A stretch of DNA of 64,000 nucleotides, taken from Candidatus Gastranaerophilales bacterium. GTDB taxonomy: Bacteria; Cyanobacteriota; Vampirovibrionia; Gastranaerophilales; Gastranaerophilaceae. The first letter of the stretch is position 1, and each line of letters starts with the position of its first letter. Of this stretch, positions 1-64,000 are shown one piece after another. The notes under the pieces are model-generated. The model made no database searches. It saw only the letters and a list, made by a program, of their open reading frames with translations, and was not told the DNA's origin. The stretch covers positions 1 through 64,000 of the forward strand of contig CALVEK010000008.1 in NCBI GenBank assembly GCA_944326555.1, in the 5' to 3' direction. The position numbers and the translations under genes are program-made.

Positions 1-75
1 GACTCACCTACCTCCATTCGTAACGATTATCAATCGTTCCAAACGGAGTCCTTGCTACATCCCGATTTTATTTAG
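1..75 (-). other. Structured segment running off the window edge
   Basis: Read on the minus strand, about 60 nt contain a nested hairpin: an inner AACGATT-GAT-AATCGTT stem inside an outer CTCC/GGAG pairing. It follows an AT-rich stretch with a possible TAGAAT -10 around 85-95. The first bases (CGGGATGTAGC) resemble the 5' end of tRNA-Pro but no other tRNA arm follows. This may be the 5' part of a structured RNA or a leader for a gene outside the window. I cannot name a family. Confidence 0.25.
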
Positions 76-200
76 TTACACTCTAATTCTATCATAAAAT
101 ATTTAATTTCAATTATTTTACACAAAATATATAGCAATAAAAAAATCCTCGATACTTTATTGTTTTGAAAAGTGTAAGTTAAAAGTAAAAAAATTTTAGT

Positions 201-743
201 ATGAACTTATTGTGCACAAAATTTACAAGAAAAAATATCCCTGAATATTTATTCCATTTAACAACAAAAGACAACTACAAAAGCATACTTCAAGACGGTT
301 ACATAAAAAAATCACATGACCGTATTTTGAATAAAGATGCTGTTTTTCTTATAGAAAAAAACAATTACCTAACAGAATGGTCAAAGGTTTTTGTTGACAA
401 AGATAATCTTAAAAACAGATTAATAGAACATGTGAACTTGGGTGATGAAAGTGTTGTCTTAAAAATTACTACAAAGAATTTGCATTTAAAAAAATTATTT
501 GTGAGAAATCAGAAAAAGTTTTTCATGTTATATAACGGCCAATATGATGAATTGCCCAAAAATCCGCTAAAATTTATAAGAATGATTACGGATGCAATAC
601 ATTTAAGATTTGGAACACCTGCTTTTATCAAAAAATTTTTCAACAAACACAAACCTTATGAATATATATACAAGGATAAAATTGAGACAAATAATATTGC
701 TGGTATCATACCTTTAAAACAGTTTATAGAAAAAGGAGTATAA
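201..743 (+). CDS. Hypothetical protein with ART-like N-terminus
   Basis: Not firmly recognised. The N-terminus (residues 16-36) has a phenylalanine-histidine-leucine-threonine strand followed by an N-x3-I-L-x2-G helix turn. This resembles the start of ADP-ribosyltransferase-like folds (DarT, RNA 2'-phosphotransferase and similar), where the first His binds NAD. The rest of the 180 residues is basic, with no signal peptide or membrane segment. No Shine-Dalgarno is obvious before the ATG at 201. It precedes tag by 40 bp on the same strand, so the two may be cotranscribed. A role in DNA or RNA modification is only a guess from fold resemblance and the DNA-repair neighbour. Confidence 0.5.
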   Translation: MNLLCTKFTRKNIPEYLFHLTTKDNYKSILQDGYIKKSHDRILNKDAVFLIEKNNYLTEWSKVFVDKDNLKNRLIEHVNLGDESVVLKITTKNLHLKKLFVRNQKKFFMLYNGQYDELPKNPLKFIRMITDAIHLRFGTPAFIKKFFNKHKPYEYIYKDKIETNNIAGIIPLKQFIEKGV

Positions 744-783
744 GATATAATCTAATGGAGATATAAGAGGTGTAAAAAATAAA

Positions 784-1326
784 ATGAAAAGGTGTAAATG
801 GGTCAACGAAAACTCAGAAATATACAAAAAATATCATGATGAAGAATGGGGCGTCCCTAAATACGATGATAAAGAACTATTTGAACTCTTAATTTTAGAA
901 TCATTTCAAGCCGGCTTATCATGGTTAACGGTGTTAAAAAAGAGAGATGCTTTTAGATTAGCTTATGATAATTTTGATGTGAAAAAAGTTGCAAATTATA
1001 ATAACAAAAAAGTTGAAGAATTGCTGTCAATTTCTAATATCATAAGAAGTAAAAACAAAATATTGGCATCTATAAATAATGCCAATATTTTTATAAAAAT
1101 TCAAGAAGAATATGGTTCATTTGCAAATTACATATGGGGTTTTACAGACAACAAAATTATCAAAAATGGAACAGATGAACTTCCTGTTAGTACACCACTC
1201 TCTGATAAAATATCCAAAGATTTAAAAAAGAGAGGAATGAAATACGTTGGTACAGTAATAATTTACTCCTACCTGCAGGCAATTGGCGTAGTAAATGACC
1301 ATGAAAGAGATTGTTTTAAGTATTAA
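784..1326 (+). CDS. tag: DNA-3-methyladenine glycosylase I
   Basis: Base-excision repair enzyme that removes 3-methyladenine from alkylated DNA. The 180-residue length matches Tag (about 187). The family's zinc-snap ligands are present: Cys4, His18, His173 and Cys177 (N-terminal KRC-W, YHDEEWGVP, and the C-terminal VNDHERDC). The conserved active-site stretch ESFQAGLSW with its glutamate is at about residues 38-46, and the helix-hairpin region KKRGMKYVG also matches. An AGAGGTG Shine-Dalgarno lies about 10 nt before the ATG. The stop is immediately followed by a direct-repeat copy and then a bidirectional terminator. Confidence 0.95.
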   Translation: MKRCKWVNENSEIYKKYHDEEWGVPKYDDKELFELLILESFQAGLSWLTVLKKRDAFRLAYDNFDVKKVANYNNKKVEELLSISNIIRSKNKILASINNANIFIKIQEEYGSFANYIWGFTDNKIIKNGTDELPVSTPLSDKISKDLKKRGMKYVGTVIIYSYLQAIGVVNDHERDCFKY

Positions 1327-1369
1327 AAAATCCGATACGTGAAACCTGCGAAACAAACACTAAAAAATC
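1323..1369 (+). repeat. Direct repeat copy 1 (tRNA-Pro flank duplicate)
   Basis: Near-identical to 2734-2781 (one substitution and one A-tract indel over 48 bp) and in the same orientation. Homology then decays into a degenerate version of the tRNA-Pro T-arm (AACGACAAGATTTG versus AACGACAGGATTTG) and an 8-bp perfect inverted repeat CCAACGAC/GTCGTTGG at 1370-1399. It looks like a duplicated tRNA 3' end plus flank. The copies bracket the lineage-specific gene at 1529-2398. Confidence 0.85.
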
Positions 1370-1488
1370 CCAACGACAAGATTTGTCCTGAGTCGTTGGC
1401 GAGATTTCGAGCCCTACAATTATGCAGAATCAATATAGGTTGTAGATTAATAAAGACTTATTTAAAGAGTAACGATAGGTTAAATATT

Positions 1489-1522
1489 AAAGAGTCTGGA
1501 ATTTTGACTCCAGACTCTTTTT
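1489..1522. terminator. Bidirectional rho-independent terminator
   Basis: AAAGAGTCTGGA and TCCAGACTCTTT form a 12-bp stem with an 8-nt loop, with T-runs on both strands. It sits between tag (+) and the convergent membrane-protein gene (-) and can end both. Confidence 0.9.
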
Positions 1523-1528
1523 ACTAGT

Positions 1529-2398
1529 TTATGATTTTATATTAAAGAGTTCTCGCATATCAGCCAATTGCTGAGGACTTAAACCTTGTTTATCAACTTC
1601 AACAGGAACTTCCTTGGCAGAAGAAGCCATTCCTGCCTTATATTTAAATGCTTGGTATTCAACCTTATCTCTACAAGTTCTTATTTCTTTTATAACATCT
1701 GCAGGGGCATTACTATTTTTATAAATATCAAAAGCAAATTCTTTCGCAGGACCTTGATGATAAGGAATTAACCAATCTTGGGTTGTAATGTTTGCAACTT
1801 TATCATTTGAGCGAATATCTATATTCTTTTTCCAATTAGGTTTACTTCCAACCATTCTCGAAAACTCTGCAGGATCATCAGGGGTTTTGAAATCAAATGG
1901 TTTTTCAATTACAAGTGAATGAGAATTAACGCCAGTCTTTTTATACAAACAACTTTTTAGAAACTTAGATTGATAAACATTTACGCCATCGAAAACATTA
2001 TAACTTTTGCCGGTGAATTCAATCAATTTCTCAACTTTTCCACTTTTATCACATACAATAATAGCTCTTCTGTTGCATTTTCCTAAGAATTCAATTTTTT
2101 GTTTGCCATTTTTTAGCTGAGTAATAACAGGTGCTCCTTCAGCTCTGATAAATTTTTTTGCCCTATCAGCATAATTATTAATCACATCATCAATGGCATT
2201 GGAGTTGATGTTAGTAACCTCGTTTTGCAAAGTATTTGTAACCGGTTTTGTACCCCCAGTAACATTTTTTAACCTACCCAACTTACCTGTTTTTAATGCA
2301 TAAATTGCTAAAGCAATTGTAGTAGCTATAGCCAAACCTCCAACAACTTTTTTGCTACTTGAGCTTTTTTCTTTTTCTACACTTCCTCTAAAATTCAC
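1529..2398 (-). CDS. Lineage-specific membrane protein, N-terminal NFRG motif
   Basis: Function unknown. The 289-residue protein starts with GTG and opens with an asparagine-phenylalanine-arginine-glycine motif, a lysine/serine-rich stretch, then one hydrophobic segment (about residues 18-37, beginning VVGG and ending near KTGKLG). The remaining 250 residues look soluble: an alpha/beta region with a lysine-rich strand pattern (about 90-150) and a helical tail. No family is recognised. It lies alone between two copies of a tRNA-flank direct repeat, ends at a bidirectional terminator, and its leader carries the GCAATTTT-N12-GTTTTT element shared by three other genes in this window. Orientation in the membrane cannot be decided from sequence. 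Confidence 0.75.
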   Translation of the reverse strand: MNFRGSVEKEKSSSSKKVVGGLAIATTIALAIYALKTGKLGRLKNVTGGTKPVTNTLQNEVTNINSNAIDDVINNYADRAKKFIRAEGAPVITQLKNGKQKIEFLGKCNRRAIIVCDKSGKVEKLIEFTGKSYNVFDGVNVYQSKFLKSCLYKKTGVNSHSLVIEKPFDFKTPDDPAEFSRMVGSKPNWKKNIDIRSNDKVANITTQDWLIPYHQGPAKEFAFDIYKNSNAPADVIKEIRTCRDKVEYQAFKYKAGMASSAKEVPVEVDKQGLSPQQLADMRELFNIKS

Positions 2399-2487
2399 TT
2401 TCTTGTCATTTAAAAATTTTGAGAAGAATAATTTACATAATGAGTTGGACTAATGTTTAATGACATTTTTTAACACTTTCCTTTAAT

Positions 2488-2533
2488 GATTTAACCTACA
2501 TAATAACAAAAACACAAACAAACTAAAAATTGC
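2488..2533 (-). promoter_or_regulatory. Shared upstream element, copy 1
   Basis: Minus strand: GCAATTTT (2533-2526), 12 nt, GTTTTT (2513-2508), a TATTAT -10-like hexamer (2505-2500), then GTAGGTTAAATC. The same order and spacing precede the genes at 23866, 30971 and 62522. The ATG-proximal leader would be about 95 nt. Confidence 0.5.
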
Positions 2534-2733
2534 TAATAAGTTACCTATCTATCTATATATATCAGCGATTATTACTGAATTTTAGCAATCAAAACTTGTA
2601 TATACATTTTGTTACATTTTTGCGATTACTGAATTCATTCATTATCTTGGCTTTTAATTGTTCATAAGAAATAAATCAATTTCTAGAAATAAATAACTAA
2701 ACCCAAAATTCAATACTATCTTTACTTAAAATC

Positions 2734-2779
2734 TTAAAAAATCCGATACGTGAAACCTGCGAAACCAACACTAAAAAAA

Positions 2780-2781
<2 letters not shown>
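2734..2781 (+). repeat. Direct repeat copy 2, abutting tRNA-Pro 3' end
   Basis: Matches 1323-1369 in direct orientation. It ends exactly where the tRNA-Pro gene's 3' end begins, the usual position of an attachment site for elements that integrate at tRNA genes. No integrase is present between the copies. The gap 2399-2733 otherwise holds only AT-rich sequence, a CTAT microsatellite near 2543-2556 and the shared upstream element. Confidence 0.85.
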
Positions 2782-2853
<72 letters not shown>

Positions 2854-2958
2854 ATTAAAAAACATAAAATTAAAAAAGTTCTATATTTATTTTAATACAA
2901 GCATAAAAAAATTTAATCATTTTATTTTAAATTATTAAAAATAAATAACAAAATATAC

Positions 2959-2982
2959 AAAAAAGTCCCGTCTAAACGAGAC
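2959..2982 (-). terminator. Rho-independent terminator of the candidate sRNA
   Basis: On the minus strand GTCTCGT pairs with ACGGGAC (one G-U) around a TTAG loop, followed directly by TTTTTT. It ends the RNA that starts near 3177. Confidence 0.85.
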
Positions 2983-3177
2983 AGAACCTTTGCAATCTTT
3001 AATCTCTTCCCAATATTCTCTTATTCCCCACGGCTAGTAGCCAAAAACCTCATTAAGTCTAACCTTTTTCATTCTTCCCAATAAATCTTAAAAATCCTTT
3101 TTCTTTAAAACTTCCACGATTATCCCTAATCCCCGGAAACAGCCATCACCTCTTTCTAATTTAAGTGGTTGCCCACT
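2959..3177 (-). ncRNA. Candidate GGA-rich small RNA (~220 nt)
   Basis: A free-standing transcription unit without an ORF: a consensus-like promoter (TTGATA-N17-TATGAT at 3212-3184) and a strong terminator (2982-2959) delimit about 220 nt. The RNA opens with a GTGG-GCAA-CCAC tetraloop hairpin. Next is a stem TTCC/GGAA enclosing GATTA-GGGA-TAATC, then a GGCT-ACT-AGCC hairpin. At least seven GGA motifs occur, several as GGGA, and one is displayed in the GATTAGGGATAATC loop. That arrangement is typical of CsrA/RsmA-sequestering RNAs (CsrB/C, RsmY/Z). I see no match to 6S, tmRNA or RNase P signatures. Presence of an RNA gene is well supported; the CsrB-like role is a hypothesis. The stretch 2854-2958 between it and tRNA-Pro shows nothing. 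Confidence 0.6.
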
Positions 3178-3183
3178 GAAACA

Positions 3184-3212
3184 ATCATACAAAGACAAAA
3201 AAATTGTATCAA
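3184..3212 (-). promoter_or_regulatory. Promoter of the candidate sRNA
   Basis: -35 TTGATA (3212-3207), 17-nt spacer, -10 TATGAT (3189-3184) on the minus strand, placing the start near 3177, just before the first hairpin. Confidence 0.75.
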
Positions 3213-3359
3213 CAGAGATTTTGTAAAATAAGTTTTACAATTGACCATGCCCCCTAGTACAAGTGGGTAAAAAATATTTTTACAAACTTAATGAAAAAAT
3301 ATTAAAGCATAAAATAATAAATAATAAAAAACAAATAAACAAAAGTAATAAAAATAAAA

Positions 3360-3620
3360 GCCGTGCCACTGCCTATCGACAAACAAAAAAACAAATCTTC
3401 TTTATATCTGTCTCCCACTCAAAAATCTTTTACCCAAAAGTTGAATCTTAGTGCTGCTTCGTTCCCGATCTGACACGGTTCGATTGCTTTTGCCAAAAAA
3501 TATTGAATTATCAACAACAGCTACAAGAATCCTCACTTCCCTGCAAGCCTCACAGCAGGCTCTGCACCTCGCATAAGCGTTCGAGTCGAGAGATCCGCCA
3601 AGTCCCCGTGGAGCACGGCT
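3360..3620 (-). ncRNA. ffs: Signal recognition particle RNA, large bacterial type
   Basis: RNA core of the signal recognition particle, which with Ffh targets membrane proteins. On the minus strand the hallmark helix 8 is present: GTGTCAGATCG-GGAA-CGAAGCAGCAC, with the GGAA tetraloop and AGCAG asymmetric loop. The 5' GCCGTGC and 3' GCACGGC ends pair perfectly to close the molecule. The roughly 260-nt length, the 5' CCGTGCTCCACGGGG block and the 3' GTCGA-AGG-GCACGG block match the B. subtilis-type scRNA with an Alu domain rather than the ~100-nt 4.5S form. A T-rich tract follows the closing helix and probably terminates it. The apical bases differ from the usual GGTCCGGAAGGA, but pairing is kept. 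A well-placed promoter lies just upstream. Confidence 0.92.
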
Positions 3621-3625
3621 ATACT

Positions 3626-3654
3626 ATATTAACCTAAAAAACATTATCTAGCAA
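3626..3654 (-). promoter_or_regulatory. Promoter of SRP RNA
   Basis: -35 TTGCTA (3654-3649), 17-nt spacer, -10 TAATAT (3631-3626) on the minus strand. Predicted start is within 1-3 nt of the closing-helix 5' end near 3619. Confidence 0.8.
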
Positions 3655-3662
3655 TTATTTTA

Positions 3663-6600
3663 TTATTTAGAAAGAGTATTTAAGTTGTATTTAGTATTTG
3701 CCAATTTTACATAAGGATTTTCAACTCTGCCTTTGAAAGAAAGTTTGTTTCCTTTAAAATCTTTTTCCCTAAGCAAAATTATACCTGCATTTCCAAGAGG
3801 AATATCATTTTGCTCATTACCATTGGCATCAATTCTTTTTATCATTTTAGAATCGACAACTTTAAACTTATTATTAGGATTTAAAGCATCAACGTAAATG
3901 GTACCGACGGGCAAGCCATTATCGCTAATACCTTCTAAATTTATGTATGGAATAGAAACGTCAAGTCCTCTATTTTCAGGCATTTTGTCATAGCCATGAG
4001 AGTGTAAGATAGCAATTGCATCAGTCTTGTCATTGTATCTGTACAAAGCAAATGCAACACCTCCGCCGTTAACGTTTTGTTCAGCAAAAGGTACCGAAGT
4101 ACCGTTTACTAAAGCAGAAGCAGCTTCTTTGTTTCTTATATTCATAACATCTGCAATTGTTTTCTTATAAGTTTTTACAAATGAATAATCATCATCGTTT
4201 AACCAATCCCAACGGATAGCATTTCTGTTTTCTTGTTTTTCATTTTTGCAGAATGTTTCCCAACCTGTCATGCCAAACTCATCGCCTGCATAATTTGTCG
4301 GGTTACCGGGTAGTGCGGCCATAGCAAAGGCTATTGAACGATATTTTGTCATTGCAGGTTCAAGAATATTTTTCAATGCGTTAGCTTTTAATTTTTTAAT
4401 TTTATCTTTATTTCCATTTACATAATTTCTAAAATCTTCGTTATCATAAGCAGCCTGTCTGATAATATCGTCCAAACTATAATCAAAAGGTCTTACACCA
4501 AAGTTTTCTGAATCAAACTTTCTTGCTTGACCATTATATGTATAATTGCCGTTTTTCAATTTTTCAATAGCTGCAAAAATAGCACCTTTTTGCGAATCAC
4601 TCAACTCATTAAATTCAGCCGTAGACTTAATGCCATTACCCAAAACTCTTGCAACTTCTATTGCTTTATCTTTATTAAATGCAGCCACATCCATTGCTAA
4701 CAAATGCAATATTCTTGGTTTGTCTTGGTTACCAACAAATCTGTGAGCAAAATTCAACGCATCTAAGATTCCTGAATCAAAATAAGAACCATCGCCCTTA
4801 AGTTTATCAGAAACTTTGCTCAATCCTCCGCCATTACCTTTATCATTTTGTCCATACATTGAAGGCAATGAATCATAGAAATAAGAATAATCTGATACAG
4901 TTGAAAAACCTGCTTTGTCGAGGAATTCTGAAATGTGCATCTGACCATCCATATCGGTTAACTCACCAATAGTATATGAGCGAGGATTATACTGTCTTAC
5001 CCCTTTGTTAAATTTATTCCAAAAGTCAAAGATAACGCCTTTATTTTTGTCTGTACTGATTTTTCCTGCCTCATGAGCTTCCCAATCAGCAACGTCTTTT
5101 GCAGCGTCTATTCTCCAATCCAAACCTGATTCAGTTTTCTCGATTATCAGTTTTGCAGCATTTATAGTATCAGAATCAAATTTATTTACCCTAGCAGCTA
5201 AGAGATTTACAAATTTCTCTTCATTCTGAACAGGAATATTTTTTATTCCGTTCTTTATAAGAGAAATAAGTTCCATTGCTGTATCTTTTGGAGAAACTTC
5301 ATATTGCAGACCCAACTTATTCAAATCAATTGAATGCAATTCATTCAAATCATATTCCAACATCTCATTGTTATCTTTGAGTTGAATTTGCGGAGCAATC
5401 GCTGAAACAAATAAGAATTTAGCAACATCAGGAGAAATCACAGAATAAATCTCTTTACCTTCTTGAGTTAATTCACCGTTTTCAAATAAAACTTTACCGG
5501 TTTTTTCTGCAACTTTGCCCAAAATATCCATAGCCTTATCTGTCATGTCATTGGCATAGATTAAATCCATTTTTTGGTATAGATTTCTGTATTCACTAGG
5601 AACCATGTCATAGTAATCATTGCCCATTTGGAAAGTCTGGTATCTTGTCATACCAATAGTATCTGCAGAAACTGCCATATTCTTAATATAAGGATATGCC
5701 AAAACACCCATTAAATCAGGAGAAAACTCAATTGCATCTAAAGGGAATGACATCAAACCATCAGTAACATTCTGAGGCATTGTTGTTTGCTTCAATTTAT
5801 ACTTTCTATTACCGGTTATCTGACTAATAGTAAGTAAATTTTGCAACGGCGAAACACCGCCATTTTCTTCTGCTTTAAATACTTCTTTTGCACCTTTATG
5901 AAGTTTACCCTCATTAACAAGTTCTTCTATCGCTGATTTGAAAGAATTAAAATCTCTCTTATCGCCTAATTTTTGAGATAACTCACTTGCAGTGAACTCT
6001 GTAAGCATTCTGGCGACTTCCGAAGTCCAGAACTTACCTACCTGAACAGTATCATCTTGAACTTGATATGGGGAAACCATTAATGCTTCTCTTTTTTCAG
6101 GTGTAGCTTTGATTTCATTAACTGAAGATTCTGATAAAACAAATCGTTTTTTAGAAATATCGCTATTCCCTACCCAAAGAGAAACACCACCGTCTTTATT
6201 TGATTTAACCAATTTAAAGTTTGGCCATTTTGTCAGAGTATCTTTAAATTCTATAGATTTGTCAGAATGTTTTAGTTCTTTATATTTTTTGTAATTTGCT
6301 TCTACAGACGGCAAATCAACCCTTGCATGGTATGCCTGAACTGAGTCTTTGTAATTTGCAATCTCAAAATTATCACCTGACTCTTTTAAATCATATACAT
6401 CAAATATTTCATTATTATTCATCTGCTCTTCAGAAGCAAGTCTGTCATCGAAAACTTGGATATATGTAGGTTTAGAATTATCAACTGTACTGTGTTTAAT
6501 TTCTTTTTCTTTGTAACCGTCAGCAGTTTTTTCATAAACAATTCTATAAGGTGCATTAACAAGTTTAATGTGAATATGTTTATTTACTTCTTCATTTTTT

Positions 6601-7481
6601 GAAAGTATACCGAATCTAACAGGAACATTTGCCAAGTCTTTTGTTTCAAACATAGGAACAAAAGGACTGTCTACACCCCAATTCATAATATCTTTAATAT
6701 GAATACCCTCAATGCCTTCATTAACAAACGCACCATCAGCAGTCCAAGACATGCCATGTGAATACAAATTGAGCATTAAGTTTCTGAAATCTTTATAAGA
6801 ACCTAAATTGTTTGTGATTTGATAAGGGTTAGTTGTCCAATAACCATGGCTGGATTTATTATCCTGTCCAAAAATCGGAGTACCTAAAATATTTCTTACA
6901 CCAGCTTGAGCAAGCTCATCAATTTTTTCATTCATAGAAACTAATGTGCCACCCAACATATTAAAGTGATTTCTTTTCGCATTAGAAGGTGTCTTCACAT
7001 TGAATGAATCAACCAAAACATGTTCCATTTGTCTTGGTCTTGTAGAGTTTGAATGAGTAACAGGTATAGCCATAGTATAGTTACCATCGGCTTTTGCCCC
7101 TTTATCAGTGTATTCTCTGCCATTAACAGCAAATCTGTACCCAAGTATATGATCAGCATCAAGTTTGTAATCAGATGCTTTTAAAACAACAGACCCAAAT
7201 CCTTCGGGAACGTCGTAACAATCTTCATTCAGATAAGTACCATCTTTATGTTTTTTTGAATCATTTCTCTGTAATTTAAAGAAACCGTCAGCATCTCTTT
7301 GCAAAACAGTAACATACAGTTTTGTACCTTTTGGTGCATTAGGAAGATTAAACTTGTAAATATCGTTTCCTCTGGAATCTTGAGTAAGCACATGACCTGA
7401 AAAACTCGGATTCGACTTCTTGCGAGAACTCAACGGAGTAGAAACATTCATCCTATTTGATTTCAAACTATCAATATTCAC
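3663..7481 (-). CDS. Very large GH13-like alpha-glucan-active enzyme
   Basis: Likely hydrolase or transferase acting on alpha-glucans. An N-terminal beta-sandwich (about 35-150) precedes a GH13-type barrel. The conserved regions are recognisable: region II RIDAAKDV (nucleophile Asp near 792), region III TIGELTD (acid/base Glu near 840), region IV FVGNQDKPR (Asp near 920, with NQD replacing the usual NHD), and the LPGNPTNYAGDEFG motif (about 1056-1070). More than 500 residues separate the region-I-like segment (about 245-255) from region II, a very large insertion of unknown function. There is no signal peptide. A PSFSG motif lies near the N-terminus, like other lineage-specific proteins here. 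I chose GTG at 7481 because GAGG lies 8 nt upstream; a further GTG at 7502 is in frame. Confidence 0.8.
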   Translation of the reverse strand: MNIDSLKSNRMNVSTPLSSRKKSNPSFSGHVLTQDSRGNDIYKFNLPNAPKGTKLYVTVLQRDADGFFKLQRNDSKKHKDGTYLNEDCYDVPEGFGSVVLKASDYKLDADHILGYRFAVNGREYTDKGAKADGNYTMAIPVTHSNSTRPRQMEHVLVDSFNVKTPSNAKRNHFNMLGGTLVSMNEKIDELAQAGVRNILGTPIFGQDNKSSHGYWTTNPYQITNNLGSYKDFRNLMLNLYSHGMSWTADGAFVNEGIEGIHIKDIMNWGVDSPFVPMFETKDLANVPVRFGILSKNEEVNKHIHIKLVNAPYRIVYEKTADGYKEKEIKHSTVDNSKPTYIQVFDDRLASEEQMNNNEIFDVYDLKESGDNFEIANYKDSVQAYHARVDLPSVEANYKKYKELKHSDKSIEFKDTLTKWPNFKLVKSNKDGGVSLWVGNSDISKKRFVLSESSVNEIKATPEKREALMVSPYQVQDDTVQVGKFWTSEVARMLTEFTASELSQKLGDKRDFNSFKSAIEELVNEGKLHKGAKEVFKAEENGGVSPLQNLLTISQITGNRKYKLKQTTMPQNVTDGLMSFPLDAIEFSPDLMGVLAYPYIKNMAVSADTIGMTRYQTFQMGNDYYDMVPSEYRNLYQKMDLIYANDMTDKAMDILGKVAEKTGKVLFENGELTQEGKEIYSVISPDVAKFLFVSAIAPQIQLKDNNEMLEYDLNELHSIDLNKLGLQYEVSPKDTAMELISLIKNGIKNIPVQNEEKFVNLLAARVNKFDSDTINAAKLIIEKTESGLDWRIDAAKDVADWEAHEAGKISTDKNKGVIFDFWNKFNKGVRQYNPRSYTIGELTDMDGQMHISEFLDKAGFSTVSDYSYFYDSLPSMYGQNDKGNGGGLSKVSDKLKGDGSYFDSGILDALNFAHRFVGNQDKPRILHLLAMDVAAFNKDKAIEVARVLGNGIKSTAEFNELSDSQKGAIFAAIEKLKNGNYTYNGQARKFDSENFGVRPFDYSLDDIIRQAAYDNEDFRNYVNGNKDKIKKLKANALKNILEPAMTKYRSIAFAMAALPGNPTNYAGDEFGMTGWETFCKNEKQENRNAIRWDWLNDDDYSFVKTYKKTIADVMNIRNKEAASALVNGTSVPFAEQNVNGGGVAFALYRYNDKTDAIAILHSHGYDKMPENRGLDVSIPYINLEGISDNGLPVGTIYVDALNPNNKFKVVDSKMIKRIDANGNEQNDIPLGNAGIILLREKDFKGNKLSFKGRVENPYVKLANTKYNLNTLSK

Positions 7482-7602
7482 AATATCAACCTCATAACAC
7501 ACTGACTACCAATATTAAGATAAAACAGAAAAAAATTTGCTAATCATGCCCCAAATCTACAATACATTGTTACAATAACTTAAAGAAACACAAAAACAAA
7601 AA

Positions 7603-8568
7603 TCAGAACAGTCCCTTCCTAGCTAATAAAATTGCAATTATGCCGGCAAAGACCAGAGAAAACAGCAATATTCCCAAAAATGCAAAATGAGCATGTGCCA
7701 TTGGAACATCAACATTCATTCCCCAAAAGCTAGAAATCATTGTCGGTATAGCAAGAATAATCGTAACCGACGTTAAGAATTTCATTACAATGTTCAAATT
7801 GTTAGAAATAATTGAAGCAAAAGCATCCATCATGCTCTCAAGAATATTTCTGTGCATTTCAACCATTTCAATAGCCTGTTTGTTTTCAATGATAACGTCT
7901 TCCATCAAATCTTCAATTTCTTCGTTATAAGCCATGAATGTTGAAAAACCACTAAATTTTTTGAATCTGCTAAGTTTTTCTAAAACCCTACCATTATCTT
8001 TAAGAGCTGTTGTAAAGTATACAAGAGACTTTTGAACATCCAAAAGTTGGAACAATGCTTTGTTTTTCATTGTTCTTCTTAATTCAACTTCAATTTTATC
8101 CGTATGTCGATTGATATGTTCTAAATATCTCAAGTAAAATTTTGTAGACCTAAAAAGAATTTGAAACAGAAATCTTGTTCTGTCCGCTGTGTTAAAAAGT
8201 TTTGCAGTATCTTGATTAAAAAACGAAATAATCCTGTTTTCTTTTAAAGAAACAGTAACAATATTATTAGGAGTCATAATTACACCAAGAGGCAAAGTAT
8301 CAAAACTATTCTCATCTTCCATCATCGGAACATTTGTAATTATTAAAAGTTTATCGTCATCAAGTTCAATACGGGATCTTTCTTCAGAGTCAAGTGAATC
8401 TCTTAAAAAATCAGCTTCTATATTAAGAGCATCAGCGACATCTTTAATCTCATCAGCCGTCGGTTTTATCAAATTAAACCAGGCACCGTTTTCAAATTCA
8501 TCAATAGACAGTTCTTTTAAGGTTTTGTCTTCCTGTGTTTTGTAAATCTGAAGCATAGTACCCGCCAA
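7603..8568 (-). CDS. corA: CorA-family magnesium/divalent cation transporter
   Basis: Inner-membrane channel for Mg2+ (or Co2+/Ni2+). The 321-residue protein has the family layout: a soluble N-terminal funnel, a long stalk helix, then two membrane helices at the C-terminus (about 258-280 and 293-315). The signature GMN selectivity motif sits at about 283-285 in SFWGMNVDVP. The C-terminus ends with basic residues after the last helix, as usual. The start is supported by a GGCGGG-like site. It lies 46 bp from a convergent-direction neighbour on the same strand, but no operon partner is functionally linked. Which cation it carries cannot be told from sequence. Confidence 0.93.
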   Translation of the reverse strand: MAGTMLQIYKTQEDKTLKELSIDEFENGAWFNLIKPTADEIKDVADALNIEADFLRDSLDSEERSRIELDDDKLLIITNVPMMEDENSFDTLPLGVIMTPNNIVTVSLKENRIISFFNQDTAKLFNTADRTRFLFQILFRSTKFYLRYLEHINRHTDKIEVELRRTMKNKALFQLLDVQKSLVYFTTALKDNGRVLEKLSRFKKFSGFSTFMAYNEEIEDLMEDVIIENKQAIEMVEMHRNILESMMDAFASIISNNLNIVMKFLTSVTIILAIPTMISSFWGMNVDVPMAHAHFAFLGILLFSLVFAGIIAILLARKGLF

Positions 8569-8614
8569 TCAAACTAAAATATTCACAAGACAATTATACT
8601 ACAACAATGAAAAA

Positions 8615-9868
8615 TTATATATCATTTGATGAAAGATAATCGTTCATCTTTTCATAATCAAACTCGTTTTCCCAACGAGCAATAAAAATTGTTGCAATAC
8701 AATTACCAATTAGGTTAACGGAAGTCCTACCCATGTCAAGAATCTGATCAATACCAAGAAGTATTGCAACCCCTATAAGAGGATAGTTCAGACTTGACAA
8801 TGTACCGGCCAAAACAACCAATGCAGCTCTTGGAACACCAGCCACACCTTTTGATGTAAACATTAAAGCAAACATAATTACCAATTGATGTTGAAAAGAC
8901 AAATCAATACCAACAAACTGCGTAGCAAACAAAACTGCCATAGACAGGTACAATGTACTTCCATCCAAGTTAAAGGTATATCCTGTAGGCATAACAAAAC
9001 CTACAATATTCTTTGGCACTCCAAATTTTTCCATTTTTTCCATAGCTTTTGGTAAAGCAGCTTCGGAACTGGCTGTAGAAAAAGCTAATAAAGCAGGCTC
9101 CTTAAGTGTTTTCAGTAAACCTAAAACAGGTATTTTTACTATTTTACATACCAAAAGAATTATAAAAACTAAAAATACAAACAATGCAAAATACAAAGAA
9201 AAAACAATTTTCACATAGTTTTTTAAAATTCCGATACCACTATTGCCAATAGTACTTGCAATTGCAGCAAAAACACCAATAGGAGCAAACCACATAACAT
9301 ACTCAGTAAACTTAAACATTATCTCAGACAGCGAATTCAAAACATCCATCATAGGTTTTGCTTTCTGACCTACTGCACAAATAGCAAGTGCAAAAAACAA
9401 GCTGAATACAACTATCTGTAATAAATTCCCTTCCGCCATAGACTTAACAACACTTGACGGGAATATATCAATAACCAACTGAGACAATGAACTATGGGAA
9501 GAAACTGCTCCCATCTTGGAAACCAAGTTCATATAAGTTGAAGACACATTGGAAATATCAGCTACACCAGCACCAGGCTGAGTAAAATGACCAATACCTA
9601 ACCCAATAAACAAAGCCGCAATAGTAACAACTTCAAAGTAAACTATAGTTTTTATACCAATTTTACCAAGACTCTTTATATCACCATGTCCTGCTATACC
9701 AATAACAAGAGTAGCAAATAATAAAGGCGCTATAATCATCTTAACCATGTTCAAAAACATCATGGCCAAAGGAGATAACTTAACAGAAAATTCAGGAAGC
9801 AAAACACCGGAAATAACACCTAAAATCAATGATATTATTATGTATCGAGTCAACTTAATGTTCTGCAA
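8615..9868 (-). CDS. Dicarboxylate/amino acid:cation symporter (DAACS family)
   Basis: Secondary transporter coupling Na+ or H+ to uptake of glutamate, aspartate or C4-dicarboxylates. The 417 residues form many hydrophobic segments. The family's re-entrant serine-rich motif appears as SSEAALP, and the TM7 motif as NLDGST (usual NMDGT). The C-terminal GVAGVPRAALVV and DRTSVN-like stretch (DMGRTSVNLIGN) also match. The start codon is TTG with GAGGA 7 nt upstream. Substrate choice between GltP-like and DctA-like cannot be resolved here. Length and motifs indicate a complete, functional carrier. Confidence 0.92.
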   Translation of the reverse strand: MQNIKLTRYIIISLILGVISGVLLPEFSVKLSPLAMMFLNMVKMIIAPLLFATLVIGIAGHGDIKSLGKIGIKTIVYFEVVTIAALFIGLGIGHFTQPGAGVADISNVSSTYMNLVSKMGAVSSHSSLSQLVIDIFPSSVVKSMAEGNLLQIVVFSLFFALAICAVGQKAKPMMDVLNSLSEIMFKFTEYVMWFAPIGVFAAIASTIGNSGIGILKNYVKIVFSLYFALFVFLVFIILLVCKIVKIPVLGLLKTLKEPALLAFSTASSEAALPKAMEKMEKFGVPKNIVGFVMPTGYTFNLDGSTLYLSMAVLFATQFVGIDLSFQHQLVIMFALMFTSKGVAGVPRAALVVLAGTLSSLNYPLIGVAILLGIDQILDMGRTSVNLIGNCIATIFIARWENEFDYEKMNDYLSSNDI

Positions 9869-9952
9869 AGAATTGTCCTCTTCTAACTAAACAAATACCA
9901 GACAACACAATTATAAAATAAAAATAATCATAAGAAAAGGAAGCCAAAGCTG

Positions 9953-10939
9953 TTACTTTGTACGTGATAACTTCTCAATACGTTTAGATTCATCTAAAAA
10001 GTCATTAGAAAATTCATTTTCACCTGACATTTCAGACATATCGGAAGAATGCTTGACATCTTCGCCTAACGACTCAATTTCCTTGTTATCAATTTCTTTA
10101 ATAATTTTGATTTGCTCATTTCTTCGTCTCTGCTGCTCAGCTTTGCTCATTTTCATATAAGAATTTTGGTAATGGTCAAGATTCTTAAATTGATTTCTTT
10201 GAACAACAATTTCAACTCTGCGATTTTTAGCTAGTGAAGCTGCATCTTTGCCGGTTGCGACAGGTCTTGTATCAGCATAACCGACAGCAGACATAACATC
10301 AGGCAAAATTTTAAATCTGTCTATAAGGTACCTAACAATAGAAGATGCTCTTGCAGAGGACAATTCCCAGTTAGAAGGATATCTACCACTAACAGGAATA
10401 CTATCTGTATGCCCTTCAACTCTAATGGAGTGTAAAGCAAATTTTTCAACAATTAATTTTCCGATTTTTTCCAAAATCTCTTTAGCAGGCTCACTCAACT
10501 CAGCAGAACCGGACTTGAATAAAATATTTTTATCAGTAATTGTTATAACAAGCCCTCTTTCATCAATAGTAGCACTTACTCCGTTCAACTCTCCAGATTT
10601 AGCCAAATCCTCAACATCTTTTTTTATTTTGTCATAGGATTCTTGCTCATATCTTTGGCTTATATACTCCATCAGCAGCGTATCTATCATAGAATCAGCC
10701 GAACTGGTATCCATAACGGAGTTACCTGAAGACATTACTCCGCTGCCGCCATCTAAAATAGATTGAACACTAAAGGCTTTTTTCAAAGATTCTTCAACTT
10801 TTTTAAATTCATTAACATTAATCTGAGATAAAGCGTACAAAACAACAAAAGTTGCAAAAAGCAGTGTCATAAAGTCGGCATAAGACACCAACCATCTTTC
10901 TAAATTTTCATGATCTTCTGCTTTTTTCTTTCTTGCCAT
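9953..10939 (-). CDS. motB: MotB-like stator protein with OmpA/peptidoglycan-binding domain
   Basis: Stator subunit that anchors an ion-driven motor to peptidoglycan. The N-terminal WLVSYADFMTLLFATF segment contains the essential proton/sodium-binding Asp (Asp22) in a single membrane helix (about 20-40). An OmpA-like domain (about 130-245) carries GHTDS and the NWELSSARA motif. The C-terminal ~80 residues are charged and probably disordered. It follows motA by 10 nt, as in standard motAB operons. No flagellar structural genes are in the window, so the partner may be a flagellum elsewhere or another stator-driven system. Confidence 0.93.
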   Translation of the reverse strand: MARKKKAEDHENLERWLVSYADFMTLLFATFVVLYALSQINVNEFKKVEESLKKAFSVQSILDGGSGVMSSGNSVMDTSSADSMIDTLLMEYISQRYEQESYDKIKKDVEDLAKSGELNGVSATIDERGLVITITDKNILFKSGSAELSEPAKEILEKIGKLIVEKFALHSIRVEGHTDSIPVSGRYPSNWELSSARASSIVRYLIDRFKILPDVMSAVGYADTRPVATGKDAASLAKNRRVEIVVQRNQFKNLDHYQNSYMKMSKAEQQRRRNEQIKIIKEIDNKEIESLGEDVKHSSDMSEMSGENEFSNDFLDESKRIEKLSRTK

Positions 10940-10949
10940 ATCCTAAAGC

Positions 10950-11717
10950 CTATGCTGCATCAACATTCATGTGGCTATCCAAAATATAAGCCATTAGCTT
11001 TCTTTCAATCAAAGCAGGGCTTTCACCTGCCTGAATAGCCAATATACCTTCTATAATAACTTCTTTTTTAAGAAATACTTTTTTATACTTAAATTTTAAT
11101 TTTGTTGAAAAAGGGATAAATATAAGGTTAGCCGCACCAACACCATAAACAGTGGCAACGAAAGCAACTGCAATACCGGCACCTAATTTTGATGGATCAG
11201 AAAGGTTCTGCATAACCTGAATTAACCCTAATACTGCACCAATAATACCAATCGTTGGAGAAAAACCACCGGCAGACTCCCACACTTTTGCACCGCCTGC
11301 AACTTTATCCTCCAACAAAGCGACCTGTGTTTCCATCATCTGCCTAACAAGAGCAGGATCCGTACCATCAGCTACAGCTTCCAATCCCATAACCATAAGA
11401 CTATCCGATGCTGTTCTTGCTTCTTTTTCCAAAGAAATAGCACCCTCTCTTCTTGCCTTTGTCGCAAATTTTATAATTTCTGCAATCAATTCTTCAAAAT
11501 TCACGTTTTCACCCATAAAAACATCTTTTAAAAGGACAAAAGCATTTTTTAGTTCGACTACAGAAAAACTCAATATAACAGCACCAGCAGTACCACCAAA
11601 TACAATAAAGGCAGCTGTAATTTGCAAAAGCTGACCTACATTACCACCTTCCATTGCTTGACCAATTAAGATACATACTATCCCAAAAAATATGCCGACT
11701 AATGAGGTAAAATCCAT
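10950..11717 (-). CDS. motA: MotA-like stator/ion channel protein
   Basis: Membrane channel subunit that pairs with MotB to convert ion flow into torque. The 255 residues show the MotA/ExbB layout: two N-terminal membrane helices, a cytoplasmic loop with many charged residues (FATKARREGAISLEKEA), and two C-terminal helices (GFSPTIGIIGAVLGLI, GVGAANLIFIPFSTKLK) that form the channel. GGAG lies 11 nt upstream of the ATG. It is the first gene of a motA-motB pair. The combination with MotB's conserved Asp indicates a working stator. Confidence 0.93.
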   Translation of the reverse strand: MDFTSLVGIFFGIVCILIGQAMEGGNVGQLLQITAAFIVFGGTAGAVILSFSVVELKNAFVLLKDVFMGENVNFEELIAEIIKFATKARREGAISLEKEARTASDSLMVMGLEAVADGTDPALVRQMMETQVALLEDKVAGGAKVWESAGGFSPTIGIIGAVLGLIQVMQNLSDPSKLGAGIAVAFVATVYGVGAANLIFIPFSTKLKFKYKKVFLKKEVIIEGILAIQAGESPALIERKLMAYILDSHMNVDAA

Positions 11718-11800
11718 ACTAATCTAATCTCCAATAATACACATATTTATATTAAATAATAACATTAAACTTTTGAAATCGTATATTTAACTTAGATTGA

Positions 11801-12475
11801 TTACACTTTAACCTTATTTGAAACAGTTATAGGAGGGGCTTGCAAATATAAAGGCTTCAATTTTCCCCAGTTCCAGTTATCAACGGGTGTTGAATTAATC
11901 TTGTTAAAAACGATTTTATTTAAAAATAAACCGAGATTTTCATTTTTATCAGTATAGATTCTTGAACTAACCCCATTGTCCGACAAATAAGCATGAGACG
12001 ATGAATCTGCAATTATCAAATAATCAAACAAATTCATCTTCAATAAATCCTCAGCATCTGTCAAACAAGGTTTAAGTATCTCCTCATTTGCTTTATATAT
12101 CGCTGTATAGTATTTATTTTTCCTTGCATCTAAAACAACCAATGTCTCCTTATCAGAGTCATTAAGATGAGACAAAATTTCTAAAGAACTGATTCCAACA
12201 AGAGGAATCTCAAGCTGCTGAGCAAAAACCCTTGCTACTGTAACACATGCTCTTATGCCTGTAAAACTTCCTGGGCCTACATTCGTACCAATAACGTTTA
12301 TATCTTTCATAGAAAGATTGTTTGATTTAAGAATAGATACGATTTCCGGAATTAAAAAAGCAGAATGATATTTTTCATTGTGATTTTCTATCACAGAAGA
12401 AGCTAAAATATTACCAGCGGAAGAAAGTGTTACATAAGTCTTATCAAGACTTGTATCAAATGTCAAAATATTCAA
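11801..12475 (-). CDS. tsaB: tRNA threonylcarbamoyladenosine biosynthesis protein TsaB
   Basis: Partner of TsaD and TsaE in making the universal t6A37 modification of ANN-decoding tRNAs. The ASKHA-like N-terminus starts ILTFDTS, and the family motif GPGSFTGIR-A is intact at about 70-80. At 224 residues the length is typical. It overlaps the tsaE stop by 4 nt (ATGA), so the two are translationally coupled. TsaD is not in the window. Convergent or unrelated genes flank the pair. Confidence 0.95.
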   Translation of the reverse strand: MNILTFDTSLDKTYVTLSSAGNILASSVIENHNEKYHSAFLIPEIVSILKSNNLSMKDINVIGTNVGPGSFTGIRACVTVARVFAQQLEIPLVGISSLEILSHLNDSDKETLVVLDARKNKYYTAIYKANEEILKPCLTDAEDLLKMNLFDYLIIADSSSHAYLSDNGVSSRIYTDKNENLGLFLNKIVFNKINSTPVDNWNWGKLKPLYLQAPPITVSNKVKV

Positions 12476-12945
12476 GACTTCATCTCCTCTAAAATCTTTT
12501 CATATTTTTCACCAACAGCATAAAAATCAAAATTTCTTACAGTTTCATCAACATATTCTATTTTGATTTCTATCCTGTCAAGAGGCAGCTCTATATCAGA
12601 AAACTCAGCCCATTCAACCATTGTCAAAACATTAGGTCTCGAGTATTCCATTAGCTCATCAACGATTGTACGAACACCCTCTTTTTCGAGCCTATACAAA
12701 TCAAAGTGATAAACAGGCATCTTTCCGGACAAGTACTCATTTATAATAACAAAACTAGGACTTGTAACTTTTTCCTTAACATCAAGATGCTTCGCGACCA
12801 ACTTTGTAAAAGCAGTTTTACCTGCACCAATATCGCCATACAAACAGACAAAAGCGCCCTCTTTTAAAATAACTTTTGAAAATTTAGAGGCAATAATATC
12901 AGTATCATCAAGATTCTTTGAGATGAATGTAAATATCTTTTCCAT
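12472..12945 (-). CDS. tsaE: tRNA threonylcarbamoyladenosine biosynthesis ATPase TsaE
   Basis: Small P-loop ATPase that regenerates the TsaBD complex during t6A synthesis. The Walker A motif GDIGAGKT is at about 37-44, followed by the SPSFVI-NEY and HFDLYRL stretches and the late VEWAE motif typical of the family. Length (157) is normal. No Shine-Dalgarno precedes the ATG; a weak TATTCT lies 6 nt upstream, so this could be leaderless, though the hexamer is poor. It is the first gene of a two-gene operon with tsaB. Confidence 0.95.
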   Translation of the reverse strand: MEKIFTFISKNLDDTDIIASKFSKVILKEGAFVCLYGDIGAGKTAFTKLVAKHLDVKEKVTSPSFVIINEYLSGKMPVYHFDLYRLEKEGVRTIVDELMEYSRPNVLTMVEWAEFSDIELPLDRIEIKIEYVDETVRNFDFYAVGEKYEKILEEMKS

Positions 12946-12976
12946 AAGTAAAGAATAACATAAATAAAAACAAAAA

Positions 12977-13004
12977 TTGATAAATAAAAAAAAAGCATTA
13001 TAAA
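12977..13004 (+). promoter_or_regulatory. Leaderless-type promoter
   Basis: TTGATA (12977-12982), 16-nt spacer, TATAAA (12999-13004), then exactly 6 nt to the ATG at 13011. No usable Shine-Dalgarno. Confidence 0.6.
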
Positions 13005-13010
13005 AAAGGT

Positions 13011-13523
13011 ATGAAAATTTTATTAAAAAAACTGTTAATATTACTTACGCTTATGGTTCTGACATGCAGCACAGTAGAGAGCATGACACTCAAAGCCGGT
13101 GTCTCTTTATCAAATCAAGTTCCAAAAGGATTTTTTGGAAGCTGGCAAATTAAGTCTACAATGACATACAGCAATAACAAAGAAATTTTTAATGAAGAAT
13201 CCACAGATTATTGGAACTTATCAAAAGTTGGAGACGTCATAACATTATCAAACCCTCTTTCCGGAGCAGAAGCATCTGTAACGGTTGAAGAAGTAAAAGG
13301 CAATCAAATAAAATTTACACATATCACAGAGGGTAAAAATGCAAAAATGATAGAAACACCAACTTTAACATTAAATGGTGAAAATTTTTCTGGAACTGAT
13401 AAAATAGTTCTAGAAAAATATAAGTACGGGGAAAAAATCAGCACTGATGTAGTGATATACAAAATCAATGCAAAAAAATTATCCGGTAGCTCAATTGATT
13501 CAATCCTCGGAAAATACAACTAA
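13011..13523 (+). CDS. Secreted hypothetical protein
   Basis: No family recognised. The first ~24 residues form a signal peptide (KK-rich start, LLILLTLMVL core) with a possible lipobox-like LTCS; a cysteine at 19 could be lipidated, but the motif is weak. The mature ~145 residues are beta-strand-rich, with alternating polar and hydrophobic residues (GSWQIKSTMTYS, DVITLSNP, GNQIKFTHI), resembling a small lipocalin- or DUF-type beta barrel. It precedes trxB by 32 bp on the same strand and may share its transcript. Confidence 0.7.
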   Translation: MKILLKKLLILLTLMVLTCSTVESMTLKAGVSLSNQVPKGFFGSWQIKSTMTYSNNKEIFNEESTDYWNLSKVGDVITLSNPLSGAEASVTVEEVKGNQIKFTHITEGKNAKMIETPTLTLNGENFSGTDKIVLEKYKYGEKISTDVVIYKINAKKLSGSSIDSILGKYN

Positions 13524-13555
13524 GAGTATTAAGAATAAACTGAAGAGAGAAAGAT

Positions 13556-14518
13556 ATGAGTGAGAAAAAAAGACTTGAATATGATGTAATTATACTTGGC
13601 GGCGGACCTGCAGGATTATCTGCCGGCATATACGCAGCAAGAGGAGCCGCCAAAACAGCGATTATTGATATATCAATGTTTGGGGGACAACCGTCAAATT
13701 ATCTTGAGTTAGAAAATTATCCTGCATTGGGAAAAATTGGCGGATATGACATGATGGAAAAATTTGAAGAGCATGCGGACATGTTCAACATTGACAAATA
13801 CCCAATGCAAGAAATTGAATCAGTAAATCTCATTAGTGAAACTAAAACAATAGTAACTAAAGATACAATTTTTGAAGCAAAATCGATAATAATAGCTACA
13901 GGAGCACAAGCAAAAAAACTTGGAATTCCCGGAGAAAAAGAGTTTATAGGTAGAGGCGTAAGCTACTGTGCAGTCTGCGACGGAGCATTTTACAAAGACA
14001 AAGTTGTAGCAGTTGTAGGTGGCGGAAATGCAGCTGTAGAAGAAGGCTGTTACCTTACAAAATTTGCAAAAAAAGTCTACATAATTCATAGAAGAGACCA
14101 ACTGCGAGCAGATAAAATCGTTCAACAACGTGCTTTTAATAATGAAAAAGTTGAATTTATCTACGACACAGTTCCCGTTGAGATTCAGGGCAATGACAAT
14201 GTGGAAAACTTTGTTGTAAAAAATGTCAAAACAAATGAAATAACAAATCTGAAAGTCGATGGAGTATTCCCTTACATAGGATTTTCACCAAATATCGATT
14301 ACGTAAATGCTCAACTACAACAAGACGAAGGCGGTTTTATAATAACTGATGAAACAATGCAAACATCAATAAAAGGAGTCTTTGCAATAGGGGATGTAAG
14401 AAAAACTCCTCTAAGACAAGTAATAACTGCAGCTGCAGACGGTGCAATAGCCGGATGTTATGCAATCAAATACCTTGAAGATGTTGCAGAAAAAGTATCA
14501 GAAAAGGTTCTAAAATAA
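13556..14518 (+). CDS. trxB: Thioredoxin reductase
   Basis: FAD-dependent enzyme that passes electrons from NADPH to thioredoxin. FAD-binding GGGPAGLSAG is at residues 15-24. The redox-active CAVC is at 138-141, the NADPH-binding GGGNAA follows, and the HRRDQLRA motif carries the arginines that read the NADPH 2'-phosphate. The C-terminal GVFAIGDVR FAD motif is intact. Length (320) fits the low-molecular-weight TrxR class. An AGAGAG Shine-Dalgarno precedes the ATG. Confidence 0.96.
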   Translation: MSEKKRLEYDVIILGGGPAGLSAGIYAARGAAKTAIIDISMFGGQPSNYLELENYPALGKIGGYDMMEKFEEHADMFNIDKYPMQEIESVNLISETKTIVTKDTIFEAKSIIIATGAQAKKLGIPGEKEFIGRGVSYCAVCDGAFYKDKVVAVVGGGNAAVEEGCYLTKFAKKVYIIHRRDQLRADKIVQQRAFNNEKVEFIYDTVPVEIQGNDNVENFVVKNVKTNEITNLKVDGVFPYIGFSPNIDYVNAQLQQDEGGFIITDETMQTSIKGVFAIGDVRKTPLRQVITAAADGAIAGCYAIKYLEDVAEKVSEKVLK

Positions 14519-14611
14519 AACAAAAAAACAGTACACATGCCTGTTATCGTTTAATACTAAAATATAGACAATTAACTAATGTTAAAGATTAGTCATAATC
14601 ATCTTTTAATG

Positions 14612-14617
14612 TAAAAT
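14612..14617 (+). promoter_or_regulatory. -10 element for leaderless amidase mRNA
   Basis: TAAAAT followed by exactly 6 nt and the ATG at 14624. No Shine-Dalgarno; -35 match is weak (TTAGTC at 14589). Confidence 0.45.
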
Positions 14618-14623
14618 ATAAGT

Positions 14624-16507
14624 ATGATGAAAAAAATATGGCTAATCTTTTTCATATTTATAACAACTTTATTTAGCAGTGTTCAAGCCGAAGAAGCATT
14701 AAAGATAAATTCAATAAATTTTGATAATTCAGACAATATAATCTTTCTTACTTCTGTAAATAAAGTTCAATACATAAATGTCAAATCAATGAAACTATCA
14801 AACCCGGATAGAATATCTTTTGACATAAATAATGCCATACTTACAAGACCAAACAGCAGCTGGACTCTGAAAAACAGCGATATAAAAAACGTAAAACTTT
14901 CACAATTTACAACAAATCCCAATGTTGTAAGAATGGTGATTGCATATAATAAGGACTTTAACGTTAACAAACTTAAACTATACAGAATCGATAACAATAT
15001 AGTTCTTTCCTATAACAAAAACACCTACCCTCAAACAAACTACAGTAATATATATAACGATGAATCATCAACAAAAAACAACTACTATGAATACACAACA
15101 ATAACAGAAGACACAAAAAACACCCCTACAGAACAACAAAACCAAAACTATGTACGTTCACCCGAGGTAACAGAAATACAAAAAGCATTCAATGCAAAAG
15201 GTGAACTGATAAAAAAAGATGCAAGTCAAATTACAATAAAAACACAAAGAGAAACAAAATTAAAATCAAGATTTTATGTAAATAAAATTGATGTAAAGAG
15301 AGGCAACGCTCTAATCAGAGGTGTTGGACAGATTGCTGTAGAAAATACCTTTGTCCTGACAAACCCATCAAGACTCGTATTCGATTTACCAAATACCTAC
15401 GTCGCACAAAGCATAAGAAACAAAGAATATGTACTATCAGAAAATGAGACAATAAAAATTGGTCAAAATGAACCAACAAAAGCTAGGATAGTAGTTACAA
15501 CAAATAACCCTGATAAATTTCGTCCAATTTATTCCTATGACAGACAAAGCATATTTCTTGCCCACGATGATAGAATTTTAGGGTTAAAACTTTACGACAG
15601 GACCTCTGCAATATATACCTACAGTGCAAAAAAAATCGATGATACAACAGATGTGCTGCAATTCGTTTTTACAGAACCAATCATTCACTCAATAAAGAGA
15701 CTGGATAACAAAGTAGAGATTAATCTCCATAATTCATCAGGTTTTAACCACGATGCTTACCAAAAGAATCTTGACTCAGAAACACTCTCAAAGTTAAGAA
15801 CAGATAAACTCCCTTACTCGGGAATAAAGATAATTATTCCTATAAAAAAGACAACAATACTGGACTACCAAGAGAGTTTTGATAACAAACAGTTAAAATT
15901 AACCATAAAAACACCCAAAGAGGCAGAAATTACACAATCAAAACCAACTCCTGCTATAATCAAAAAGAATCCTAATGTCAAAACAATCGTTATAGATGCA
16001 GGCCATGGTGGTTCTGATGTCGGTGCAACAAGAGAAGGTATTTACGAAAAAGACATTACGTTAGACATGTCTAAGAGATTAGCAACAATACTCAAGAAAA
16101 AGGGCTTTAATGTTCTGATGGTAAGAGATAACGATTCTTATGTATCTCTTCAAGACAGAGTAACATTTACAGAGAAAAATCAAGGAGACCTCTTTGTTAG
16201 TATACACGTAAATTCAAGTGTTACACCTGAAGGTAACGGATTAGAGACACACTACTATACACCGCAATCATACGAATTTGCGCAAATAGTACATAAAGAG
16301 TTCGCTAATGCAATAGACTCCAAAGACAGAGGATTGTTTAAGTCAAAATTTTATGTTATTAATCATACTACTTGCCCATCAATTCTTGTAGAAACAGGTT
16401 TTATATCAAATCCTGAAGAAAGGAAAGAATTGATGACAACACAAAGGCGACAAAAAACTGCAGAAGCAATTGCAAAAGGTATTTTAAAATATTTAGGTAA
16501 GAATTAG
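14624..16507 (+). CDS. amiC: N-acetylmuramoyl-L-alanine amidase with AMIN domains
   Basis: Periplasmic hydrolase that cleaves the stem peptide from peptidoglycan during septum splitting. A signal peptide (1-22) is followed by two or three AMIN domains (about 25-130, 217-320 and possibly 335-430) that target the enzyme to the wall. The Amidase_3 zinc domain is at 453-625, with ligands His461 (DAGHGG), Glu475 and His528 (SIHVNS) and catalytic Glu590 (LVETGF). Tandem AMIN domains are typical of cyanobacterial amidases. Its stop overlaps the start region of murI, so the two wall genes form an operon. Confidence 0.93.
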   Translation: MMKKIWLIFFIFITTLFSSVQAEEALKINSINFDNSDNIIFLTSVNKVQYINVKSMKLSNPDRISFDINNAILTRPNSSWTLKNSDIKNVKLSQFTTNPNVVRMVIAYNKDFNVNKLKLYRIDNNIVLSYNKNTYPQTNYSNIYNDESSTKNNYYEYTTITEDTKNTPTEQQNQNYVRSPEVTEIQKAFNAKGELIKKDASQITIKTQRETKLKSRFYVNKIDVKRGNALIRGVGQIAVENTFVLTNPSRLVFDLPNTYVAQSIRNKEYVLSENETIKIGQNEPTKARIVVTTNNPDKFRPIYSYDRQSIFLAHDDRILGLKLYDRTSAIYTYSAKKIDDTTDVLQFVFTEPIIHSIKRLDNKVEINLHNSSGFNHDAYQKNLDSETLSKLRTDKLPYSGIKIIIPIKKTTILDYQESFDNKQLKLTIKTPKEAEITQSKPTPAIIKKNPNVKTIVIDAGHGGSDVGATREGIYEKDITLDMSKRLATILKKKGFNVLMVRDNDSYVSLQDRVTFTEKNQGDLFVSIHVNSSVTPEGNGLETHYYTPQSYEFAQIVHKEFANAIDSKDRGLFKSKFYVINHTTCPSILVETGFISNPEERKELMTTQRRQKTAEAIAKGILKYLGKN

Positions 16508-16509
16508 TG

Positions 16510-17313
16510 ATGGAAGAAAAAAACAAACCAATAGGAGTTATGGATTCTGGTGTCGGAGGACTAACTGTTCTTAAACAAATGGTAGAACTATGTCCTCAAG
16601 AAGACTACATATATATTGGTGATACCAAAAATCTGCCTTATGGAGAAAAGTCCAAAGAAGAACTAATAAGCATTGCTAAGAAAATATTTGACTATTTTGA
16701 AACCCGACAAGTAAAAGCCGTCATCATGGCTTGTAATACAACCTCTGCAACAGTTTATGATGAGTTTAAAGACAAGTACAGTTTTACAATTTATCCTCTG
16801 ATTCAAATTGCATCAAAATGCATAACAATGGATAAAAAACTTACAAAAATTGCAGTTATGGCAACAAAAGCAACAGTAAATTCTCACAAATATAAACAAG
16901 AGCTTCAAAAAAGCAATCCCAACGTTGAAGTGTTCGAACAAGCCTGCCCTATGTGGGTACCAATAGTTGAAAAAAATATAACTGACTTTGATGAAAAACA
17001 AGTAATTTGTGAGTATTTGGATAATGTTCTTGAATTTAACCCTCAAAAAATAATTCTCGGATGTACACACTATCCGTACTTGCTTAATAGAATAGAGAAA
17101 TACGCAGCAAAAGATTTATTTATTAATCCTGCAAGAATATTTGCAAACTACGTAACAGCAGATTTAAAAAACAATAATAAACTAAAACAGCTCAAAAATA
17201 CTCAACGGAAAGGGCATATTGAGTATTTTGCAAGTGCATCACCGGAAGAATTCAAAAAAAATGCGGAAATATTTATGCCACACACAAAAGTTCCGGAATT
17301 GATAAGTTTATAA
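16510..17313 (+). CDS. murI: Glutamate racemase
   Basis: Makes D-glutamate for peptidoglycan. Both catalytic cysteines are visible in the family motifs ACNTTSAT (Cys near 73) and GCTHYPYL (Cys near 184); the opening DSGVGGLTVLK motif is intact. The ATG at 16510 is 2 nt after the amidase stop; a GTG at 16507 in the same frame is possible but less likely. A bidirectional terminator follows the stop. Length (267) is normal. Confidence 0.96.
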   Translation: MEEKNKPIGVMDSGVGGLTVLKQMVELCPQEDYIYIGDTKNLPYGEKSKEELISIAKKIFDYFETRQVKAVIMACNTTSATVYDEFKDKYSFTIYPLIQIASKCITMDKKLTKIAVMATKATVNSHKYKQELQKSNPNVEVFEQACPMWVPIVEKNITDFDEKQVICEYLDNVLEFNPQKIILGCTHYPYLLNRIEKYAAKDLFINPARIFANYVTADLKNNNKLKQLKNTQRKGHIEYFASASPEEFKKNAEIFMPHTKVPELISL

Positions 17314-17346
17314 AAAAAGTCCCAATCCAAAGATTGGGACTTTTTA
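17312..17346. terminator. Bidirectional terminator between murI and speD
   Basis: AAAAAGTCCCAATC and GATTGGGACTTTTT form a 14-bp stem with a CAAA loop; it ends murI (+) and speD (-). Confidence 0.95.
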
Positions 17347-17362
17347 TTAAAACATCTAAATA

Positions 17363-17809
17363 TTAAAATTGATTTGCAATTTCAAAAGGTGTTTCTGATA
17401 CGTGAGAAGCTGAATCAATCTTACCTCTTTTTAATTCAGAGAAAGATGCCTTTGTTGAATGAAACGCGTTTTTCAAAAATTCATAAGCAACTTTAGGATC
17501 GCACTTATCTCCACAAGTAAATAAATCAACAGCTGCATAGCCAAGCTCAGGCCAAGTATGAATAGCAAGATGACTTTCTGAAATAATAACAACACCACTC
17601 ACACCATGCGGACTAAACATGTGAAAACACTTTTGTACGATTGTAGCACCACACTCTAGTGCTGCATCAATCATTAAACTTTCAACTAATTGAGAATTAT
17701 TTAAAATATTAGGATCACACTCAAAAAATTCTGCCAAAACATGCTGTCCAAGATATTTAGCATTGGGATCTACGTGGTAAGTATCAACAACAGTCATCGG
17801 TTTAGTCAA
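17363..17809 (-). CDS. speD: S-adenosylmethionine decarboxylase proenzyme
   Basis: Pyruvoyl enzyme that decarboxylates SAM to supply the aminopropyl group for spermidine. The self-cleavage motif SESHLAIHTWPE is intact; Ser79 would become the pyruvoyl group after cleavage at Glu78-Ser79. The downstream FTCGDK supplies the catalytic Cys. The 148-residue size matches the prokaryotic class 1B form, slightly extended at both ends. The start is TTG with GGAG 9 nt upstream; an ATG 12 nt further in is an alternative. The by-product methylthioadenosine is probably recycled by the MtnP encoded at 22.2-23.0 kb. Confidence 0.95.
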   Translation of the reverse strand: MTKPMTVVDTYHVDPNAKYLGQHVLAEFFECDPNILNNSQLVESLMIDAALECGATIVQKCFHMFSPHGVSGVVIISESHLAIHTWPELGYAAVDLFTCGDKCDPKVAYEFLKNAFHSTKASFSELKRGKIDSASHVSETPFEIANQF

Positions 17810-17869
17810 TTCATTTATCTCCTTTTCTAATACAATGTGTATATTTTACAATTAAAAATATAGTACTAT

Positions 17870-17902
17870 AAAAATAGCAAAAAATTAATTTTTGTTATTT
17901 TT
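17870..17902. repeat. AT-rich inverted repeat upstream of speD and the OmpR regulator
   Basis: AAAAATAGCAAAAA and TTTTTGTTATTTTT pair with one mismatch around a 5-nt centre, in the 212-bp gap between the divergent genes. It could be an operator or simply AT-rich structure. Confidence 0.45.
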
Positions 17903-18021
17903 AATTCAAATATCTTAAACTTTCTAAATATAATAGATTATATTTGCATTTTTGTTTATTATACAAATAGATAAATCATTCAAATAATTGAGTTTTTAAT
18001 AAAATCCACCGAGGCATTAAG

Positions 18022-18741
18022 ATGAGTAAAATACTTGTAGTTGATGATGATGAAGCAATTAATGAACTTGTAAAAATAAATCTGGAGCTTCTCGGATACG
18101 AAGTAATAACAGCAAAAGACGGAATTCAAGGATTTACACTTGCAAAACAAGAGTTACCAGATTTAATTGTGCTAGATGTAATGATGCCTGATGTAGACGG
18201 TTATACAGTTGCAAAAAGAATCAGAGAAAATGAATCAACAAAACCAATTCCGATTCTTATGCTTACAGCTATGGGGCAGCTTGAAGACAAAGTAAAAGGA
18301 TTTGATATAGGTGTTGATGATTATCTTGTAAAACCTTTTGAAATGGAGGAACTTAAAGTAAGAGTAAGAGCATTACTTAAGAGAATTAACGCCATACCGG
18401 AATCTCTTGCGACAAAGGATATTTTAACAATAGGGGATATAACACTGATTCCTGAAGTTTATTCAGTAAAAATACTCGACAAAACAGCAAAACTCACACC
18501 AATAGAGTTTGATATATTAAGTTTGCTTGTACAAAATCATGACTGCATGGTACCATCCTCAAAAATACTTCAAGATATATGGGGATATGCTCCGGAAGAT
18601 GATGTTGAAACAATCAGAGTCCATATAAGACACCTTAGAACAAAAATAAAAAAAATCTCGGAAAATAAAGAATATATTGAGACAATATACGGTGGAGGCT
18701 ACAGATTGCTACCCAACGGAAAACCTGTAAAATCTAAATAG
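18022..18741 (+). CDS. OmpR-family response regulator (RpaB-like)
   Basis: DNA-binding output of a two-component system. The receiver domain (1-120) has the acidic pair VVDDDE, the phospho-acceptor Asp in VLDVMMPDVDGY and the KPF lysine. A winged-helix effector domain (about 135-235) ends VETIYGGGYRL. The VLDVMMPDVDGYTV stretch and length resemble cyanobacterial RpaB/Ycf27 regulators. The cognate kinase is not adjacent. GAGG lies 9 nt before the ATG. Confidence 0.9.
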   Translation: MSKILVVDDDEAINELVKINLELLGYEVITAKDGIQGFTLAKQELPDLIVLDVMMPDVDGYTVAKRIRENESTKPIPILMLTAMGQLEDKVKGFDIGVDDYLVKPFEMEELKVRVRALLKRINAIPESLATKDILTIGDITLIPEVYSVKILDKTAKLTPIEFDILSLLVQNHDCMVPSSKILQDIWGYAPEDDVETIRVHIRHLRTKIKKISENKEYIETIYGGGYRLLPNGKPVKSK

Positions 18742-18823
18742 CCAAAAAGATTAAACACTTTACGATTATTTAAAACCAAGATTTATAATATTTTTCAAAT
18801 AAAGAATTATCGGTTAAAACTTT

Positions 18824-20080
18824 ATGTTAAAAAGAATAATTTACATATCAATAATATTTTTAATAAGCCTAACAATTTACAACTTTTTATCAGTACAAAC
18901 AAAAAATTCACAAATACCACTTTTTGACAATGAATTTCTAGTAAACAAACAGACAACAGACCCCAAAAGACTATTTTTAAAAACATGGAGAATAATAAAA
19001 ACAAAATATTACGACCCAACGCTGAATGGACAAGATTGGTCAAGATGGAACAGACACTACGTTGACCAAATAAAAACCAAAGAAGATGCATATGTAGCAA
19101 TAAACAGTATGCTGGCAAGTCTTGATGACCCATATTCAAAGTTTTTAAATCAAGAAGAATATGCAGAACAAACAACAAATATTGACTCCAAAATTGTTGG
19201 AATAGGAGTTAATATAATGTCCATAGACGGAAAAATTATAATTGTAAGTGTTGTTGAAGATACCCCGGCTTATAAATCAGGAATCAAAGCCGGAGATATA
19301 ATACTAAAAGCTGATACTAAAGAAGTTAGTGGAAAAACGGTCAGTGATGTGGCCTCTTTAATAAGAGGAGAACCTGATACAACGGTAAATCTTGAATTAA
19401 TGAGGAAAAAACAAAAATTTTCTAAAAATATAAAAAGAGAAGAAATTAAAATAAAAAACATTAAAGCTGATGTAATAGATAAGAATATAGGCTATATACA
19501 AATAGTTAGCTTTATAAGTTCTGACATGACAACAGAGTTTGTGGAAGCTCTAAACAAAACGCAAAACTGTCAAGGGCTCATTCTTGACTTAAGAGGAAAT
19601 ACAGGAGGTTTGATGCCAAATGCTGTTGTTATTGCAGATATGTTTTTAACTCAAGGTCATATAGTAAGTGTTGTAGATAGAGAAAAACAAAAATCAGACA
19701 TAGATGCACAAAGCAAATCTTACGCAATTAACAAGCCAACAGTAATACTAATTGATGAAGGAACTGCAAGCGCATCAGAAATATTAAGCGGAGCACTAAA
19801 AGATAACCACAAGGCTATTCTTGTCGGTCAAAAAACCTTTGGGAAAGGCATGATACAAAGGATTTACCCGCTGCCAAATCAAACAGGAATGAATCTTACC
19901 ATAGCCAAATATCTGACCCCGAAAGGATACGACATAAACAAAAAAGGTATAACCCCTGATTATGAAGTAGAATACACAGAAAACGATTTTCTTAAAAATA
20001 AAGATCCACAACTTGATGAAGCGAAAAAGATAGTTAAAAAACTTATTAAAACACAACATCAACTGGCAAATGTCGGTTAA
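18824..20080 (+). CDS. ctpA: C-terminal processing protease (S41, CtpA-like)
   Basis: Periplasmic serine protease that trims C-termini of exported proteins. One N-terminal signal-anchor (3-22) is followed by a PDZ domain (about 105-195) and the S41 catalytic domain. The catalytic Ser is in GTASASEI and the Lys in KTFGKG. Conserved LDLRGNTGG is intact. The C-terminal 4 bp overlap the convergent obgE stop. No Shine-Dalgarno is apparent. Length (418) is typical of cyanobacterial and chloroplast-like Ctp proteases. Confidence 0.95.
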   Translation: MLKRIIYISIIFLISLTIYNFLSVQTKNSQIPLFDNEFLVNKQTTDPKRLFLKTWRIIKTKYYDPTLNGQDWSRWNRHYVDQIKTKEDAYVAINSMLASLDDPYSKFLNQEEYAEQTTNIDSKIVGIGVNIMSIDGKIIIVSVVEDTPAYKSGIKAGDIILKADTKEVSGKTVSDVASLIRGEPDTTVNLELMRKKQKFSKNIKREEIKIKNIKADVIDKNIGYIQIVSFISSDMTTEFVEALNKTQNCQGLILDLRGNTGGLMPNAVVIADMFLTQGHIVSVVDREKQKSDIDAQSKSYAINKPTVILIDEGTASASEILSGALKDNHKAILVGQKTFGKGMIQRIYPLPNQTGMNLTIAKYLTPKGYDINKKGITPDYEVEYTENDFLKNKDPQLDEAKKIVKKLIKTQHQLANVG

Positions 20081-21348
20081 TCATAATATTCAAATTGAAT
20101 GTGTCCGATTTTAACAACATCACCATCTTTGATTCCTGCCTCTTTTAATGCTTGATATACATTCATAGAAGCAAGAATATTTTGGAATCTATATAGCTGG
20201 TCAACATTTCTTGTATCAGTAACGTTTGCCAATCTAAACAATTTTCCACCCTCAACAGAATATGTATTCTTGTCTATTTTAAATACTGCATAATCACTGT
20301 CATCATTGTCAAAAGCAGCCAAATCCTCATCAACATCAATTTTTAAATCAGGCTTTGGTATTTCATTGACTTTTTGAGCAACAAAGTTAACAAAATCAGA
20401 AATATTTTCTTTTGTTGCAGCAGATATCAAAAACACATCACTAGAAAATTTCTTAAACTCTTTAAGATAAAAATCTTTTTGCTCATCAAAAACAGAATCT
20501 ATCTTATTCAACGCTATAATTTGATATAAATTAGCTAGTCTTTCAGAATGTTTTCTCAACTCATTATTGATTTTTTCATAATTAGCAACAGGGTCATCTT
20601 GAGTAATGTCTATTACATGAATCAAAAATCTACATCTTTCTACATGGCGCAAAAATTCATGTCCCAAACCGGTACCATCGCTTGCACCTTCAATTAATCC
20701 AGGAATATCAGCTACAACAAAAGCATCACCGGATTGTTTTTTTACAACACCAAGATGAGGTACCAGAGTTGTAAAAGGATAATCGGCAATTTTAGGTTTA
20801 GCAGAACTTATTACACTAATCAATGTAGATTTACCTGCGTTAGGCATTCCCAACAACCCGACATCAGCAATCAATTTAAGTTCAAGTTCAAGCTCTCTTT
20901 CAATTCCAGGTTCGCCTGGTTCACAGAACTGTGGAGCCCTCTTTTGAGCAGTAGCAAATCTGCAATTACCTCTACCACCTCGACCACCTTTTGCAACAAG
21001 AACTTTTTGTTCAGGTTCCGTTAAATCAGCAATAACCTTGTCATATTCAGGTTCTCTGACAACAGTACCCAGAGGAACCTTTATATACAAATCTTTGCCG
21101 CCGCGCCCATGTTGAGACTTAGGTCGTCCGTTTTCTCCATTTTCAGCCTTAAAAATAGACTGATACTGGAAATCCATCAACGTAGTCATATCTTCACTTG
21201 CAACGAAATACACATCTCCGCCACGTCCGCCATCACCACCTGCAGGACCGCCTTTATCAACATACTTCTCTCTACGCCAAGCAACAATACCATTGCCGCC
21301 TTTGCCTGAAAGTATTTTTATTTTTGCTTTATCTAAAAAAGTAGCCAT
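20077..21348 (-). CDS. obgE: GTPase ObgE/CgtA
   Basis: Essential GTPase in late 50S ribosome assembly and stress control. The glycine-rich Obg fold (1-158) starts with FLDKAKIKI and GGxGG repeats. The G domain (about 160-335) has G1 GMPNAGKS, G3 DIPGLIEGA and G4 NKID. A C-terminal OCT domain (about 345-423) is present, giving the three-domain form found in many Gram-positives and Cyanobacteria. Convergent with ctpA, overlapping by 4 bp. Confidence 0.97.
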   Translation of the reverse strand: MATFLDKAKIKILSGKGGNGIVAWRREKYVDKGGPAGGDGGRGGDVYFVASEDMTTLMDFQYQSIFKAENGENGRPKSQHGRGGKDLYIKVPLGTVVREPEYDKVIADLTEPEQKVLVAKGGRGGRGNCRFATAQKRAPQFCEPGEPGIERELELELKLIADVGLLGMPNAGKSTLISVISSAKPKIADYPFTTLVPHLGVVKKQSGDAFVVADIPGLIEGASDGTGLGHEFLRHVERCRFLIHVIDITQDDPVANYEKINNELRKHSERLANLYQIIALNKIDSVFDEQKDFYLKEFKKFSSDVFLISAATKENISDFVNFVAQKVNEIPKPDLKIDVDEDLAAFDNDDSDYAVFKIDKNTYSVEGGKLFRLANVTDTRNVDQLYRFQNILASMNVYQALKEAGIKDGDVVKIGHIQFEYYD

Positions 21349-21382
21349 AGAATAAGGTTAACATAAAAATAAAACAAAATAC

Positions 21383-21781
21383 TTAATCTACATAAAGAAA
21401 ATCATCATTTTCATCTTTATAATCTTCCCAAACAGGAATTTTATCAAGGAAAGCCGATTTATTTTTCTTTTCCTGATTTTTACTATGCTTTTCGTCGTTT
21501 TCTTCCAATTTAGATTTTTCAAGTTTATTTTTTTGCATAATATTGGCAACATTCATCATTGCCAAGGAATTCAAAGTAGCATTAAGCTGTGCACTTCTAT
21601 CAACAAATTGAGACTCATTAAAAGCGGCATCTTCCTCAAAAGTTCCGCCTTGTTGAAAATATTCCATACCCGGACTTTGACGATCATCTTGAGTTTTTGC
21701 AGCAGTACCGGAGATGTCGCCGCTTTTAAAATTAAAGCTGCCACCGATTCCAAAAAATCCAGCTGAGCGATTATCTACCAC
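21383..21781 (-). CDS. Hypothetical charged protein
   Basis: No family recognised. The 132 residues begin with a glycine/phenylalanine-rich stretch (FFGIGGSFNF). A hydrophilic middle follows, with a short helix (NATLNSLAMMNVANIMQKN, about 67-85) and then a lysine/glutamate-rich tail ending in acidic residues. No signal peptide or membrane segment. GTG start with AGGAG 8 nt upstream. It lies 35 bp downstream of obgE's start on the same strand, possibly independent. Its upstream region contains a GTTTTTAATATAAT stretch reminiscent of the shared element, but spacing does not match. Confidence 0.65.
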   Translation of the reverse strand: MVDNRSAGFFGIGGSFNFKSGDISGTAAKTQDDRQSPGMEYFQQGGTFEEDAAFNESQFVDRSAQLNATLNSLAMMNVANIMQKNKLEKSKLEENDEKHSKNQEKKNKSAFLDKIPVWEDYKDENDDFLYVD

Positions 21782-21944
21782 TTTTGGCTCTCCTGCGTTA
21801 TCTCTCTTTTTGTTTATATAACATCAAGACACACTAAAACCTTGATATTATATTAAAAACAAAGAAATATTTTTTTGCTACCTAACATCTTATATTGTAG
21901 TCTATATTAACAATTATTTACATCCGTCTTTCAGATGAAATATA

Positions 21945-22211
21945 CTACAACCCTAGCATAGAAAGCGCATTCACCAAAGCAAATTGCACAAATTGCAAAA
22001 CCATTAAAGCAATAATCGGAGAAAAATCAATTCCCCCCATAGGAGGTATAATTCTTCTAAAAGGCAATAATACAAAATCCGAAACTATTGCCAGTGCTTT
22101 AAAAAATGGTGAAGACCAGTCTATTGAGGGTATCCAAGTCAAAAATATTCTAACTATTATTACCCAAAAATATAACTGAAAGAATTCAAAAACAATTTGT
22201 GAAATTTGCAC
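21945..22211 (-). CDS. YggT family membrane protein
   Basis: Small integral membrane protein of the YggT/Ycf19 family, linked in various bacteria to cell division or osmotic tolerance; exact role unclear. The 88 residues carry two membrane helices (about 5-27 and 65-85). The characteristic RIFLTWIPSIDWSSP-F and LLPFRRIIPPMGGIDFSPIIALM stretches identify the family. GTG start with GGAG 6 nt upstream. It follows mtnP by 16 bp and probably shares its transcript. Ycf19-type proteins are common in Cyanobacteria. Confidence 0.9.
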   Translation of the reverse strand: MQISQIVFEFFQLYFWVIIVRIFLTWIPSIDWSSPFFKALAIVSDFVLLPFRRIIPPMGGIDFSPIIALMVLQFVQFALVNALSMLGL

Positions 22212-22227
22212 CGCTTACTCCATTATG

Positions 22228-23031
22228 CTAAATTCTTGAACCTGAGACAGTCTCTTTGCACGAACAAACATTTCTTTCGACAGGTAATTTCTTTATAAGA
22301 TTAAACAATAAAGATTTAAGTTTATCATTGTTATCATTAAATACCTTTATTACCTCTGCATGTTGAACAGGAGGAACTTCACCAACAAGCCCTGCATCAT
22401 AATCCGTAATAAGAGATATATTCAAAGGACACATATCCATTTCTTTAACCAAGTATGCTTCGGGGAATTGAGTCATATTAATAACCTCCCACCCCTGAGA
22501 AGTAAAGAATTTAGATTCAGCCTTTGTTGAAAATCTCGGACCATTAATAACTACCACTGTACCTTTATCATGAACAGTTATACCTAATTCTTTTGCTGTT
22601 TCAATAGCCAACTGTCTCATTTCTTCACAATACGGATTAGCAGCACTAACATGTGTAACAATAGGGCCATCAAAAAATGTTGATTTACGGCCATCAGTCC
22701 AATCAACAAACTGATCACAAATTACAAAACTACCAGGCTCCACATGTTTTTGCAAACTACCTGCAGCGCAAGGTGAAATAACCCTAGAACAACCAATAGA
22801 CTTCATAGCCCATACATTAGCTCTGTAATTAATTAAGTGAGGCGGAATTGTATGGCTGCGACCATGTCTCGGCATAAAAGCAACATTATGATCACCGATT
22901 TTACCAATAAAAACACTATCAGACGGAGAACCGTAAGGAGTCTCAACTTTCACCTCCTCGATATTATCAAGAAACTTATAGAATCCTGAACCGCCGAAAA
23001 CACCTATATCAGCAACATTTTTTTTATCCAT
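22228..23031 (-). CDS. mtnP: S-methyl-5'-thioadenosine phosphorylase
   Basis: Splits methylthioadenosine to adenine and methylthioribose-1-phosphate. The phosphorylase signatures are present: GVFGGSGFY at the start, PRHGRSHTIPPH, the INYRANVWAMK stretch and the MTQFPEA-L motif that reads the substrate. Length (267) fits. SpeD at 17.4 kb supplies a source of methylthioadenosine through spermidine synthesis. AAGGA precedes the ATG. Confidence 0.93.
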   Translation of the reverse strand: MDKKNVADIGVFGGSGFYKFLDNIEEVKVETPYGSPSDSVFIGKIGDHNVAFMPRHGRSHTIPPHLINYRANVWAMKSIGCSRVISPCAAGSLQKHVEPGSFVICDQFVDWTDGRKSTFFDGPIVTHVSAANPYCEEMRQLAIETAKELGITVHDKGTVVVINGPRFSTKAESKFFTSQGWEVINMTQFPEAYLVKEMDMCPLNISLITDYDAGLVGEVPPVQHAEVIKVFNDNNDKLKSLLFNLIKKLPVERNVCSCKETVSGSRI

Positions 23032-23066
23032 ATAAATTTATCCTTATTTACCTATCACATAAAATA

Positions 23067-23720
23067 CTAATTAAGCTGAGCCTGATTCTGCAGCCAATTA
23101 TATGCTGTTCTCTGCAAAGAGCCTTCTGTACCTTCTGGTACAGTCATCTTGCCATCTTTAAAGACATTAACGGTAACACCGTTTCCATCACAGTCTGTAT
23201 CAATCACTCCAGAGACTTCTCCATTCGTATCGACATTACCCCAATTGTAGAAACATACACCATTTGAGGTTCTGAAATTCTTAATATTACCTTCTCCACA
23301 ATTAACACCACCAATAGTGTTTATCTGGTCAGCAATAAAATAACAAATAGCTTCTTTTCTGGAAAGAGAAGACTTGGTTGAGGAAGTACCTGAAGAATTT
23401 GTATAAACAACCTTTGCCTCAGGAATAGGAGCATAAGAAAAATCTAAATGCAGACCAGCCCTTTCTGCTGCAGACATAGCCGCAATATCAGAATCTGAAT
23501 AAAATGCCGCATCATATTTTGACGGGTCATTTATTGCACTGGCAATTACAGACTCAAGGGCATGATAAGATTTTATAAACAATACCTTATCTTTATCCGG
23601 ATTAATACGATTTATAGCTCTTAACATAAGAGCAACCAATACACCGATAATCATAATAGTAAGCAAAGTCTCAGCCATTGTAAAAGCTCTTCTCGTATTC
23701 AATGCATTTTTCTTATTCAT
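23067..23720 (-). CDS. Type IV pilin-like / pseudopilin protein
   Basis: Probable pseudopilin processed by a prepilin peptidase. The start at 23720 is chosen over an in-frame one at 23771 because AGGAG precedes it and a promoter lies directly upstream. A short basic leader (about 12 residues) ends before the F-T-M-A-E cleavage site, with Glu at +5 and a 20-residue hydrophobic helix (TLLTIMIIGVLVALMLRA). The mature part is about 200 residues with two or three cysteine pairs. No pilus or type II secretion operon is adjacent, so it is an orphan minor-pilin type. Confidence 0.88.
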   Translation of the reverse strand: MNKKNALNTRRAFTMAETLLTIMIIGVLVALMLRAINRINPDKDKVLFIKSYHALESVIASAINDPSKYDAAFYSDSDIAAMSAAERAGLHLDFSYAPIPEAKVVYTNSSGTSSTKSSLSRKEAICYFIADQINTIGGVNCGEGNIKNFRTSNGVCFYNWGNVDTNGEVSGVIDTDCDGNGVTVNVFKDGKMTVPEGTEGSLQRTAYNWLQNQAQLN

Positions 23721-23742
23721 AAAAACTCCTATCTTTTCTACG

Positions 23743-23771
23743 ATTATATTCGATATTCCCCAAAATTGCAA
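23743..23771 (-). promoter_or_regulatory. Sigma-70 promoter of the pseudopilin gene
   Basis: -35 TTGCAA (23771-23766), 17-nt spacer, -10 TATAAT (23748-23743) on the minus strand. The start codon is about 23 nt downstream of the -10, with AGGAG between. Confidence 0.85.
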
Positions 23772-23806
23772 AAATTAAGCAAGATTAAAGAAATTGTAAA
23801 ATTTAA

Positions 23807-23832
23807 GCAATTTTTAAAGAACAAATGTTTTT
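23807..23832 (+). promoter_or_regulatory. Shared upstream element, copy 2
   Basis: GCAATTTT (23807-23814), 12 nt, GTTTTT (23827-23832), then ATATATAC and GTAAGGTATAG in the leader of the small membrane protein at 23866. Matches the copies at 2488, 30999 and 62564. Confidence 0.5.
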
Positions 23833-23865
23833 ATATATACAGGTAGTAAAGTAAGGTATAGAAAT

Positions 23866-24102
23866 ATGTTAGTAACTCAATCAAACATTCCCTATGTTGG
23901 GTATCCGGCTAATGCAGTAGGAGCAACTCCGGTAACAAAAGATATTGCAAGCTATTGCTACGATACACAAAAGCCTCATATCTCAGAAACATACGGATAT
24001 TTAACAAGTAATCAAAAACAAAATTATACATGGCCAATTATAGGAACAGTAGTATCTGCATTATCTCTTTTAACTGTTACTGCAATGAAATTCAGGAAAT
24101 AA
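23866..24102 (+). CDS. Small membrane-anchored hypothetical protein
   Basis: 78 residues. A polar N-terminal 50 residues are followed by one hydrophobic segment (about 55-74, starting WPIIGTVVSAL) and a short basic tail (MKFRK). It looks tail-anchored. No family recognised. Its IIG-type membrane segment and basic end resemble the membrane segment of the 381-residue repeat protein (29.8-31.0 kb), and both share an upstream element. Low but plausible coding support: a GTAAGG-like site precedes the ATG by about 12 nt. Confidence 0.6.
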   Translation: MLVTQSNIPYVGYPANAVGATPVTKDIASYCYDTQKPHISETYGYLTSNQKQNYTWPIIGTVVSALSLLTVTAMKFRK

Positions 24103-24150
24103 GGAATATAGAGTTTTTGTTACCAAAAGGCAATCAAGCATAATGTAGAT

Positions 24151-25395
24151 TTACAAGTCTATATTTTTAATGCTGCAATATCCAGCAAGAAAATTAAAAA
24201 GATTTATAACTTTCGGTCTTGCTGTATTATTTTTTGATTCAATATCCAAGAAACCTTGCTCCAACCCCAATACACATGCCGGACAAGTAGTAATAACAAA
24301 ATCAACACCACTATCATAGTATTTTTGAGCTTTACTTTTGGAAATTTTTCTTGATATTTCTGAATTCTTTATTGCAAAAGTACCTGAAAAACCACAGCAA
24401 GCAGAAGAATCTTCAACATCAATAAACGTTGCATTAGCAATATTTTTAACAAAATTCGTTAAATCAAAAGTCTCATGACATGGGACATGAACAGCCAGTT
24501 TAAAATCATTATTTGCAACAAACTTGAAGTTATGAATTAAATCAAGAACACTAATTGTCTTTGCACTTAAATCTGCTGCTCTTTTATCAGAAGAAAAATC
24601 CTTGTACATTTTTAAAACACTGTTACAAGAAGCACAATCAGTTAATATATAATTATAATCAGAATCAATCTTGGAAAGATTAATAGCAATAATTTTCTTA
24701 AACTCATCAAAATTGCCATCCGATAGAAAAGAAATACCACAGCACTCAAAATTCTTTTTCATTAGCTTAATTCCTGCATCAGAAAGAATTTTAAAAACAG
24801 AATCTTCCGTCTGAGGGTTAATATATTTGTTAAAACACCCTTCAAAAAATATAGCCGTTTTTAGATTATTGTAGGAATCGCGCTCTGAACAAAATACAGA
24901 TGGCTTAGAATGTCCGGAAAAAACTAAAGAGTTGTATAAAAGGATGTAACGACCTAAAAAAGGAATACGACTAAACAAAAAACTTAAGTTATTCACTAAC
25001 TTGTCAATACCAAGCAATCTGTACAGAAAAGTAAAAACGCCTACACAAACCAACAATTTTTTAAAAACAAAATAAGAAGAGATAATTCTGTATATAAAAT
25101 TAACCTGACAAGTTTTGTAAAACTCATTTTTTGCAGCAATGAGAATATCTCGGGCATCTATATCACTAGGACAGAAATTCTTACAAGCATTACAACCTGT
25201 ACACAAGTCCAAGTATGACTTAACTTTTTGAGTAAAAGCCAAATCTCCTTTTAAAATACCGTTTAAAATAGTAAATTTACCTTTTGATACAGCACACTCG
25301 TTTAAGGTTGCTTTATAAACAGGACAAACAGACTGACAAAGTCCGCATCTGGAACACTTATATATTTCTTCTTCATAATCTTGAAACTTCTTCAT
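24151..25395 (-). CDS. Fe-S oxidoreductase, GlcF/HdrD-like
   Basis: Electron-transfer subunit, probably partner of a flavin dehydrogenase (glycolate or lactate type). Two ferredoxin-type 4Fe-4S motifs lie at about 15-75 (CSRCGLCQSVCP and CTGCNACKNFCP), and two cysteine-rich CCG domains follow (CCGISF, SACCGFSG, TTCPACVLG). A moderately hydrophobic stretch at 100-135 may contact the membrane. No flavoprotein partner is adjacent on this strand. A TATAAT 6 nt before the ATG suggests a leaderless transcript. Assignment to GlcF rather than LutA or heterodisulfide reductase is uncertain. Confidence 0.82.
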   Translation of the reverse strand: MKKFQDYEEEIYKCSRCGLCQSVCPVYKATLNECAVSKGKFTILNGILKGDLAFTQKVKSYLDLCTGCNACKNFCPSDIDARDILIAAKNEFYKTCQVNFIYRIISSYFVFKKLLVCVGVFTFLYRLLGIDKLVNNLSFLFSRIPFLGRYILLYNSLVFSGHSKPSVFCSERDSYNNLKTAIFFEGCFNKYINPQTEDSVFKILSDAGIKLMKKNFECCGISFLSDGNFDEFKKIIAINLSKIDSDYNYILTDCASCNSVLKMYKDFSSDKRAADLSAKTISVLDLIHNFKFVANNDFKLAVHVPCHETFDLTNFVKNIANATFIDVEDSSACCGFSGTFAIKNSEISRKISKSKAQKYYDSGVDFVITTCPACVLGLEQGFLDIESKNNTARPKVINLFNFLAGYCSIKNIDL

Positions 25396-25401
25396 AAGAA
25401 T

Positions 25402-25407
25402 ATTATA
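25402..25407 (-). promoter_or_regulatory. -10 element for leaderless Fe-S oxidoreductase mRNA
   Basis: TATAAT on the minus strand, exactly 6 nt from the ATG at 25395; no Shine-Dalgarno. Confidence 0.5.
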
Positions 25408-25489
25408 TTCACAAAGATTTATTTAGTGATAAAATTTTATGTGGATTTTCTAATAGTAAGAACAAAATACAATCCAAGCGGGGATATAT

Positions 25490-26533
25490 ATGAGAACAGC
25501 AGTATCTGTCAATCAAAAGATAATAATACAAGAAAAACCTGAGCCCAAATTGAGCGATTACAATAATGAAGGTGCAATAATAAAAGTTCTTGGTTGCGGC
25601 TTATGTGGCTCAGACATAGTTAAATTTTTACACGATGGAACAGAGAAAGTTCTTGGACACGAAGTTGTCGGAGAAATAGTTGATTTAAAACCTAAATTTT
25701 TATCAAAATTCAAAATAGGAGATAAAGTCGTTCTGGGACACCATGTTCCTTGTATGAAATGTGAGTACTGCAACAATAAAAACTACTCCATGTGTAAACA
25801 ATTTAAAGAAACAAATATAAGGCCCGGAGGATTTTCCGAATATATATATGTATCGCCATTGCACCTCAAAAACACTGTTTTTAAAGTGCCAAAAAACTTA
25901 GATGACATAGAAATATCATTTATGGAGCCATTGGCATGCTGTATCAGAGCAGTTGAAAGGGCAGAAGTAAAAAGAGGAACGACATCCCTCGTAATAGGTC
26001 TTGGTTCAATAGGACTGCTGATGGGACAAGCCGTAAAAGCATTTAAAGGAGATGTAATAGGTTGTGATTTGTTAGAAGAGCGCGTGGCTCTGGCAAACAA
26101 TCTTAATTTTGATGCTTCTATAAAATTTGAAGACAATGATACAACATCCAAACAAATAAAAGAGATGACTTGCGGATATGGAGCAGATATTATTTTTATG
26201 ACATCCGGCTCGGGTAAAACTATCGAGTTCGCTCTTAAGTCTGTAAGAGATGGAGGAACTATTCTAATATTCTCTTCCGTTCCTAACGATACGGCAGGAT
26301 ATACAAATAATGATATTTACTATAGAGAACTAAAAATTCTTGGCAGTTATTCACCATCACCCATGGAGCTAAAGATGGCACACAGATTACTCTCAAAGAA
26401 AAAAGTCATTGTTAAATATCTTTCAACAGTTTACTCGCTCGATAACCTTGGTGAAGCTATTCAAGATACAATCAGCAACAAGACATTAAAGGCGTATATA
26501 AAAGTAGATAAAGAGAATAAAGAGCAAGAATAA
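25490..26533 (+). CDS. Zinc-dependent MDR alcohol dehydrogenase (first of pair)
   Basis: Medium-chain dehydrogenase oxidising a secondary alcohol or polyol, NAD(P)-dependent. Catalytic zinc ligands are in GCGLCGSD and GHEVVGE. The four structural-zinc cysteines are in CMKCEYCNNKNYSMC. The Rossmann fold starts at VIGLGSIGLLMG. Length (347) is typical. It lies 22 bp before a second MDR gene with only partial similarity, so the pair probably arose by old duplication or acts in consecutive steps. Substrate unknown. Confidence 0.88.
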   Translation: MRTAVSVNQKIIIQEKPEPKLSDYNNEGAIIKVLGCGLCGSDIVKFLHDGTEKVLGHEVVGEIVDLKPKFLSKFKIGDKVVLGHHVPCMKCEYCNNKNYSMCKQFKETNIRPGGFSEYIYVSPLHLKNTVFKVPKNLDDIEISFMEPLACCIRAVERAEVKRGTTSLVIGLGSIGLLMGQAVKAFKGDVIGCDLLEERVALANNLNFDASIKFEDNDTTSKQIKEMTCGYGADIIFMTSGSGKTIEFALKSVRDGGTILIFSSVPNDTAGYTNNDIYYRELKILGSYSPSPMELKMAHRLLSKKKVIVKYLSTVYSLDNLGEAIQDTISNKTLKAYIKVDKENKEQE

Positions 26534-26555
26534 ATACGGATAAACACAAATCATT

Positions 26556-27593
26556 ATGAAAATGAAAGCTATAAGATACTATGCTCCTCAAGATATAAGA
26601 TACGAGGAAGTTGAAATAAAAGAACCCAAATCCACTGAAGTACAGGTAAGAATTCAAGCTGCACTTACATGTGGAACCGATGTAAAAACATTTAGAAGGG
26701 GACATCCCGTACTGATTAAAAAGACACCGTCAGGATTTGGCCATGAATTTGCTGGAATAATAGAAAAAGTTGGCAAAGATGTTGTTGGATTCAAACCAGG
26801 AGACAGGGTCGTTGCCGCAAATTCTGCACCTTGCGGTAAATGCTTTTATTGCCTAAAAAAACAATACAATCTTTGTGAAAATTTAGATTTGTTGAATGGG
26901 GCATATGCAGAATTTATAAACATTCCTGAAAGAATTGTAGAAAAGAATCTACTAAAAATCCCAACGGGTCTCAGTTTTGAAAAAGCAGCATTTGCAGAAC
27001 CTCTTGCAAATGTTGTGCATGGAGTAGAAAGAACTAATATCAACCCGGGAGATACTGTAGGTATATTTGGCATAGGCCCAATAGGACTAATGTTTGCAAG
27101 ACTTGCAAAATTGAAAGGAGCAAGAGTAATTGCAGCAGGAAGAAACCCCCTTAAACTCAGAATGGCAAAGGAATTTGCACAATGCGATGAAGTCATTGAC
27201 TTAAAAAGGTACAATCATCCGGAAAAAATATTTCGCTCATTTACAGAAAATGAAAGAGGTCTGGATGTCGCTGTCGAATGTGTTGGCTTGCCTGAAATTT
27301 GGGAAAAAATGTTTGAACTTGTAAGAAAAGGCGGTAAAGTACATCTTTTTGGAGGCTGCAAATCAGGGACCTCTGTAAATATAGACACAAGAAAATTACA
27401 CTACGATGAAATACAAGTTATCAGTGTTTTCCATCATACTCCACAATACTTTAGGCAAGCCTTAGATTTAATAGCCGATGGGCATGTTGATGTTACAAAA
27501 CTTATAACAAAGAAAATGCATCTTTCAGAAGCCAAAGAAGCCATATTGGCACATGAAAGAGGTGAAGCAATAAAAATTTTGTTAACCCCTTAA
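26556..27593 (+). CDS. Zinc-dependent MDR alcohol dehydrogenase (second of pair)
   Basis: Second member of the tandem pair. Catalytic zinc ligands in TCGTDVK and GHEFAGI; structural zinc cysteines in CGKCFYCLKKQYNLC. The cofactor motif is GIFGIGPIGLMF. Length 345. No Shine-Dalgarno is clear, so it may depend on coupling to the first gene. The remaining sequence resembles sorbitol/threonine dehydrogenase-like MDRs, but I cannot fix the substrate. The 204-bp gap after it shows only AT-rich sequence with a possible TTGAAA/TATGCT promoter near 27695-27722. Confidence 0.88.
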   Translation: MKMKAIRYYAPQDIRYEEVEIKEPKSTEVQVRIQAALTCGTDVKTFRRGHPVLIKKTPSGFGHEFAGIIEKVGKDVVGFKPGDRVVAANSAPCGKCFYCLKKQYNLCENLDLLNGAYAEFINIPERIVEKNLLKIPTGLSFEKAAFAEPLANVVHGVERTNINPGDTVGIFGIGPIGLMFARLAKLKGARVIAAGRNPLKLRMAKEFAQCDEVIDLKRYNHPEKIFRSFTENERGLDVAVECVGLPEIWEKMFELVRKGGKVHLFGGCKSGTSVNIDTRKLHYDEIQVISVFHHTPQYFRQALDLIADGHVDVTKLITKKMHLSEAKEAILAHERGEAIKILLTP

Positions 27594-27797
27594 CTTTACA
27601 ATATTAAGTTTTGTATATATAAAAATTATTGTCAAAAATACACTAAATACTTATGTTTTCAATTTTAAGAAAAAATCATCGTCTTATGATTGTATTGAAA
27701 TGTAAACTTTATATGTTATGCTAGCAAATAATAAAATCTTTCAACTTTTACCAAGTGTGAAGAATGTAATCACCCAAGTTTAAAAGAAAAGAAGAAA

Positions 27798-28664
27798 ATG
27801 ATAAAAATACAAACAACACAACTACCGCTATCAGCGATTGGACGTAAACAAAACGTCGCAGTGTTTGGCTCTGACCAAACAAACCAAAATGATTATGGTT
27901 TTGCGCATTCAGGGTATAAGATGTGTTCAAATGAGACATATTATGACGTGCTTAAGAGTGCTGCAATTGACAAAAATGAAACTATGAATATTTTGAATAA
28001 GAAGACCGCTAAAAATGTTAATTTTGGCGGTCTTCCTGTTTCAAAGGCAAAGAGTCTTGTTGACACGAAGACTTGGAAATTTGCAAAAAACAACATAGTT
28101 CATAAAATACTGCAGATGGCAGATTCAAACCAAACAGTTTTTGATGCACTGTTTGCATTACTTATTACCTGTGGATTGAGACCGGCCGCAATTATGGCTC
28201 AGTCAAATGAACATAACAAAGAAAAGAACAAAAAGGCTGCATCACACTCAATATCATCAGGCATAATAGGTTATGGATTTGCAGTTGCAGTCTTCTCACC
28301 AATTAAAAAAGGTCTGGATAAAATCAGAAAAAATCCTGAAGTGTTTGCAAAAAATGCAGAAAAATTCTTTACATACAACGGAACAAAGAAAATGTCTGCT
28401 TCAAAAAGATTCCAAACATTCACAATGATGTGTAATTACATACCTCAAGTAATAACAGCATCAGTAAGATCTTATATTACAATTGCAATGATTCCTTACA
28501 TTGACAAGTACATTTTGAATAAAGTATTCAAATCAAATGTACAACCGTCAACACCTAAAGAATTAAAAGAAGACCCCACATACAAATTTGCATTTATAAA
28601 CTTTAAAAACAACAATACGCATGCAAAGAAAGTATTCCAAAACTTTACAGGAGTGATGAAATAA
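27798..28664 (+). CDS. Lineage-specific membrane-associated protein, NFGG motif
   Basis: No known family. A polar N-terminal region carries V-N-F-G-G near residues 74-78, followed by one or two hydrophobic segments (DALFALLITCGLRPAAIMA, about 118-136; SSGIIGYGFAVAVF, about 154-167) and another (SYITIAMIPYI, about 224-234). The ATG has a purine-rich site upstream. Its stop overlaps the start of the next gene (TAATG), so both are translated together. The codons for the NFGG region form a strong 14-bp hairpin (28001-28035). Together with the downstream gene it forms a two-protein unit, probably at the membrane. Confidence 0.75.
   Translation: MIKIQTTQLPLSAIGRKQNVAVFGSDQTNQNDYGFAHSGYKMCSNETYYDVLKSAAIDKNETMNILNKKTAKNVNFGGLPVSKAKSLVDTKTWKFAKNNIVHKILQMADSNQTVFDALFALLITCGLRPAAIMAQSNEHNKEKNKKAASHSISSGIIGYGFAVAVFSPIKKGLDKIRKNPEVFAKNAEKFFTYNGTKKMSASKRFQTFTMMCNYIPQVITASVRSYITIAMIPYIDKYILNKVFKSNVQPSTPKELKEDPTYKFAFINFKNNNTHAKKVFQNFTGVMK
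28001..28035 (+). repeat. Hairpin inside the NFGG coding region
   Basis: GAAGACCGC and GCGGTCTTC pair perfectly, and the stem extends through a T-G wobble and four A-T pairs to a 7-nt loop (14 bp in total). It is not followed by a T-run, so it is not a terminator. It may block or pace translation. Confidence 0.75.
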
Positions 28665-29644
28665 TGCAAGTTCAACCATATACTTCAAAATTAAATACAC
28701 TAAAATATTCCCAAAATAATAATAGAAACAGCAGGCTGTATGCAACTCCAATGGAAAACAGCAATGTATCTTTTGGGATAAACCCGATGGGCAAATTAAC
28801 AGACGGACTTGCACACGGAATGGGTTATTTGGGTGCTAAAAAGCCGGTGCAAAGACTGGTAGATTTTCTAAAAGACAGAAACTATCAACAACATTTGGCA
28901 GCGTTTGTAGGGGTAATTCTGTCAAGTTTCTATATGATAGACACAGCAAAGTCTAAAACAATAGAAAAAGATCAAAAAATGCCCTTAATTGCCAACCAAG
29001 CAACAGTATGTGCTCTATCTACGGCTGGTGCATATACACTAGATAACTTTTTAGACAAACATCTGGCTGTCTTTACAGAAAGATTTAATATAGCTAATAT
29101 TTCTGACAAAAAAACAAGAAAAATGTTTGTAAAACTTTATGACAATCCGGAATATTTGGATGTAGTCAAAAGAAAAACACAAAATGATTCCAAATTAAAA
29201 GAATCCTTTGAAATTCTTGATAAAATGTTTGAAGTTAACAAAGGTGTAGAAAAACAGCTAAAAAATGCTGCAAAAGAAACAAATGCTGATAACGTTGTCA
29301 AAGCAGTTTTTGAACAGATTGCTAATTTACCTAAAAAGATAACATCAGAATCAGGAGCAGTCATAGACCGTGCAGACAAAGCAAAAGAAATATTTATGAG
29401 CGAAATGAAAAACAGCAAAACGCTTCAAAAGATATTTGAAAAACAAAGCATGACTAATGCTCTAAAACTTGTTTCAAACAACGATACAAAACTGTCTACA
29501 CTTATGAACGGATTCAAAACAGCAAAATCACTTATGATATTTGCAATGATATATAGATTTGTTGCACCTGTTGTAGCAACACCAATAGCCAATAGCATAA
29601 GCGAAAAACTGGAAAACAGAAAAAAAGTTAACGTCACAAAATAA
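28664..29644 (+). CDS. Lineage-specific membrane protein, partner of upstream gene
   Basis: 326 residues, unknown function. Near the N-terminus it has N-V-S-F-G (about 34-38), like the F-x-G motifs of the neighbouring gene. Hydrophobic segments lie at about 78-94 (LAAFVGVILSSFYMID), 112-124 and near the C-terminus (TAKSLMIFAMIYRFVAPVVATPIA, about 288-310), with a long helical, charged middle. The start overlaps the previous stop (TAATG). The topology suggests a polytopic membrane protein with a cytoplasmic helical domain. A terminator for the opposite-strand gene follows. Confidence 0.75.
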   Translation: MQVQPYTSKLNTLKYSQNNNRNSRLYATPMENSNVSFGINPMGKLTDGLAHGMGYLGAKKPVQRLVDFLKDRNYQQHLAAFVGVILSSFYMIDTAKSKTIEKDQKMPLIANQATVCALSTAGAYTLDNFLDKHLAVFTERFNIANISDKKTRKMFVKLYDNPEYLDVVKRKTQNDSKLKESFEILDKMFEVNKGVEKQLKNAAKETNADNVVKAVFEQIANLPKKITSESGAVIDRADKAKEIFMSEMKNSKTLQKIFEKQSMTNALKLVSNNDTKLSTLMNGFKTAKSLMIFAMIYRFVAPVVATPIANSISEKLENRKKVNVTK

Positions 29645-29656
29645 AACAAAAACCAA

Positions 29657-29698
29657 TAAAAAAAACCCGTCTCGATAGAAATCTATCTTGGAACGGGG
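29657..29698 (-). terminator. Rho-independent terminator of the repeat protein gene
   Basis: Minus strand: CCCGT/ACGGG outer stem with an inner GATAG/CTATC stem, followed by eight Ts. It lies about 130 nt beyond the stop at 29826. Confidence 0.75.
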
Positions 29699-29825
29699 AA
29701 TTGGTTAGGTTTTAGTTCGGTTTATCAATAGGTAAATTAGTTTTTAAACCTTGTTTTATGCATAGAGCAAATTCCTTTTTATACTTATTTTAAACAATAT
29801 TTGGAATCAAAATAGAGGAATCGAT

Positions 29826-30971
29826 TTATGCTTGTAATTGTCTTAACAAAGCTGCGAGCTTATCAGCGCCCTTTGCTGTATCAGCTATTGAGTTACCTGC
29901 ATTTTCTGCGTAAACCATTTGGCCTTTACCTGCAAATTCAGGGTGATGGATAATAAAGTTATCATTAGCCTTATTAAGGATTGACTGCTGAGTAGCACCA
30001 TAGACTTCACCTGAAGATGGAAGGACTGCTCTTTGTTGTAATTTTTCCATACCAGCTTTGATTTTAGCAGTTTCACCAGGAGCAGGTAAATATCCTTTTA
30101 TTGTGGTTGCTACATCATCCGCACTTACAGCTGCAGAAGCAGGAAGTGTTGAAAACATATTATCTTTTGGTAAATATTCACTTATTGGTTTCAAATCTAC
30201 TTTGTTGCCTTGACGCAAAACAGGCAATGTTCCATTTTGAGCACCTGTAATGTGCGGTAAACCTAGAGTTTGAGAAGGAGCATTCAACAACCTTTGAGAA
30301 ACTACTTCTTCAAAAGGAGTATCAACTGCAACACTTTGTAAATTTGGTTTAACAGGAGCCGGTACTCCAGAAACAGGCTTAATTACAACAGATGGCACAT
30401 TTGGAGTAACTGAACTTGGACCAGGAGTTGGAATTGGGCCAGGTGTTGGACCAGGAGTTGGAATTGGACCAGGTGTTGGACCAGGAGTTGGAATTGGGCC
30501 AGGTGTTGGACCAGGAGTTGGAATTGGGCCAGGTGTTGGACCAGGTGCTGGAGCAGGTGCTGGAGCAGGTGCTGGAGCAGGTGCTGGAGCAGGTGCTGGA
30601 GTTTTTGCCTTTTTACCTTTTCTCATTGCAAGAAGCAATGCAGCAGTGCCTAAAGCAGTACCAATAATACCCAAAATAGTTGGCAATTCATCTTTCTTTT
30701 TATGAGTTGCAATTGGTCTAGCGTAGTAGTTATTAAGTTTGTCATCATTTTTGATTAATTGATCAGCACCAAATTGTCCAACAGCAATGTTTGTCATTGA
30801 GCCGTTGTAAACACCCATGCCAGGGTACATACCGGCAGACATTCCCATACCGGCGCCATAACCTGCACCAGCACCATAAGCACCACCGCCTATAGCTGAA
30901 TAACTTGTTTGTAAGTTATACATTGGGCTGTACAAACTTTGAAAACTTGTGCTGTAATCATCAAAATACAT
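29826..30971 (-). CDS. Gly-rich, Pro-repeat membrane protein
   Basis: 381 residues, lineage-specific. The N-terminal 60 residues are tyrosine/glycine-rich (YGAGAGYGAGMGM), a hydrophobic helix follows at about 98-117 (TILGIIGTALGTAALLLAM) and a basic stretch ends it. Then come PAPA repeats and four copies of a ten-residue PGPTPGPIPT unit (encoded by 30-bp DNA repeats), followed by a folded-looking C-terminal region (about 200-381). This layout suggests a membrane-anchored stalk with a distal domain. GGAG lies 8 nt before the ATG. Its leader carries the shared upstream element. Confidence 0.8.
   Translation of the reverse strand: MYFDDYSTSFQSLYSPMYNLQTSYSAIGGGAYGAGAGYGAGMGMSAGMYPGMGVYNGSMTNIAVGQFGADQLIKNDDKLNNYYARPIATHKKKDELPTILGIIGTALGTAALLLAMRKGKKAKTPAPAPAPAPAPAPAPAPAPGPTPGPIPTPGPTPGPIPTPGPTPGPIPTPGPTPGPIPTPGPSSVTPNVPSVVIKPVSGVPAPVKPNLQSVAVDTPFEEVVSQRLLNAPSQTLGLPHITGAQNGTLPVLRQGNKVDLKPISEYLPKDNMFSTLPASAAVSADDVATTIKGYLPAPGETAKIKAGMEKLQQRAVLPSSGEVYGATQQSILNKANDNFIIHHPEFAGKGQMVYAENAGNSIADTAKGADKLAALLRQLQA
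30421..30540. repeat. Four 30-bp tandem repeats
   Basis: Four head-to-tail copies of a 30-bp unit (CCAGGAGTTGGAATTGGGCC and ten more bases); the only difference is one base in copy 2. Near-identity at synonymous positions points to recent expansion or slippage. The unit encodes PGPTPGPIPT in the minus-strand gene, so copy-number changes stay in frame. Confidence 0.98.
30541..30600. repeat. Five 12-bp tandem repeats
   Basis: Five copies of SCAGGTGCTGGA adjoining the 30-bp array; they encode the PAPA stretch. Also in frame. Confidence 0.97.
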
Positions 30972-30998
30972 AACCTAATCTCCAAACTACATTTTAAA

Positions 30999-31042
30999 AT
31001 CTAACCTTACATTTATAAAAACAATCAATAAAAAAAGATTGA
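30999..31042 (-). promoter_or_regulatory. Shared upstream element, copy 3
   Basis: Minus strand: TCAATCTT (31042-31035), 12 nt, GTTTTT (31022-31017), ATAAAT, then GTAAGGTTAGAT (31010-30999). The last block is identical in the 62564 copy. Confidence 0.55.
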
Positions 31043-31235
31043 CTAAACAGACAATAATTATTAAGAAATATTACAAAGCAGTTGAAACAAAACAGATAAA
31101 AAGGTTTAAATAAGGGGCTTACGAGTAAAGTTTACTTAATATTTGTTTGTTAAGACTATCAATTTAGCTATGAGCAAGTACAATAGACATGAGGTATAAA
31201 TTATATATAATTTTTTCTAACCAGAGGAGACACAG

Positions 31236-32621
31236 ATGCTAGAATTTGACTACAGGAATGTCACGGCCGAAATTCTTGGCGAAGAAAACGGTTTGAATAT
31301 TGCAGAAGAGTTTGACCGTTATAATGACAAAATTGCCAGAATTATCAACGATTTGAATTCAAAAAAAGACAAACCCGGTCAATGGCTTCAGTGGATGAAT
31401 CTCGGATACAACGAAGAAACTGTGTGGCTTGTTAAAGAATATGCCGCAATGGTTAAGGATAGATTTGAAAATGTTTTGGTTTTGGGTATAGGCGGCTCTG
31501 CTCTCGGAGGAAATGCCGTTTGTGAAGCTCTTTTGAAACCTTATTGGAATTTACTTACCCCAGAACAAAGGGAAAATCTGCCAAGAATATTTTTTCTGGA
31601 TAATATAGATCCTGATCAAATAAACGGCCTACTTGAAATTCTTGATTTGAAAAAGACACTGGTTAATGTAATAACGAAGTCAGGTTCCACAGCAGAAACA
31701 ATGTCTCAATTTATGATTATAAAGCAAAAGCTGGAAGAAGAACTTGGTGAAAACTATAGAAGAAATATAGTCGCAACAACAGACCAAAATGTTGGCATAC
31801 TAAGACAAATTTCAAATGAAGAAGGTTACAAAACTTTTGCTGTGCCTGATGATGTTGGCGGACGTTTTTCTGTATTTTCGGCAGTAGGCTTACTTCCGTT
31901 CGCTCTTGTTGGGATAAACATTGAAGAATTAATGCAAGGCGTCAAAGATATGGATCTTGCACTCAAAAATACTGATATAAGACACAACATAGCAGCCCAA
32001 AATGCTCTGATACATTACCTAATGGATACACAAAAGGGCAAAAAACTTACAGTTATGATGCCATATTCGAGTAGATTAAAATATATAGCAGACTGGTTTG
32101 TTCAACTTTGGGCAGAAAGTCTTGGAAAGAATGAAAATCTTAACGGAGAAAAAGTTAACATCGGGCAAACACCAATCAAAGCGCTAGGCGCAACAGATCA
32201 GCATTCACAAATACAACTGTACAACGAAGGACCAAATGATAAAATAATAAACTTCATAAGAGTTAAAAACTTTGATACAACATTAGAAATCCCACAAATT
32301 TTTGAATTTACGGGAATAGGCTATCTTGGAGGCAAAACAATAAACAACCTCATTAATGCCGAAGCTGATTCAACAAAAGTTGCGCTTGTTGATTACCAAC
32401 GCCCAAATGTATCTATAATTCTTGATAAGGTTGATGCGTATAATGTCGGTCAGCTATTATATATGTTCGAAATTCAAACAGCTATCACTGGAGAATTGTA
32501 CAATATAAACACCTATAATCAGCCTGGGGTAGAACAGGCCAAAAACTACACCTATGCATTGATGGGCAGAGCAGGTTATGAAGAATCTGCTGAAACTTTA
32601 AAGCAAAAAATGTCTTTGTAG
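31236..32621 (+). CDS. pgi: Glucose-6-phosphate isomerase
   Basis: Interconverts glucose-6-phosphate and fructose-6-phosphate. The phosphosugar-binding motifs are clear: VLGIGGSALGG (about 82-92), TKSGSTAET and the FSVFSAVGLLP region, with the C-terminal catalytic QPGVEQAKNY. Length 461 matches the B. subtilis-type enzyme. AGAGGAGA lies 7 nt before the ATG. It stands alone; upstream 264 bp contain the divergent repeat-protein leader and a TATAAAT -10-like element near 31193. Confidence 0.96.
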   Translation: MLEFDYRNVTAEILGEENGLNIAEEFDRYNDKIARIINDLNSKKDKPGQWLQWMNLGYNEETVWLVKEYAAMVKDRFENVLVLGIGGSALGGNAVCEALLKPYWNLLTPEQRENLPRIFFLDNIDPDQINGLLEILDLKKTLVNVITKSGSTAETMSQFMIIKQKLEEELGENYRRNIVATTDQNVGILRQISNEEGYKTFAVPDDVGGRFSVFSAVGLLPFALVGINIEELMQGVKDMDLALKNTDIRHNIAAQNALIHYLMDTQKGKKLTVMMPYSSRLKYIADWFVQLWAESLGKNENLNGEKVNIGQTPIKALGATDQHSQIQLYNEGPNDKIINFIRVKNFDTTLEIPQIFEFTGIGYLGGKTINNLINAEADSTKVALVDYQRPNVSIILDKVDAYNVGQLLYMFEIQTAITGELYNINTYNQPGVEQAKNYTYALMGRAGYEESAETLKQKMSL

Positions 32622-32714
32622 CAGGACATGTTACATAAAGTTACATATTTATACATGCAACTTTGTATTTGCTAAAATATAGTTTGGAGCTTTTTAATTA
32701 GAGAGTAGTCTTCT

Positions 32715-35291
32715 ATGTCAGAAATGAATAATATCGAAATAATACAAAACAAACTTGATGCACTAGTTGAAAAAATAATTCAAAAAGAAAATTCAGACGA
32801 GAATTTTCGTATCACCTATGCCCAGATCCTTGAAAAAATAAACACAAAAATGGATGTTTTCTCAAGTGATGAAAACTTGGAAAAGTTAGGGCTATTATCG
32901 CTTGAAATTAGAAAATTAATAACAGACAGACAAGATGTAGTTGACAGTAAATTCTCTGCAATAAAAGGAGAGTTTGATAATCTTAATGAAATACTCTCCG
33001 GCTTTTTAAAAACTCCTGAGCTACTTGCTGCATATGAAAAAATACAAGATCAAATGAATGCTTTTGAAGAAGGGCAAGAAAAACAAAAAGAGCTTTTTAA
33101 TTCGATAATAAACAATATCAATTTGAATGAAACAAACGATACAATAAGAATGAATTTTGCTATCGTTAAAGAACAAAACAGTATAATCAATGAAACTGTT
33201 AATAAGCAAATTAACAGCATTAATGCTCTCAATGAGTTTTCTCAAGAAGCAAATAAGAAATCCCTTGAAGATTTAAACACAATAATATTTACACTTAAAG
33301 AATTTGAAGAATCACTTAACGACGATGTTGCAGAAATAAAAGACTTTGTTACAGAAAAAGTTGACACTATAATATCAAAAATTCATGAAACAGATTCATA
33401 CATAGATGTTCTTAATAATAACCTTACAACTCTTGTTCAAGTTGTGGGTAATCTTTTTGATGACGAAGATTTTGTTGAATTAAAATCAGATGTTGGAGAT
33501 ATTCTTGCAAAAACAGCTTTCTTATCAGAAACGCTTAAAACACTTGCAACAAAAGATGAATTCCTCGAAAATACGACTAAAAACAAAGAAGAAATAAAGC
33601 AATATAACAAGGAACTTTTAACAGAACTTGAACAAAAAATTATTCAAAAACTTGATTTTAGTGATTTACAAGATGTAAAAGAATATACGGAAAAAATGTT
33701 CTTCCAAGGAACTGAAGTACTAAAGGAAGAAATCTGGTCAATAAAAGATACTATTAGTGAAGTTAAGGAAAATGCTCTTTCAAAAGAATGTTTTTCACAA
33801 AAAATTGTTGAAATAAAGGATGAATTAAGAGAAACTTTAACAGAAGATATCATCGATACCATTTCAACAGAAAGTGTTGCAGCAGCAAATCAAACAGAAC
33901 AACTTACAGAAGAAGTAAAAAAAGTATCAGAATCACTAGATAACATAAAATCAGATATACCGGAAAAGATATCAAAAGAATTAGATAATATCAAAAAAGA
34001 CATACCGGAGAAAATATCAAATACCATAGAAGATCTTAGACAAGATTTATCTGATATTATTTTAAATGAACAAAATGAGCAGATAAATACAGCTCTTAGC
34101 AACCTTCAAAATAAATTTGTAACTCAGCTGGTACAGATAGCAGAAAATATTTCATTCGATGAAGAAGTTAATGAAATTAATGAAAACATCTTTAACGTCT
34201 CAGATGAAATAAAGGAAAAAATATCCTCTGACATTTCTGACATAAGAGCAGAAATGCAGAATCTAAAAAATGTCTCAAGCACAACGGAAGATAACATAAT
34301 AAAAATGCTTGAGGATCTTAATTCGGCAGTGCAATCTGACATTAACAAAGATTTAAAAGCGCTATTATCCGGATTCAAACTTCTAACAAGCGGACTAAAG
34401 GAAGAAAAAGATTATGTATACACTCTTCCCGATATTGAAGCAGATTTATCTAAAATCAGAGTCGACTTGAGTAATCTGCAAAAAGCAGTAAATAACAGTG
34501 AAGAAGAAAATTCTCAGAGTGTTTCTGAAATAACAACCAAAATTGCAGGTGTAAAAGATGCAATTGAAAAACTTGAAAAGAATCCGATAAATACAGAAAT
34601 TGCCGAGGTCAAATCACTGTTTGATACCTTAAATGAAGACATATCAAGCATAAGTAAGCGTACAAATAAATTGATTTTAGCTTCTGACGAAGTAAATAAA
34701 ACTCTGAGATTTAACATAGAAAACTTTTCAAAATTAATTAGCAGTTTTGAAAAGCAAAGTATGGAATTCTACAATTCCGCATTTGTAAATAATCTTGATA
34801 TAAAAATTGATAATATTACACAGATTGTATCAGCACTTATACAATCTAATAAAGTTATAAATGAAGCATTTGTCTATCTGGCAGAATGGATTGACTCTGC
34901 GAGTGATTCTTTTGATGAACTAAAAGCAGATATGACAAAAGTTAAAAAATCAATTCTTAAAGAAGAAGATGATTCAATACAAAAACTTGAAGAAAAAATA
35001 ACAGATTTCGGTTCAAAAATCGATGCACAAAATTCAAAAATTGAATCGATAAATAAGAAATTAGATAGTATTATTGAAACCCAAAACGAAACTAAAGAAC
35101 TCAAATCTTTAGTTGAATATGTTGCATCACAAGTTAGTGTAACTAACGAAAAAATTGTTGAAAATGACAAACTTGCTCAAAGAATAACAAATATAGAAAA
35201 ACAACTCAAAAAAATCGAAAAAAATATCGCTATAATAACAGAATACATAGATGAAGATGAAGAAAACGACTTTGATATGGATGAAGAGTAA
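32715..35291 (+). CDS. Large cytoplasmic coiled-coil protein
   Basis: 858 residues with no signal peptide or membrane segment. Nearly all is helical, with heptad-like spacing and frequent E/K/N/S residues; there are few prolines and aromatics. A repeated SDIPEKISxELDNIKKDIPEKIS-type stretch occurs near residues 415-440. The C-terminus is strongly acidic. The size and all-helix composition are those of filament-forming or tethering proteins (SMC-arm-like or cytoskeletal), but there is no ATPase or other recognisable domain. GAGAG precedes the ATG. No direct functional neighbour is apparent. Confidence 0.78.
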   Translation: MSEMNNIEIIQNKLDALVEKIIQKENSDENFRITYAQILEKINTKMDVFSSDENLEKLGLLSLEIRKLITDRQDVVDSKFSAIKGEFDNLNEILSGFLKTPELLAAYEKIQDQMNAFEEGQEKQKELFNSIINNINLNETNDTIRMNFAIVKEQNSIINETVNKQINSINALNEFSQEANKKSLEDLNTIIFTLKEFEESLNDDVAEIKDFVTEKVDTIISKIHETDSYIDVLNNNLTTLVQVVGNLFDDEDFVELKSDVGDILAKTAFLSETLKTLATKDEFLENTTKNKEEIKQYNKELLTELEQKIIQKLDFSDLQDVKEYTEKMFFQGTEVLKEEIWSIKDTISEVKENALSKECFSQKIVEIKDELRETLTEDIIDTISTESVAAANQTEQLTEEVKKVSESLDNIKSDIPEKISKELDNIKKDIPEKISNTIEDLRQDLSDIILNEQNEQINTALSNLQNKFVTQLVQIAENISFDEEVNEINENIFNVSDEIKEKISSDISDIRAEMQNLKNVSSTTEDNIIKMLEDLNSAVQSDINKDLKALLSGFKLLTSGLKEEKDYVYTLPDIEADLSKIRVDLSNLQKAVNNSEEENSQSVSEITTKIAGVKDAIEKLEKNPINTEIAEVKSLFDTLNEDISSISKRTNKLILASDEVNKTLRFNIENFSKLISSFEKQSMEFYNSAFVNNLDIKIDNITQIVSALIQSNKVINEAFVYLAEWIDSASDSFDELKADMTKVKKSILKEEDDSIQKLEEKITDFGSKIDAQNSKIESINKKLDSIIETQNETKELKSLVEYVASQVSVTNEKIVENDKLAQRITNIEKQLKKIEKNIAIITEYIDEDEENDFDMDEE

Positions 35292-35330
35292 TCATCTCAA
35301 ATATCTGCAGTCGTCATTAACAGTCGATTA

Positions 35331-35534
35331 TTAGTTGTTACTCAAAACCAACTTGAATGTTGCAAGATTTTTGATTGCAAACATTTTGTTTTTCATATTT
35401 TGTTCTTCATTTATTTTAAAAATTCTTATTATACGCTGAATTTCTGCGAGATTTTTTCTATCAGAAATATCATAAACATTATTTATCGGATCAGATACAA
35501 CACCCATAATTGTGTTTAGTTCATGTTCTTTCAT
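35331..35534 (-). CDS. Small hypothetical protein
   Basis: 67 residues, no recognised family, helical with a basic C-terminal half. GAGGACGAAATTTT before the ATG is a credible Shine-Dalgarno, which is the main reason to accept it. It is convergent with the coiled-coil gene. The 202-bp gap to the next gene is AT-rich with no further feature. Confidence 0.5.
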   Translation of the reverse strand: MKEHELNTIMGVVSDPINNVYDISDRKNLAEIQRIIRIFKINEEQNMKNKMFAIKNLATFKLVLSNN

Positions 35535-35736
35535 AAAATTTCGTCCTCTAAAACTCTATATTTTTATAAAGTGATTTGAGAAATCAAAATTGCTTTTTTG
35601 ATAATAAATTGTTAAGAAATATATACATATTATATACATAGTCTTAAAAAACACAGATATACTTGAAATAGAGGATAAAGATACAGAATAAACATATATA
35701 ATAAAAGATATACTAAAATGATATAAGGAGAAAGAG

Positions 35737-35991
35737 ATGTTACCCATAGTTACAGAAGAACACGCATCACTTGCGTTCGCAGAAATATTTCAGGATGTAC
35801 ATGGATGGCGAAAAAAAATGATACATTACATAAAAGATGAAAATCCGGAAATAAACAGTGCGATTATAGAAGCAGCTAACAATACAGAACTCGACCCCAA
35901 GGCTGTGGCTCTGGGTGCGTATATGACATACATTCTTCTTGAAATGGCAGCAAAAGATGACGAGAGAGTAAACTACGACGTAGAAGATTAG
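35737..35991 (+). CDS. Small helical hypothetical protein
   Basis: 84 residues, no recognised family. Helical, acidic and soluble, with a possible regular alternation (AFAEIFQDVHGW, AVALGAYMTYILLEMAA). AAGGAGA lies 6 nt before the ATG, a strong start. It ends one base before the convergent gene at 35992-36345. Role unknown. Confidence 0.65.
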   Translation: MLPIVTEEHASLAFAEIFQDVHGWRKKMIHYIKDENPEINSAIIEAANNTELDPKAVALGAYMTYILLEMAAKDDERVNYDVED

Positions 35992-36345
35992 TTAATCTAT
36001 AATTTTAATCTTAAAGTTTTGAACACTTTCTTTATTCAAAAGTTTTTTTTGATTAGAGAGAGTGTTTTTTATAGAAAAAATCCATCCGTTTCTTGGATTA
36101 ACAAACAGAAAAAAAGCAGCCTGACTTTCCAACAATTTTTGGCGATTATCAATCAACAATTCACCCTTGTCGGAAAGTTCAAAAACAGTAAATGACAAAG
36201 GATTAGACAGATTGCTATCAACAAAAGCATCATATCTTGTATTTCTAAGTTTTGTTGTATCTCTAATTAAAGGCTGGTCCTTAAAAGATGTACACCAATG
36301 ATACAACCTTGTAATAATATCATCTTGATTGCTGTTTTGACTCAT
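35992..36345 (-). CDS. Hypothetical protein overlapping the GGDEF gene
   Basis: 117 residues, no recognised family. A mixed alpha/beta sequence without signal peptide. Its start overlaps the upstream GGDEF/HD gene's end by 26 nt in another frame, suggesting translational coupling and a possible link to that signalling protein. No specific residues identify a function. Confidence 0.6.
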   Translation of the reverse strand: MSQNSNQDDIITRLYHWCTSFKDQPLIRDTTKLRNTRYDAFVDSNLSNPLSFTVFELSDKGELLIDNRQKLLESQAAFFLFVNPRNGWIFSIKNTLSNQKKLLNKESVQNFKIKIID

Positions 36346-38239
36346 TCATCATATCCACAAATTGTTCAACTAACTTTTCATTCCATTTTTTGCCTGATTC
36401 CAGCTTGATAATTTCTATAGCCTCATCGGAAGATCGAGCAACTCTATAAGGTCTATTTTGCGTCAATGCAAAATATGCATCGATAAGCAGAATTATTTGA
36501 GAAGATACAGGAATGCTATCACCACTCAATTTGTTTGGATAGCCTGTGCCATCCCAGTTTTCATGATGTGCTTCAATAATCGGCACTATATCAGCAATAG
36601 AAGTAATCGGCTGTAGAATCTTTCTTGCGGCAATTAGAGGATGTTCCTCAATCTTATGTTTTTCTTCATCAGAAAGAGGCTCTTTTTTGTTAAGAATATC
36701 ATCCGGAATCATCAACTTACCAATGTCATACAATAACATTGCTATTTTTAGTTTATCAATATCTTCTTTTGATAGTTCCATTTTCCTAGCCAAGTCTATT
36801 GCCATGGAAACCTTTGCCTTAGTTATACCTCTTTTGTAGTGGTTGTTATAAGTTTGAGCAAGAGTATCAGCCACAGAGAATAGTGTTGATTTTGTCTCAA
36901 CAGTATTTATCGCTTTTAATTTAGAGGTAATTTCTTTAGCAATTTTGTCAGGTATAGGAATTTTTTGCTTTGTTAAAATGTCCATAAAAGCACCGAAAGC
37001 TACTTCGTGCCACTCAGCCTCATCATCGACATTTTTAGCCAAAGTAACTCTGTTTCGTCCGTTAATTTTAGACTTATACATCGCCTGATCGGTCATATCT
37101 AGCAATTCATCCAATTTTATTGAATGCTCGGGGAATGTACCAACGCCTACACTTGCGGTAATATGTCCTATAGTATCGAGTTCTTGAGCTTCAATTGCTG
37201 CTCTTATACGTTCTGCGGCAATCATTGCGCCCGAAGAATCAACCCCGGGTAAAAGAACAGAGAACTCTTCTCCCCCCAACCTTGCAGGAACATCGATAGA
37301 ACGAGCATTTTTCTTAAGAATATCAGCAATAGTCCTTATAGCTAGGTCGCCAAAAAAGTGCCCATATGTATCATTAATCTTTTTAAGATAATCCAAATCA
37401 AGACTGATAATTGAAAACGGTTGATGCAAACGCTGAGCACGTTCTGCTTCCTTTTGTAAAGCCTGATTAAAATAGCGTCTATTATACAGTTCTGTCAACG
37501 AATCCGTAACAGCCTCTTTTTTAAGATTTTCAAAGAGATTAGCAATTGTAATAGCCATTTCTACTTGGTTGGCAAAAAGAGTCAAGAAATTGAGCTCTTT
37601 ATCCGTAACTTCAGCCCTTGGAGAAAATACCATCATAACACCAAAAGGCTTATTTGAAGGAAACAGAGGAATACAGATAACATTTTTACTAACCCCAAGT
37701 TTATCAATAGCTTGAATATGTTCTTCTTTAAAATCATACAAAAGATTTGTTATAACTTTCATGTACTCATTAGAAAAGAGTATACTCTTTTCTTCAATAG
37801 CACGAGTTATCAGCATTTTTGAATCATATTTTAAATGATATTCATGGATATCAATATTTTTTTCTCCAAGAAACTCTATCAATTTTTTTAAAATCGGGCT
37901 CTCTGAAAAAGCCTTGACCTTGTAATATTTACCCTTATCATCATCACATACTTGTAAAATGGTACTATTTATATATCCCATTTCTCCATGCAGAGAATTA
38001 ACAAGTTTTTGCAATACAGTAGACAATGGTTCAGACGAATTCATCAACTCCCAAACATGTTTCAAGGTTAAAAATGCTTTGTTAGCTTGATCCAACTCCT
38101 GTGTTCTTTGGACAATTTCTTTTTCCAAAGCAAGATTTCGTTCATATATTTCAATAAACTCTTTTTTGTTGCTTGAAATACTGTATTCAATTTCATTTAC
38201 TTTTTGGGTATATTCTCTGATTTTCTTAAAAAGATCCAT
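36320..38239 (-). CDS. GAF-GGDEF-HD-GYP signalling protein (altered HD site)
   Basis: Likely c-di-GMP synthase with a second domain resembling a c-di-GMP phosphodiesterase. An N-terminal coiled coil (about 15-60) and GAF-like sensory domain (about 75-240) precede a GGDEF domain. Its active site is GGEEF (325-329 counted from the in-frame TTG at 38248, which adds three residues), with the RSID inhibitory-site motif 5 residues upstream (316-319). The C-terminal domain keeps HHENWDGTGYP (561-571) and DAYFALTQNRPYR, but the usual HD metal-site pair reads YD (Tyr507-Asp508), so the phosphodiesterase may be inactive or altered. ATG at 38239 is preferred over TTG at 38248. It overlaps the small downstream gene by 26 nt. 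Confidence 0.88.
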   Translation of the reverse strand: MDLFKKIREYTQKVNEIEYSISSNKKEFIEIYERNLALEKEIVQRTQELDQANKAFLTLKHVWELMNSSEPLSTVLQKLVNSLHGEMGYINSTILQVCDDDKGKYYKVKAFSESPILKKLIEFLGEKNIDIHEYHLKYDSKMLITRAIEEKSILFSNEYMKVITNLLYDFKEEHIQAIDKLGVSKNVICIPLFPSNKPFGVMMVFSPRAEVTDKELNFLTLFANQVEMAITIANLFENLKKEAVTDSLTELYNRRYFNQALQKEAERAQRLHQPFSIISLDLDYLKKINDTYGHFFGDLAIRTIADILKKNARSIDVPARLGGEEFSVLLPGVDSSGAMIAAERIRAAIEAQELDTIGHITASVGVGTFPEHSIKLDELLDMTDQAMYKSKINGRNRVTLAKNVDDEAEWHEVAFGAFMDILTKQKIPIPDKIAKEITSKLKAINTVETKSTLFSVADTLAQTYNNHYKRGITKAKVSMAIDLARKMELSKEDIDKLKIAMLLYDIGKLMIPDDILNKKEPLSDEEKHKIEEHPLIAARKILQPITSIADIVPIIEAHHENWDGTGYPNKLSGDSIPVSSQIILLIDAYFALTQNRPYRVARSSDEAIEIIKLESGKKWNEKLVEQFVDMMNESKQQSR

Positions 38240-38294
38240 TATTACCAAATCAATCGAGTTACATGTACAATAATGTGGATATTATACTACGTTT

Positions 38295-39365
38295 TTATGC
38301 TAAATGTAAGATATTTTTTAAGAGATTTATAAGTTCAACAGGCTGTACCAAAGAGCAGCACTTGTTTTTGTTCGTTTTTAAACGGCAATTTTTCTTTAAA
38401 CAAGGCCTGCAGTCAAGTTCAGGAGCCAGTACATAGCAATTCTCACCAAACGGAGCACTTCTTTTTTCAGCAGTAGCTGAGAAAAGAGTAATAACAGAAG
38501 GTTTTGAAACAGCCCAAGCAATATGGGCACTGCCTGAGTCAGGAGAAATAACGACATCAGCTCTTCTAAAAACCTCGGCTAGCTCTTTCAGATTTGTTTT
38601 TCCAGTAAGTATAAGAGGATTTTCGCAACCAGTCCCATCCAAAATTCGCTCAATCAATGGTAAATCAGACTCAACACCAGTAAAAACAATATTAACCTTC
38701 CCGCTTAGCCAGCTTATTACTTCGCTCCAATAAGACTCATTCCAATGCTTATTTTCCCATGTAGTCGACGGAGAAATAACCACTGTTTTTTTTGAAAAAT
38801 CAAGACCTTGCATAAGTTCAGTAATTTTCTGCTTAATTTCATCAGAAGATTCAGCTAATATGAGTTTAAAATCCGACACGTCAGCCCCAATATGCTGAGC
38901 AAATTCAAGATTTCTTTTAACGACATGGTAATACGGGTCAAACAACTTATGAGATTCAGGATAAATCTCATTTGAAAAGAGACTATAAAATTCTCTGCCA
39001 CCCGTTAAAGTAATTTTCCTTTTTATATTTAAAAAAGGCAATATACAGGCGCTTTTAAAAAGCTGCTGAGTATCTAATACAACATCGTATTCTTGCTTAT
39101 TAATTTCACTAACTATGTTAAAAAAATCCTTAAAATTTTGAAAAGAAAAGAGTCCTCTTTTTTTCCACTCTTTTTTGGGTATAACATAGCAAAAATCAAT
39201 AAGGGGATTATCCTTTATAAATAATTGAGCCTTGTCCTCTACTACCCAACCTATTTTACAATCAGGATAAGTCTTTTTTATTGCATAAGCAACGGGCAAA
39301 GTATGAATAGCATCACCCAAAGCGCTCAATCTAAGTATTAAAACTTTTTTTATATCCTGTTTCAC
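38295..39365 (-). CDS. GT9-family heptosyltransferase
   Basis: Glycosyltransferase that adds heptose to lipopolysaccharide core or a similar sugar chain. The 356-residue protein has the WaaC/WaaF-type N-terminal Rossmann domain (LILRLSALGDAIHTLP, about 8-23). In the C-terminal domain it has the ISPDSGSAHIAWA donor-site stretch with the conserved Asp-Ser-Gly. Three cysteines near the C-terminus (CRPC, CC) may bind zinc. GTG start without a Shine-Dalgarno; a TATAAT lies 7 nt upstream. It indicates a Gram-negative type envelope with LPS-like glycolipid. Confidence 0.87.
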   Translation of the reverse strand: MKQDIKKVLILRLSALGDAIHTLPVAYAIKKTYPDCKIGWVVEDKAQLFIKDNPLIDFCYVIPKKEWKKRGLFSFQNFKDFFNIVSEINKQEYDVVLDTQQLFKSACILPFLNIKRKITLTGGREFYSLFSNEIYPESHKLFDPYYHVVKRNLEFAQHIGADVSDFKLILAESSDEIKQKITELMQGLDFSKKTVVISPSTTWENKHWNESYWSEVISWLSGKVNIVFTGVESDLPLIERILDGTGCENPLILTGKTNLKELAEVFRRADVVISPDSGSAHIAWAVSKPSVITLFSATAEKRSAPFGENCYVLAPELDCRPCLKKNCRLKTNKNKCCSLVQPVELINLLKNILHLA

Positions 39366-39372
39366 AGAAAAG

Positions 39373-39378
39373 ATTATA
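39373..39378 (-). promoter_or_regulatory. -10 element for near-leaderless heptosyltransferase mRNA
   Basis: TATAAT on the minus strand, 7 nt from the GTG start at 39365; no Shine-Dalgarno. Confidence 0.45.
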
Positions 39379-39564
39379 ACATTAAAAACAACCAGCGATT
39401 TTAAAAATCCATACTAAAGATTTACTTTGTGTAATATATTTTACTTTTTTTGGTGGAGTCATGAAATGTATAAATTTATTATTATAAGGGGGTTGAAAAT
39501 CGTCGTAAAAATTATACGAAAATAATAAAAAAGGAAAATACTCAAAACCCCCAAAGGAAAATAT

Positions 39565-39825
39565 ATGAGCATCAGTAAAAAAGTCCTCAAGCTCCGACAA
39601 TCAATATTAAAAGCAAATACACAGCTTGATCAAATAAGAGAAAGCGGCTTGTTAGATACATCAGAAGAAACTAATATAAGATATAATAAAATTCTGCTTG
39701 AAAAAGCTATATACAAAAAAGAGTTAGACGAAGCAAAACAGCCGGTAATTCAACGACTTTTCAAAAAGATTGCCCAATCACACACACGAGACAAAAAACT
39801 CATTTGTGATTATTTCAAACCCTAA
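39565..39825 (+). CDS. Small hypothetical protein
   Basis: 86 residues, helical, basic overall, no recognised family. AAAGGA precedes the ATG by about 7 nt. It lies divergent from the heptosyltransferase and convergent with tdk. The KANTQLDQIRE and EKAIYKKELDEAKQ stretches suggest a short helical hairpin. Coding status is plausible, not certain. Confidence 0.5.
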   Translation: MSISKKVLKLRQSILKANTQLDQIRESGLLDTSEETNIRYNKILLEKAIYKKELDEAKQPVIQRLFKKIAQSHTRDKKLICDYFKP

Positions 39826-39845
39826 AACAGAAATCAGGGATTATA

Positions 39846-40463
39846 TTACTTTTTAAAACTTAGGAGTCTGAAAGATTTTTTCTTATTTTCAGCCTCTCTA
39901 TCAGGCAATTCATAACATTTTAGGCATCTTGCTTCATAAGTTTCATCTCCTCCAATCATAATAAGCGGAGAAGACTTATCAGCAGGAAAGCCGTTTATAA
40001 GTCTTTGTGTTCTGGTTGCATGATCAGAACCGCATTTCATACAGACAGCAGTAAGTTTATCAACCTTATCAGCAAGACACAAAAGTTCAGGCATAGAGCC
40101 AAACGGCTCGCCTTTAAAATCCAAATCAAGACCTGAAGCTATAACTCTTTTTCCATGTTCTATTAATTTTCTTACTACAGAAACTATTTCTTCATCGAAA
40201 AACTGAATTTCATCTATCGCAATTACTTCATCATCCGGGCTTATAGAGGTCAAAATATCATGAGCACTTTTTACAGTAATAGCATCCAACCAAAGTCCGT
40301 TTCTTGATTCAATGTAATCACCTTTGGTTCTGGTATCCAATGCAGGCGAAATAACACGAACTTTCTTTTGTGCAATAATACATCTTTTTACGCGTCTTAA
40401 AAGCTCTTCTGTCTTACCACAACTCATTGGGCCTGTGATTATTTCAAAACTGTAACCCATCAT
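39846..40463 (-). CDS. tdk: Thymidine kinase
   Basis: Salvage kinase converting thymidine to dTMP. The P-loop GPMSCGKTEELL is near residues 9-20 and the Walker B-type DEIQFF follows. A zinc-ribbon of four cysteines (CMKCGSD, ARCLKCY) is intact. The start at 40463 is chosen because AAAGGA lies about 9 nt upstream; the in-frame ATG 30 nt further back is less supported. Length 205 is in the usual range for type II TKs. Confidence 0.95.
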   Translation of the reverse strand: MMGYSFEIITGPMSCGKTEELLRRVKRCIIAQKKVRVISPALDTRTKGDYIESRNGLWLDAITVKSAHDILTSISPDDEVIAIDEIQFFDEEIVSVVRKLIEHGKRVIASGLDLDFKGEPFGSMPELLCLADKVDKLTAVCMKCGSDHATRTQRLINGFPADKSSPLIMIGGDETYEARCLKCYELPDREAENKKKSFRLLSFKK

Positions 40464-40627
40464 AAAAACAAATCCTTTTTCAAAATCCCTCACAGCTTAC
40501 AACTTCATGTAAGCAATTTTTTTCATGACATTCTTCCTCTTATTATATGATAAATGTTTTTAATATAAATTTCAAAAATGTAAATTTAAAGAATTTTAAC
40601 TAAATAGCCCGAGAATAAAGCCTGTGT

Positions 40628-40633
40628 TAATAT
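40628..40633 (+). promoter_or_regulatory. -10 element for leaderless kinase mRNA
   Basis: TAATAT preceded by TGT (extended -10) and followed by exactly 6 nt to the ATG at 40640; no Shine-Dalgarno. Confidence 0.5.
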
Positions 40634-40639
40634 ATAGCC

Positions 40640-42736
40640 ATGGCTAAAGTTTTACTTGTTTCGGATAACGAAAAACAAAATGAACAGATATCTAAAGCAC
40701 TAGCTAAAACATCTGCGTCAATAGTTGTTTCTACAGACGAGACAGCAATAATAAACTACATAGAAAAATCTATTGTATCAATGATTATTGTAGATGAATC
40801 ATTGGAAAGTTCTGATGCACTAATTTTGTGCAAAAAAATACACGCAGCGGCAATAAAAGGGAATATTGCGATTGTCGTGATAGTTGCTCAGGACACTCAA
40901 AATAGCGACTTGCTAAAAATGTCCCATTCATACATAACAAAACCAATAAACGAAAAACTTTTAACAGCCGGAATTCTAAATAATCTAAAACTAAAAAAAG
41001 CCATTGATACGCTGTCAACAAACAATAGTGAACTGGCAAAAAGTCTTTATCAGCTTGATGTTTTGTATAACACCTCTACACAGCTTGCAGGTTCACTTGA
41101 TAAACAAAAATTGATAAATATTATGATAGACGGACTGGAAAAAAGTTTGAGTTTTTCACTATCATCAGTACTTGTTTTTAACGATGAACACAATATTGAC
41201 CTTATAATAAACTCATTATACGGCATATCTCCAAGGCTTGAACATTCTCTTAAACTAAGAGCAATACTAAGTTATAGAGCACTTTTTGACAAAAAACGCA
41301 TACCTTATGAATTAAACGTGAACGACATAAAGGTAATAAAAAATATCAAATACCCTCTTGAAGAATACGATTTGAATATACTAAAATTTGATAATTTGTT
41401 TGCACCTATAAATATCGGAGAAAAATTCTTTGGTCTCATAGAAGTATTCAGAGAAACAGACTACACGCAAGAAGATACAACATGTTTTCAAACACTGGCA
41501 AGGCAGGTATCCTTGCCATTAGAAAATGCTTCATTATACGAGGAGATAAAAAAGACAAACATAAAACTGGAAAAACTTGAACGTCTAAAATCAGAATTCA
41601 TCTCAATAGTTTCCCACGAACTTAGAACGCCTCTTACTGCAATAAAAAACTCTCTTGAAATATGCCTAAGCGGAAAGGCGGGAGAAGTAAGTTCAATTAT
41701 GGATAAGTTCTTGAATATGGCAAAAAGAAACGTTACAAGATTATCAGGAATTATTAATGACTTGTTAGACTTATCAAAAGTTGAAGCAGGAAAAATGGAC
41801 TTCAAATTTGAAAAAACGGCAATAACCACTCCTGTCGAATTTATGAAAAATACTTTTGAAAATGTTGCAAAAGAAAAAAATATTCAGCTCACGCTTGAAA
41901 AAGATGACAATCTCTGTGAAACATACATAGACACACAAAGAATAGAACAGGTAATGTCAAATCTTATCTCTAATGCCATAAAATTTACAAATGAAAATGG
42001 CAATATAACAATAAAAATAGAGAATACAAAAGTTACGGATATTGATAAATCAAAACTAATCGGAATTGAAAAACCTGTTTTCTACAACAATTATATAAAA
42101 GTCTCCGTAAAAGACAGCGGTATTGGTATAGCCGCCGAAGACTTAAAAAAAGTTTTTGACCAATTCCAACAAATAGAAAATTCCTTAAACAGAAAAAATG
42201 GAGGAACAGGACTTGGCCTGCCTATTGCAAAACAGCTCATTGAAGCACACAGGGGTTTTATATGGGTTGAAAGTGAATTAAATAAGGGTACAACTTTCTC
42301 TTTTGCAATACCAATATTGACAGAAAAAGATAAATTCATAATAGATTTAGACAAAGAAATTTCAAAAGCTAAGACTTGTAATAACAATCTCTTGTTAGTC
42401 CTTATAAAAGAAAAACAACAAAGTGAAAAATCCTTTATCGAAGATATCGGTAAAGAGAAAATATCCATAATAAGAAAAACTTCCAGCACTAAAGAAGTCG
42501 AATATCACGAAGACGGATACAATTATCTGGCTGTAATGATACCTGAAGCAGACAAGTTTGCACAAAGTTTCATTGAAAAGAAAATTGAGAGTACAATACA
42601 AAATTCCGGAGAAGAAACAAATTCTCCAAAATATGATATATTATACTCAACGATAATATTTCCTGACTCTGGAGAAAACTCTTTAGAGTTGATGGAAGCA
42701 GCAAAAAACGCTTTAAAATGTAGGGTGGAGGCATAA
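40640..42736 (+). CDS. Hybrid-type sensor histidine kinase
   Basis: Cytoplasmic sensor kinase. An N-terminal receiver-like domain (1-115) keeps the VDES acidic position but not a clean DDE pocket. A GAF-like sensor region (about 130-300) is followed by HisKA with SHELRTPL (about 330). The ATPase domain has N-box NLISNAIKFT, G1 DSGIGI and G2 GGTGLGLPI. A ~130-residue C-terminal region has the spacing of a degenerate GGDEF-like domain but no GGDEF motif. No membrane segment. It lies 7 bp before a CheY-like regulator, and the pair leads into the PilB-like ATPase and HD genes, so it probably controls that cluster. Confidence 0.88.
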   Translation: MAKVLLVSDNEKQNEQISKALAKTSASIVVSTDETAIINYIEKSIVSMIIVDESLESSDALILCKKIHAAAIKGNIAIVVIVAQDTQNSDLLKMSHSYITKPINEKLLTAGILNNLKLKKAIDTLSTNNSELAKSLYQLDVLYNTSTQLAGSLDKQKLINIMIDGLEKSLSFSLSSVLVFNDEHNIDLIINSLYGISPRLEHSLKLRAILSYRALFDKKRIPYELNVNDIKVIKNIKYPLEEYDLNILKFDNLFAPINIGEKFFGLIEVFRETDYTQEDTTCFQTLARQVSLPLENASLYEEIKKTNIKLEKLERLKSEFISIVSHELRTPLTAIKNSLEICLSGKAGEVSSIMDKFLNMAKRNVTRLSGIINDLLDLSKVEAGKMDFKFEKTAITTPVEFMKNTFENVAKEKNIQLTLEKDDNLCETYIDTQRIEQVMSNLISNAIKFTNENGNITIKIENTKVTDIDKSKLIGIEKPVFYNNYIKVSVKDSGIGIAAEDLKKVFDQFQQIENSLNRKNGGTGLGLPIAKQLIEAHRGFIWVESELNKGTTFSFAIPILTEKDKFIIDLDKEISKAKTCNNNLLLVLIKEKQQSEKSFIEDIGKEKISIIRKTSSTKEVEYHEDGYNYLAVMIPEADKFAQSFIEKKIESTIQNSGEETNSPKYDILYSTIIFPDSGENSLELMEAAKNALKCRVEA

Positions 42737-42743
42737 TTAACAG

Positions 42744-43124
42744 ATGAGTGAAACAAAAAAAATTCTTATAGTTGATGATGAGCAAGATATTGTAGAAACA
42801 TTAAAATTCATGCTCGAAGCTCAAGGTTATGAATGTTTTTGCGCTTATGACGGAGAAACAGGGCTAAACATGGCAAAAGAAATAATTCCAGACCTGATGA
42901 TTCTTGATGTTATGATGCCCAAGATAAACGGGTATAAAATAAGTCGCCTTTTAAAATACGATAACAAATACAAAGATATACCAATAATTATGGTTACAGC
43001 TCGTTCCCAAGAGGATGACAAAATTATAGGCAAAGAAACTGGTGTAAATGAATATATCACGAAACCTTTTGAACTTGATGACGTTATAGAAAAAGTAAAA
43101 GAATATTTATCCGGAGAAAAATAA
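42744..43124 (+). CDS. CheY-like single-domain response regulator
   Basis: Stand-alone receiver of 126 residues. Acidic pocket VDDEQD, phospho-acceptor in LDVMMPKINGY and the TKPF lysine are intact, with T/S in the VTARSQ position. No output domain. It begins 7 bp after the histidine kinase and ends 4 bp before the PilB-like gene, so it is probably the kinase's partner and may act by binding a protein rather than DNA. Confidence 0.92.
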   Translation: MSETKKILIVDDEQDIVETLKFMLEAQGYECFCAYDGETGLNMAKEIIPDLMILDVMMPKINGYKISRLLKYDNKYKDIPIIMVTARSQEDDKIIGKETGVNEYITKPFELDDVIEKVKEYLSGEK

Positions 43125-43128
43125 AATA

Positions 43129-44523
43129 ATGGAGTTTGTAAGAAACAAAACCCTTGAAAAACTCAAATACGACTTGGTTAGAGATAACATTATAAAATAC
43201 GAAGATTTAGAAACAGCCGAACAAGTTGCTTCGGCTCAAAATGTTAATATAGGTCAAGTTCTTATATCATCAGGAATAATAACAGAAGAAAACCTTCTAA
43301 AATTCCTTGAAAGTAAATTACATATTCCATACGTAAATCTTGATGACTATTCTCTGGACAAAAGGTGCCTTAGCTACATAAATTTCAATAACGCACAGAA
43401 ATACAAAGTTATCCCATTATTTGAAATTGAAGGAATCTTAACAGTCGCAATGTCTGACCCATTGGACTTGTTTGCAATTGATAAAATTGTTGAAGACGCA
43501 AAATGCGAAATAGAACCGGTAATTTCTTCTGAAAGTGCTGTACTAAAAAAAATCGAAGAATACTACACAAGCAACAGCTCAGTTGGTCAGATTTTTATTG
43601 ATGAAGACAAACCTCAATATGACTGGCGAGAGGTCTTAAATAATGAAGATTTGTCATCAAGTCTGTCTGATGAACACATACAAAAGTTGATAAGAGCAAT
43701 ACTAAAACAGGCAATATCACTAAATGTTCACGAACTATTTTTTGAACATGTTCCAAACGGTCTTAGTGTAACATTCAAAAAAGACTCGCAAAATATTTCG
43801 ACAGGGGAAATTCCGGCAATACTTGTATCCTCATTTATTGCAAAACTCAAAACACTTTCCAATCTTGACCCTACAGTATCAGAGCTTCCTCAACTCGGAA
43901 AACTCAGTTTTAAAGTTGATGATATATCTCTAATTGCAAGCATTTCAGCTTTTCCTACAATATTGGGAGAAAGGATATCCATAAAAATATACAAACCACC
44001 AAGAACATTGGAAGATAATGGATTTGATGTAAAAAGAATTAATACAATAAGAACAGCCGTTGATACTCCTGGAATTATACTGGTTTGCGGTTCTGCTTTA
44101 AGCGGAAAGACTCATATAATATACTCTATTCTATCCGATATAGCATCAGAAAACAGAAATGTAATGACAATAGAATCTATTACAAAATACAATCTTGAAA
44201 ATGTTAATCAATGCGAACTCAATGAACACATTGGATTCAATCTTGATAAGGCTATGCGTTTTATAGAATTTCAATCACCTGATATACTTTATTTTGAAGG
44301 ACTAACAACAAAGGAAGGTCTGGATTATTTTACATCTCTTGTGTTTAAAAACAAAACTTTGATAACTGAATTCTTAGCAGAAAACATTGCAGATTTGATG
44401 AAAAAACTTTCTTTAAACGAATTTTCAATGTTCAAATCAATGTTAACCTGCCTTATTTTTATACACAATAAAGATAGCATAGAAGTCTTTGACAAACAGG
44501 CTCTTGAGAAATATTTCGGATAG
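43129..44523 (+). CDS. Degenerate PilB/GspE-like ATPase with MshEN domain
   Basis: Resembles type IV pilus/type II secretion assembly ATPases but has lost key residues. The N-terminal MshEN (GspE-N) domain (about 20-145), often a c-di-GMP sensor in this family, is recognisable. The NTPase core follows. Walker A is GSALSGKT (321-328), close to GPTGSGKT. Walker B survives as SPDILYFEG, but the EIRD arginine, His box and zinc-binding tetracysteine are missing. It is 464 residues, shorter than PilB. Placed directly after the kinase and receiver, it may be a regulator or inactive motor paralogue. Confidence 0.78.
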   Translation: MEFVRNKTLEKLKYDLVRDNIIKYEDLETAEQVASAQNVNIGQVLISSGIITEENLLKFLESKLHIPYVNLDDYSLDKRCLSYINFNNAQKYKVIPLFEIEGILTVAMSDPLDLFAIDKIVEDAKCEIEPVISSESAVLKKIEEYYTSNSSVGQIFIDEDKPQYDWREVLNNEDLSSSLSDEHIQKLIRAILKQAISLNVHELFFEHVPNGLSVTFKKDSQNISTGEIPAILVSSFIAKLKTLSNLDPTVSELPQLGKLSFKVDDISLIASISAFPTILGERISIKIYKPPRTLEDNGFDVKRINTIRTAVDTPGIILVCGSALSGKTHIIYSILSDIASENRNVMTIESITKYNLENVNQCELNEHIGFNLDKAMRFIEFQSPDILYFEGLTTKEGLDYFTSLVFKNKTLITEFLAENIADLMKKLSLNEFSMFKSMLTCLIFIHNKDSIEVFDKQALEKYFG

Positions 44524-44630
44524 AAAAGTTGTAAACAAATATTAACAATTCCTTAAAATCGGTAAATTCATTAGAAAAAATATTTTTTATAAGTATATAG
44601 GAAACCGAAGGAAAAAAGGAATATAGTATT

Positions 44631-45128
44631 TTGAGTGGCGAAAATTTAAAAGTTCCACAATTGAATGTTGATAAACAGACGGTAGCAACTGAAAAAACAG
44701 GAGAAATGAAAGCAGTTACTACTCCAACATTTTTATTCAATACCAAAATTGCAAACACAAAAGAATTTGCAATCAATGGTAATGAACAAACATTTTTGCC
44801 AAAAGCAGAAACACAAACTCAAAGCGCATCTCTCTTTGGTACCAATATAAAAACAGAAACAGAGAAAAAGCCACAAAAGCAAGAGATGCCAACTGTAGCT
44901 CCAACAAAACAAGGCTTTTTAAGCCAAATCGGCAACTATTACAGACAAATCAAGTACGGAGTTAACAAGCTGGACGAAGTCATAGATGCAGATGCACTAA
45001 AAGTTCTAAATGAGCATGGACTTAGCGAAAGCGAACTATCAGAAATCTATGAATCAAATCCAAGATTACAAGCCATTACACAACAAATGCAAATGATGGC
45101 TCAAAACTATGGAATTCAAACAGCTTAA
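44631..45128 (+). CDS. Hypothetical protein
   Basis: 165 residues, no recognised family. The N-terminal 100 residues are low-complexity, rich in threonine, lysine and glutamine. A short helical region (GNYYRQIKYGVNKLDEVIDADALKVL) follows. TTG start with AAAAGGA about 10 nt upstream. It lies between the PilB-like ATPase and the HD protein on the same strand and may belong to the same operon. Confidence 0.55.
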   Translation: MSGENLKVPQLNVDKQTVATEKTGEMKAVTTPTFLFNTKIANTKEFAINGNEQTFLPKAETQTQSASLFGTNIKTETEKKPQKQEMPTVAPTKQGFLSQIGNYYRQIKYGVNKLDEVIDADALKVLNEHGLSESELSEIYESNPRLQAITQQMQMMAQNYGIQTA

Positions 45129-45146
45129 TATCAGGGGATATTAGGA

Positions 45147-45698
45147 ATGAAAATCAATATTAAAGACGTTTTACATTACGAAAATTTGAAAACTATTAAG
45201 TATACGCACCTTGCTACTACAATCGTATACGCAAGAGCTATTGCCGAAATGCTTGGATATTCAAAAGAAGATATCCATGTAATAGAGGTTGGTGCATCTC
45301 TTCACGATATTGGAAAATCATTTATTCCACCGTCAATACTTAATAAAAAAGGCCGTTTAACAAAAGAAGAAAGAGAAATAATAAATCTTCACTCTGTTAT
45401 CGGATACGAAGTATTGAAATCTGCAGGATACAGCGTAAATGTTGCAGAAATTGCAAGAGACCACCACAATCCAATGTCTAAAAACAATATGGCACAAATA
45501 GTCAGAGCTGCAGATATATACTCTGCTATGAGAGAAGAACGCTCTTACAAAAAGCCAAAGACTCACGAAGAAGCAATGGAAGTTTTAAAATCCGCAAAAG
45601 TTCCACAAGATATATTAAATGCTCTGGATAAAAAATACGGTAAAAAGCAACAAGCAAGAATTACTCAAGGCTTTGCAACTCGACCTGCAATTGCTTAA
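45147..45698 (+). CDS. HD-domain phosphohydrolase (HD-GYP relative without GYP)
   Basis: 183 residues. The HD pair is His53-Asp54 in ASLHDIGKSFIP, with flanking conserved His21 and a second-metal region at HHNPMS; the GYP motif is absent. It is thus an HD-type phosphohydrolase related to the HD-GYP c-di-GMP phosphodiesterases, though the substrate is uncertain. The 3' end overlaps the convergent TPR gene by 38 bp. A good Shine-Dalgarno (AGGA) precedes the ATG. It complements the GGDEF protein above, whose HD site is altered but whose GYP is kept. Confidence 0.82.
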   Translation: MKINIKDVLHYENLKTIKYTHLATTIVYARAIAEMLGYSKEDIHVIEVGASLHDIGKSFIPPSILNKKGRLTKEEREIINLHSVIGYEVLKSAGYSVNVAEIARDHHNPMSKNNMAQIVRAADIYSAMREERSYKKPKTHEEAMEVLKSAKVPQDILNALDKKYGKKQQARITQGFATRPAIA

Positions 45699-46584
45699 TG
45701 TTAGTAGACAAGGTCTCGTAATTATTCATCGCCTCTTTAAGATAATGTTTATACTGAACATTATCACCGATTTTTGAATACAAATGAGCCATTGTATAAT
45801 TAACATCGCCGTTATAAGGATTATTCAAAAGTGCGTTCTTTAACAAATCTATAGCAATGTCAAAATTCTCTTGTTTTGCGTAAATCTTTGCCAATATAAC
45901 ATAGGCTCCATCGTCTTTAGGATTCAACTCCAAAGTTTTTTTCAAAAGTTCAACAGCTTTGGTATCTTCACCCTCTTCAAAGGCTATAGAGCCTAAATTA
46001 AAATATGCCCAACTGTAATCAGGCGACATATCTATAACTTTTTGATAATACTGCTTACATAAATCTCTTTCGCCAATTTTGTCATACTCATACGCAAGAT
46101 AGAAATGAGCCAAAAAATCCGTAGGATTTAACTCTATAGCGGCCTTAAGGCATGTTATAGACAAAGAGTGTTCTTCCTTTTTGGAATATAAATACCCAAG
46201 ATTAAAATAACTGTTCGCATCAGACTCTTCTAACTGTAATACCCTCTTAAAGAAAGGTATTGCCTTATCAAATTCCTGTGTTTGTAAATACAAATAGCCT
46301 AGATTATACAAAAAATCAGGTTCATCAGGACTGATATTCAATGCATTTTGGTATGATATTGCAGCTTTATCAAATTTTTTCAAGTTTTCAAGAACAATAC
46401 CTGCATTATAGTGTAGTCTTGAATCTTCGGGAAAGCGTTTAAGTAAGTAAAAAAGCTGTTTCAAAGCCTCTTCATTATAGCCATTCTCCATAAGTTCAAC
46501 AGCAAGCTCTCTTCTTATTTTGAAATCAGAAGGATTTTTTTCCAATTCCTCATTTAATTCTTTTATTTTTGACATGCTATCCAT
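45661..46584 (-). CDS. TPR-repeat protein
   Basis: 307 residues made almost entirely of about seven tetratricopeptide repeats (recognisable W/L-G-Y-A-F-A-P spacing, for example YFNLGYLY, AYFNLGSIA, YVILAKIYA). No signal peptide or membrane segment. Such proteins scaffold complexes; the partner here is unknown. The ATG lies 6 nt downstream of a strong TTGTAA-N17-TAATAT promoter, a leaderless arrangement. The gene's end overlaps the HD gene by 38 bp. Confidence 0.85.
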   Translation of the reverse strand: MDSMSKIKELNEELEKNPSDFKIRRELAVELMENGYNEEALKQLFYLLKRFPEDSRLHYNAGIVLENLKKFDKAAISYQNALNISPDEPDFLYNLGYLYLQTQEFDKAIPFFKRVLQLEESDANSYFNLGYLYSKKEEHSLSITCLKAAIELNPTDFLAHFYLAYEYDKIGERDLCKQYYQKVIDMSPDYSWAYFNLGSIAFEEGEDTKAVELLKKTLELNPKDDGAYVILAKIYAKQENFDIAIDLLKNALLNNPYNGDVNYTMAHLYSKIGDNVQYKHYLKEAMNNYETLSTNIKQLQVELQSLE

Positions 46585-46590
46585 AAGACA

Positions 46591-46619
46591 ATATTAACTT
46601 TTTTTTGATGTATTTACAA
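46591..46619 (-). promoter_or_regulatory. Strong leaderless promoter of the TPR gene
   Basis: -35 TTGTAA (46619-46614), 17-nt spacer, -10 TAATAT (46596-46591), then exactly 6 nt to the ATG at 46584. Confidence 0.7.
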
Positions 46620-46622
46620 TAC

Positions 46623-46651
46623 AAAAAAGGACCCTCAAAAGAGAGTCCTTT
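46623..46651 (-). terminator. Terminator of tRNA-Leu
   Basis: Minus strand AAAGGACTCTC and GAGGGTCCTTT pair (one G-T) around TTTT and run into TTTTT; it begins 4 nt after the tRNA CCA. Confidence 0.9.
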
Positions 46652-46654
46652 AAG

Positions 46655-46743
46655 TGGTGCCCTGAGCCAGACTTGAACTGGCACTGGGGGTGAGCCCAAT
46701 CGGATTTTAAGTCCGACGCGTCTACCGATTCCGCCACCAGGGC
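46655..46743 (-). tRNA. tRNA-Leu (anticodon TAA)
   Basis: Class II tRNA of 89 nt including an encoded CCA. Acceptor GCCCTGG/TCAGGGC, D-arm with GGTAGACGC, anticodon stem TCGGA/TCCGA with loop CTTAAAA (TAA), a long variable arm and T-arm GCCAGTTCAAGTCTGGC. Confidence 0.97.
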
Positions 46744-46859
46744 AAAACGTTATTACTAACATTTCGTATAATTATATTCCTTTAAAAAGTAAGAATTGTC
46801 AAGCGGATATATAAAATAAGCACGAATTTGAAAGCAACAAAAAATTTATTGAAAAAAAT

Positions 46860-46883
46860 GAACAAAATTTTTTTAAATTCGTT
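46860..46883 (+). promoter_or_regulatory. ECF-type promoter, likely autoregulatory
   Basis: GAAC (46860-46863), 16-nt AT-rich spacer, CGTT (46880-46883), the -35/-10 pattern used by many ECF sigma factors. It lies directly upstream of the anti-sigma/sigma operon. Confidence 0.6.
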
Positions 46884-46908
46884 ATAGTATATGTAAGGAA
46901 TAAAAACT

Positions 46909-47253
46909 ATGAACGAAAAAAAATGTAACGGTTATGAAAGCATGTATACGTTCTTGAGCGAAGATGACTTCCTAAAGCATCTGGAAAACTGTGAAGAATG
47001 CAAAGCAGAACACGAAAGAATGCAAAAAGTATCATCTCTCATTCAAGAAGCAAAACCATATATCATTGAAAAGAGAAATCGAGCAAAAGTACTAAAAGCA
47101 GCATGCGCAATATTTATTATCTTCTTTTCAACACTGAGTATTCCTCTCTACACCGTCGGTACACACATGTACGAAGACGTAATGGCAAGCTCAATGACTG
47201 CTGAAGAAATGGGTTTACCAGTGGATGAGTATGGCTTTTTGTACATAAATTAA
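46909..47253 (+). CDS. Zinc-binding anti-sigma factor
   Basis: Membrane anti-sigma factor. The zinc anti-sigma motif (H-x3-C-x2-C, as HLENCEECKAEH) lies at about 24-36. One membrane helix follows at about 66-86 (AACAIFIIFFSTLSIPL), leaving a short periplasmic C-terminus. It precedes the sigma gene by 7 bp, the reverse of the usual sigma-then-anti-sigma order. AAGGA precedes the ATG. Confidence 0.85.
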   Translation: MNEKKCNGYESMYTFLSEDDFLKHLENCEECKAEHERMQKVSSLIQEAKPYIIEKRNRAKVLKAACAIFIIFFSTLSIPLYTVGTHMYEDVMASSMTAEEMGLPVDEYGFLYIN

Positions 47254-47260
47254 GGGTTGT

Positions 47261-47758
47261 ATGGATTTAAAAGAAATAATATCGACTCACGGAAAAACTG
47301 TGAGAAATATCATAAAAAGAATTACGAATGAAGAAAATGAGGACCTTGAACAAGAGGTTTACAGCAGAGTATGGAAAAATGCTGAAAAATATGAAGAAAA
47401 AGGAACTTTTGGTGCTTGGATAAGAACAATTAGCGCTAATTTATCCAAGGATTACCTTAAATCTTCACAAAAAAGATTGTCAGATAACTCAACATCTGAT
47501 GAAACGGTAATATCTTTTGTAAAATGCAAAAAAGATACTCCGGAAGAACTCATTTTAAAAAGAGAAAGACAAAAAACTATAACAGAGGCAATAAACAAAC
47601 TAAAACCAAAATTCAAAGAAGTAATAATGCTATATGAAATAGAAAACAAATCGTACGAAGAAATATCACAAAGAATAAAATGTCCTATAGGTACAGTGAA
47701 ATCAAGGTTATATAATGCAAAAAAAGAACTTGCAGAAATGCTAAAAGATTTAATGTAG
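47261..47758 (+). CDS. ECF-family RNA polymerase sigma factor
   Basis: Extracytoplasmic-function sigma factor, 165 residues. Region 2 (EDLEQEVYSRVWKNAEKY, TFGAWIRTISANLSKDYLK) and region 4 (VIMLYEIENKSYEEISQRIKCPIGTVKSRLYNAKKELA) are both clear. It is encoded between its presumed anti-sigma factor and a Spy-like target, and the operon has an ECF-type promoter upstream, so autoregulation in response to envelope stress is likely. Confidence 0.93.
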   Translation: MDLKEIISTHGKTVRNIIKRITNEENEDLEQEVYSRVWKNAEKYEEKGTFGAWIRTISANLSKDYLKSSQKRLSDNSTSDETVISFVKCKKDTPEELILKRERQKTITEAINKLKPKFKEVIMLYEIENKSYEEISQRIKCPIGTVKSRLYNAKKELAEMLKDLM

Positions 47759-47773
47759 AAAGGATACAAAAAT

Positions 47774-48331
47774 ATGAAAAAACAACTTATTATCGCAGGT
47801 ATAGCAGCAGCAATGATGCTCTCAACATCTATGACATTTGCAAATACGGCAACAGACAATACAACACCTAAAAAACCAACTTGCAATTGCAAATGCAACA
47901 AACAAAAGCCACCCAAAATGGCAAGACCAAGTTTGGATGAACAATTACAGTTGACAGAAGAACAAAAAGCCAAAGCTCATGAAATCAGAATGAAAGGTCA
48001 TGAACAAATAAAACCTGTTATCGAAAAAATGAAAGCTAAACATCAAGAAATTAAAGAAGTTGCTAAAAGCACACTTTCACAAGACAAAAAAGACAAAAAG
48101 ATTGCAGAATTAAAAAAAGAAATGAAAGCTCTTAAACAAGAAGCAAGAAAAATCAGAACAGAAAACACAAAAGAGTTTGAAGCAATCTTAACTCCTGAAC
48201 AAAAAGCAAAGTTTGAAAAAATAAAAAAAGATGCAAGAGCAAAACACAAAGCAATGATGAAAAAAGGTAAAAGACCTAACAAAGAATTTGGACCACAAGC
48301 ACAAAATGCGCAACCTACACCTCAAAAATAG
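47774..48331 (+). CDS. Spy/CpxP-like periplasmic protein
   Basis: Periplasmic helical chaperone-like protein. A signal peptide (about 1-24) is followed by a CNCKC cysteine cluster and a long helical, lysine-rich region with LTEEQ and LTPEQ motifs typical of the CpxP/Spy LTxxQ family. Length 185. It is the third gene of the ECF operon and ends at a strong terminator, so it is the probable effector of that stress response. The CNCKC cluster could bind metal. Confidence 0.85.
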   Translation: MKKQLIIAGIAAAMMLSTSMTFANTATDNTTPKKPTCNCKCNKQKPPKMARPSLDEQLQLTEEQKAKAHEIRMKGHEQIKPVIEKMKAKHQEIKEVAKSTLSQDKKDKKIAELKKEMKALKQEARKIRTENTKEFEAILTPEQKAKFEKIKKDARAKHKAMMKKGKRPNKEFGPQAQNAQPTPQK

Positions 48332-48338
48332 AAACATT

Positions 48339-48366
48339 AAAAGCCCCCTAATAAGGGGGCTTTTTT
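48339..48366 (+). terminator. Terminator of the ECF operon
   Basis: AAAAGCCCCCT and AGGGGGCTTTTTT form a strong stem with a 4-nt loop and T-run. Confidence 0.95.
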
Positions 48367-48404
48367 ATGATATAATCTATTCATAATAATAAAGGGGAGA
48401 GAAG

Positions 48405-49091
48405 ATGAGGATTTGTAAGATATTGTGCGTATTCTTTGTATGCGTTTTATTGTCTTCTCAACAAACGATTTTTGCAGATGAACTGATATTAGAAAAGGAT
48501 ACACAATTACAAAAAATCATTTCACAAACAGGATTTCGTCTGCTCAACAGTAGTGGATACGAAAATCGTATAACTTTTTTCTATTCACCTGTTCCTGAGC
48601 CCAAAATAAAAATAAACAACAGAAAAAAAAGAGTAACGGTAACTAAAGGCATGATGATGCTTGTAGATGACGAAAATGAAATAGCAGCAGCTCTCAGCTC
48701 AGCAACATCACAAATCATAGACAACCAAAGCGGATTTTTTAGGAGGTTTTCTGTTAGTTTTTCTCCGAGAAAATATGAAATAAAAGCAGATAAAAAAGCT
48801 GTAGATTTGATGGTGAATGCCGGATACAACCCAATTGCATTAATAAACTTTATAAACAAAACAAACAAAGAGCAAAACTGGTTTGAATATAATATATTTC
48901 ACCACAATGGTACGGAACGTAATACACAAATATACCAATATATTTATGAAAAATACCCATTATTCATTGCAAATAATGAATATATTGAAAATAACTCTTA
49001 CCAAAACTTTCTGTATACAACAAAAAACGAACGTAAAAAAGCAAGAATAATCAAAGAAGCAAAACTAAAAAGGAACAATCATAAGAAATGA
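48405..49091 (+). CDS. Secreted M48-like protein, catalytic motif lost (module copy 1)
   Basis: 228 residues with a signal peptide (1-24). The sequence aligns along its length with the protein at 49965-50648. The metalloprotease HExxH is replaced by SSATSQI, while the downstream EIKADKKAVDLMVNAGYNP stretch, equivalent to the family's E-x-A-D third-ligand region, remains. It is therefore probably not a peptidase. The gene ends with a 4-bp ATGA overlap with the next gene, so the two are translationally coupled. Confidence 0.75.
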   Translation: MRICKILCVFFVCVLLSSQQTIFADELILEKDTQLQKIISQTGFRLLNSSGYENRITFFYSPVPEPKIKINNRKKRVTVTKGMMMLVDDENEIAAALSSATSQIIDNQSGFFRRFSVSFSPRKYEIKADKKAVDLMVNAGYNPIALINFINKTNKEQNWFEYNIFHHNGTERNTQIYQYIYEKYPLFIANNEYIENNSYQNFLYTTKNERKKARIIKEAKLKRNNHKK

Positions 49092-49942
49092 TAAAAAAAC
49101 TCGTTGCATTAACTATAATATTGAACTGTTTATTATCACACACCAGCAACTGTGTGTACGCTTTATCATACAAAAATCAAGTTATAAAAACAGGAATACA
49201 AAAAAATGTCGAAAAAGAAATAAATAAGAAGAAAAATTATGAAATTCCAATAATAGAAGATGAAATTGCACAAGTACAAACAGTAGGAACAAAAGGTAAA
49301 AAAAAGAAATACAAACAAGACGTCATCAATGATGATGCTCTGGATGGACTCAAAATAGCAAAATTACCACAAAAAAGAAAATACAAAAGAGTACTTATTA
49401 GTGATGAAGAAGTCATTTTGACAGAAGAAAACAAAAAGTTTAAACGCCCTGTCTACACAGGTCAAATCAAAACAGAAAACGGCCTTGTTGTAATGCTCAA
49501 GCCTCTAAAAAAAGTTAAAACGAAAAGCTCTTATTTAAAAGTTAAAAACGAAAATAAAACAGAAAAGTACAAAATATCATCACCATCTATAGGTGATCAG
49601 ATAGCCTTCAAAGTTATTGAAGATGTCCAAAAAGACGGAAAAATTATAATACCTAAAAATACAATAGTTTATGCCAAAGTCGGTACAATTTCGCCCAGAG
49701 CAATGGGCGGAGCGCCAGCTGAAATGACTTTAGAAAACTTTGAAATGATGGATAAAAACGGAAAACTTGTTCCACTGAGCGGAGAAATTTCAAGCAGCGG
49801 CTATTCTCTCTCCTTTTGGATAGGACTGGCTGAATTAGCTACAACACCTTTCTTATTTGGTCTTGCAGTACCACTTCTTAGACTATTACCGGGGGGACAA
49901 GCTGTCGTAAGCCCCAGAAAAAATTATGTTGTATATTATTAA
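49088..49942 (+). CDS. Secreted protein of duplicated module (copy 1, second gene)
   Basis: 284 residues, signal peptide at 1-25, then a very lysine-rich region. A C-terminal domain (about 165-285) has the pattern G-D-x-I-A-F-K-V and I-I-P-K-N-T-I-V-Y-A-K-V. The same pattern occurs in the 50736-51917 protein. A hydrophobic segment near 240-268 suggests membrane contact. No family is named. It is coupled to the preceding M48-like gene. Confidence 0.7.
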   Translation: MIKKLVALTIILNCLLSHTSNCVYALSYKNQVIKTGIQKNVEKEINKKKNYEIPIIEDEIAQVQTVGTKGKKKKYKQDVINDDALDGLKIAKLPQKRKYKRVLISDEEVILTEENKKFKRPVYTGQIKTENGLVVMLKPLKKVKTKSSYLKVKNENKTEKYKISSPSIGDQIAFKVIEDVQKDGKIIIPKNTIVYAKVGTISPRAMGGAPAEMTLENFEMMDKNGKLVPLSGEISSSGYSLSFWIGLAELATTPFLFGLAVPLLRLLPGGQAVVSPRKNYVVYY

Positions 49943-49964
49943 AATAAAAATAACGGAGAGATGA

Positions 49965-50648
49965 ATGAAAAATATTATTTTATGTCTTTTAACTTTAATA
50001 CTTTGCACTCAAATCTGTATAGCAGATGAGCTCAGACTTGATAAAGAAATAAAATATCAAAAACAAATTATGCAAATTGGATATAGAATTCTAAATGCCA
50101 ATAAAATAGATAAAAGAATAACATTCTATTATGTACCCCAAAAAGAGGTAAAATCGAAAACAGATTTGGGCAAAAAGAAAGTAGAAATAAGTAAAGGCTT
50201 ACTTCCATTTGTAGATTCAGATGATGAATTAGCCGCAATACTTTGCCACGAGATAACATACGGAACAGAAGCTCACAAAGGACTTTTAAGAAGAATTGGA
50301 ATGAAAACAGCACCAAAAAAATTTGAGTTAAGAGCAGATAAAAATGCCGTCGATTTAATGGTAAACGCAGGATACAATCCAATTGCATTAATAATAATAC
50401 TAAATAAAATTACTGATGAACCCAACTGGTTTGAAGGGTACTTTAGCCAACAATCAGGAAAGAAAAGATTGCTGGCTATATACGATTATGTCTACAACAA
50501 ATACCCGGAATACCTTATAGAGAATGATTACAAGAAAAACATATACTATCAAAATTTTCTTTTAACAACCAAAACAGAACGAAAAAAAATTAGAGAAAAA
50601 TATACAGAAAAAAACACATTACCTGTAGATAATAAGAGCAAAAAATAA
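49965..50648 (+). CDS. Secreted M48-like protein, HEITY instead of HExxH (module copy 2)
   Basis: 227 residues with signal peptide (1-20). Closely related to the 48405-49091 protein across the whole sequence (LMVNAGYNPIALI and the C-terminal YQNFL-TTK-ERKK shared). The zinc motif reads CHEITYG: first His and Glu are kept, but the second His is Tyr. The E-x-A-D region (FELRADK) is intact. Possibly low or altered zinc binding. Position before the fourth gene repeats the order of the first pair. Confidence 0.75.
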   Translation: MKNIILCLLTLILCTQICIADELRLDKEIKYQKQIMQIGYRILNANKIDKRITFYYVPQKEVKSKTDLGKKKVEISKGLLPFVDSDDELAAILCHEITYGTEAHKGLLRRIGMKTAPKKFELRADKNAVDLMVNAGYNPIALIIILNKITDEPNWFEGYFSQQSGKKRLLAIYDYVYNKYPEYLIENDYKKNIYYQNFLLTTKTERKKIREKYTEKNTLPVDNKSKK

Positions 50649-50723
50649 TAAAAAACTAATAATATAAACAGAGTATTTTCTAAATAAAATCGTTACAAAA
50701 GTGAATTAAGAAAAAATGTGGTG

Positions 50724-50729
50724 TAAAAT
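50724..50729 (+). promoter_or_regulatory. -10 element for leaderless mRNA
   Basis: TAAAAT followed by exactly 6 nt and the ATG at 50736; no Shine-Dalgarno. Confidence 0.45.
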
Positions 50730-50735
50730 CTTGGT

Positions 50736-51917
50736 ATGAAAAACTTTATCGCTTATATATTATTACTAGTAATATTTTTCGCACAAACCGGAACCTATGG
50801 TATTGTAAAAGCAGCCGTTAATCCTGTGAGTGAAACTGTAGAAAAAGAAACCTCTGAAAACAACGACGTATTCAAAGGTCGAGCAGAGATAACTGATAAA
50901 CAAGAAAAAGAAAATAAAAAACTCTTTACCGGTGAAATAGACCAACTCGAACCCAAAGATGTAATAAAGATGACGGTATCACAAGTACTAAGCTCTGGTT
51001 ACACAGAAGAGGGTGATGAGTTCTTTGCAGAAATAACAAGCGAAGTTGAAGGGGATAAAGGTGTTATACTACCTGCAGGCACTATTGCTCATGGCAGTGT
51101 AAGAGAAATAGAAGAATCAAAAAGGTTAGGTAGAGACGGCTGGATTGAAGTCAGCTTTGATTACTTGATTACACCTGACGGCAGGGAAATACCGATACAG
51201 GGTAAAATGAGCACGAAACTTAATCCCGTTGTCGGAACAACAAAAGTTGTTGCCAAAAGTGCAGGTTATACAGCTCTTGGTGGCGTAGTCGGAGGGGTTG
51301 TAGCACTCAACATGTTTGGTCTCCCTGCAGCAGTAGCAAGCCAAGGTTACACACTTGCAGGAGGTGCAGCGGTAGGCGGTGCCGTTGGACTGGGAATGGC
51401 TCTTTACAAGAAAGGTAAAGATGTTTTAATTTCTCCTGGTGATGAAATTCAAGTGAAAATAACAAAAGGCGTAGAATTGCCCGTATTTAGAAAAGAAGCT
51501 CTAATGCAAGAAGAATTTACTTGCGACGGTTTGAACGTAAAAATTACAAATATAAATTTTGAAAAAGATCCGTTTGGTGAAATGAACACAATAACTATTG
51601 CTATTGTAATTACTAACCTCACAGATAAATATTTTACCGGCTTTGACATATCATTACAAAACGACCTAAATGCATCGTTCTACCCCTCTGTTTTCGGAGA
51701 TACAACTATATTATTCTCAAAAATAAAACCAGGAGACAGAGTTTCAGGCAGAATCTCATTTTCTGTAGACAATATAAAAAGAAAACATTGGCTGGTTTTT
51801 TATGACAGAGCACAACGAAAAAGTGTCGCAAAACTTTCTATAGATAATGCCTACAAAGAAATTCAAGCAAAGAAAAAAGGCAAAAAGAAGAAAGCAAAAA
51901 AAAGATTAACAAACTAA
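50736..51917 (+). CDS. Secreted protein of duplicated module (copy 2, second gene)
   Basis: 393 residues with an N-terminal signal or anchor (1-20). A middle domain shares the D-K-G-V-I-L-P-A-G-T-I pattern with the 49088 protein. A glycine-rich hydrophobic region (about 170-230) follows, then a beta-rich C-terminal domain (about 255-375) with a basic tail. No family named. The apparent start is leaderless. With 48405, 49088 and 49965 it makes two copies of the same two-gene unit. Confidence 0.72.
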   Translation: MKNFIAYILLLVIFFAQTGTYGIVKAAVNPVSETVEKETSENNDVFKGRAEITDKQEKENKKLFTGEIDQLEPKDVIKMTVSQVLSSGYTEEGDEFFAEITSEVEGDKGVILPAGTIAHGSVREIEESKRLGRDGWIEVSFDYLITPDGREIPIQGKMSTKLNPVVGTTKVVAKSAGYTALGGVVGGVVALNMFGLPAAVASQGYTLAGGAAVGGAVGLGMALYKKGKDVLISPGDEIQVKITKGVELPVFRKEALMQEEFTCDGLNVKITNINFEKDPFGEMNTITIAIVITNLTDKYFTGFDISLQNDLNASFYPSVFGDTTILFSKIKPGDRVSGRISFSVDNIKRKHWLVFYDRAQRKSVAKLSIDNAYKEIQAKKKGKKKKAKKRLTN

Positions 51918-51920
51918 AAA

Positions 51921-52673
51921 CTAGCTGTTAACCCCAAAACCAAACATGGCAAAGTCGTATTTTACAGGGTCATAAGAATCAAATTGCTTTAGATTTTTAG
52001 TTAATTCAAGAACAGCCTTGTAATCATTTTGGCTGCGGTTTAGTAATTCCAATTTTCTGGATACCCTTGCTACATGAACATCCATCGGAATTAAAAGCTC
52101 AGATTTATCAATAAAAGTCCATCTTCCTAAATCAACAGCACCACCTCTGACCATCCAACGTAAAAACATATTAAGCCTCTTACAAGCACTATTCTTGGAT
52201 GGATCAGGCAACAAATGATAAAAACCTTTAGTTACGGGTAAATCCACCCTTGAATAAAAATAATCAACTACAACCTGAAGCATACCTTTTATAGACTTAT
52301 TTATATTCCATCCGTACTCAAAAAGAGAGCCAAGGGATTCACCTGATAAATACAAATTTTTTAAAATCAAAATAATTTGTACCAAATCTATACCTACGGA
52401 AAATCTGTAAGAAAAATCATCCAAAATATGATTTGAAATATCAAAATTTTTTACAAACTCAAATGGTTTATTATCCATCTTGTCAAACAAAATATTCAAC
52501 TTTGAAATAAAAATCTCACGCTTACCATAAGCAAAAACAGAAGCCAGAAAAGCAGCAATTTCAACATCATACAAATCATTGTATCTATGAGGAAATTGTA
52601 TAGGATCGTCTTTTATAAAATCTTTTGTTTCATATTTAGAAACCAGCTCATCCAGATATATTTTTGTATTCAT
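51921..52673 (-). CDS. TIGR02757 (DUF2400) family protein
   Basis: 250 residues, a conserved family of unknown function. Signature stretches are DPIQFPHRYNDLYDVEIAAFLASVFAYG (about 22-49) and WTFIDKSELLIPMDVHVARVSRKLEL (about 188-213). It resembles helix-hairpin-helix DNA-glycosylase folds in other members, but I would not assign that activity here. It starts with ATG overlapping the tadA stop by 4 nt, so it is coupled to tRNA deaminase expression. Confidence 0.88.
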   Translation of the reverse strand: MNTKIYLDELVSKYETKDFIKDDPIQFPHRYNDLYDVEIAAFLASVFAYGKREIFISKLNILFDKMDNKPFEFVKNFDISNHILDDFSYRFSVGIDLVQIILILKNLYLSGESLGSLFEYGWNINKSIKGMLQVVVDYFYSRVDLPVTKGFYHLLPDPSKNSACKRLNMFLRWMVRGGAVDLGRWTFIDKSELLIPMDVHVARVSRKLELLNRSQNDYKAVLELTKNLKQFDSYDPVKYDFAMFGFGVNS

Positions 52674-53101
52674 CTCAATCTCTCAAAATATTGGCTTAGT
52701 ATCAAATTACACTCTTCTTCCATTATACCGCCTTTATAATTAAGTTTCGAGGAATCAGCAATGAAGATATTACCAAACTTGCTAAAAGCTCCATACAAAA
52801 CATCATAAGCACCAAAATATAAATTATCTATTCTTGACTGCATAATAGCCCAAGCACACATTGGACAAGGCTCCAGTGTAACATACATATCACAACCGTT
52901 TAAACGCCAATTCCCAAACCTTAAAGCAGCCTCTCGCAATGCAAGAATTTCTGCATGTGCCGTTACATCATTTCTTTTTTCCTTTTCATTATGGAATTTA
53001 GAAATAATTTCATTATCATAAACAATAACAGCACCAACAGGGATATCATCACCTGATTTTGCAGCAATATCAATAGCTTGTTGCATAAAAAACTTATTCA
53101 T
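52670..53101 (-). CDS. tadA: tRNA-specific adenosine deaminase
   Basis: Converts A34 to inosine in tRNA-Arg(ACG). The zinc-binding deaminase motifs HAEILALREA (with proton-shuttle Glu) and LEPCPMCAWA are intact. Length 143 is normal. No Shine-Dalgarno; a TATTTA 6 nt upstream is a possible but imperfect leaderless promoter. It is divergent from the sigma factor, with a large inverted repeat in between. Confidence 0.94.
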   Translation of the reverse strand: MNKFFMQQAIDIAAKSGDDIPVGAVIVYDNEIISKFHNEKEKRNDVTAHAEILALREAALRFGNWRLNGCDMYVTLEPCPMCAWAIMQSRIDNLYFGAYDVLYGAFSKFGNIFIADSSKLNYKGGIMEEECNLILSQYFERLR

Positions 53102-53113
53102 AACTTATAAATA

Positions 53114-53172
53114 TATTACAAAATATTACAAATTTTCATTTTTTTTTAATGATTTTGTAATATTTCGTAATA
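53114..53172. repeat. 19-bp inverted repeat built from TATTACAAA units
   Basis: TATTACAAAATATTACAAA (53114-53132) and TTTGTAATATTTCGTAATA (53154-53172) are inverted repeats with one mismatch, separated by 21 nt; each arm is itself two TATTACAAA-type units. Four half-sites in a divergent intergenic region look like a regulator-binding array for tadA and the sigma gene. Confidence 0.7.
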
Positions 53173-53178
53173 AAACAC

Positions 53179-53207
53179 TTGCATTTTGATATACCGAGTG
53201 ATATATT
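53179..53207 (+). promoter_or_regulatory. Sigma-70 promoter of the group-2-like sigma gene
   Basis: TTGCAT (53179-53184), 17-nt spacer, TATATT (53202-53207). The leader to the ATG at 53351 would be about 135 nt. Confidence 0.7.
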
Positions 53208-53350
53208 AAGTATATACATTAGTGATATCTCATTTAAGCCGTCAGTGTCGATTAATAAAACACAAGAAACAGATAGAGCTTCTATACTGTGCTGTTTTTG
53301 TGCGAAAAATTACGAAAAATTAGGATATAAAATAAATTAGGAGTAAGTGT

Positions 53351-54268
53351 ATGTCTAAAAATTCAGTTTCATTAAAAAGCAACTTTACAAAACCAGATTC
53401 TCACAATGTAATGCCACAAAGTACGGATGACGTTTTAAACAACTACATCAGACGTATATCTCAAATTGATGTACTAACGGCAGAGCAAGAAAAAGAAACA
53501 GCAAAAACAGCAAAAGAAGGCACTGCAGAAGAAGCGACAAAAGCGAAGCAAAAACTTGTACAAGCAAATTTAAAACTTGTCGTAAATATCGCAAGAAAAA
53601 GCGTTCAAATTTCACATTTACCGATGATTGATTTGATACAAGAAGGCAATCTTGGACTTATGGTTGCAGTAGAAAAATTCGACTATAAACTCGGATATAG
53701 ATTTTCAACATACGCTGCTTGGTGGATAAAACAGGCAATCTTTAAAGCAATTTCTGAACAATCACACTGTGTAAAAATCCCTGTATACATACAAGAAACA
53801 TTGTCAAAATTTTCCAAAGTAAAATCATCACTTGAACAAAAATACAATACACAAGTAAAAACTGAAGACGTAGCAAAAGAAATGAATATATCAGCAGACA
53901 AAATAGATGCATACCTGAGCGCATATACAAAATCAATTTCTCTTGACGCACAATTTGAATTAAATTCAGGCAGCCAAGTTACTCTTTCTGATATTTTAGA
54001 AGATCCAAAATCAAGTGCATACGCAGATGCAGAATACGAAAATCTAAAAAGAGACATAGAATCTGTTGTATCAACACTAAAAGAAAGAGAACAAGCCGTA
54101 GTACGAATGAGATACGGACTTGGTGAACTCGGTAGAAAAACACTTGAAGAAATAGGCAAAATATACGGAGTAACAAAAGAATGCATTCGACAAACAGAAA
54201 ATAGAGCTCTAAGAAAACTAAGAGAGCTTAATTACACAAACAATCTACTCACTGCTTATATGCAATAA
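53351..54268 (+). CDS. Sigma-70 family factor (group 2-like)
   Basis: 305-residue sigma factor without region 1.1. Region 1.2 ([15 protein letters not shown]), region 2.4 ([14 protein letters not shown]) and region 4.2 ([28 protein letters not shown]) are all clear. Smaller than a housekeeping RpoD, so it is probably an alternative group 2 factor. Its long leader and the adjacent operator-like inverted repeat suggest regulated expression. TTAGGAGTAAG precedes the ATG, a strong Shine-Dalgarno. Confidence 0.92.
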
Positions 54269-54277
54269 TACCTTGAC

Positions 54278-54333
54278 AGCGTCCCTAAAAATTAGTACAG
54301 CATAAAATTACAAAAAAGGGACGCTTTCTTTTA
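54278..54333 (+). terminator. Terminator of the sigma factor gene
   Basis: AGCGTCCCT (54278-54286) and AGGGACGCT (54317-54325) pair, followed by TTCTTTT. The loop of about 30 nt is long. Confidence 0.7.
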
Positions 54334-54378
54334 ATTGTTGAAAAATAATTAAAAAAAAACAACTACAGAATAACCGGA

Positions 54379-54648
54379 TTAAGGACAAATACTTTCCCAA
54401 TCAATATCATCTTCATCTTCTTCACCGGGTTCCGGGATATGTTCACCATCTTCTATCATAATCTGAAGCATCAACTTTAATTGCTTTTTATAATTAGCCA
54501 ATGCAATCTCTCTGGTTTTTGCACAATATGCAAAACTAGGAAACTCTTTAATTTCTATGTAATGATATGGATTACCGTTAAAATCCAGGTCAGTTCCCTC
54601 GATTAACGTCCAATCCAAATTCAAGTAATAATCAATATCTTTTTCCAA
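54379..54648 (-). CDS. HicB-like protein
   Basis: 89 residues resembling HicB antitoxins: an N-terminal strand-turn (YYLNLDWT), IEIKEFPSFAYCAKTREIALANYKKQL and the ending GEHIPEPGEEDED. No HicA toxin is encoded next to it, so it may be a solitary regulator. TTG start with GGATGG upstream, only 2 nt after the GerMN gene's stop, so it may be translated with that gene. Confidence 0.75.
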   Translation of the reverse strand: MEKDIDYYLNLDWTLIEGTDLDFNGNPYHYIEIKEFPSFAYCAKTREIALANYKKQLKLMLQIMIEDGEHIPEPGEEDEDDIDWESICP

Positions 54649-54650
54649 AA

Positions 54651-55259
54651 TTAACCATCCAAAGAATTTTCTGTCAAAGGCTGAGAAATCATAATACCCT
54701 CACCACCAAGGACTTCTGCTTGTTTTCCGTTTATATACAAGTATATAGGTTTGTCAGGAGCATTTGCAATAGCCGTTTTAATAAGCTGCTTCATCCTACT
54801 ATACAAGCTGTCTGCACCACCACCGGTTTGAATATTTGAACTTACGTCAATTATAATCTTGTTCTTGCTTTCAACAATTCCCATAATTTTTACATTTTTG
54901 GGAATTTCAGAATAGACTCCGACTTTTTTCTCATACGGAGTTGGACCCAGTACAAGCTGATTTAACGAATACTTTAACTTTGATTCACCTTTCGGCAACT
55001 CACGCTGAACCTTTTTGAAGACTCCGGTATCATTCTTATCCATACCAAGAAAATAAACTGTAACATACGTCTTTGGTACTTTTTTTACTTCAGTTTTTTT
55101 AACCTGAACAGGTTCTTTTTTTACAGGTTCAACGACCTGTTCTTCTTTCACCAGTTTCTTTTCAACTTTTGCATGCGGTGTATCAAAAAAATTGACCTTA
55201 ACGTAAAAGAATGCAAGAGCTGCAAGCGTAAGTATAACTAATTTAGACCAAAAGCCCAT
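54651..55259 (-). CDS. GerMN-domain membrane protein
   Basis: 202 residues. One N-terminal membrane helix (about 5-24) is followed by a charged linker and a GerMN domain (about 65-195), a fold found in germination proteins and in other envelope proteins of non-sporulating bacteria. FTVYFLGMDKN-type strand, GPTPYEK and the late SLYSRMKQLIKTAIAN stretch match. No spore genes nearby. It lies at the end of the translation-factor operon. Confidence 0.85.
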   Translation of the reverse strand: MGFWSKLVILTLAALAFFYVKVNFFDTPHAKVEKKLVKEEQVVEPVKKEPVQVKKTEVKKVPKTYVTVYFLGMDKNDTGVFKKVQRELPKGESKLKYSLNQLVLGPTPYEKKVGVYSEIPKNVKIMGIVESKNKIIIDVSSNIQTGGGADSLYSRMKQLIKTAIANAPDKPIYLYINGKQAEVLGGEGIMISQPLTENSLDG

Positions 55260-55282
55260 AAATATTTCCTCTAAATAAACCT

Positions 55283-56161
55283 TTAATTATTATAATAGTT
55301 TTTGGGAACAATAACCAGCCCCTTAACAACAATTTTATTATCAACAAAATTAACATCCTTAATTTTTATTATGCCCTTTGAGTTATGCAACAAGTTGGAC
55401 TTAAATACGAAAGGATTCAACTTGTTTATAATCGGCAACAAGGCATCTACATTTAAAGACGTCAATGAATGTGGCAATTGTAAATCTGTAAAGAGGATTT
55501 TACCATCTTCAACATACAAACTCATTGAAGAAGAAACAAGTTTGGGCTCTCCCAAAGTAAGAGGAGAAATAACTTTCATAGAAAACAAAAGTCTGTTACC
55601 CTCAATAGAGGCTTTGGGATCAAAAATTTTGAACATAGATACACCGGCAACACTCACATTCATAGAGTTTAAAAGTTTCATGTATTCAGGAGTATTGAGT
55701 ATCTTTTGCAAATCTGCTGAGGTAACATCAACAGAGAATGACATCAAAAAGTTCTCATTTGTGTAGACCTCTCCATCTTTGTAAATAAAATGATTATAAT
55801 CACACAAAGATTCAGCATTTACATTAGAAACATAAAAGCCATCTATATACGCACTATCTGCATGAGCAGAGAATTTCTTAAATTTACCCTGCATTAATGA
55901 TCTTGCACCAAATGGAGTTATATCGACTTTAAAATCAGCCGTTAAGTCTTCATCCATTTGTTTTTTTACTTGAGATTCCAAAATTGTTGAAAGTAAAAAA
56001 TTCATCCCCGAAATTTTACTCAAAGTAGAAGAAATCGGTCCATTTATATTTTCCGGAACAGACGCACACATTTCTGTATCACAATATGATGTTACAGCAA
56101 ATGCATTTAACGGCATAAAAGCAAGTAAAGCCCATATAATAAAAAATTTTATTTTATTCAT
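55283..56161 (-). CDS. DUF2993 (LmeA-like) secreted protein
   Basis: 292 residues with a signal peptide (about 1-23). The body is the lipid-binding DUF2993/LmeA fold, recognised by FKVDITPFGARSLMQGKFKKFS and the long beta-rich C-terminal region; widespread in Cyanobacteria and Actinobacteria. It overlaps truB by 4 bp (ATGA), so it is translated with the operon. Confidence 0.85.
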   Translation of the reverse strand: MNKIKFFIIWALLAFMPLNAFAVTSYCDTEMCASVPENINGPISSTLSKISGMNFLLSTILESQVKKQMDEDLTADFKVDITPFGARSLMQGKFKKFSAHADSAYIDGFYVSNVNAESLCDYNHFIYKDGEVYTNENFLMSFSVDVTSADLQKILNTPEYMKLLNSMNVSVAGVSMFKIFDPKASIEGNRLLFSMKVISPLTLGEPKLVSSSMSLYVEDGKILFTDLQLPHSLTSLNVDALLPIINKLNPFVFKSNLLHNSKGIIKIKDVNFVDNKIVVKGLVIVPKNYYNN

Positions 56162-57048
56162 GATTCAAATACCTTTTTAACTACAAGAACATTACCATCA
56201 ACCCCGCTTTGATGTGAGACATCTTGTTTTGAAATAGCACACAGCCTACCTTGATAAACCAGTGATACAAAATCACTACCAAAAATTTCATCCACCTCAA
56301 GACTCTGCCCATGCATAACCTTTTGATACTCACAATTAGAAAGTTGATAACAACTATATGATAAAACATCAATAGGATTAATCAAATTATTTAAAACAAC
56401 ATCATAATCAGTTAAATCATCTAAAGGTATCGACTTTTCAATAAAAAATGGTCCTGACTCGGTTCTGACTAAGCCAGACATGACAGCACCACAACCCAAA
56501 GTCTGTCCCATATCGTTCACAATTGAACGGATATATGTACCCTTTGAACAAGTTACAGCAACTTCGGCTTCTTGTTTTTCATAATCAAAAGAGACCAAAC
56601 TAATTTTGTCAATGAATACCTTACGACGTGGTATATCATCAGGAATAATCCCTTGCCTTGCAAGTTCATAAAGTCTTTTACCATTGTAATGAACAGCCGA
56701 ATAAGCAGGAGGAATCTGTTCTATCTCACCTAAAAAATTTTTAATAACTTCTTGTACGTGATTTTCTGTAACTTTGATATCAGAAAAAAATCTAACCTCA
56801 CCATCAGTATCATAAGTATCAGAAATTTTGCCAAACTGCATAGCAGCAATATATGATTTTCTCTCCTGTAAAAATTCTATTAATCTGGAAGCCTTACCAA
56901 TAGCGACAGGTAACACTCCCTCAGCCATAGGATCTAAAGTACCTGTATGACCAATCTGTTTTATTTTACAAACTTTCCTAAGCCTTGCTACAACGTCATG
57001 CGATGTAATACCCTTAGGTTTATTTACATTCAAAAAGCCAAATAACAT
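56158..57048 (-). CDS. truB: tRNA pseudouridine(55) synthase
   Basis: Makes pseudouridine 55 in the T-loop of tRNAs. The catalytic Asp is in HTGTLDPMAEGVL (about 36-48). KPKGITSHDVV and the RTESGPF segment match. Length 296. It follows rbfA, its usual partner, in the operon. Confidence 0.96.
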   Translation of the reverse strand: MLFGFLNVNKPKGITSHDVVARLRKVCKIKQIGHTGTLDPMAEGVLPVAIGKASRLIEFLQERKSYIAAMQFGKISDTYDTDGEVRFFSDIKVTENHVQEVIKNFLGEIEQIPPAYSAVHYNGKRLYELARQGIIPDDIPRRKVFIDKISLVSFDYEKQEAEVAVTCSKGTYIRSIVNDMGQTLGCGAVMSGLVRTESGPFFIEKSIPLDDLTDYDVVLNNLINPIDVLSYSCYQLSNCEYQKVMHGQSLEVDEIFGSDFVSLVYQGRLCAISKQDVSHQSGVDGNVLVVKKVFES

Positions 57049-57057
57049 TAAAACGTC

Positions 57058-57411
57058 CTAAATTTCGCCTTTCGAAATCTTATCTATAAGATCCATAACC
57101 TTTGTGCCTCTTTCCAAAGAGTCATCAGGAATAAAACGCAACTCCGGCGTAAGTCTCAACCTTATTCTTTTTCCGACTTCGTATCTTATCTTTGAAACAT
57201 TATCTTCTAAAGCATCGATTGTCTTTTGCTTAGACTCATCATCAGTAGTAAAAACTGAAAAATAGACTTTTGCAAAGGAGTTATCATGAGCAAGTTCTAT
57301 ATCAGTTATAGAAATAACCCCTGCAATACGAGGGTCTCTGATATCTTTTTGAATTATATCAGCAATTTCTTTCATTAACGTTTTTCTGACACGCTCATTT
57401 CTTAAAGACAT
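57058..57411 (-). CDS. rbfA: 30S ribosome-binding factor RbfA
   Basis: Late 30S maturation factor. The 117-residue KH-fold sequence has the RNERVRKTLMKEIADIIQKDIRDPRI start and the RLRLTPELRFIPDDS stretch. AGAGG precedes the ATG. It lies between infB and truB, the usual order. Confidence 0.96.
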   Translation of the reverse strand: MSLRNERVRKTLMKEIADIIQKDIRDPRIAGVISITDIELAHDNSFAKVYFSVFTTDDESKQKTIDALEDNVSKIRYEVGKRIRLRLTPELRFIPDDSLERGTKVMDLIDKISKGEI

Positions 57412-57430
57412 TGTTTACCTCTTACAAATA

Positions 57431-59929
57431 CTAGACAAGTGCTTGTCTTTCTACCTCTTCAGTTGTAGAAACTTTAATTATATCGCCCTCTTGAATATCA
57501 TTAAACTTGGCAAAAGAAATACCACATTCAAAACCTGTAGCGACTTCTTTAACGTCATCTTTAAATCTTTTAAGTTGGTCAATAGTACCTTTGAATATTT
57601 CCTGTCCGTCTCTGACAATAACTGCGGTTTTTCCTCTGAGTATTTTACCCTCAAGGACATAGCATCCTGCAATTTTACCGGCTTTGCCCACAGTAAATAC
57701 TTGTCTGACTTCAGCTTTACCAAGTTCAACCTCTTTAATTTCTGGTTGAAGAAGATTCAACATAGTTTTTTCCAAATCTTCAAGGATTTGGTAAATTATA
57801 TCAAATTTCTTGATTGTAACATTCTCTCTTGAAGCAGCAATCTCAGCGTTATTATCCTCTTTAACAGAGAAACCTAGAATTATTGCATGGCTAGCCGCAG
57901 CCAGCATAACATCCGCTTCGGAGATATCACCGACACCGACGTGTATCAACTTAATAATAATCTCATTAGACTTAAACTGTCCTATTGCCTGAGACAACGC
58001 CTCGGCAGAACCATTTGTATTTGCTTTAATAATAAGGTTCAAATGTTGGAATCCATCATCACCTTCACCAACTACTTCGTTTCGAATATGGCTTGGCAAC
58101 ATAGCCTCAAGACGAGAATTTCTTTCTTTTTCTTTTCTTTCAGCAACAATAGCTCTCATTACCTTTTCATTTTCAACAACTTCAAACTTGTCGCCTGCTT
58201 GCGGAACTTCCGTCAAACCTAGAATTTCTACAGGAGTAGACGGAGCAGCTTTCTTAACTCTTTCACCTGAATCTGATAACAGAGCTCTAACCTTACCGCA
58301 AACATTACCAACAACAACACAGTTACCTGTTTTTAATGTACCGTTTTGAACAAGCAATGTAGCAACAGGTCCCTTACCTTTATCCAAGTTAGCTTCAATA
58401 ACAACACCCGAAGCCGGAGCATCAGGATTAGCCTTCAAATCTTGAACCTCTGCCAAAAGTAATATGTATTCAAGTAATTCATCAATACCGGTACCTTGTA
58501 ACGCACTGACTTTAACACAAACAGTGTCTCCACCCCATTCTTCCGGAACAAGACCATGTTCTGTAAGCTGTTGTAGTATTTTGTCAGGATTTGCATCAGG
58601 CTTATCAATCTTGTTAACAGCAACAATTATCGGTACTTCTGCTGCTTTTGCGTGGTTAATAGCCTCTATTGTTTGAGGCATAATTCCATCATCGGCAGCA
58701 ACCACCAAAATCGCAATATCAGTAGCCTTTGCCCCCCTTGCACGCATTTCGGTAAAAGCCTCGTGGCCAGGGGTATCGATAAATACAATCTTTTTGTTAT
58801 TAAGATAAACAGTATAAGCACCTATAGACTGTGTTATACCGCCGACCTCTGTGGATACAATCTTATGTTTAGAAGCCCTGATTGAGTCAAGAAGAGTTGT
58901 CTTACCATGGTCAACGTGTCCCATTATACTAATAACAGGTGCTCTTCTTTTTAAGAGTTTAGGATCAATCGAAGCAAGTTCTTTTGCTTCTTCTTCTTTT
59001 TGCATTTCTTCTTCAAAGTATGCTTCGAGGTCTTCTTCTTGAACTTCTATTTCAAAGTTTTCGCAAACTTTTTTTGCAGTAGGCACATCAATAACCTGAT
59101 TAACTGTAGCCAAAATACCCTGCATCATAAGGAATTTAACAATTTCTGCAGCAGCTTTATTAGTTTTTTCAGAAAGTTCACCAACTGTTAGAGGCTGGTT
59201 AATAACAACACTCTTAACTTCTTCAACAACTTCTTCTGCGTGAGTTCTTTTTTTGTGTTTTTGAGCATTAGCTTTTTCTAAACTAATTCTTTCCTGTTCT
59301 TCTTCTTTAGACTTATAGGCTTTTTCCTTCTTTTTCGAACCCTTTTTCTTAGAATTTCCTTTGCCCTCATAAATCTCTTGAGGAATTATGTGTCTTTGGA
59401 TAGGTTTTTTTTCTTGACGCAAAGGAGCATCAGCTGATTTGGAAGAACCAGAACCTTTTGACTCATTATTTACAGACAAATCAGACTTGTTGGCATCTTT
59501 CTTTGTTTCATCTTTAACAACTGCTTTTTTATCGGCTTTATTGACAAATGCCTTTGCCGGCGTACGTTTTACAGCTGGAACAACAGGTTCTATCTTGCCT
59601 AAACGCAGTCTTTCTGTCGGTTCAACCTTACCCAATTTAACTTTTTCTACAGGTTTTTCTTCTACCTTTTGAGGAGCAACTTTTTCTTCTTTTGGAGATT
59701 CTTCTTGTTTGGGTTTAGCTTTTTTTACAACAAAAGCCTTTGGTTTTTTAGCTTGCTCATTTTTTGGCGCCATAAGAATTTCTTTGAGCTTTTTAGCTTG
59801 AGATTCTGATATTACACTCGAATGGGACTTTACCTTAACCCCAAGTTTTGTGTCCAACTTTTCAATAACCTCTTTATTTGAGAGGTTCAGTTCTTTTGCC
59901 AAATCATAAACTCTTATGGTGTCTGTCAT
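57431..59929 (-). CDS. infB: Translation initiation factor IF-2
   Basis: GTPase that brings initiator tRNA to the ribosome. An N-terminal IF2_N domain (about 1-50) precedes a long charged linker and a second IF2_N-like domain (about 245-300). The G domain carries [10 protein letters not shown] (about 338-347), DTPGHEAFT and [12 protein letters not shown]-terminal domains with [12 protein letters not shown] follow. Length 832. GGAG lies 13 nt upstream. Confidence 0.97.
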
Positions 59930-59980
59930 TATATATAAAATTCTCCAAATTCTGTCTTGTTAATATATTTTTAACACAAT

Positions 59981-60244
59981 CTAATCTCTAAGTACAGCCC
60001 TGATTTTTTCTTCGAGGTTATTGTCCGATTTTATCCTTAGATATTTGTATATTTTCGACTTACGAAATGCAGCACTCACACAACTATCATTTTTACATAT
60101 ATAAACGGATCTTCCGACAAATTTACTGTCAGGAGATACTCTCAACTCATTTAGTGCCCTGTTAAAAGTAATTTTAATTAAATCTGTTCGAGGTCTCAAT
60201 TCATTACAAGAAACACATCTTCTGTAAATATTATCTTCATCCAT
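59981..60244 (-). CDS. YlxR-family RNA-binding protein
   Basis: Small nucleic-acid-binding protein of the YlxR/DUF448 family, usually between nusA and infB. The family signature is CVSCNELRPRTDLIKITF and GRSVYICKND-C. The ATG at 60244 is 1 nt after the purD stop; a longer in-frame start at 60274 would overlap purD by 29 bp. nusA is not next to it; purD takes that position. Confidence 0.9.
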   Translation of the reverse strand: MDEDNIYRRCVSCNELRPRTDLIKITFNRALNELRVSPDSKFVGRSVYICKNDSCVSAAFRKSKIYKYLRIKSDNNLEEKIRAVLRD

Positions 60245-60245
60245 A

Positions 60246-61514
60246 TTAATGACCAATCTGCAAAGTCTTTCCAATATCTTTACGGTATTTCATCCCATCA
60301 AAACTGATACATTCCACTGCGTCATAAACTTTTTGTACAGACTGTTCTAAGGTAGAAGCAGATGAAGTAACAACGAGAGTTCGTCCTCCTGCAGTAACAA
60401 AATTACCGTTGTTATCCTTTACGGTATTAAAATGAGAAATCTCAGCATATTCTTCTGCATCTGCCAAACCATTAATAACAGCACCGTATGTACCGTTTGA
60501 TATCGGATAATTACCGGAGCATAAAACAACCGATGACACATAACCGCCTCTTGTCGGTATCTCAAAGTATTTGTCAACAAGAGTCCCCTCAATTGCGGAT
60601 TTCATTATATCAATAATATTAGAATCAATAACTTCTAATATACATTGTGAATCAGGTTCTTTAAAATAGGGGTTAAATTCTATCACATTTAAATTACCGT
60701 TTCTATCCTGAATAATATCAACACCCAAAATACCAACGTACTGATTACCATTTCTGGACAACTCATCCAAAGCGGGATAAATTACTTCCTTAAAAATTTG
60801 ACTTTCCAGAGTCCTATCAATCATATAAAACGGAGAATATGCCCCGAGTCCCGACGTAACTGTACCGCCATTCCCTTCTAAAACATATTTATACGGAACA
60901 ACAGAAGCAATAGGCATTGCGTTATATCCATCAGTAATTACGTAATAAGAAAACTCTTGTCCAGCTATATAATCCTCAATGATAATCTTTTTGTTTTGAG
61001 AATCAAATAAATCTCTTATTATTCTTTTGGCAATAACAAAGGTATCGCAAATATAAACATTTTCGCCGTGTTCATGCGAGTCCGTTTTTACCACAAGCGG
61101 ATACCTCGACTTTCTTGCATAATCAATTGCCATATTTTCTCTGTCAAAAATACCAAATCTTGGAGCAGGTATCTTTGCTTTGTACATAAACTTTTTGCTA
61201 ACTGACTTACTTGAAGTAATTCTTGAGGCTTCAGCTGACGGAGCAAAAATCATTAGACCAGCATCATTAAATTTATCAGCAATTCCATTTACTATGGCTG
61301 TCTCTGAGCAAGCAACAGTCATATCAATTTCATTTGCACGAGCAAATTCAACAAGTTCATCTACTTCATAAGCCTTTATATCAATGCAGTTTGCAAATTC
61401 AGCAATAGCATCATTACCGGGAGCAACAAAAACCAACTCTGTTTCTTCGTACTGAGAAACAAGTTTTGCTAAGGAATACTCTTTTGCCCCTGAACCGATT
61501 ATTAATATTTTCAT
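60246..61514 (-). CDS. purD: Phosphoribosylamine-glycine ligase (diverged)
   Basis: ATP-grasp enzyme of purine synthesis. Domains in order: N-terminal Rossmann-like (starting ILIIGSGAKEYSL instead of the usual GxGGREHAL), ATP-grasp (KIPAPRFGIF, VVKTDSHEHG, IIEDYIAGQEFS) and C-terminal domain. The usual metal-site N-A-R-F-G-D-P-E-x-Q appears as NPYFKEPDSQ. Overall length (422) is correct, but the altered motifs suggest a diverged enzyme or paralogue. It heads the ylxR-infB operon. Confidence 0.82.
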   Translation of the reverse strand: MKILIIGSGAKEYSLAKLVSQYEETELVFVAPGNDAIAEFANCIDIKAYEVDELVEFARANEIDMTVACSETAIVNGIADKFNDAGLMIFAPSAEASRITSSKSVSKKFMYKAKIPAPRFGIFDRENMAIDYARKSRYPLVVKTDSHEHGENVYICDTFVIAKRIIRDLFDSQNKKIIIEDYIAGQEFSYYVITDGYNAMPIASVVPYKYVLEGNGGTVTSGLGAYSPFYMIDRTLESQIFKEVIYPALDELSRNGNQYVGILGVDIIQDRNGNLNVIEFNPYFKEPDSQCILEVIDSNIIDIMKSAIEGTLVDKYFEIPTRGGYVSSVVLCSGNYPISNGTYGAVINGLADAEEYAEISHFNTVKDNNGNFVTAGGRTLVVTSSASTLEQSVQKVYDAVECISFDGMKYRKDIGKTLQIGH

Positions 61515-61566
61515 AAAATCACCTATTGTTCTGTCAAAAACAATTATACTACATTATTATGCATGT

Positions 61567-61598
61567 TAAAAAGCACTCGCAGATTACGAGTGCTTTTT
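61567..61598. terminator. Bidirectional terminator
   Basis: AAAAAGCACTCG and CGAGTGCTTTTT form a 12-bp stem, 7-nt loop. It ends the minus-strand gene at 61641-62522. Confidence 0.95.
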
Positions 61599-61640
61599 GG
61601 TTGGTTAGTTTTTGGGGGTTATTGATTAGTAAATTAATAA

Positions 61641-62522
61641 TTAGCAGAGTGAACCGATTACACCAGCAACAAGGCCTACACCTGCGCCGATAAATGTACC
61701 GAGTCCCGGGCAGAATGCAGTACCAATAACTGCACCTGTAGCTGTAGTAGCTGTTACACCACCGACTTTTCCAATCACTTTTTTAGAATTTACACTTCTT
61801 GGTGTACTTGATCCTTCCATTTTTGCAGTTATTTCTTCTGCAGAATACGTTTGTGAATTACCAAATGTTATCGTATTCCAGAAAGAATTAGCTAATGCAC
61901 TATCACAATTTTGTTGTATCATCGCTTTAAGATCCTGTCCGGTTGTAGCTTGGAACTGTTCTCTTGCACAATTTCTCAATGTTTTTTCAAGAGCTATCGG
62001 ATCATCTTTAAATTCAGCTTTTAATCTTTCATATAGAGGTGAACGTCTCAACATATCAACAATGCCTTCAAAGTGTCTTACTATTTGGTCTGATTCACCT
62101 TCAATAATAACAGTTTGTAACGTATTGCAAGCCTCTCTGATTGAGCCTGTTAGACCATCAGTTGCAGCTGCATAATTCTTTGCAGATTTACCTTCTGTAT
62201 ATAAATTTTCTCTTGCTGCGTTTCTTAATTCTAAATCATAAGCAAGTCTGTCTTTGTAGTCCATGTTCATGTATTTCAGGTACTGCTGAGAAAATCCGTA
62301 AGGAGTTCTCATACCCATTCCCATGCCCATTCCATACATACCACCGTACATACCTGCGCCATATCCCATATTCACATTCAAAGGAAGGTTATATACTGGC
62401 GGGATTCCCAAACCGAAATCTCTGGCATATTCCGCATCCAAACTAGTCAGACCCGCACCGGTAGGATTTGCCACTACCTGGAACTGATTTGGATAACCCA
62501 TGTATCCTGTAATTGCGTTCAT
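61641..62522 (-). CDS. Glycine/methionine-rich lineage-specific membrane protein
   Basis: 293 residues, no named family. The N-terminal part has a glycine/tyrosine/methionine-rich region (GYGAGMYGGMYGMGMGMGM, about 52-70), a helical central domain (about 95-225) with some regular acidic-basic spacing, and a C-terminal glycine-zipper-type hydrophobic stretch (about 245-292). The start at 62522 is chosen because GGAGG lies 6 nt upstream; an in-frame TTG is at 62528. The gene's leader has the shared upstream element. It resembles the Gly-rich N-terminus of the repeat protein at 29.8 kb. Confidence 0.8.
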   Translation of the reverse strand: MNAITGYMGYPNQFQVVANPTGAGLTSLDAEYARDFGLGIPPVYNLPLNVNMGYGAGMYGGMYGMGMGMGMRTPYGFSQQYLKYMNMDYKDRLAYDLELRNAARENLYTEGKSAKNYAAATDGLTGSIREACNTLQTVIIEGESDQIVRHFEGIVDMLRRSPLYERLKAEFKDDPIALEKTLRNCAREQFQATTGQDLKAMIQQNCDSALANSFWNTITFGNSQTYSAEEITAKMEGSSTPRSVNSKKVIGKVGGVTATTATGAVIGTAFCPGLGTFIGAGVGLVAGVIGSLC

Positions 62523-62563
62523 AACCAACCTCCAAAAACGTTGTTATTTTAGAATAACCTTTT

Positions 62564-62611
62564 AAATCTAACCTTACTCTTATATAAAAACATTTTTAAT
62601 TTCAAAATTGC
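62564..62611 (-). promoter_or_regulatory. Shared upstream element, copy 4
   Basis: Minus strand: GCAATTTT (62611-62604), 12 nt, GTTTTT (62591-62586), ATATAAGA, then GTAAGGTTAGATTT (62577-62564). The last block is identical in 12-14 bp to that of the 30999 copy. Confidence 0.55.
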
Positions 62612-62672
62612 CTACATAAAAAAAGTTGCTTAATATTTCTTAATAAAAAAGGAAAAACAGAAATAGTTAAAA

Positions 62673-62678
62673 TATAAT
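62673..62678 (+). promoter_or_regulatory. -10 element for leaderless dut mRNA
   Basis: TATAAT followed by exactly 6 nt and the ATG at 62685; no Shine-Dalgarno. Confidence 0.5.
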
Positions 62679-62684
62679 CAGAAA

Positions 62685-63131
62685 ATGGAAAAAATATTAT
62701 TAAAAATACAAAAATTAAACGAAAAAGTCTCTGTACCAAACTACCAAACTGAAGGTGCCGCAGGGATGGACTTGAGTGCGTTTTTGGATACGCCAATCAC
62801 TCTTAAATCACTGGAAAGAAAACTTATCCCAACAGGCATAAAAATTGAACTTCCACACGGATATGAGGCACAAATAAGACCGCGTTCTGGCATGTCTATC
62901 AAGAACGGAATAACTCTTGTAAATTGTGTCGGAACAATTGATGAAGACTACAGAGGAGAGGTCTGTATTCCTGTAATAAATCTTTCTACACAAGAGTTTA
63001 CAATAAATAACGGGGATAGAATTGCCCAAATGATTATAGCACCCGTAACAAAGGCAACAATTCAAGTTGTTGCTGAACTATCTGAAACCAAACGAGGAGA
63101 AGGCGGTTTCGGTTCTACGGGAAAAAATTAA
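62685..63131 (+). CDS. dut: Deoxyuridine 5'-triphosphate nucleotidohydrolase
   Basis: Trimeric dUTPase that keeps uracil out of DNA. All five family motifs can be found: AAGMDLSAF (1), PRSGMSIK (2), GTIDEDYRGE (3), GDRIAQMI (4) and the glycine-rich ending RGEGGFGSTG (5). Length 148. It lies 17 bp before serB. Confidence 0.97.
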   Translation: MEKILLKIQKLNEKVSVPNYQTEGAAGMDLSAFLDTPITLKSLERKLIPTGIKIELPHGYEAQIRPRSGMSIKNGITLVNCVGTIDEDYRGEVCIPVINLSTQEFTINNGDRIAQMIIAPVTKATIQVVAELSETKRGEGGFGSTGKN

Positions 63132-63148
63132 AATAGAAAGAAAACAAA

Positions 63149-63790
63149 TTGAGTAACATAAAAAACAAACTTGCAGTTTTCGACTTTGACTCAACTCTTA
63201 TGGACGGAGAGACAATAGAAATAATTGCGTCTGAACTGGGATTGCAAAAAGAAGTTGCTAATATTACCCAAAGAGCAATGAATGGGGAACTGGACTTTTT
63301 TGACAGCTTAACCTACAGGGTATCACTGCTAAAAGGCATAAAAGAAGCAAGAGTAAATGAAATTTGCCATAGTCTGCCATATATGAACGGAGCAAAAGAC
63401 ACAATTAAAGAACTTAAAAGTCTTGGATATACGGTTGTATGCTTTTCAGGCGGATTTAAAAATGCAACAGAATACGCAAAAAACATCTTAGGATACGATG
63501 CAGATTTTTCGAATATCTTGCACACAAGAGAGGGAATATTAACGGGCCAAGTAGGCGGAGAAATGATGTTCTCTGACAGCAAGGGGGAAATGCTAAAAAA
63601 ACTTCAATCCCTACTTGGAATTTCTGAACAAAATACCATAGCCATTGGAGATGGAGCTAATGATTTAAGTATGTTTAGATATGCCCATACTCGAGTTGCT
63701 TTTTGTGCAAAACAAATCCTAAAACAAAATGCAACACATTGTATTGAAGAAAAAGATTTAACAAAATTATTAAAAATAATCCCGCAATAA
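63149..63790 (+). CDS. serB: Phosphoserine phosphatase
   Basis: HAD-family enzyme of serine synthesis. The DxDST nucleophile motif is VFDFDSTLMDGE (near residues 10-21). The SGGF and GDGANDLSMF motifs complete the set. TTG start with AGAAAG upstream. The stop codon lies inside the terminator hairpin. Length 213. Confidence 0.93.
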   Translation: MSNIKNKLAVFDFDSTLMDGETIEIIASELGLQKEVANITQRAMNGELDFFDSLTYRVSLLKGIKEARVNEICHSLPYMNGAKDTIKELKSLGYTVVCFSGGFKNATEYAKNILGYDADFSNILHTREGILTGQVGGEMMFSDSKGEMLKKLQSLLGISEQNTIAIGDGANDLSMFRYAHTRVAFCAKQILKQNATHCIEEKDLTKLLKIIPQ

Positions 63791-63810
63791 ATTGCGGGAT
63801 ATATTTTCTT
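63779..63810 (+). terminator. Terminator of serB
   Basis: ATCCCGCAA and TTGCGGGAT flank a 4-nt loop, followed by ATATTTTCTT. The serB stop is partly in the loop. Confidence 0.85.
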
Positions 63811-64000
63811 ATCTAAATATTACTTCGTCTCCGTCAGAATCAACAGTGATTGTATCACCCTCTTTAAATTCCTGAGCCAAAATCTTTTTGGCCAAAGGAT
63901 TTTCGACAAGTTGCCTAATTGTTCTTTTCAAAGGTCTTGCACCATAAACCGGATTAAAGCCCTGTGTTGCGAGCAATTCTTTTGCCTCATCAGTTATCTC
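63809..64000 (-). CDS. clpB: Clp ATPase C-terminus (ClpB-type), partial
   Basis: The last 63 codons of a gene that starts beyond the window. The sequence [19 protein letters not shown] and the following [13 protein letters not shown] match the C-terminal domain of ClpB chaperones (protein disaggregase); ClpC is a less likely alternative. No conclusion on the rest of the gene is possible. Confidence 0.85.

Follow-up and report, generated by a model that had tools for sequence, protein, structure and literature searches.

On comparative sequence evidence, the region studied here holds a genuine small RNA gene that is common to most members of one uncultured gut family, relatives of the cyanobacteria. 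The window, a stretch of 64,000 nucleotides from a Candidatus Gastranaerophilales bacterium, carries the feature on its minus strand at positions 3212 to 2961, where a promoter is followed by a predicted transcript of about 217 nt and an intrinsic terminator. As far as the tools used can show, this RNA is the first representative of a hitherto undescribed family that extends across most of one Candidatus Gastranaerophilales family. What can be read from the letters is a predicted promoter lying beneath a conserved site, a purine-rich and apparently untranslated body, a terminator and a motif complementary to 16S rRNA. How these parts work together is a matter of tentative interpretation, and the explanation that we favour, with slightly less than even confidence, is a free-standing regulatory RNA under the control of an activator, whose 5' region would dock 30S subunits in a STAB-SD-like manner and whose G-runs would contact targets.

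The preliminary description of this DNA had proposed a small RNA gene standing alone between its own promoter and a terminator, with a transcript of about 220 nt without an ORF, situated directly downstream of the SRP RNA gene on the same strand, and each of these proposals held up. The sigma-70-type promoter TTGATA-N17-TATGAT was found by the promoter scan at 3212-3184 on the minus strand, with a score of 10 of 12. Promoter-like sites in the region occur at the level expected by chance (4 found, 4.2 expected), so the credibility of this one rests on the conservation of its -10 element and of the TTG of its -35 element, both of which recur in the 23 homologues of the genus. The predicted purine-rich RNA of about 217 nt occupies 3177-2961, with its 5' start placed from the -10 element, and the terminator scan found 13 pairs at 2991-2961; the stem is kept in the genus, with one pair altered on both sides. 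There is no ORF of at least 60 amino acids on the minus strand at the small RNA region, and in the genus homologues, 23 in all, the longest closed frame ranges from 11 to 33 codons; by this ORF test the predicted RNA is noncoding. The large SRP RNA lies upstream at 3618-3361, also on the minus strand (RF01854, 84 bits), and a tRNA-Pro(GGG) lies downstream of the small RNA at 2854-2779. All 23 genus genomes have the SRP RNA directly upstream in the same orientation. Farther upstream, a 1279-aa ORF (3663-7502, minus strand) contains an alpha-amylase catalytic domain (PF00128) together with long stretches that have no Pfam match.

Known RNA families do not account for the gene. The Rfam covariance search of the region gave no match at the gathering threshold, nor anything other than noise up to E=10, and this holds for the CsrB, RsmX, RsmY and RsmZ models among the rest. 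The preliminary description had named 6S RNA and RNase P RNA as families to be checked, and the region matches neither RF00013 nor RF00010. Both are free-standing noncoding RNAs like the one described here, but the candidates for both are sited elsewhere in the genome: the best 6S candidate, at C40:3267-3447, scores 36 bits, below the gathering score, and the RNase P copy is at C32:4478-4828 (239 bits). A search of one literature collection for small RNAs of this lineage found nothing relevant.

The comparison with relatives carries most of the argument for a real gene. A DNA search recovered the RNA at 70-79% identity from every one of the 23 Candidatus Gastranaerophilales genomes in the genus, and the same search gave short fragments only outside the genus. 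In the genus alignment, the promoter, several blocks of the RNA and the terminator are kept while the spacers vary freely, and the most conserved part of the whole locus is the DNA upstream of the -35 element. This upstream block, CATTAAG-TTTGTAAA ... GGGCATGGTCAATTGTAAA, covers about 90 bp (3210-3299, minus strand), usually occurs in one copy per genome and stands at a fixed distance from the -35 element, its core beginning 40-41 nt before it in nearly all loci. A sequence model of the block (R1) finds it in the source genome with an E-value of 6.7e-16 and matches 157 of the 192 order genomes, virtually all of them in this one family; in the other families of the order, this model search saw nothing except a weak match at 1e-4 in G048. 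Of the 191 family genomes, 135, from 32 of the 41 genera, contain the core GGGCATGGTCAATTGTAAA when at most 2 mismatches are allowed; almost all of them have a single copy, and the reversed control gave almost no matches. Two matches for the block or the RNA were seen in G022 (at C2:201118), G228, G252 and G210, which may be second copies or split alignments.

Within the block we found two related half-sites, CATTAAG-ATTGTAAA and CATGGTCA-ATTGTAAA; in the window they read CATTAAG-TTTGTAAAA (3277-3292) and CATGGTCA-ATTGTAAAA (3233-3249), both on the minus strand and about 45 bp apart. The pair suggests two binding sites for a regulator. Just upstream of the -35 element lies the palindrome TTGTAAAACTTATTTTACAA (3221-3240), which is the sole zero-mismatch match in the genome; its inner 18 nt, TGTAAA-N6-TTTACA (3222-3239), are kept within the genus, and only the left half is present in most other genera. 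Taken as a whole, the block looks like a dedicated activator site, and in the mechanism that we favour a dedicated activator would bind there and switch the small RNA on.

The second element shared across genera is motif A, AAAGAGGTGATGGC (3142-3155, minus strand), which is Shine-Dalgarno-like (SD-like), is complementary to the 3' tail of 16S rRNA and is the most conserved part of the RNA itself. It follows the pattern AAAG[AG][AG]GUG[AG]UGG[CU] in 133 of 135 extracted loci from 32 genera, and the remainder of the RNA can hardly be aligned between genera. Two reduced versions of the gene keep little besides motif A and AGGGAU: one (L192) has about 55 nt from motif A to the terminator, and the other (L150) lies just before anmK. 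Two family genomes give GGCUGGAUCACCUCCUUU as the 16S tail, and the near-invariant GUGAU of motif A is complementary to the AUCAC in it; the A-to-G variants of the motif retain a wobble pair, and in the GGAG variants a single mismatch or bulge interrupts the pairing. In the source genome, the duplex between motif A and the tail has an energy of -15.8 kcal/mol, which is equalled by 2% of shuffles. Across loci, the mean is -15.4 kcal/mol; shuffled versions of the motif give -8.9 kcal/mol, with 2.5% of them as good, and the strongest competing site elsewhere in the RNA gives -10.8 kcal/mol. Because all copies of motif A share one ancestry, the duplex test amounts to effectively one observation with p of about 0.025. 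Moreover, any purine-rich stretch pairs easily with the anti-SD sequence, which weakens the argument from the duplex.

Motif A contains a nearly invariant AUGGC behind a strong SD-like sequence, and its AUG becomes GUG in g41 and g52, as might be expected if it started a tiny ORF (M-A-x...) and the transcript were translated into a short peptide or acted as a start-stop minigene. Nevertheless, we regard this as very unlikely. The frames that begin at this AUG run from 2 to 57 codons and have no common sequence; 31 of 133 loci have a stop at the third codon, two clades of the genus are out of frame with each other owing to an insertion of one base, and ACG replaces AUG in one locus (L078). The gap from the SD-like core to the AUG is 2 nt, whereas in genes of the source genome it is mostly 5-10 nt. 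The codon-3 stops and the dissimilarity of the frames lead us to set aside a conserved peptide starting at this AUG.

Researchers have described an SD-like sequence that does not start translation: the STAB-SD near the 5' end of the cry3A mRNA of Bacillus thuringiensis binds 30S subunits and blocks RNase J1 (PMC4113751). By analogy, motif A most likely serves for STAB-SD-like docking of 30S subunits without a translation start. In the proposed mechanism, 30S subunits would dock on motif A without initiating translation, as on the cry3A element, and the docked subunit would shield the small RNA from decay at its 5' end. The likeness to the cry3A case lies in an SD-like sequence that is complementary to the 16S tail and does not direct translation. 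The differences are that motif A belongs to a free-standing noncoding RNA in a different lineage, that docking is here predicted from complementarity, and that the position of the motif varies. It often lies 10-40 nt from the predicted 5' end; the distance to its start has a median of 32.5 nt and is at most 25 nt in 50 of 132 loci, but in about a third of loci the motif is about 65-140 nt away, and thus fits a 5'-end stabiliser less well. If motif A does dock 30S subunits without translation, it would represent a STAB-SD-like element on a free-standing small RNA. We also considered that the RNA might accumulate when the activator fires, occupy the anti-SD of free 30S subunits and thereby tune initiation globally in gut Gastranaerophilales, but this extension seems to us rather improbable.

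Downstream of motif A, the RNA body is, judged from the alignment, weakly structured and almost without a conserved fold: the conserved pairing recovered by RNAalifold is limited to the terminator, a 3-bp stem and a short hairpin (UUCC/GGAA), with one pair altered on both sides. The hairpin, TTCC-GGG-GATT-loop-AATC-GT-GGAA (3112-3138, minus strand), has a variable loop sequence. What is conserved instead is a series of short G-run islands between 3132 and 3010 on the minus strand, with GGA at 3132, 3115, 3078, 3027 and 3010, each kept in 20-23 of the 23 genus members amid variable A/U-rich spacers. The GGCTACTAGCC block followed by GTGGGGA (3032-3042, minus strand) is largely invariant in the same 23 members. 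In the mechanism that we favour, these islands would act, once the RNA is docked, on target RNAs or on a protein. Short, single-stranded G-rich islands of this kind are also what one would expect of an antisense RNA, in which CGGGGAUU, AGGGAU and GUGGGGA would be seeds for CU-rich mRNAs and motif A another seed with no role at the ribosome; about 16 of the 32 genera share AGGGAT. Two observations speak against this reading, namely that, of all sites in the RNA, motif A is the one that pairs best with the 16S tail and that the islands other than motif A differ between genera. We consider a base-pairing RNA with G-rich seeds a serious rival, albeit an unlikely one.

The preliminary description had likened the RNA to the CsrB/RsmZ type, whose GGA motifs sequester CsrA, and this resemblance did not survive comparison, although the observations behind it are correct. 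There are indeed at least seven GGA motifs, seven outside the terminator and eight with it, and one of them sits in the GATTAGGGATAATC hairpin loop, which is present in the source genome. It had also been stated that a genome without csrA would count against the idea; csrA is present (G000 C3:55667-55822, E-value 1.8e-22), so this objection does not apply. Further points in favour of GGA islands that sequester CsrA, at least in csrA-bearing genera, are that csrA occurs in 21 of 23 genus genomes as well as in the source genome, that the five GGA sites of the islands are so well kept in the genus, and that the 18-nt palindrome upstream has the geometry of the UvrY/GacA box, TGTAAG-N6-CTTACA (PMC4682653).

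However, the number of GGA motifs follows from composition: the seven observed are no excess over the 7.9 (sd 1.7) that dinucleotide shuffling gives on average, and mononucleotide shuffling gives 5.7. Within the genus, GGG is as conserved as GGA (0.69 and 0.65, against 0.33 for other trinucleotides); the csrA-free genera g10, g33 and g7 show the same bias, and the csrA-positive g40, g45 and g52 show little GGA conservation bias. Only 7 of the 23 genus homologues retain the loop GGA of GATTAGGGATAATC. In the family, csrA itself was found in 70 of the 191 genomes, spread over 18 of the 41 genera. The RNA occurs in 14 of 18 csrA-positive and 18 of 23 csrA-free genera (Fisher p=1), with a similar number of GGA motifs per RNA in loci with csrA (5.2) and without it (4.8), and in genus g37 most sampled genomes have csrA and none has the upstream block. 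Since the RNA is equally common without csrA, CsrA cannot explain its retention across the family. In addition, csrA lies 40 bp downstream of fliW (PF02623, 128 bits), and FliW is a protein antagonist of CsrA in bacteria such as B. subtilis and Campylobacter/C. jejuni (PMC7652899, PMC4894983).

Compared with CsrB, CsrC, RsmX, RsmY and RsmZ, the RNA is similarly free-standing, with an intrinsic terminator and GGA in an A/U-rich context, and at the level of the genus it also shares a conserved upstream palindrome of similar geometry. The palindrome is placed just before the -35 element rather than near -183, and most other genera have a half-site. In contrast to those RNAs, the GGA motifs here show no excess and no link to csrA, the loop GGA is variable, the lineage lies outside the Gammaproteobacteria, fliW is present, and Rfam gives no match. 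On these comparisons, the RNA is probably not a CsrA sponge, and we judge the sponge reading to be improbable even for csrA-bearing genera; a CsrA role restricted to the source genus is still conceivable. The name CsrB is best given up unless binding of CsrA is demonstrated, and the mechanism that we favour would not require CsrA. The case may serve as a worked example of how counting GGA motifs in an RNA rich in purines can point to CsrA binding for which the phylogeny gives no support.

Finally, the RNA could be a leader or attenuator of the gene that follows, which is anmK in many genera and tRNA-Pro in the source genome. The reduced locus in which only motif A is left in front of anmK (L150) and the lack of a terminator in most loci of g9 are in keeping with this. 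Terminators were found in most genera, and none was found for most loci of g9 and g45, so that the RNA may continue into the next gene in these two. Nevertheless, the downstream neighbours vary by genus (tRNA-Pro, anmK or a phosphopentomutase-like gene), the tRNA-Pro is on the opposite strand in one genus member and absent from the examined flank of others, and in most genera a terminator lies between the RNA and the next gene. Because the neighbours differ and terminators mostly intervene, we reject a leader or attenuator for anmK and regard this explanation as highly improbable. In genera where anmK comes next (loci L025, L093 and L101), its ATG lies at most about 25 nt from the terminator, behind a TATAAT-like box and without an SD sequence; thus, anmK may be leaderless there, with a promoter that overlaps the terminator.
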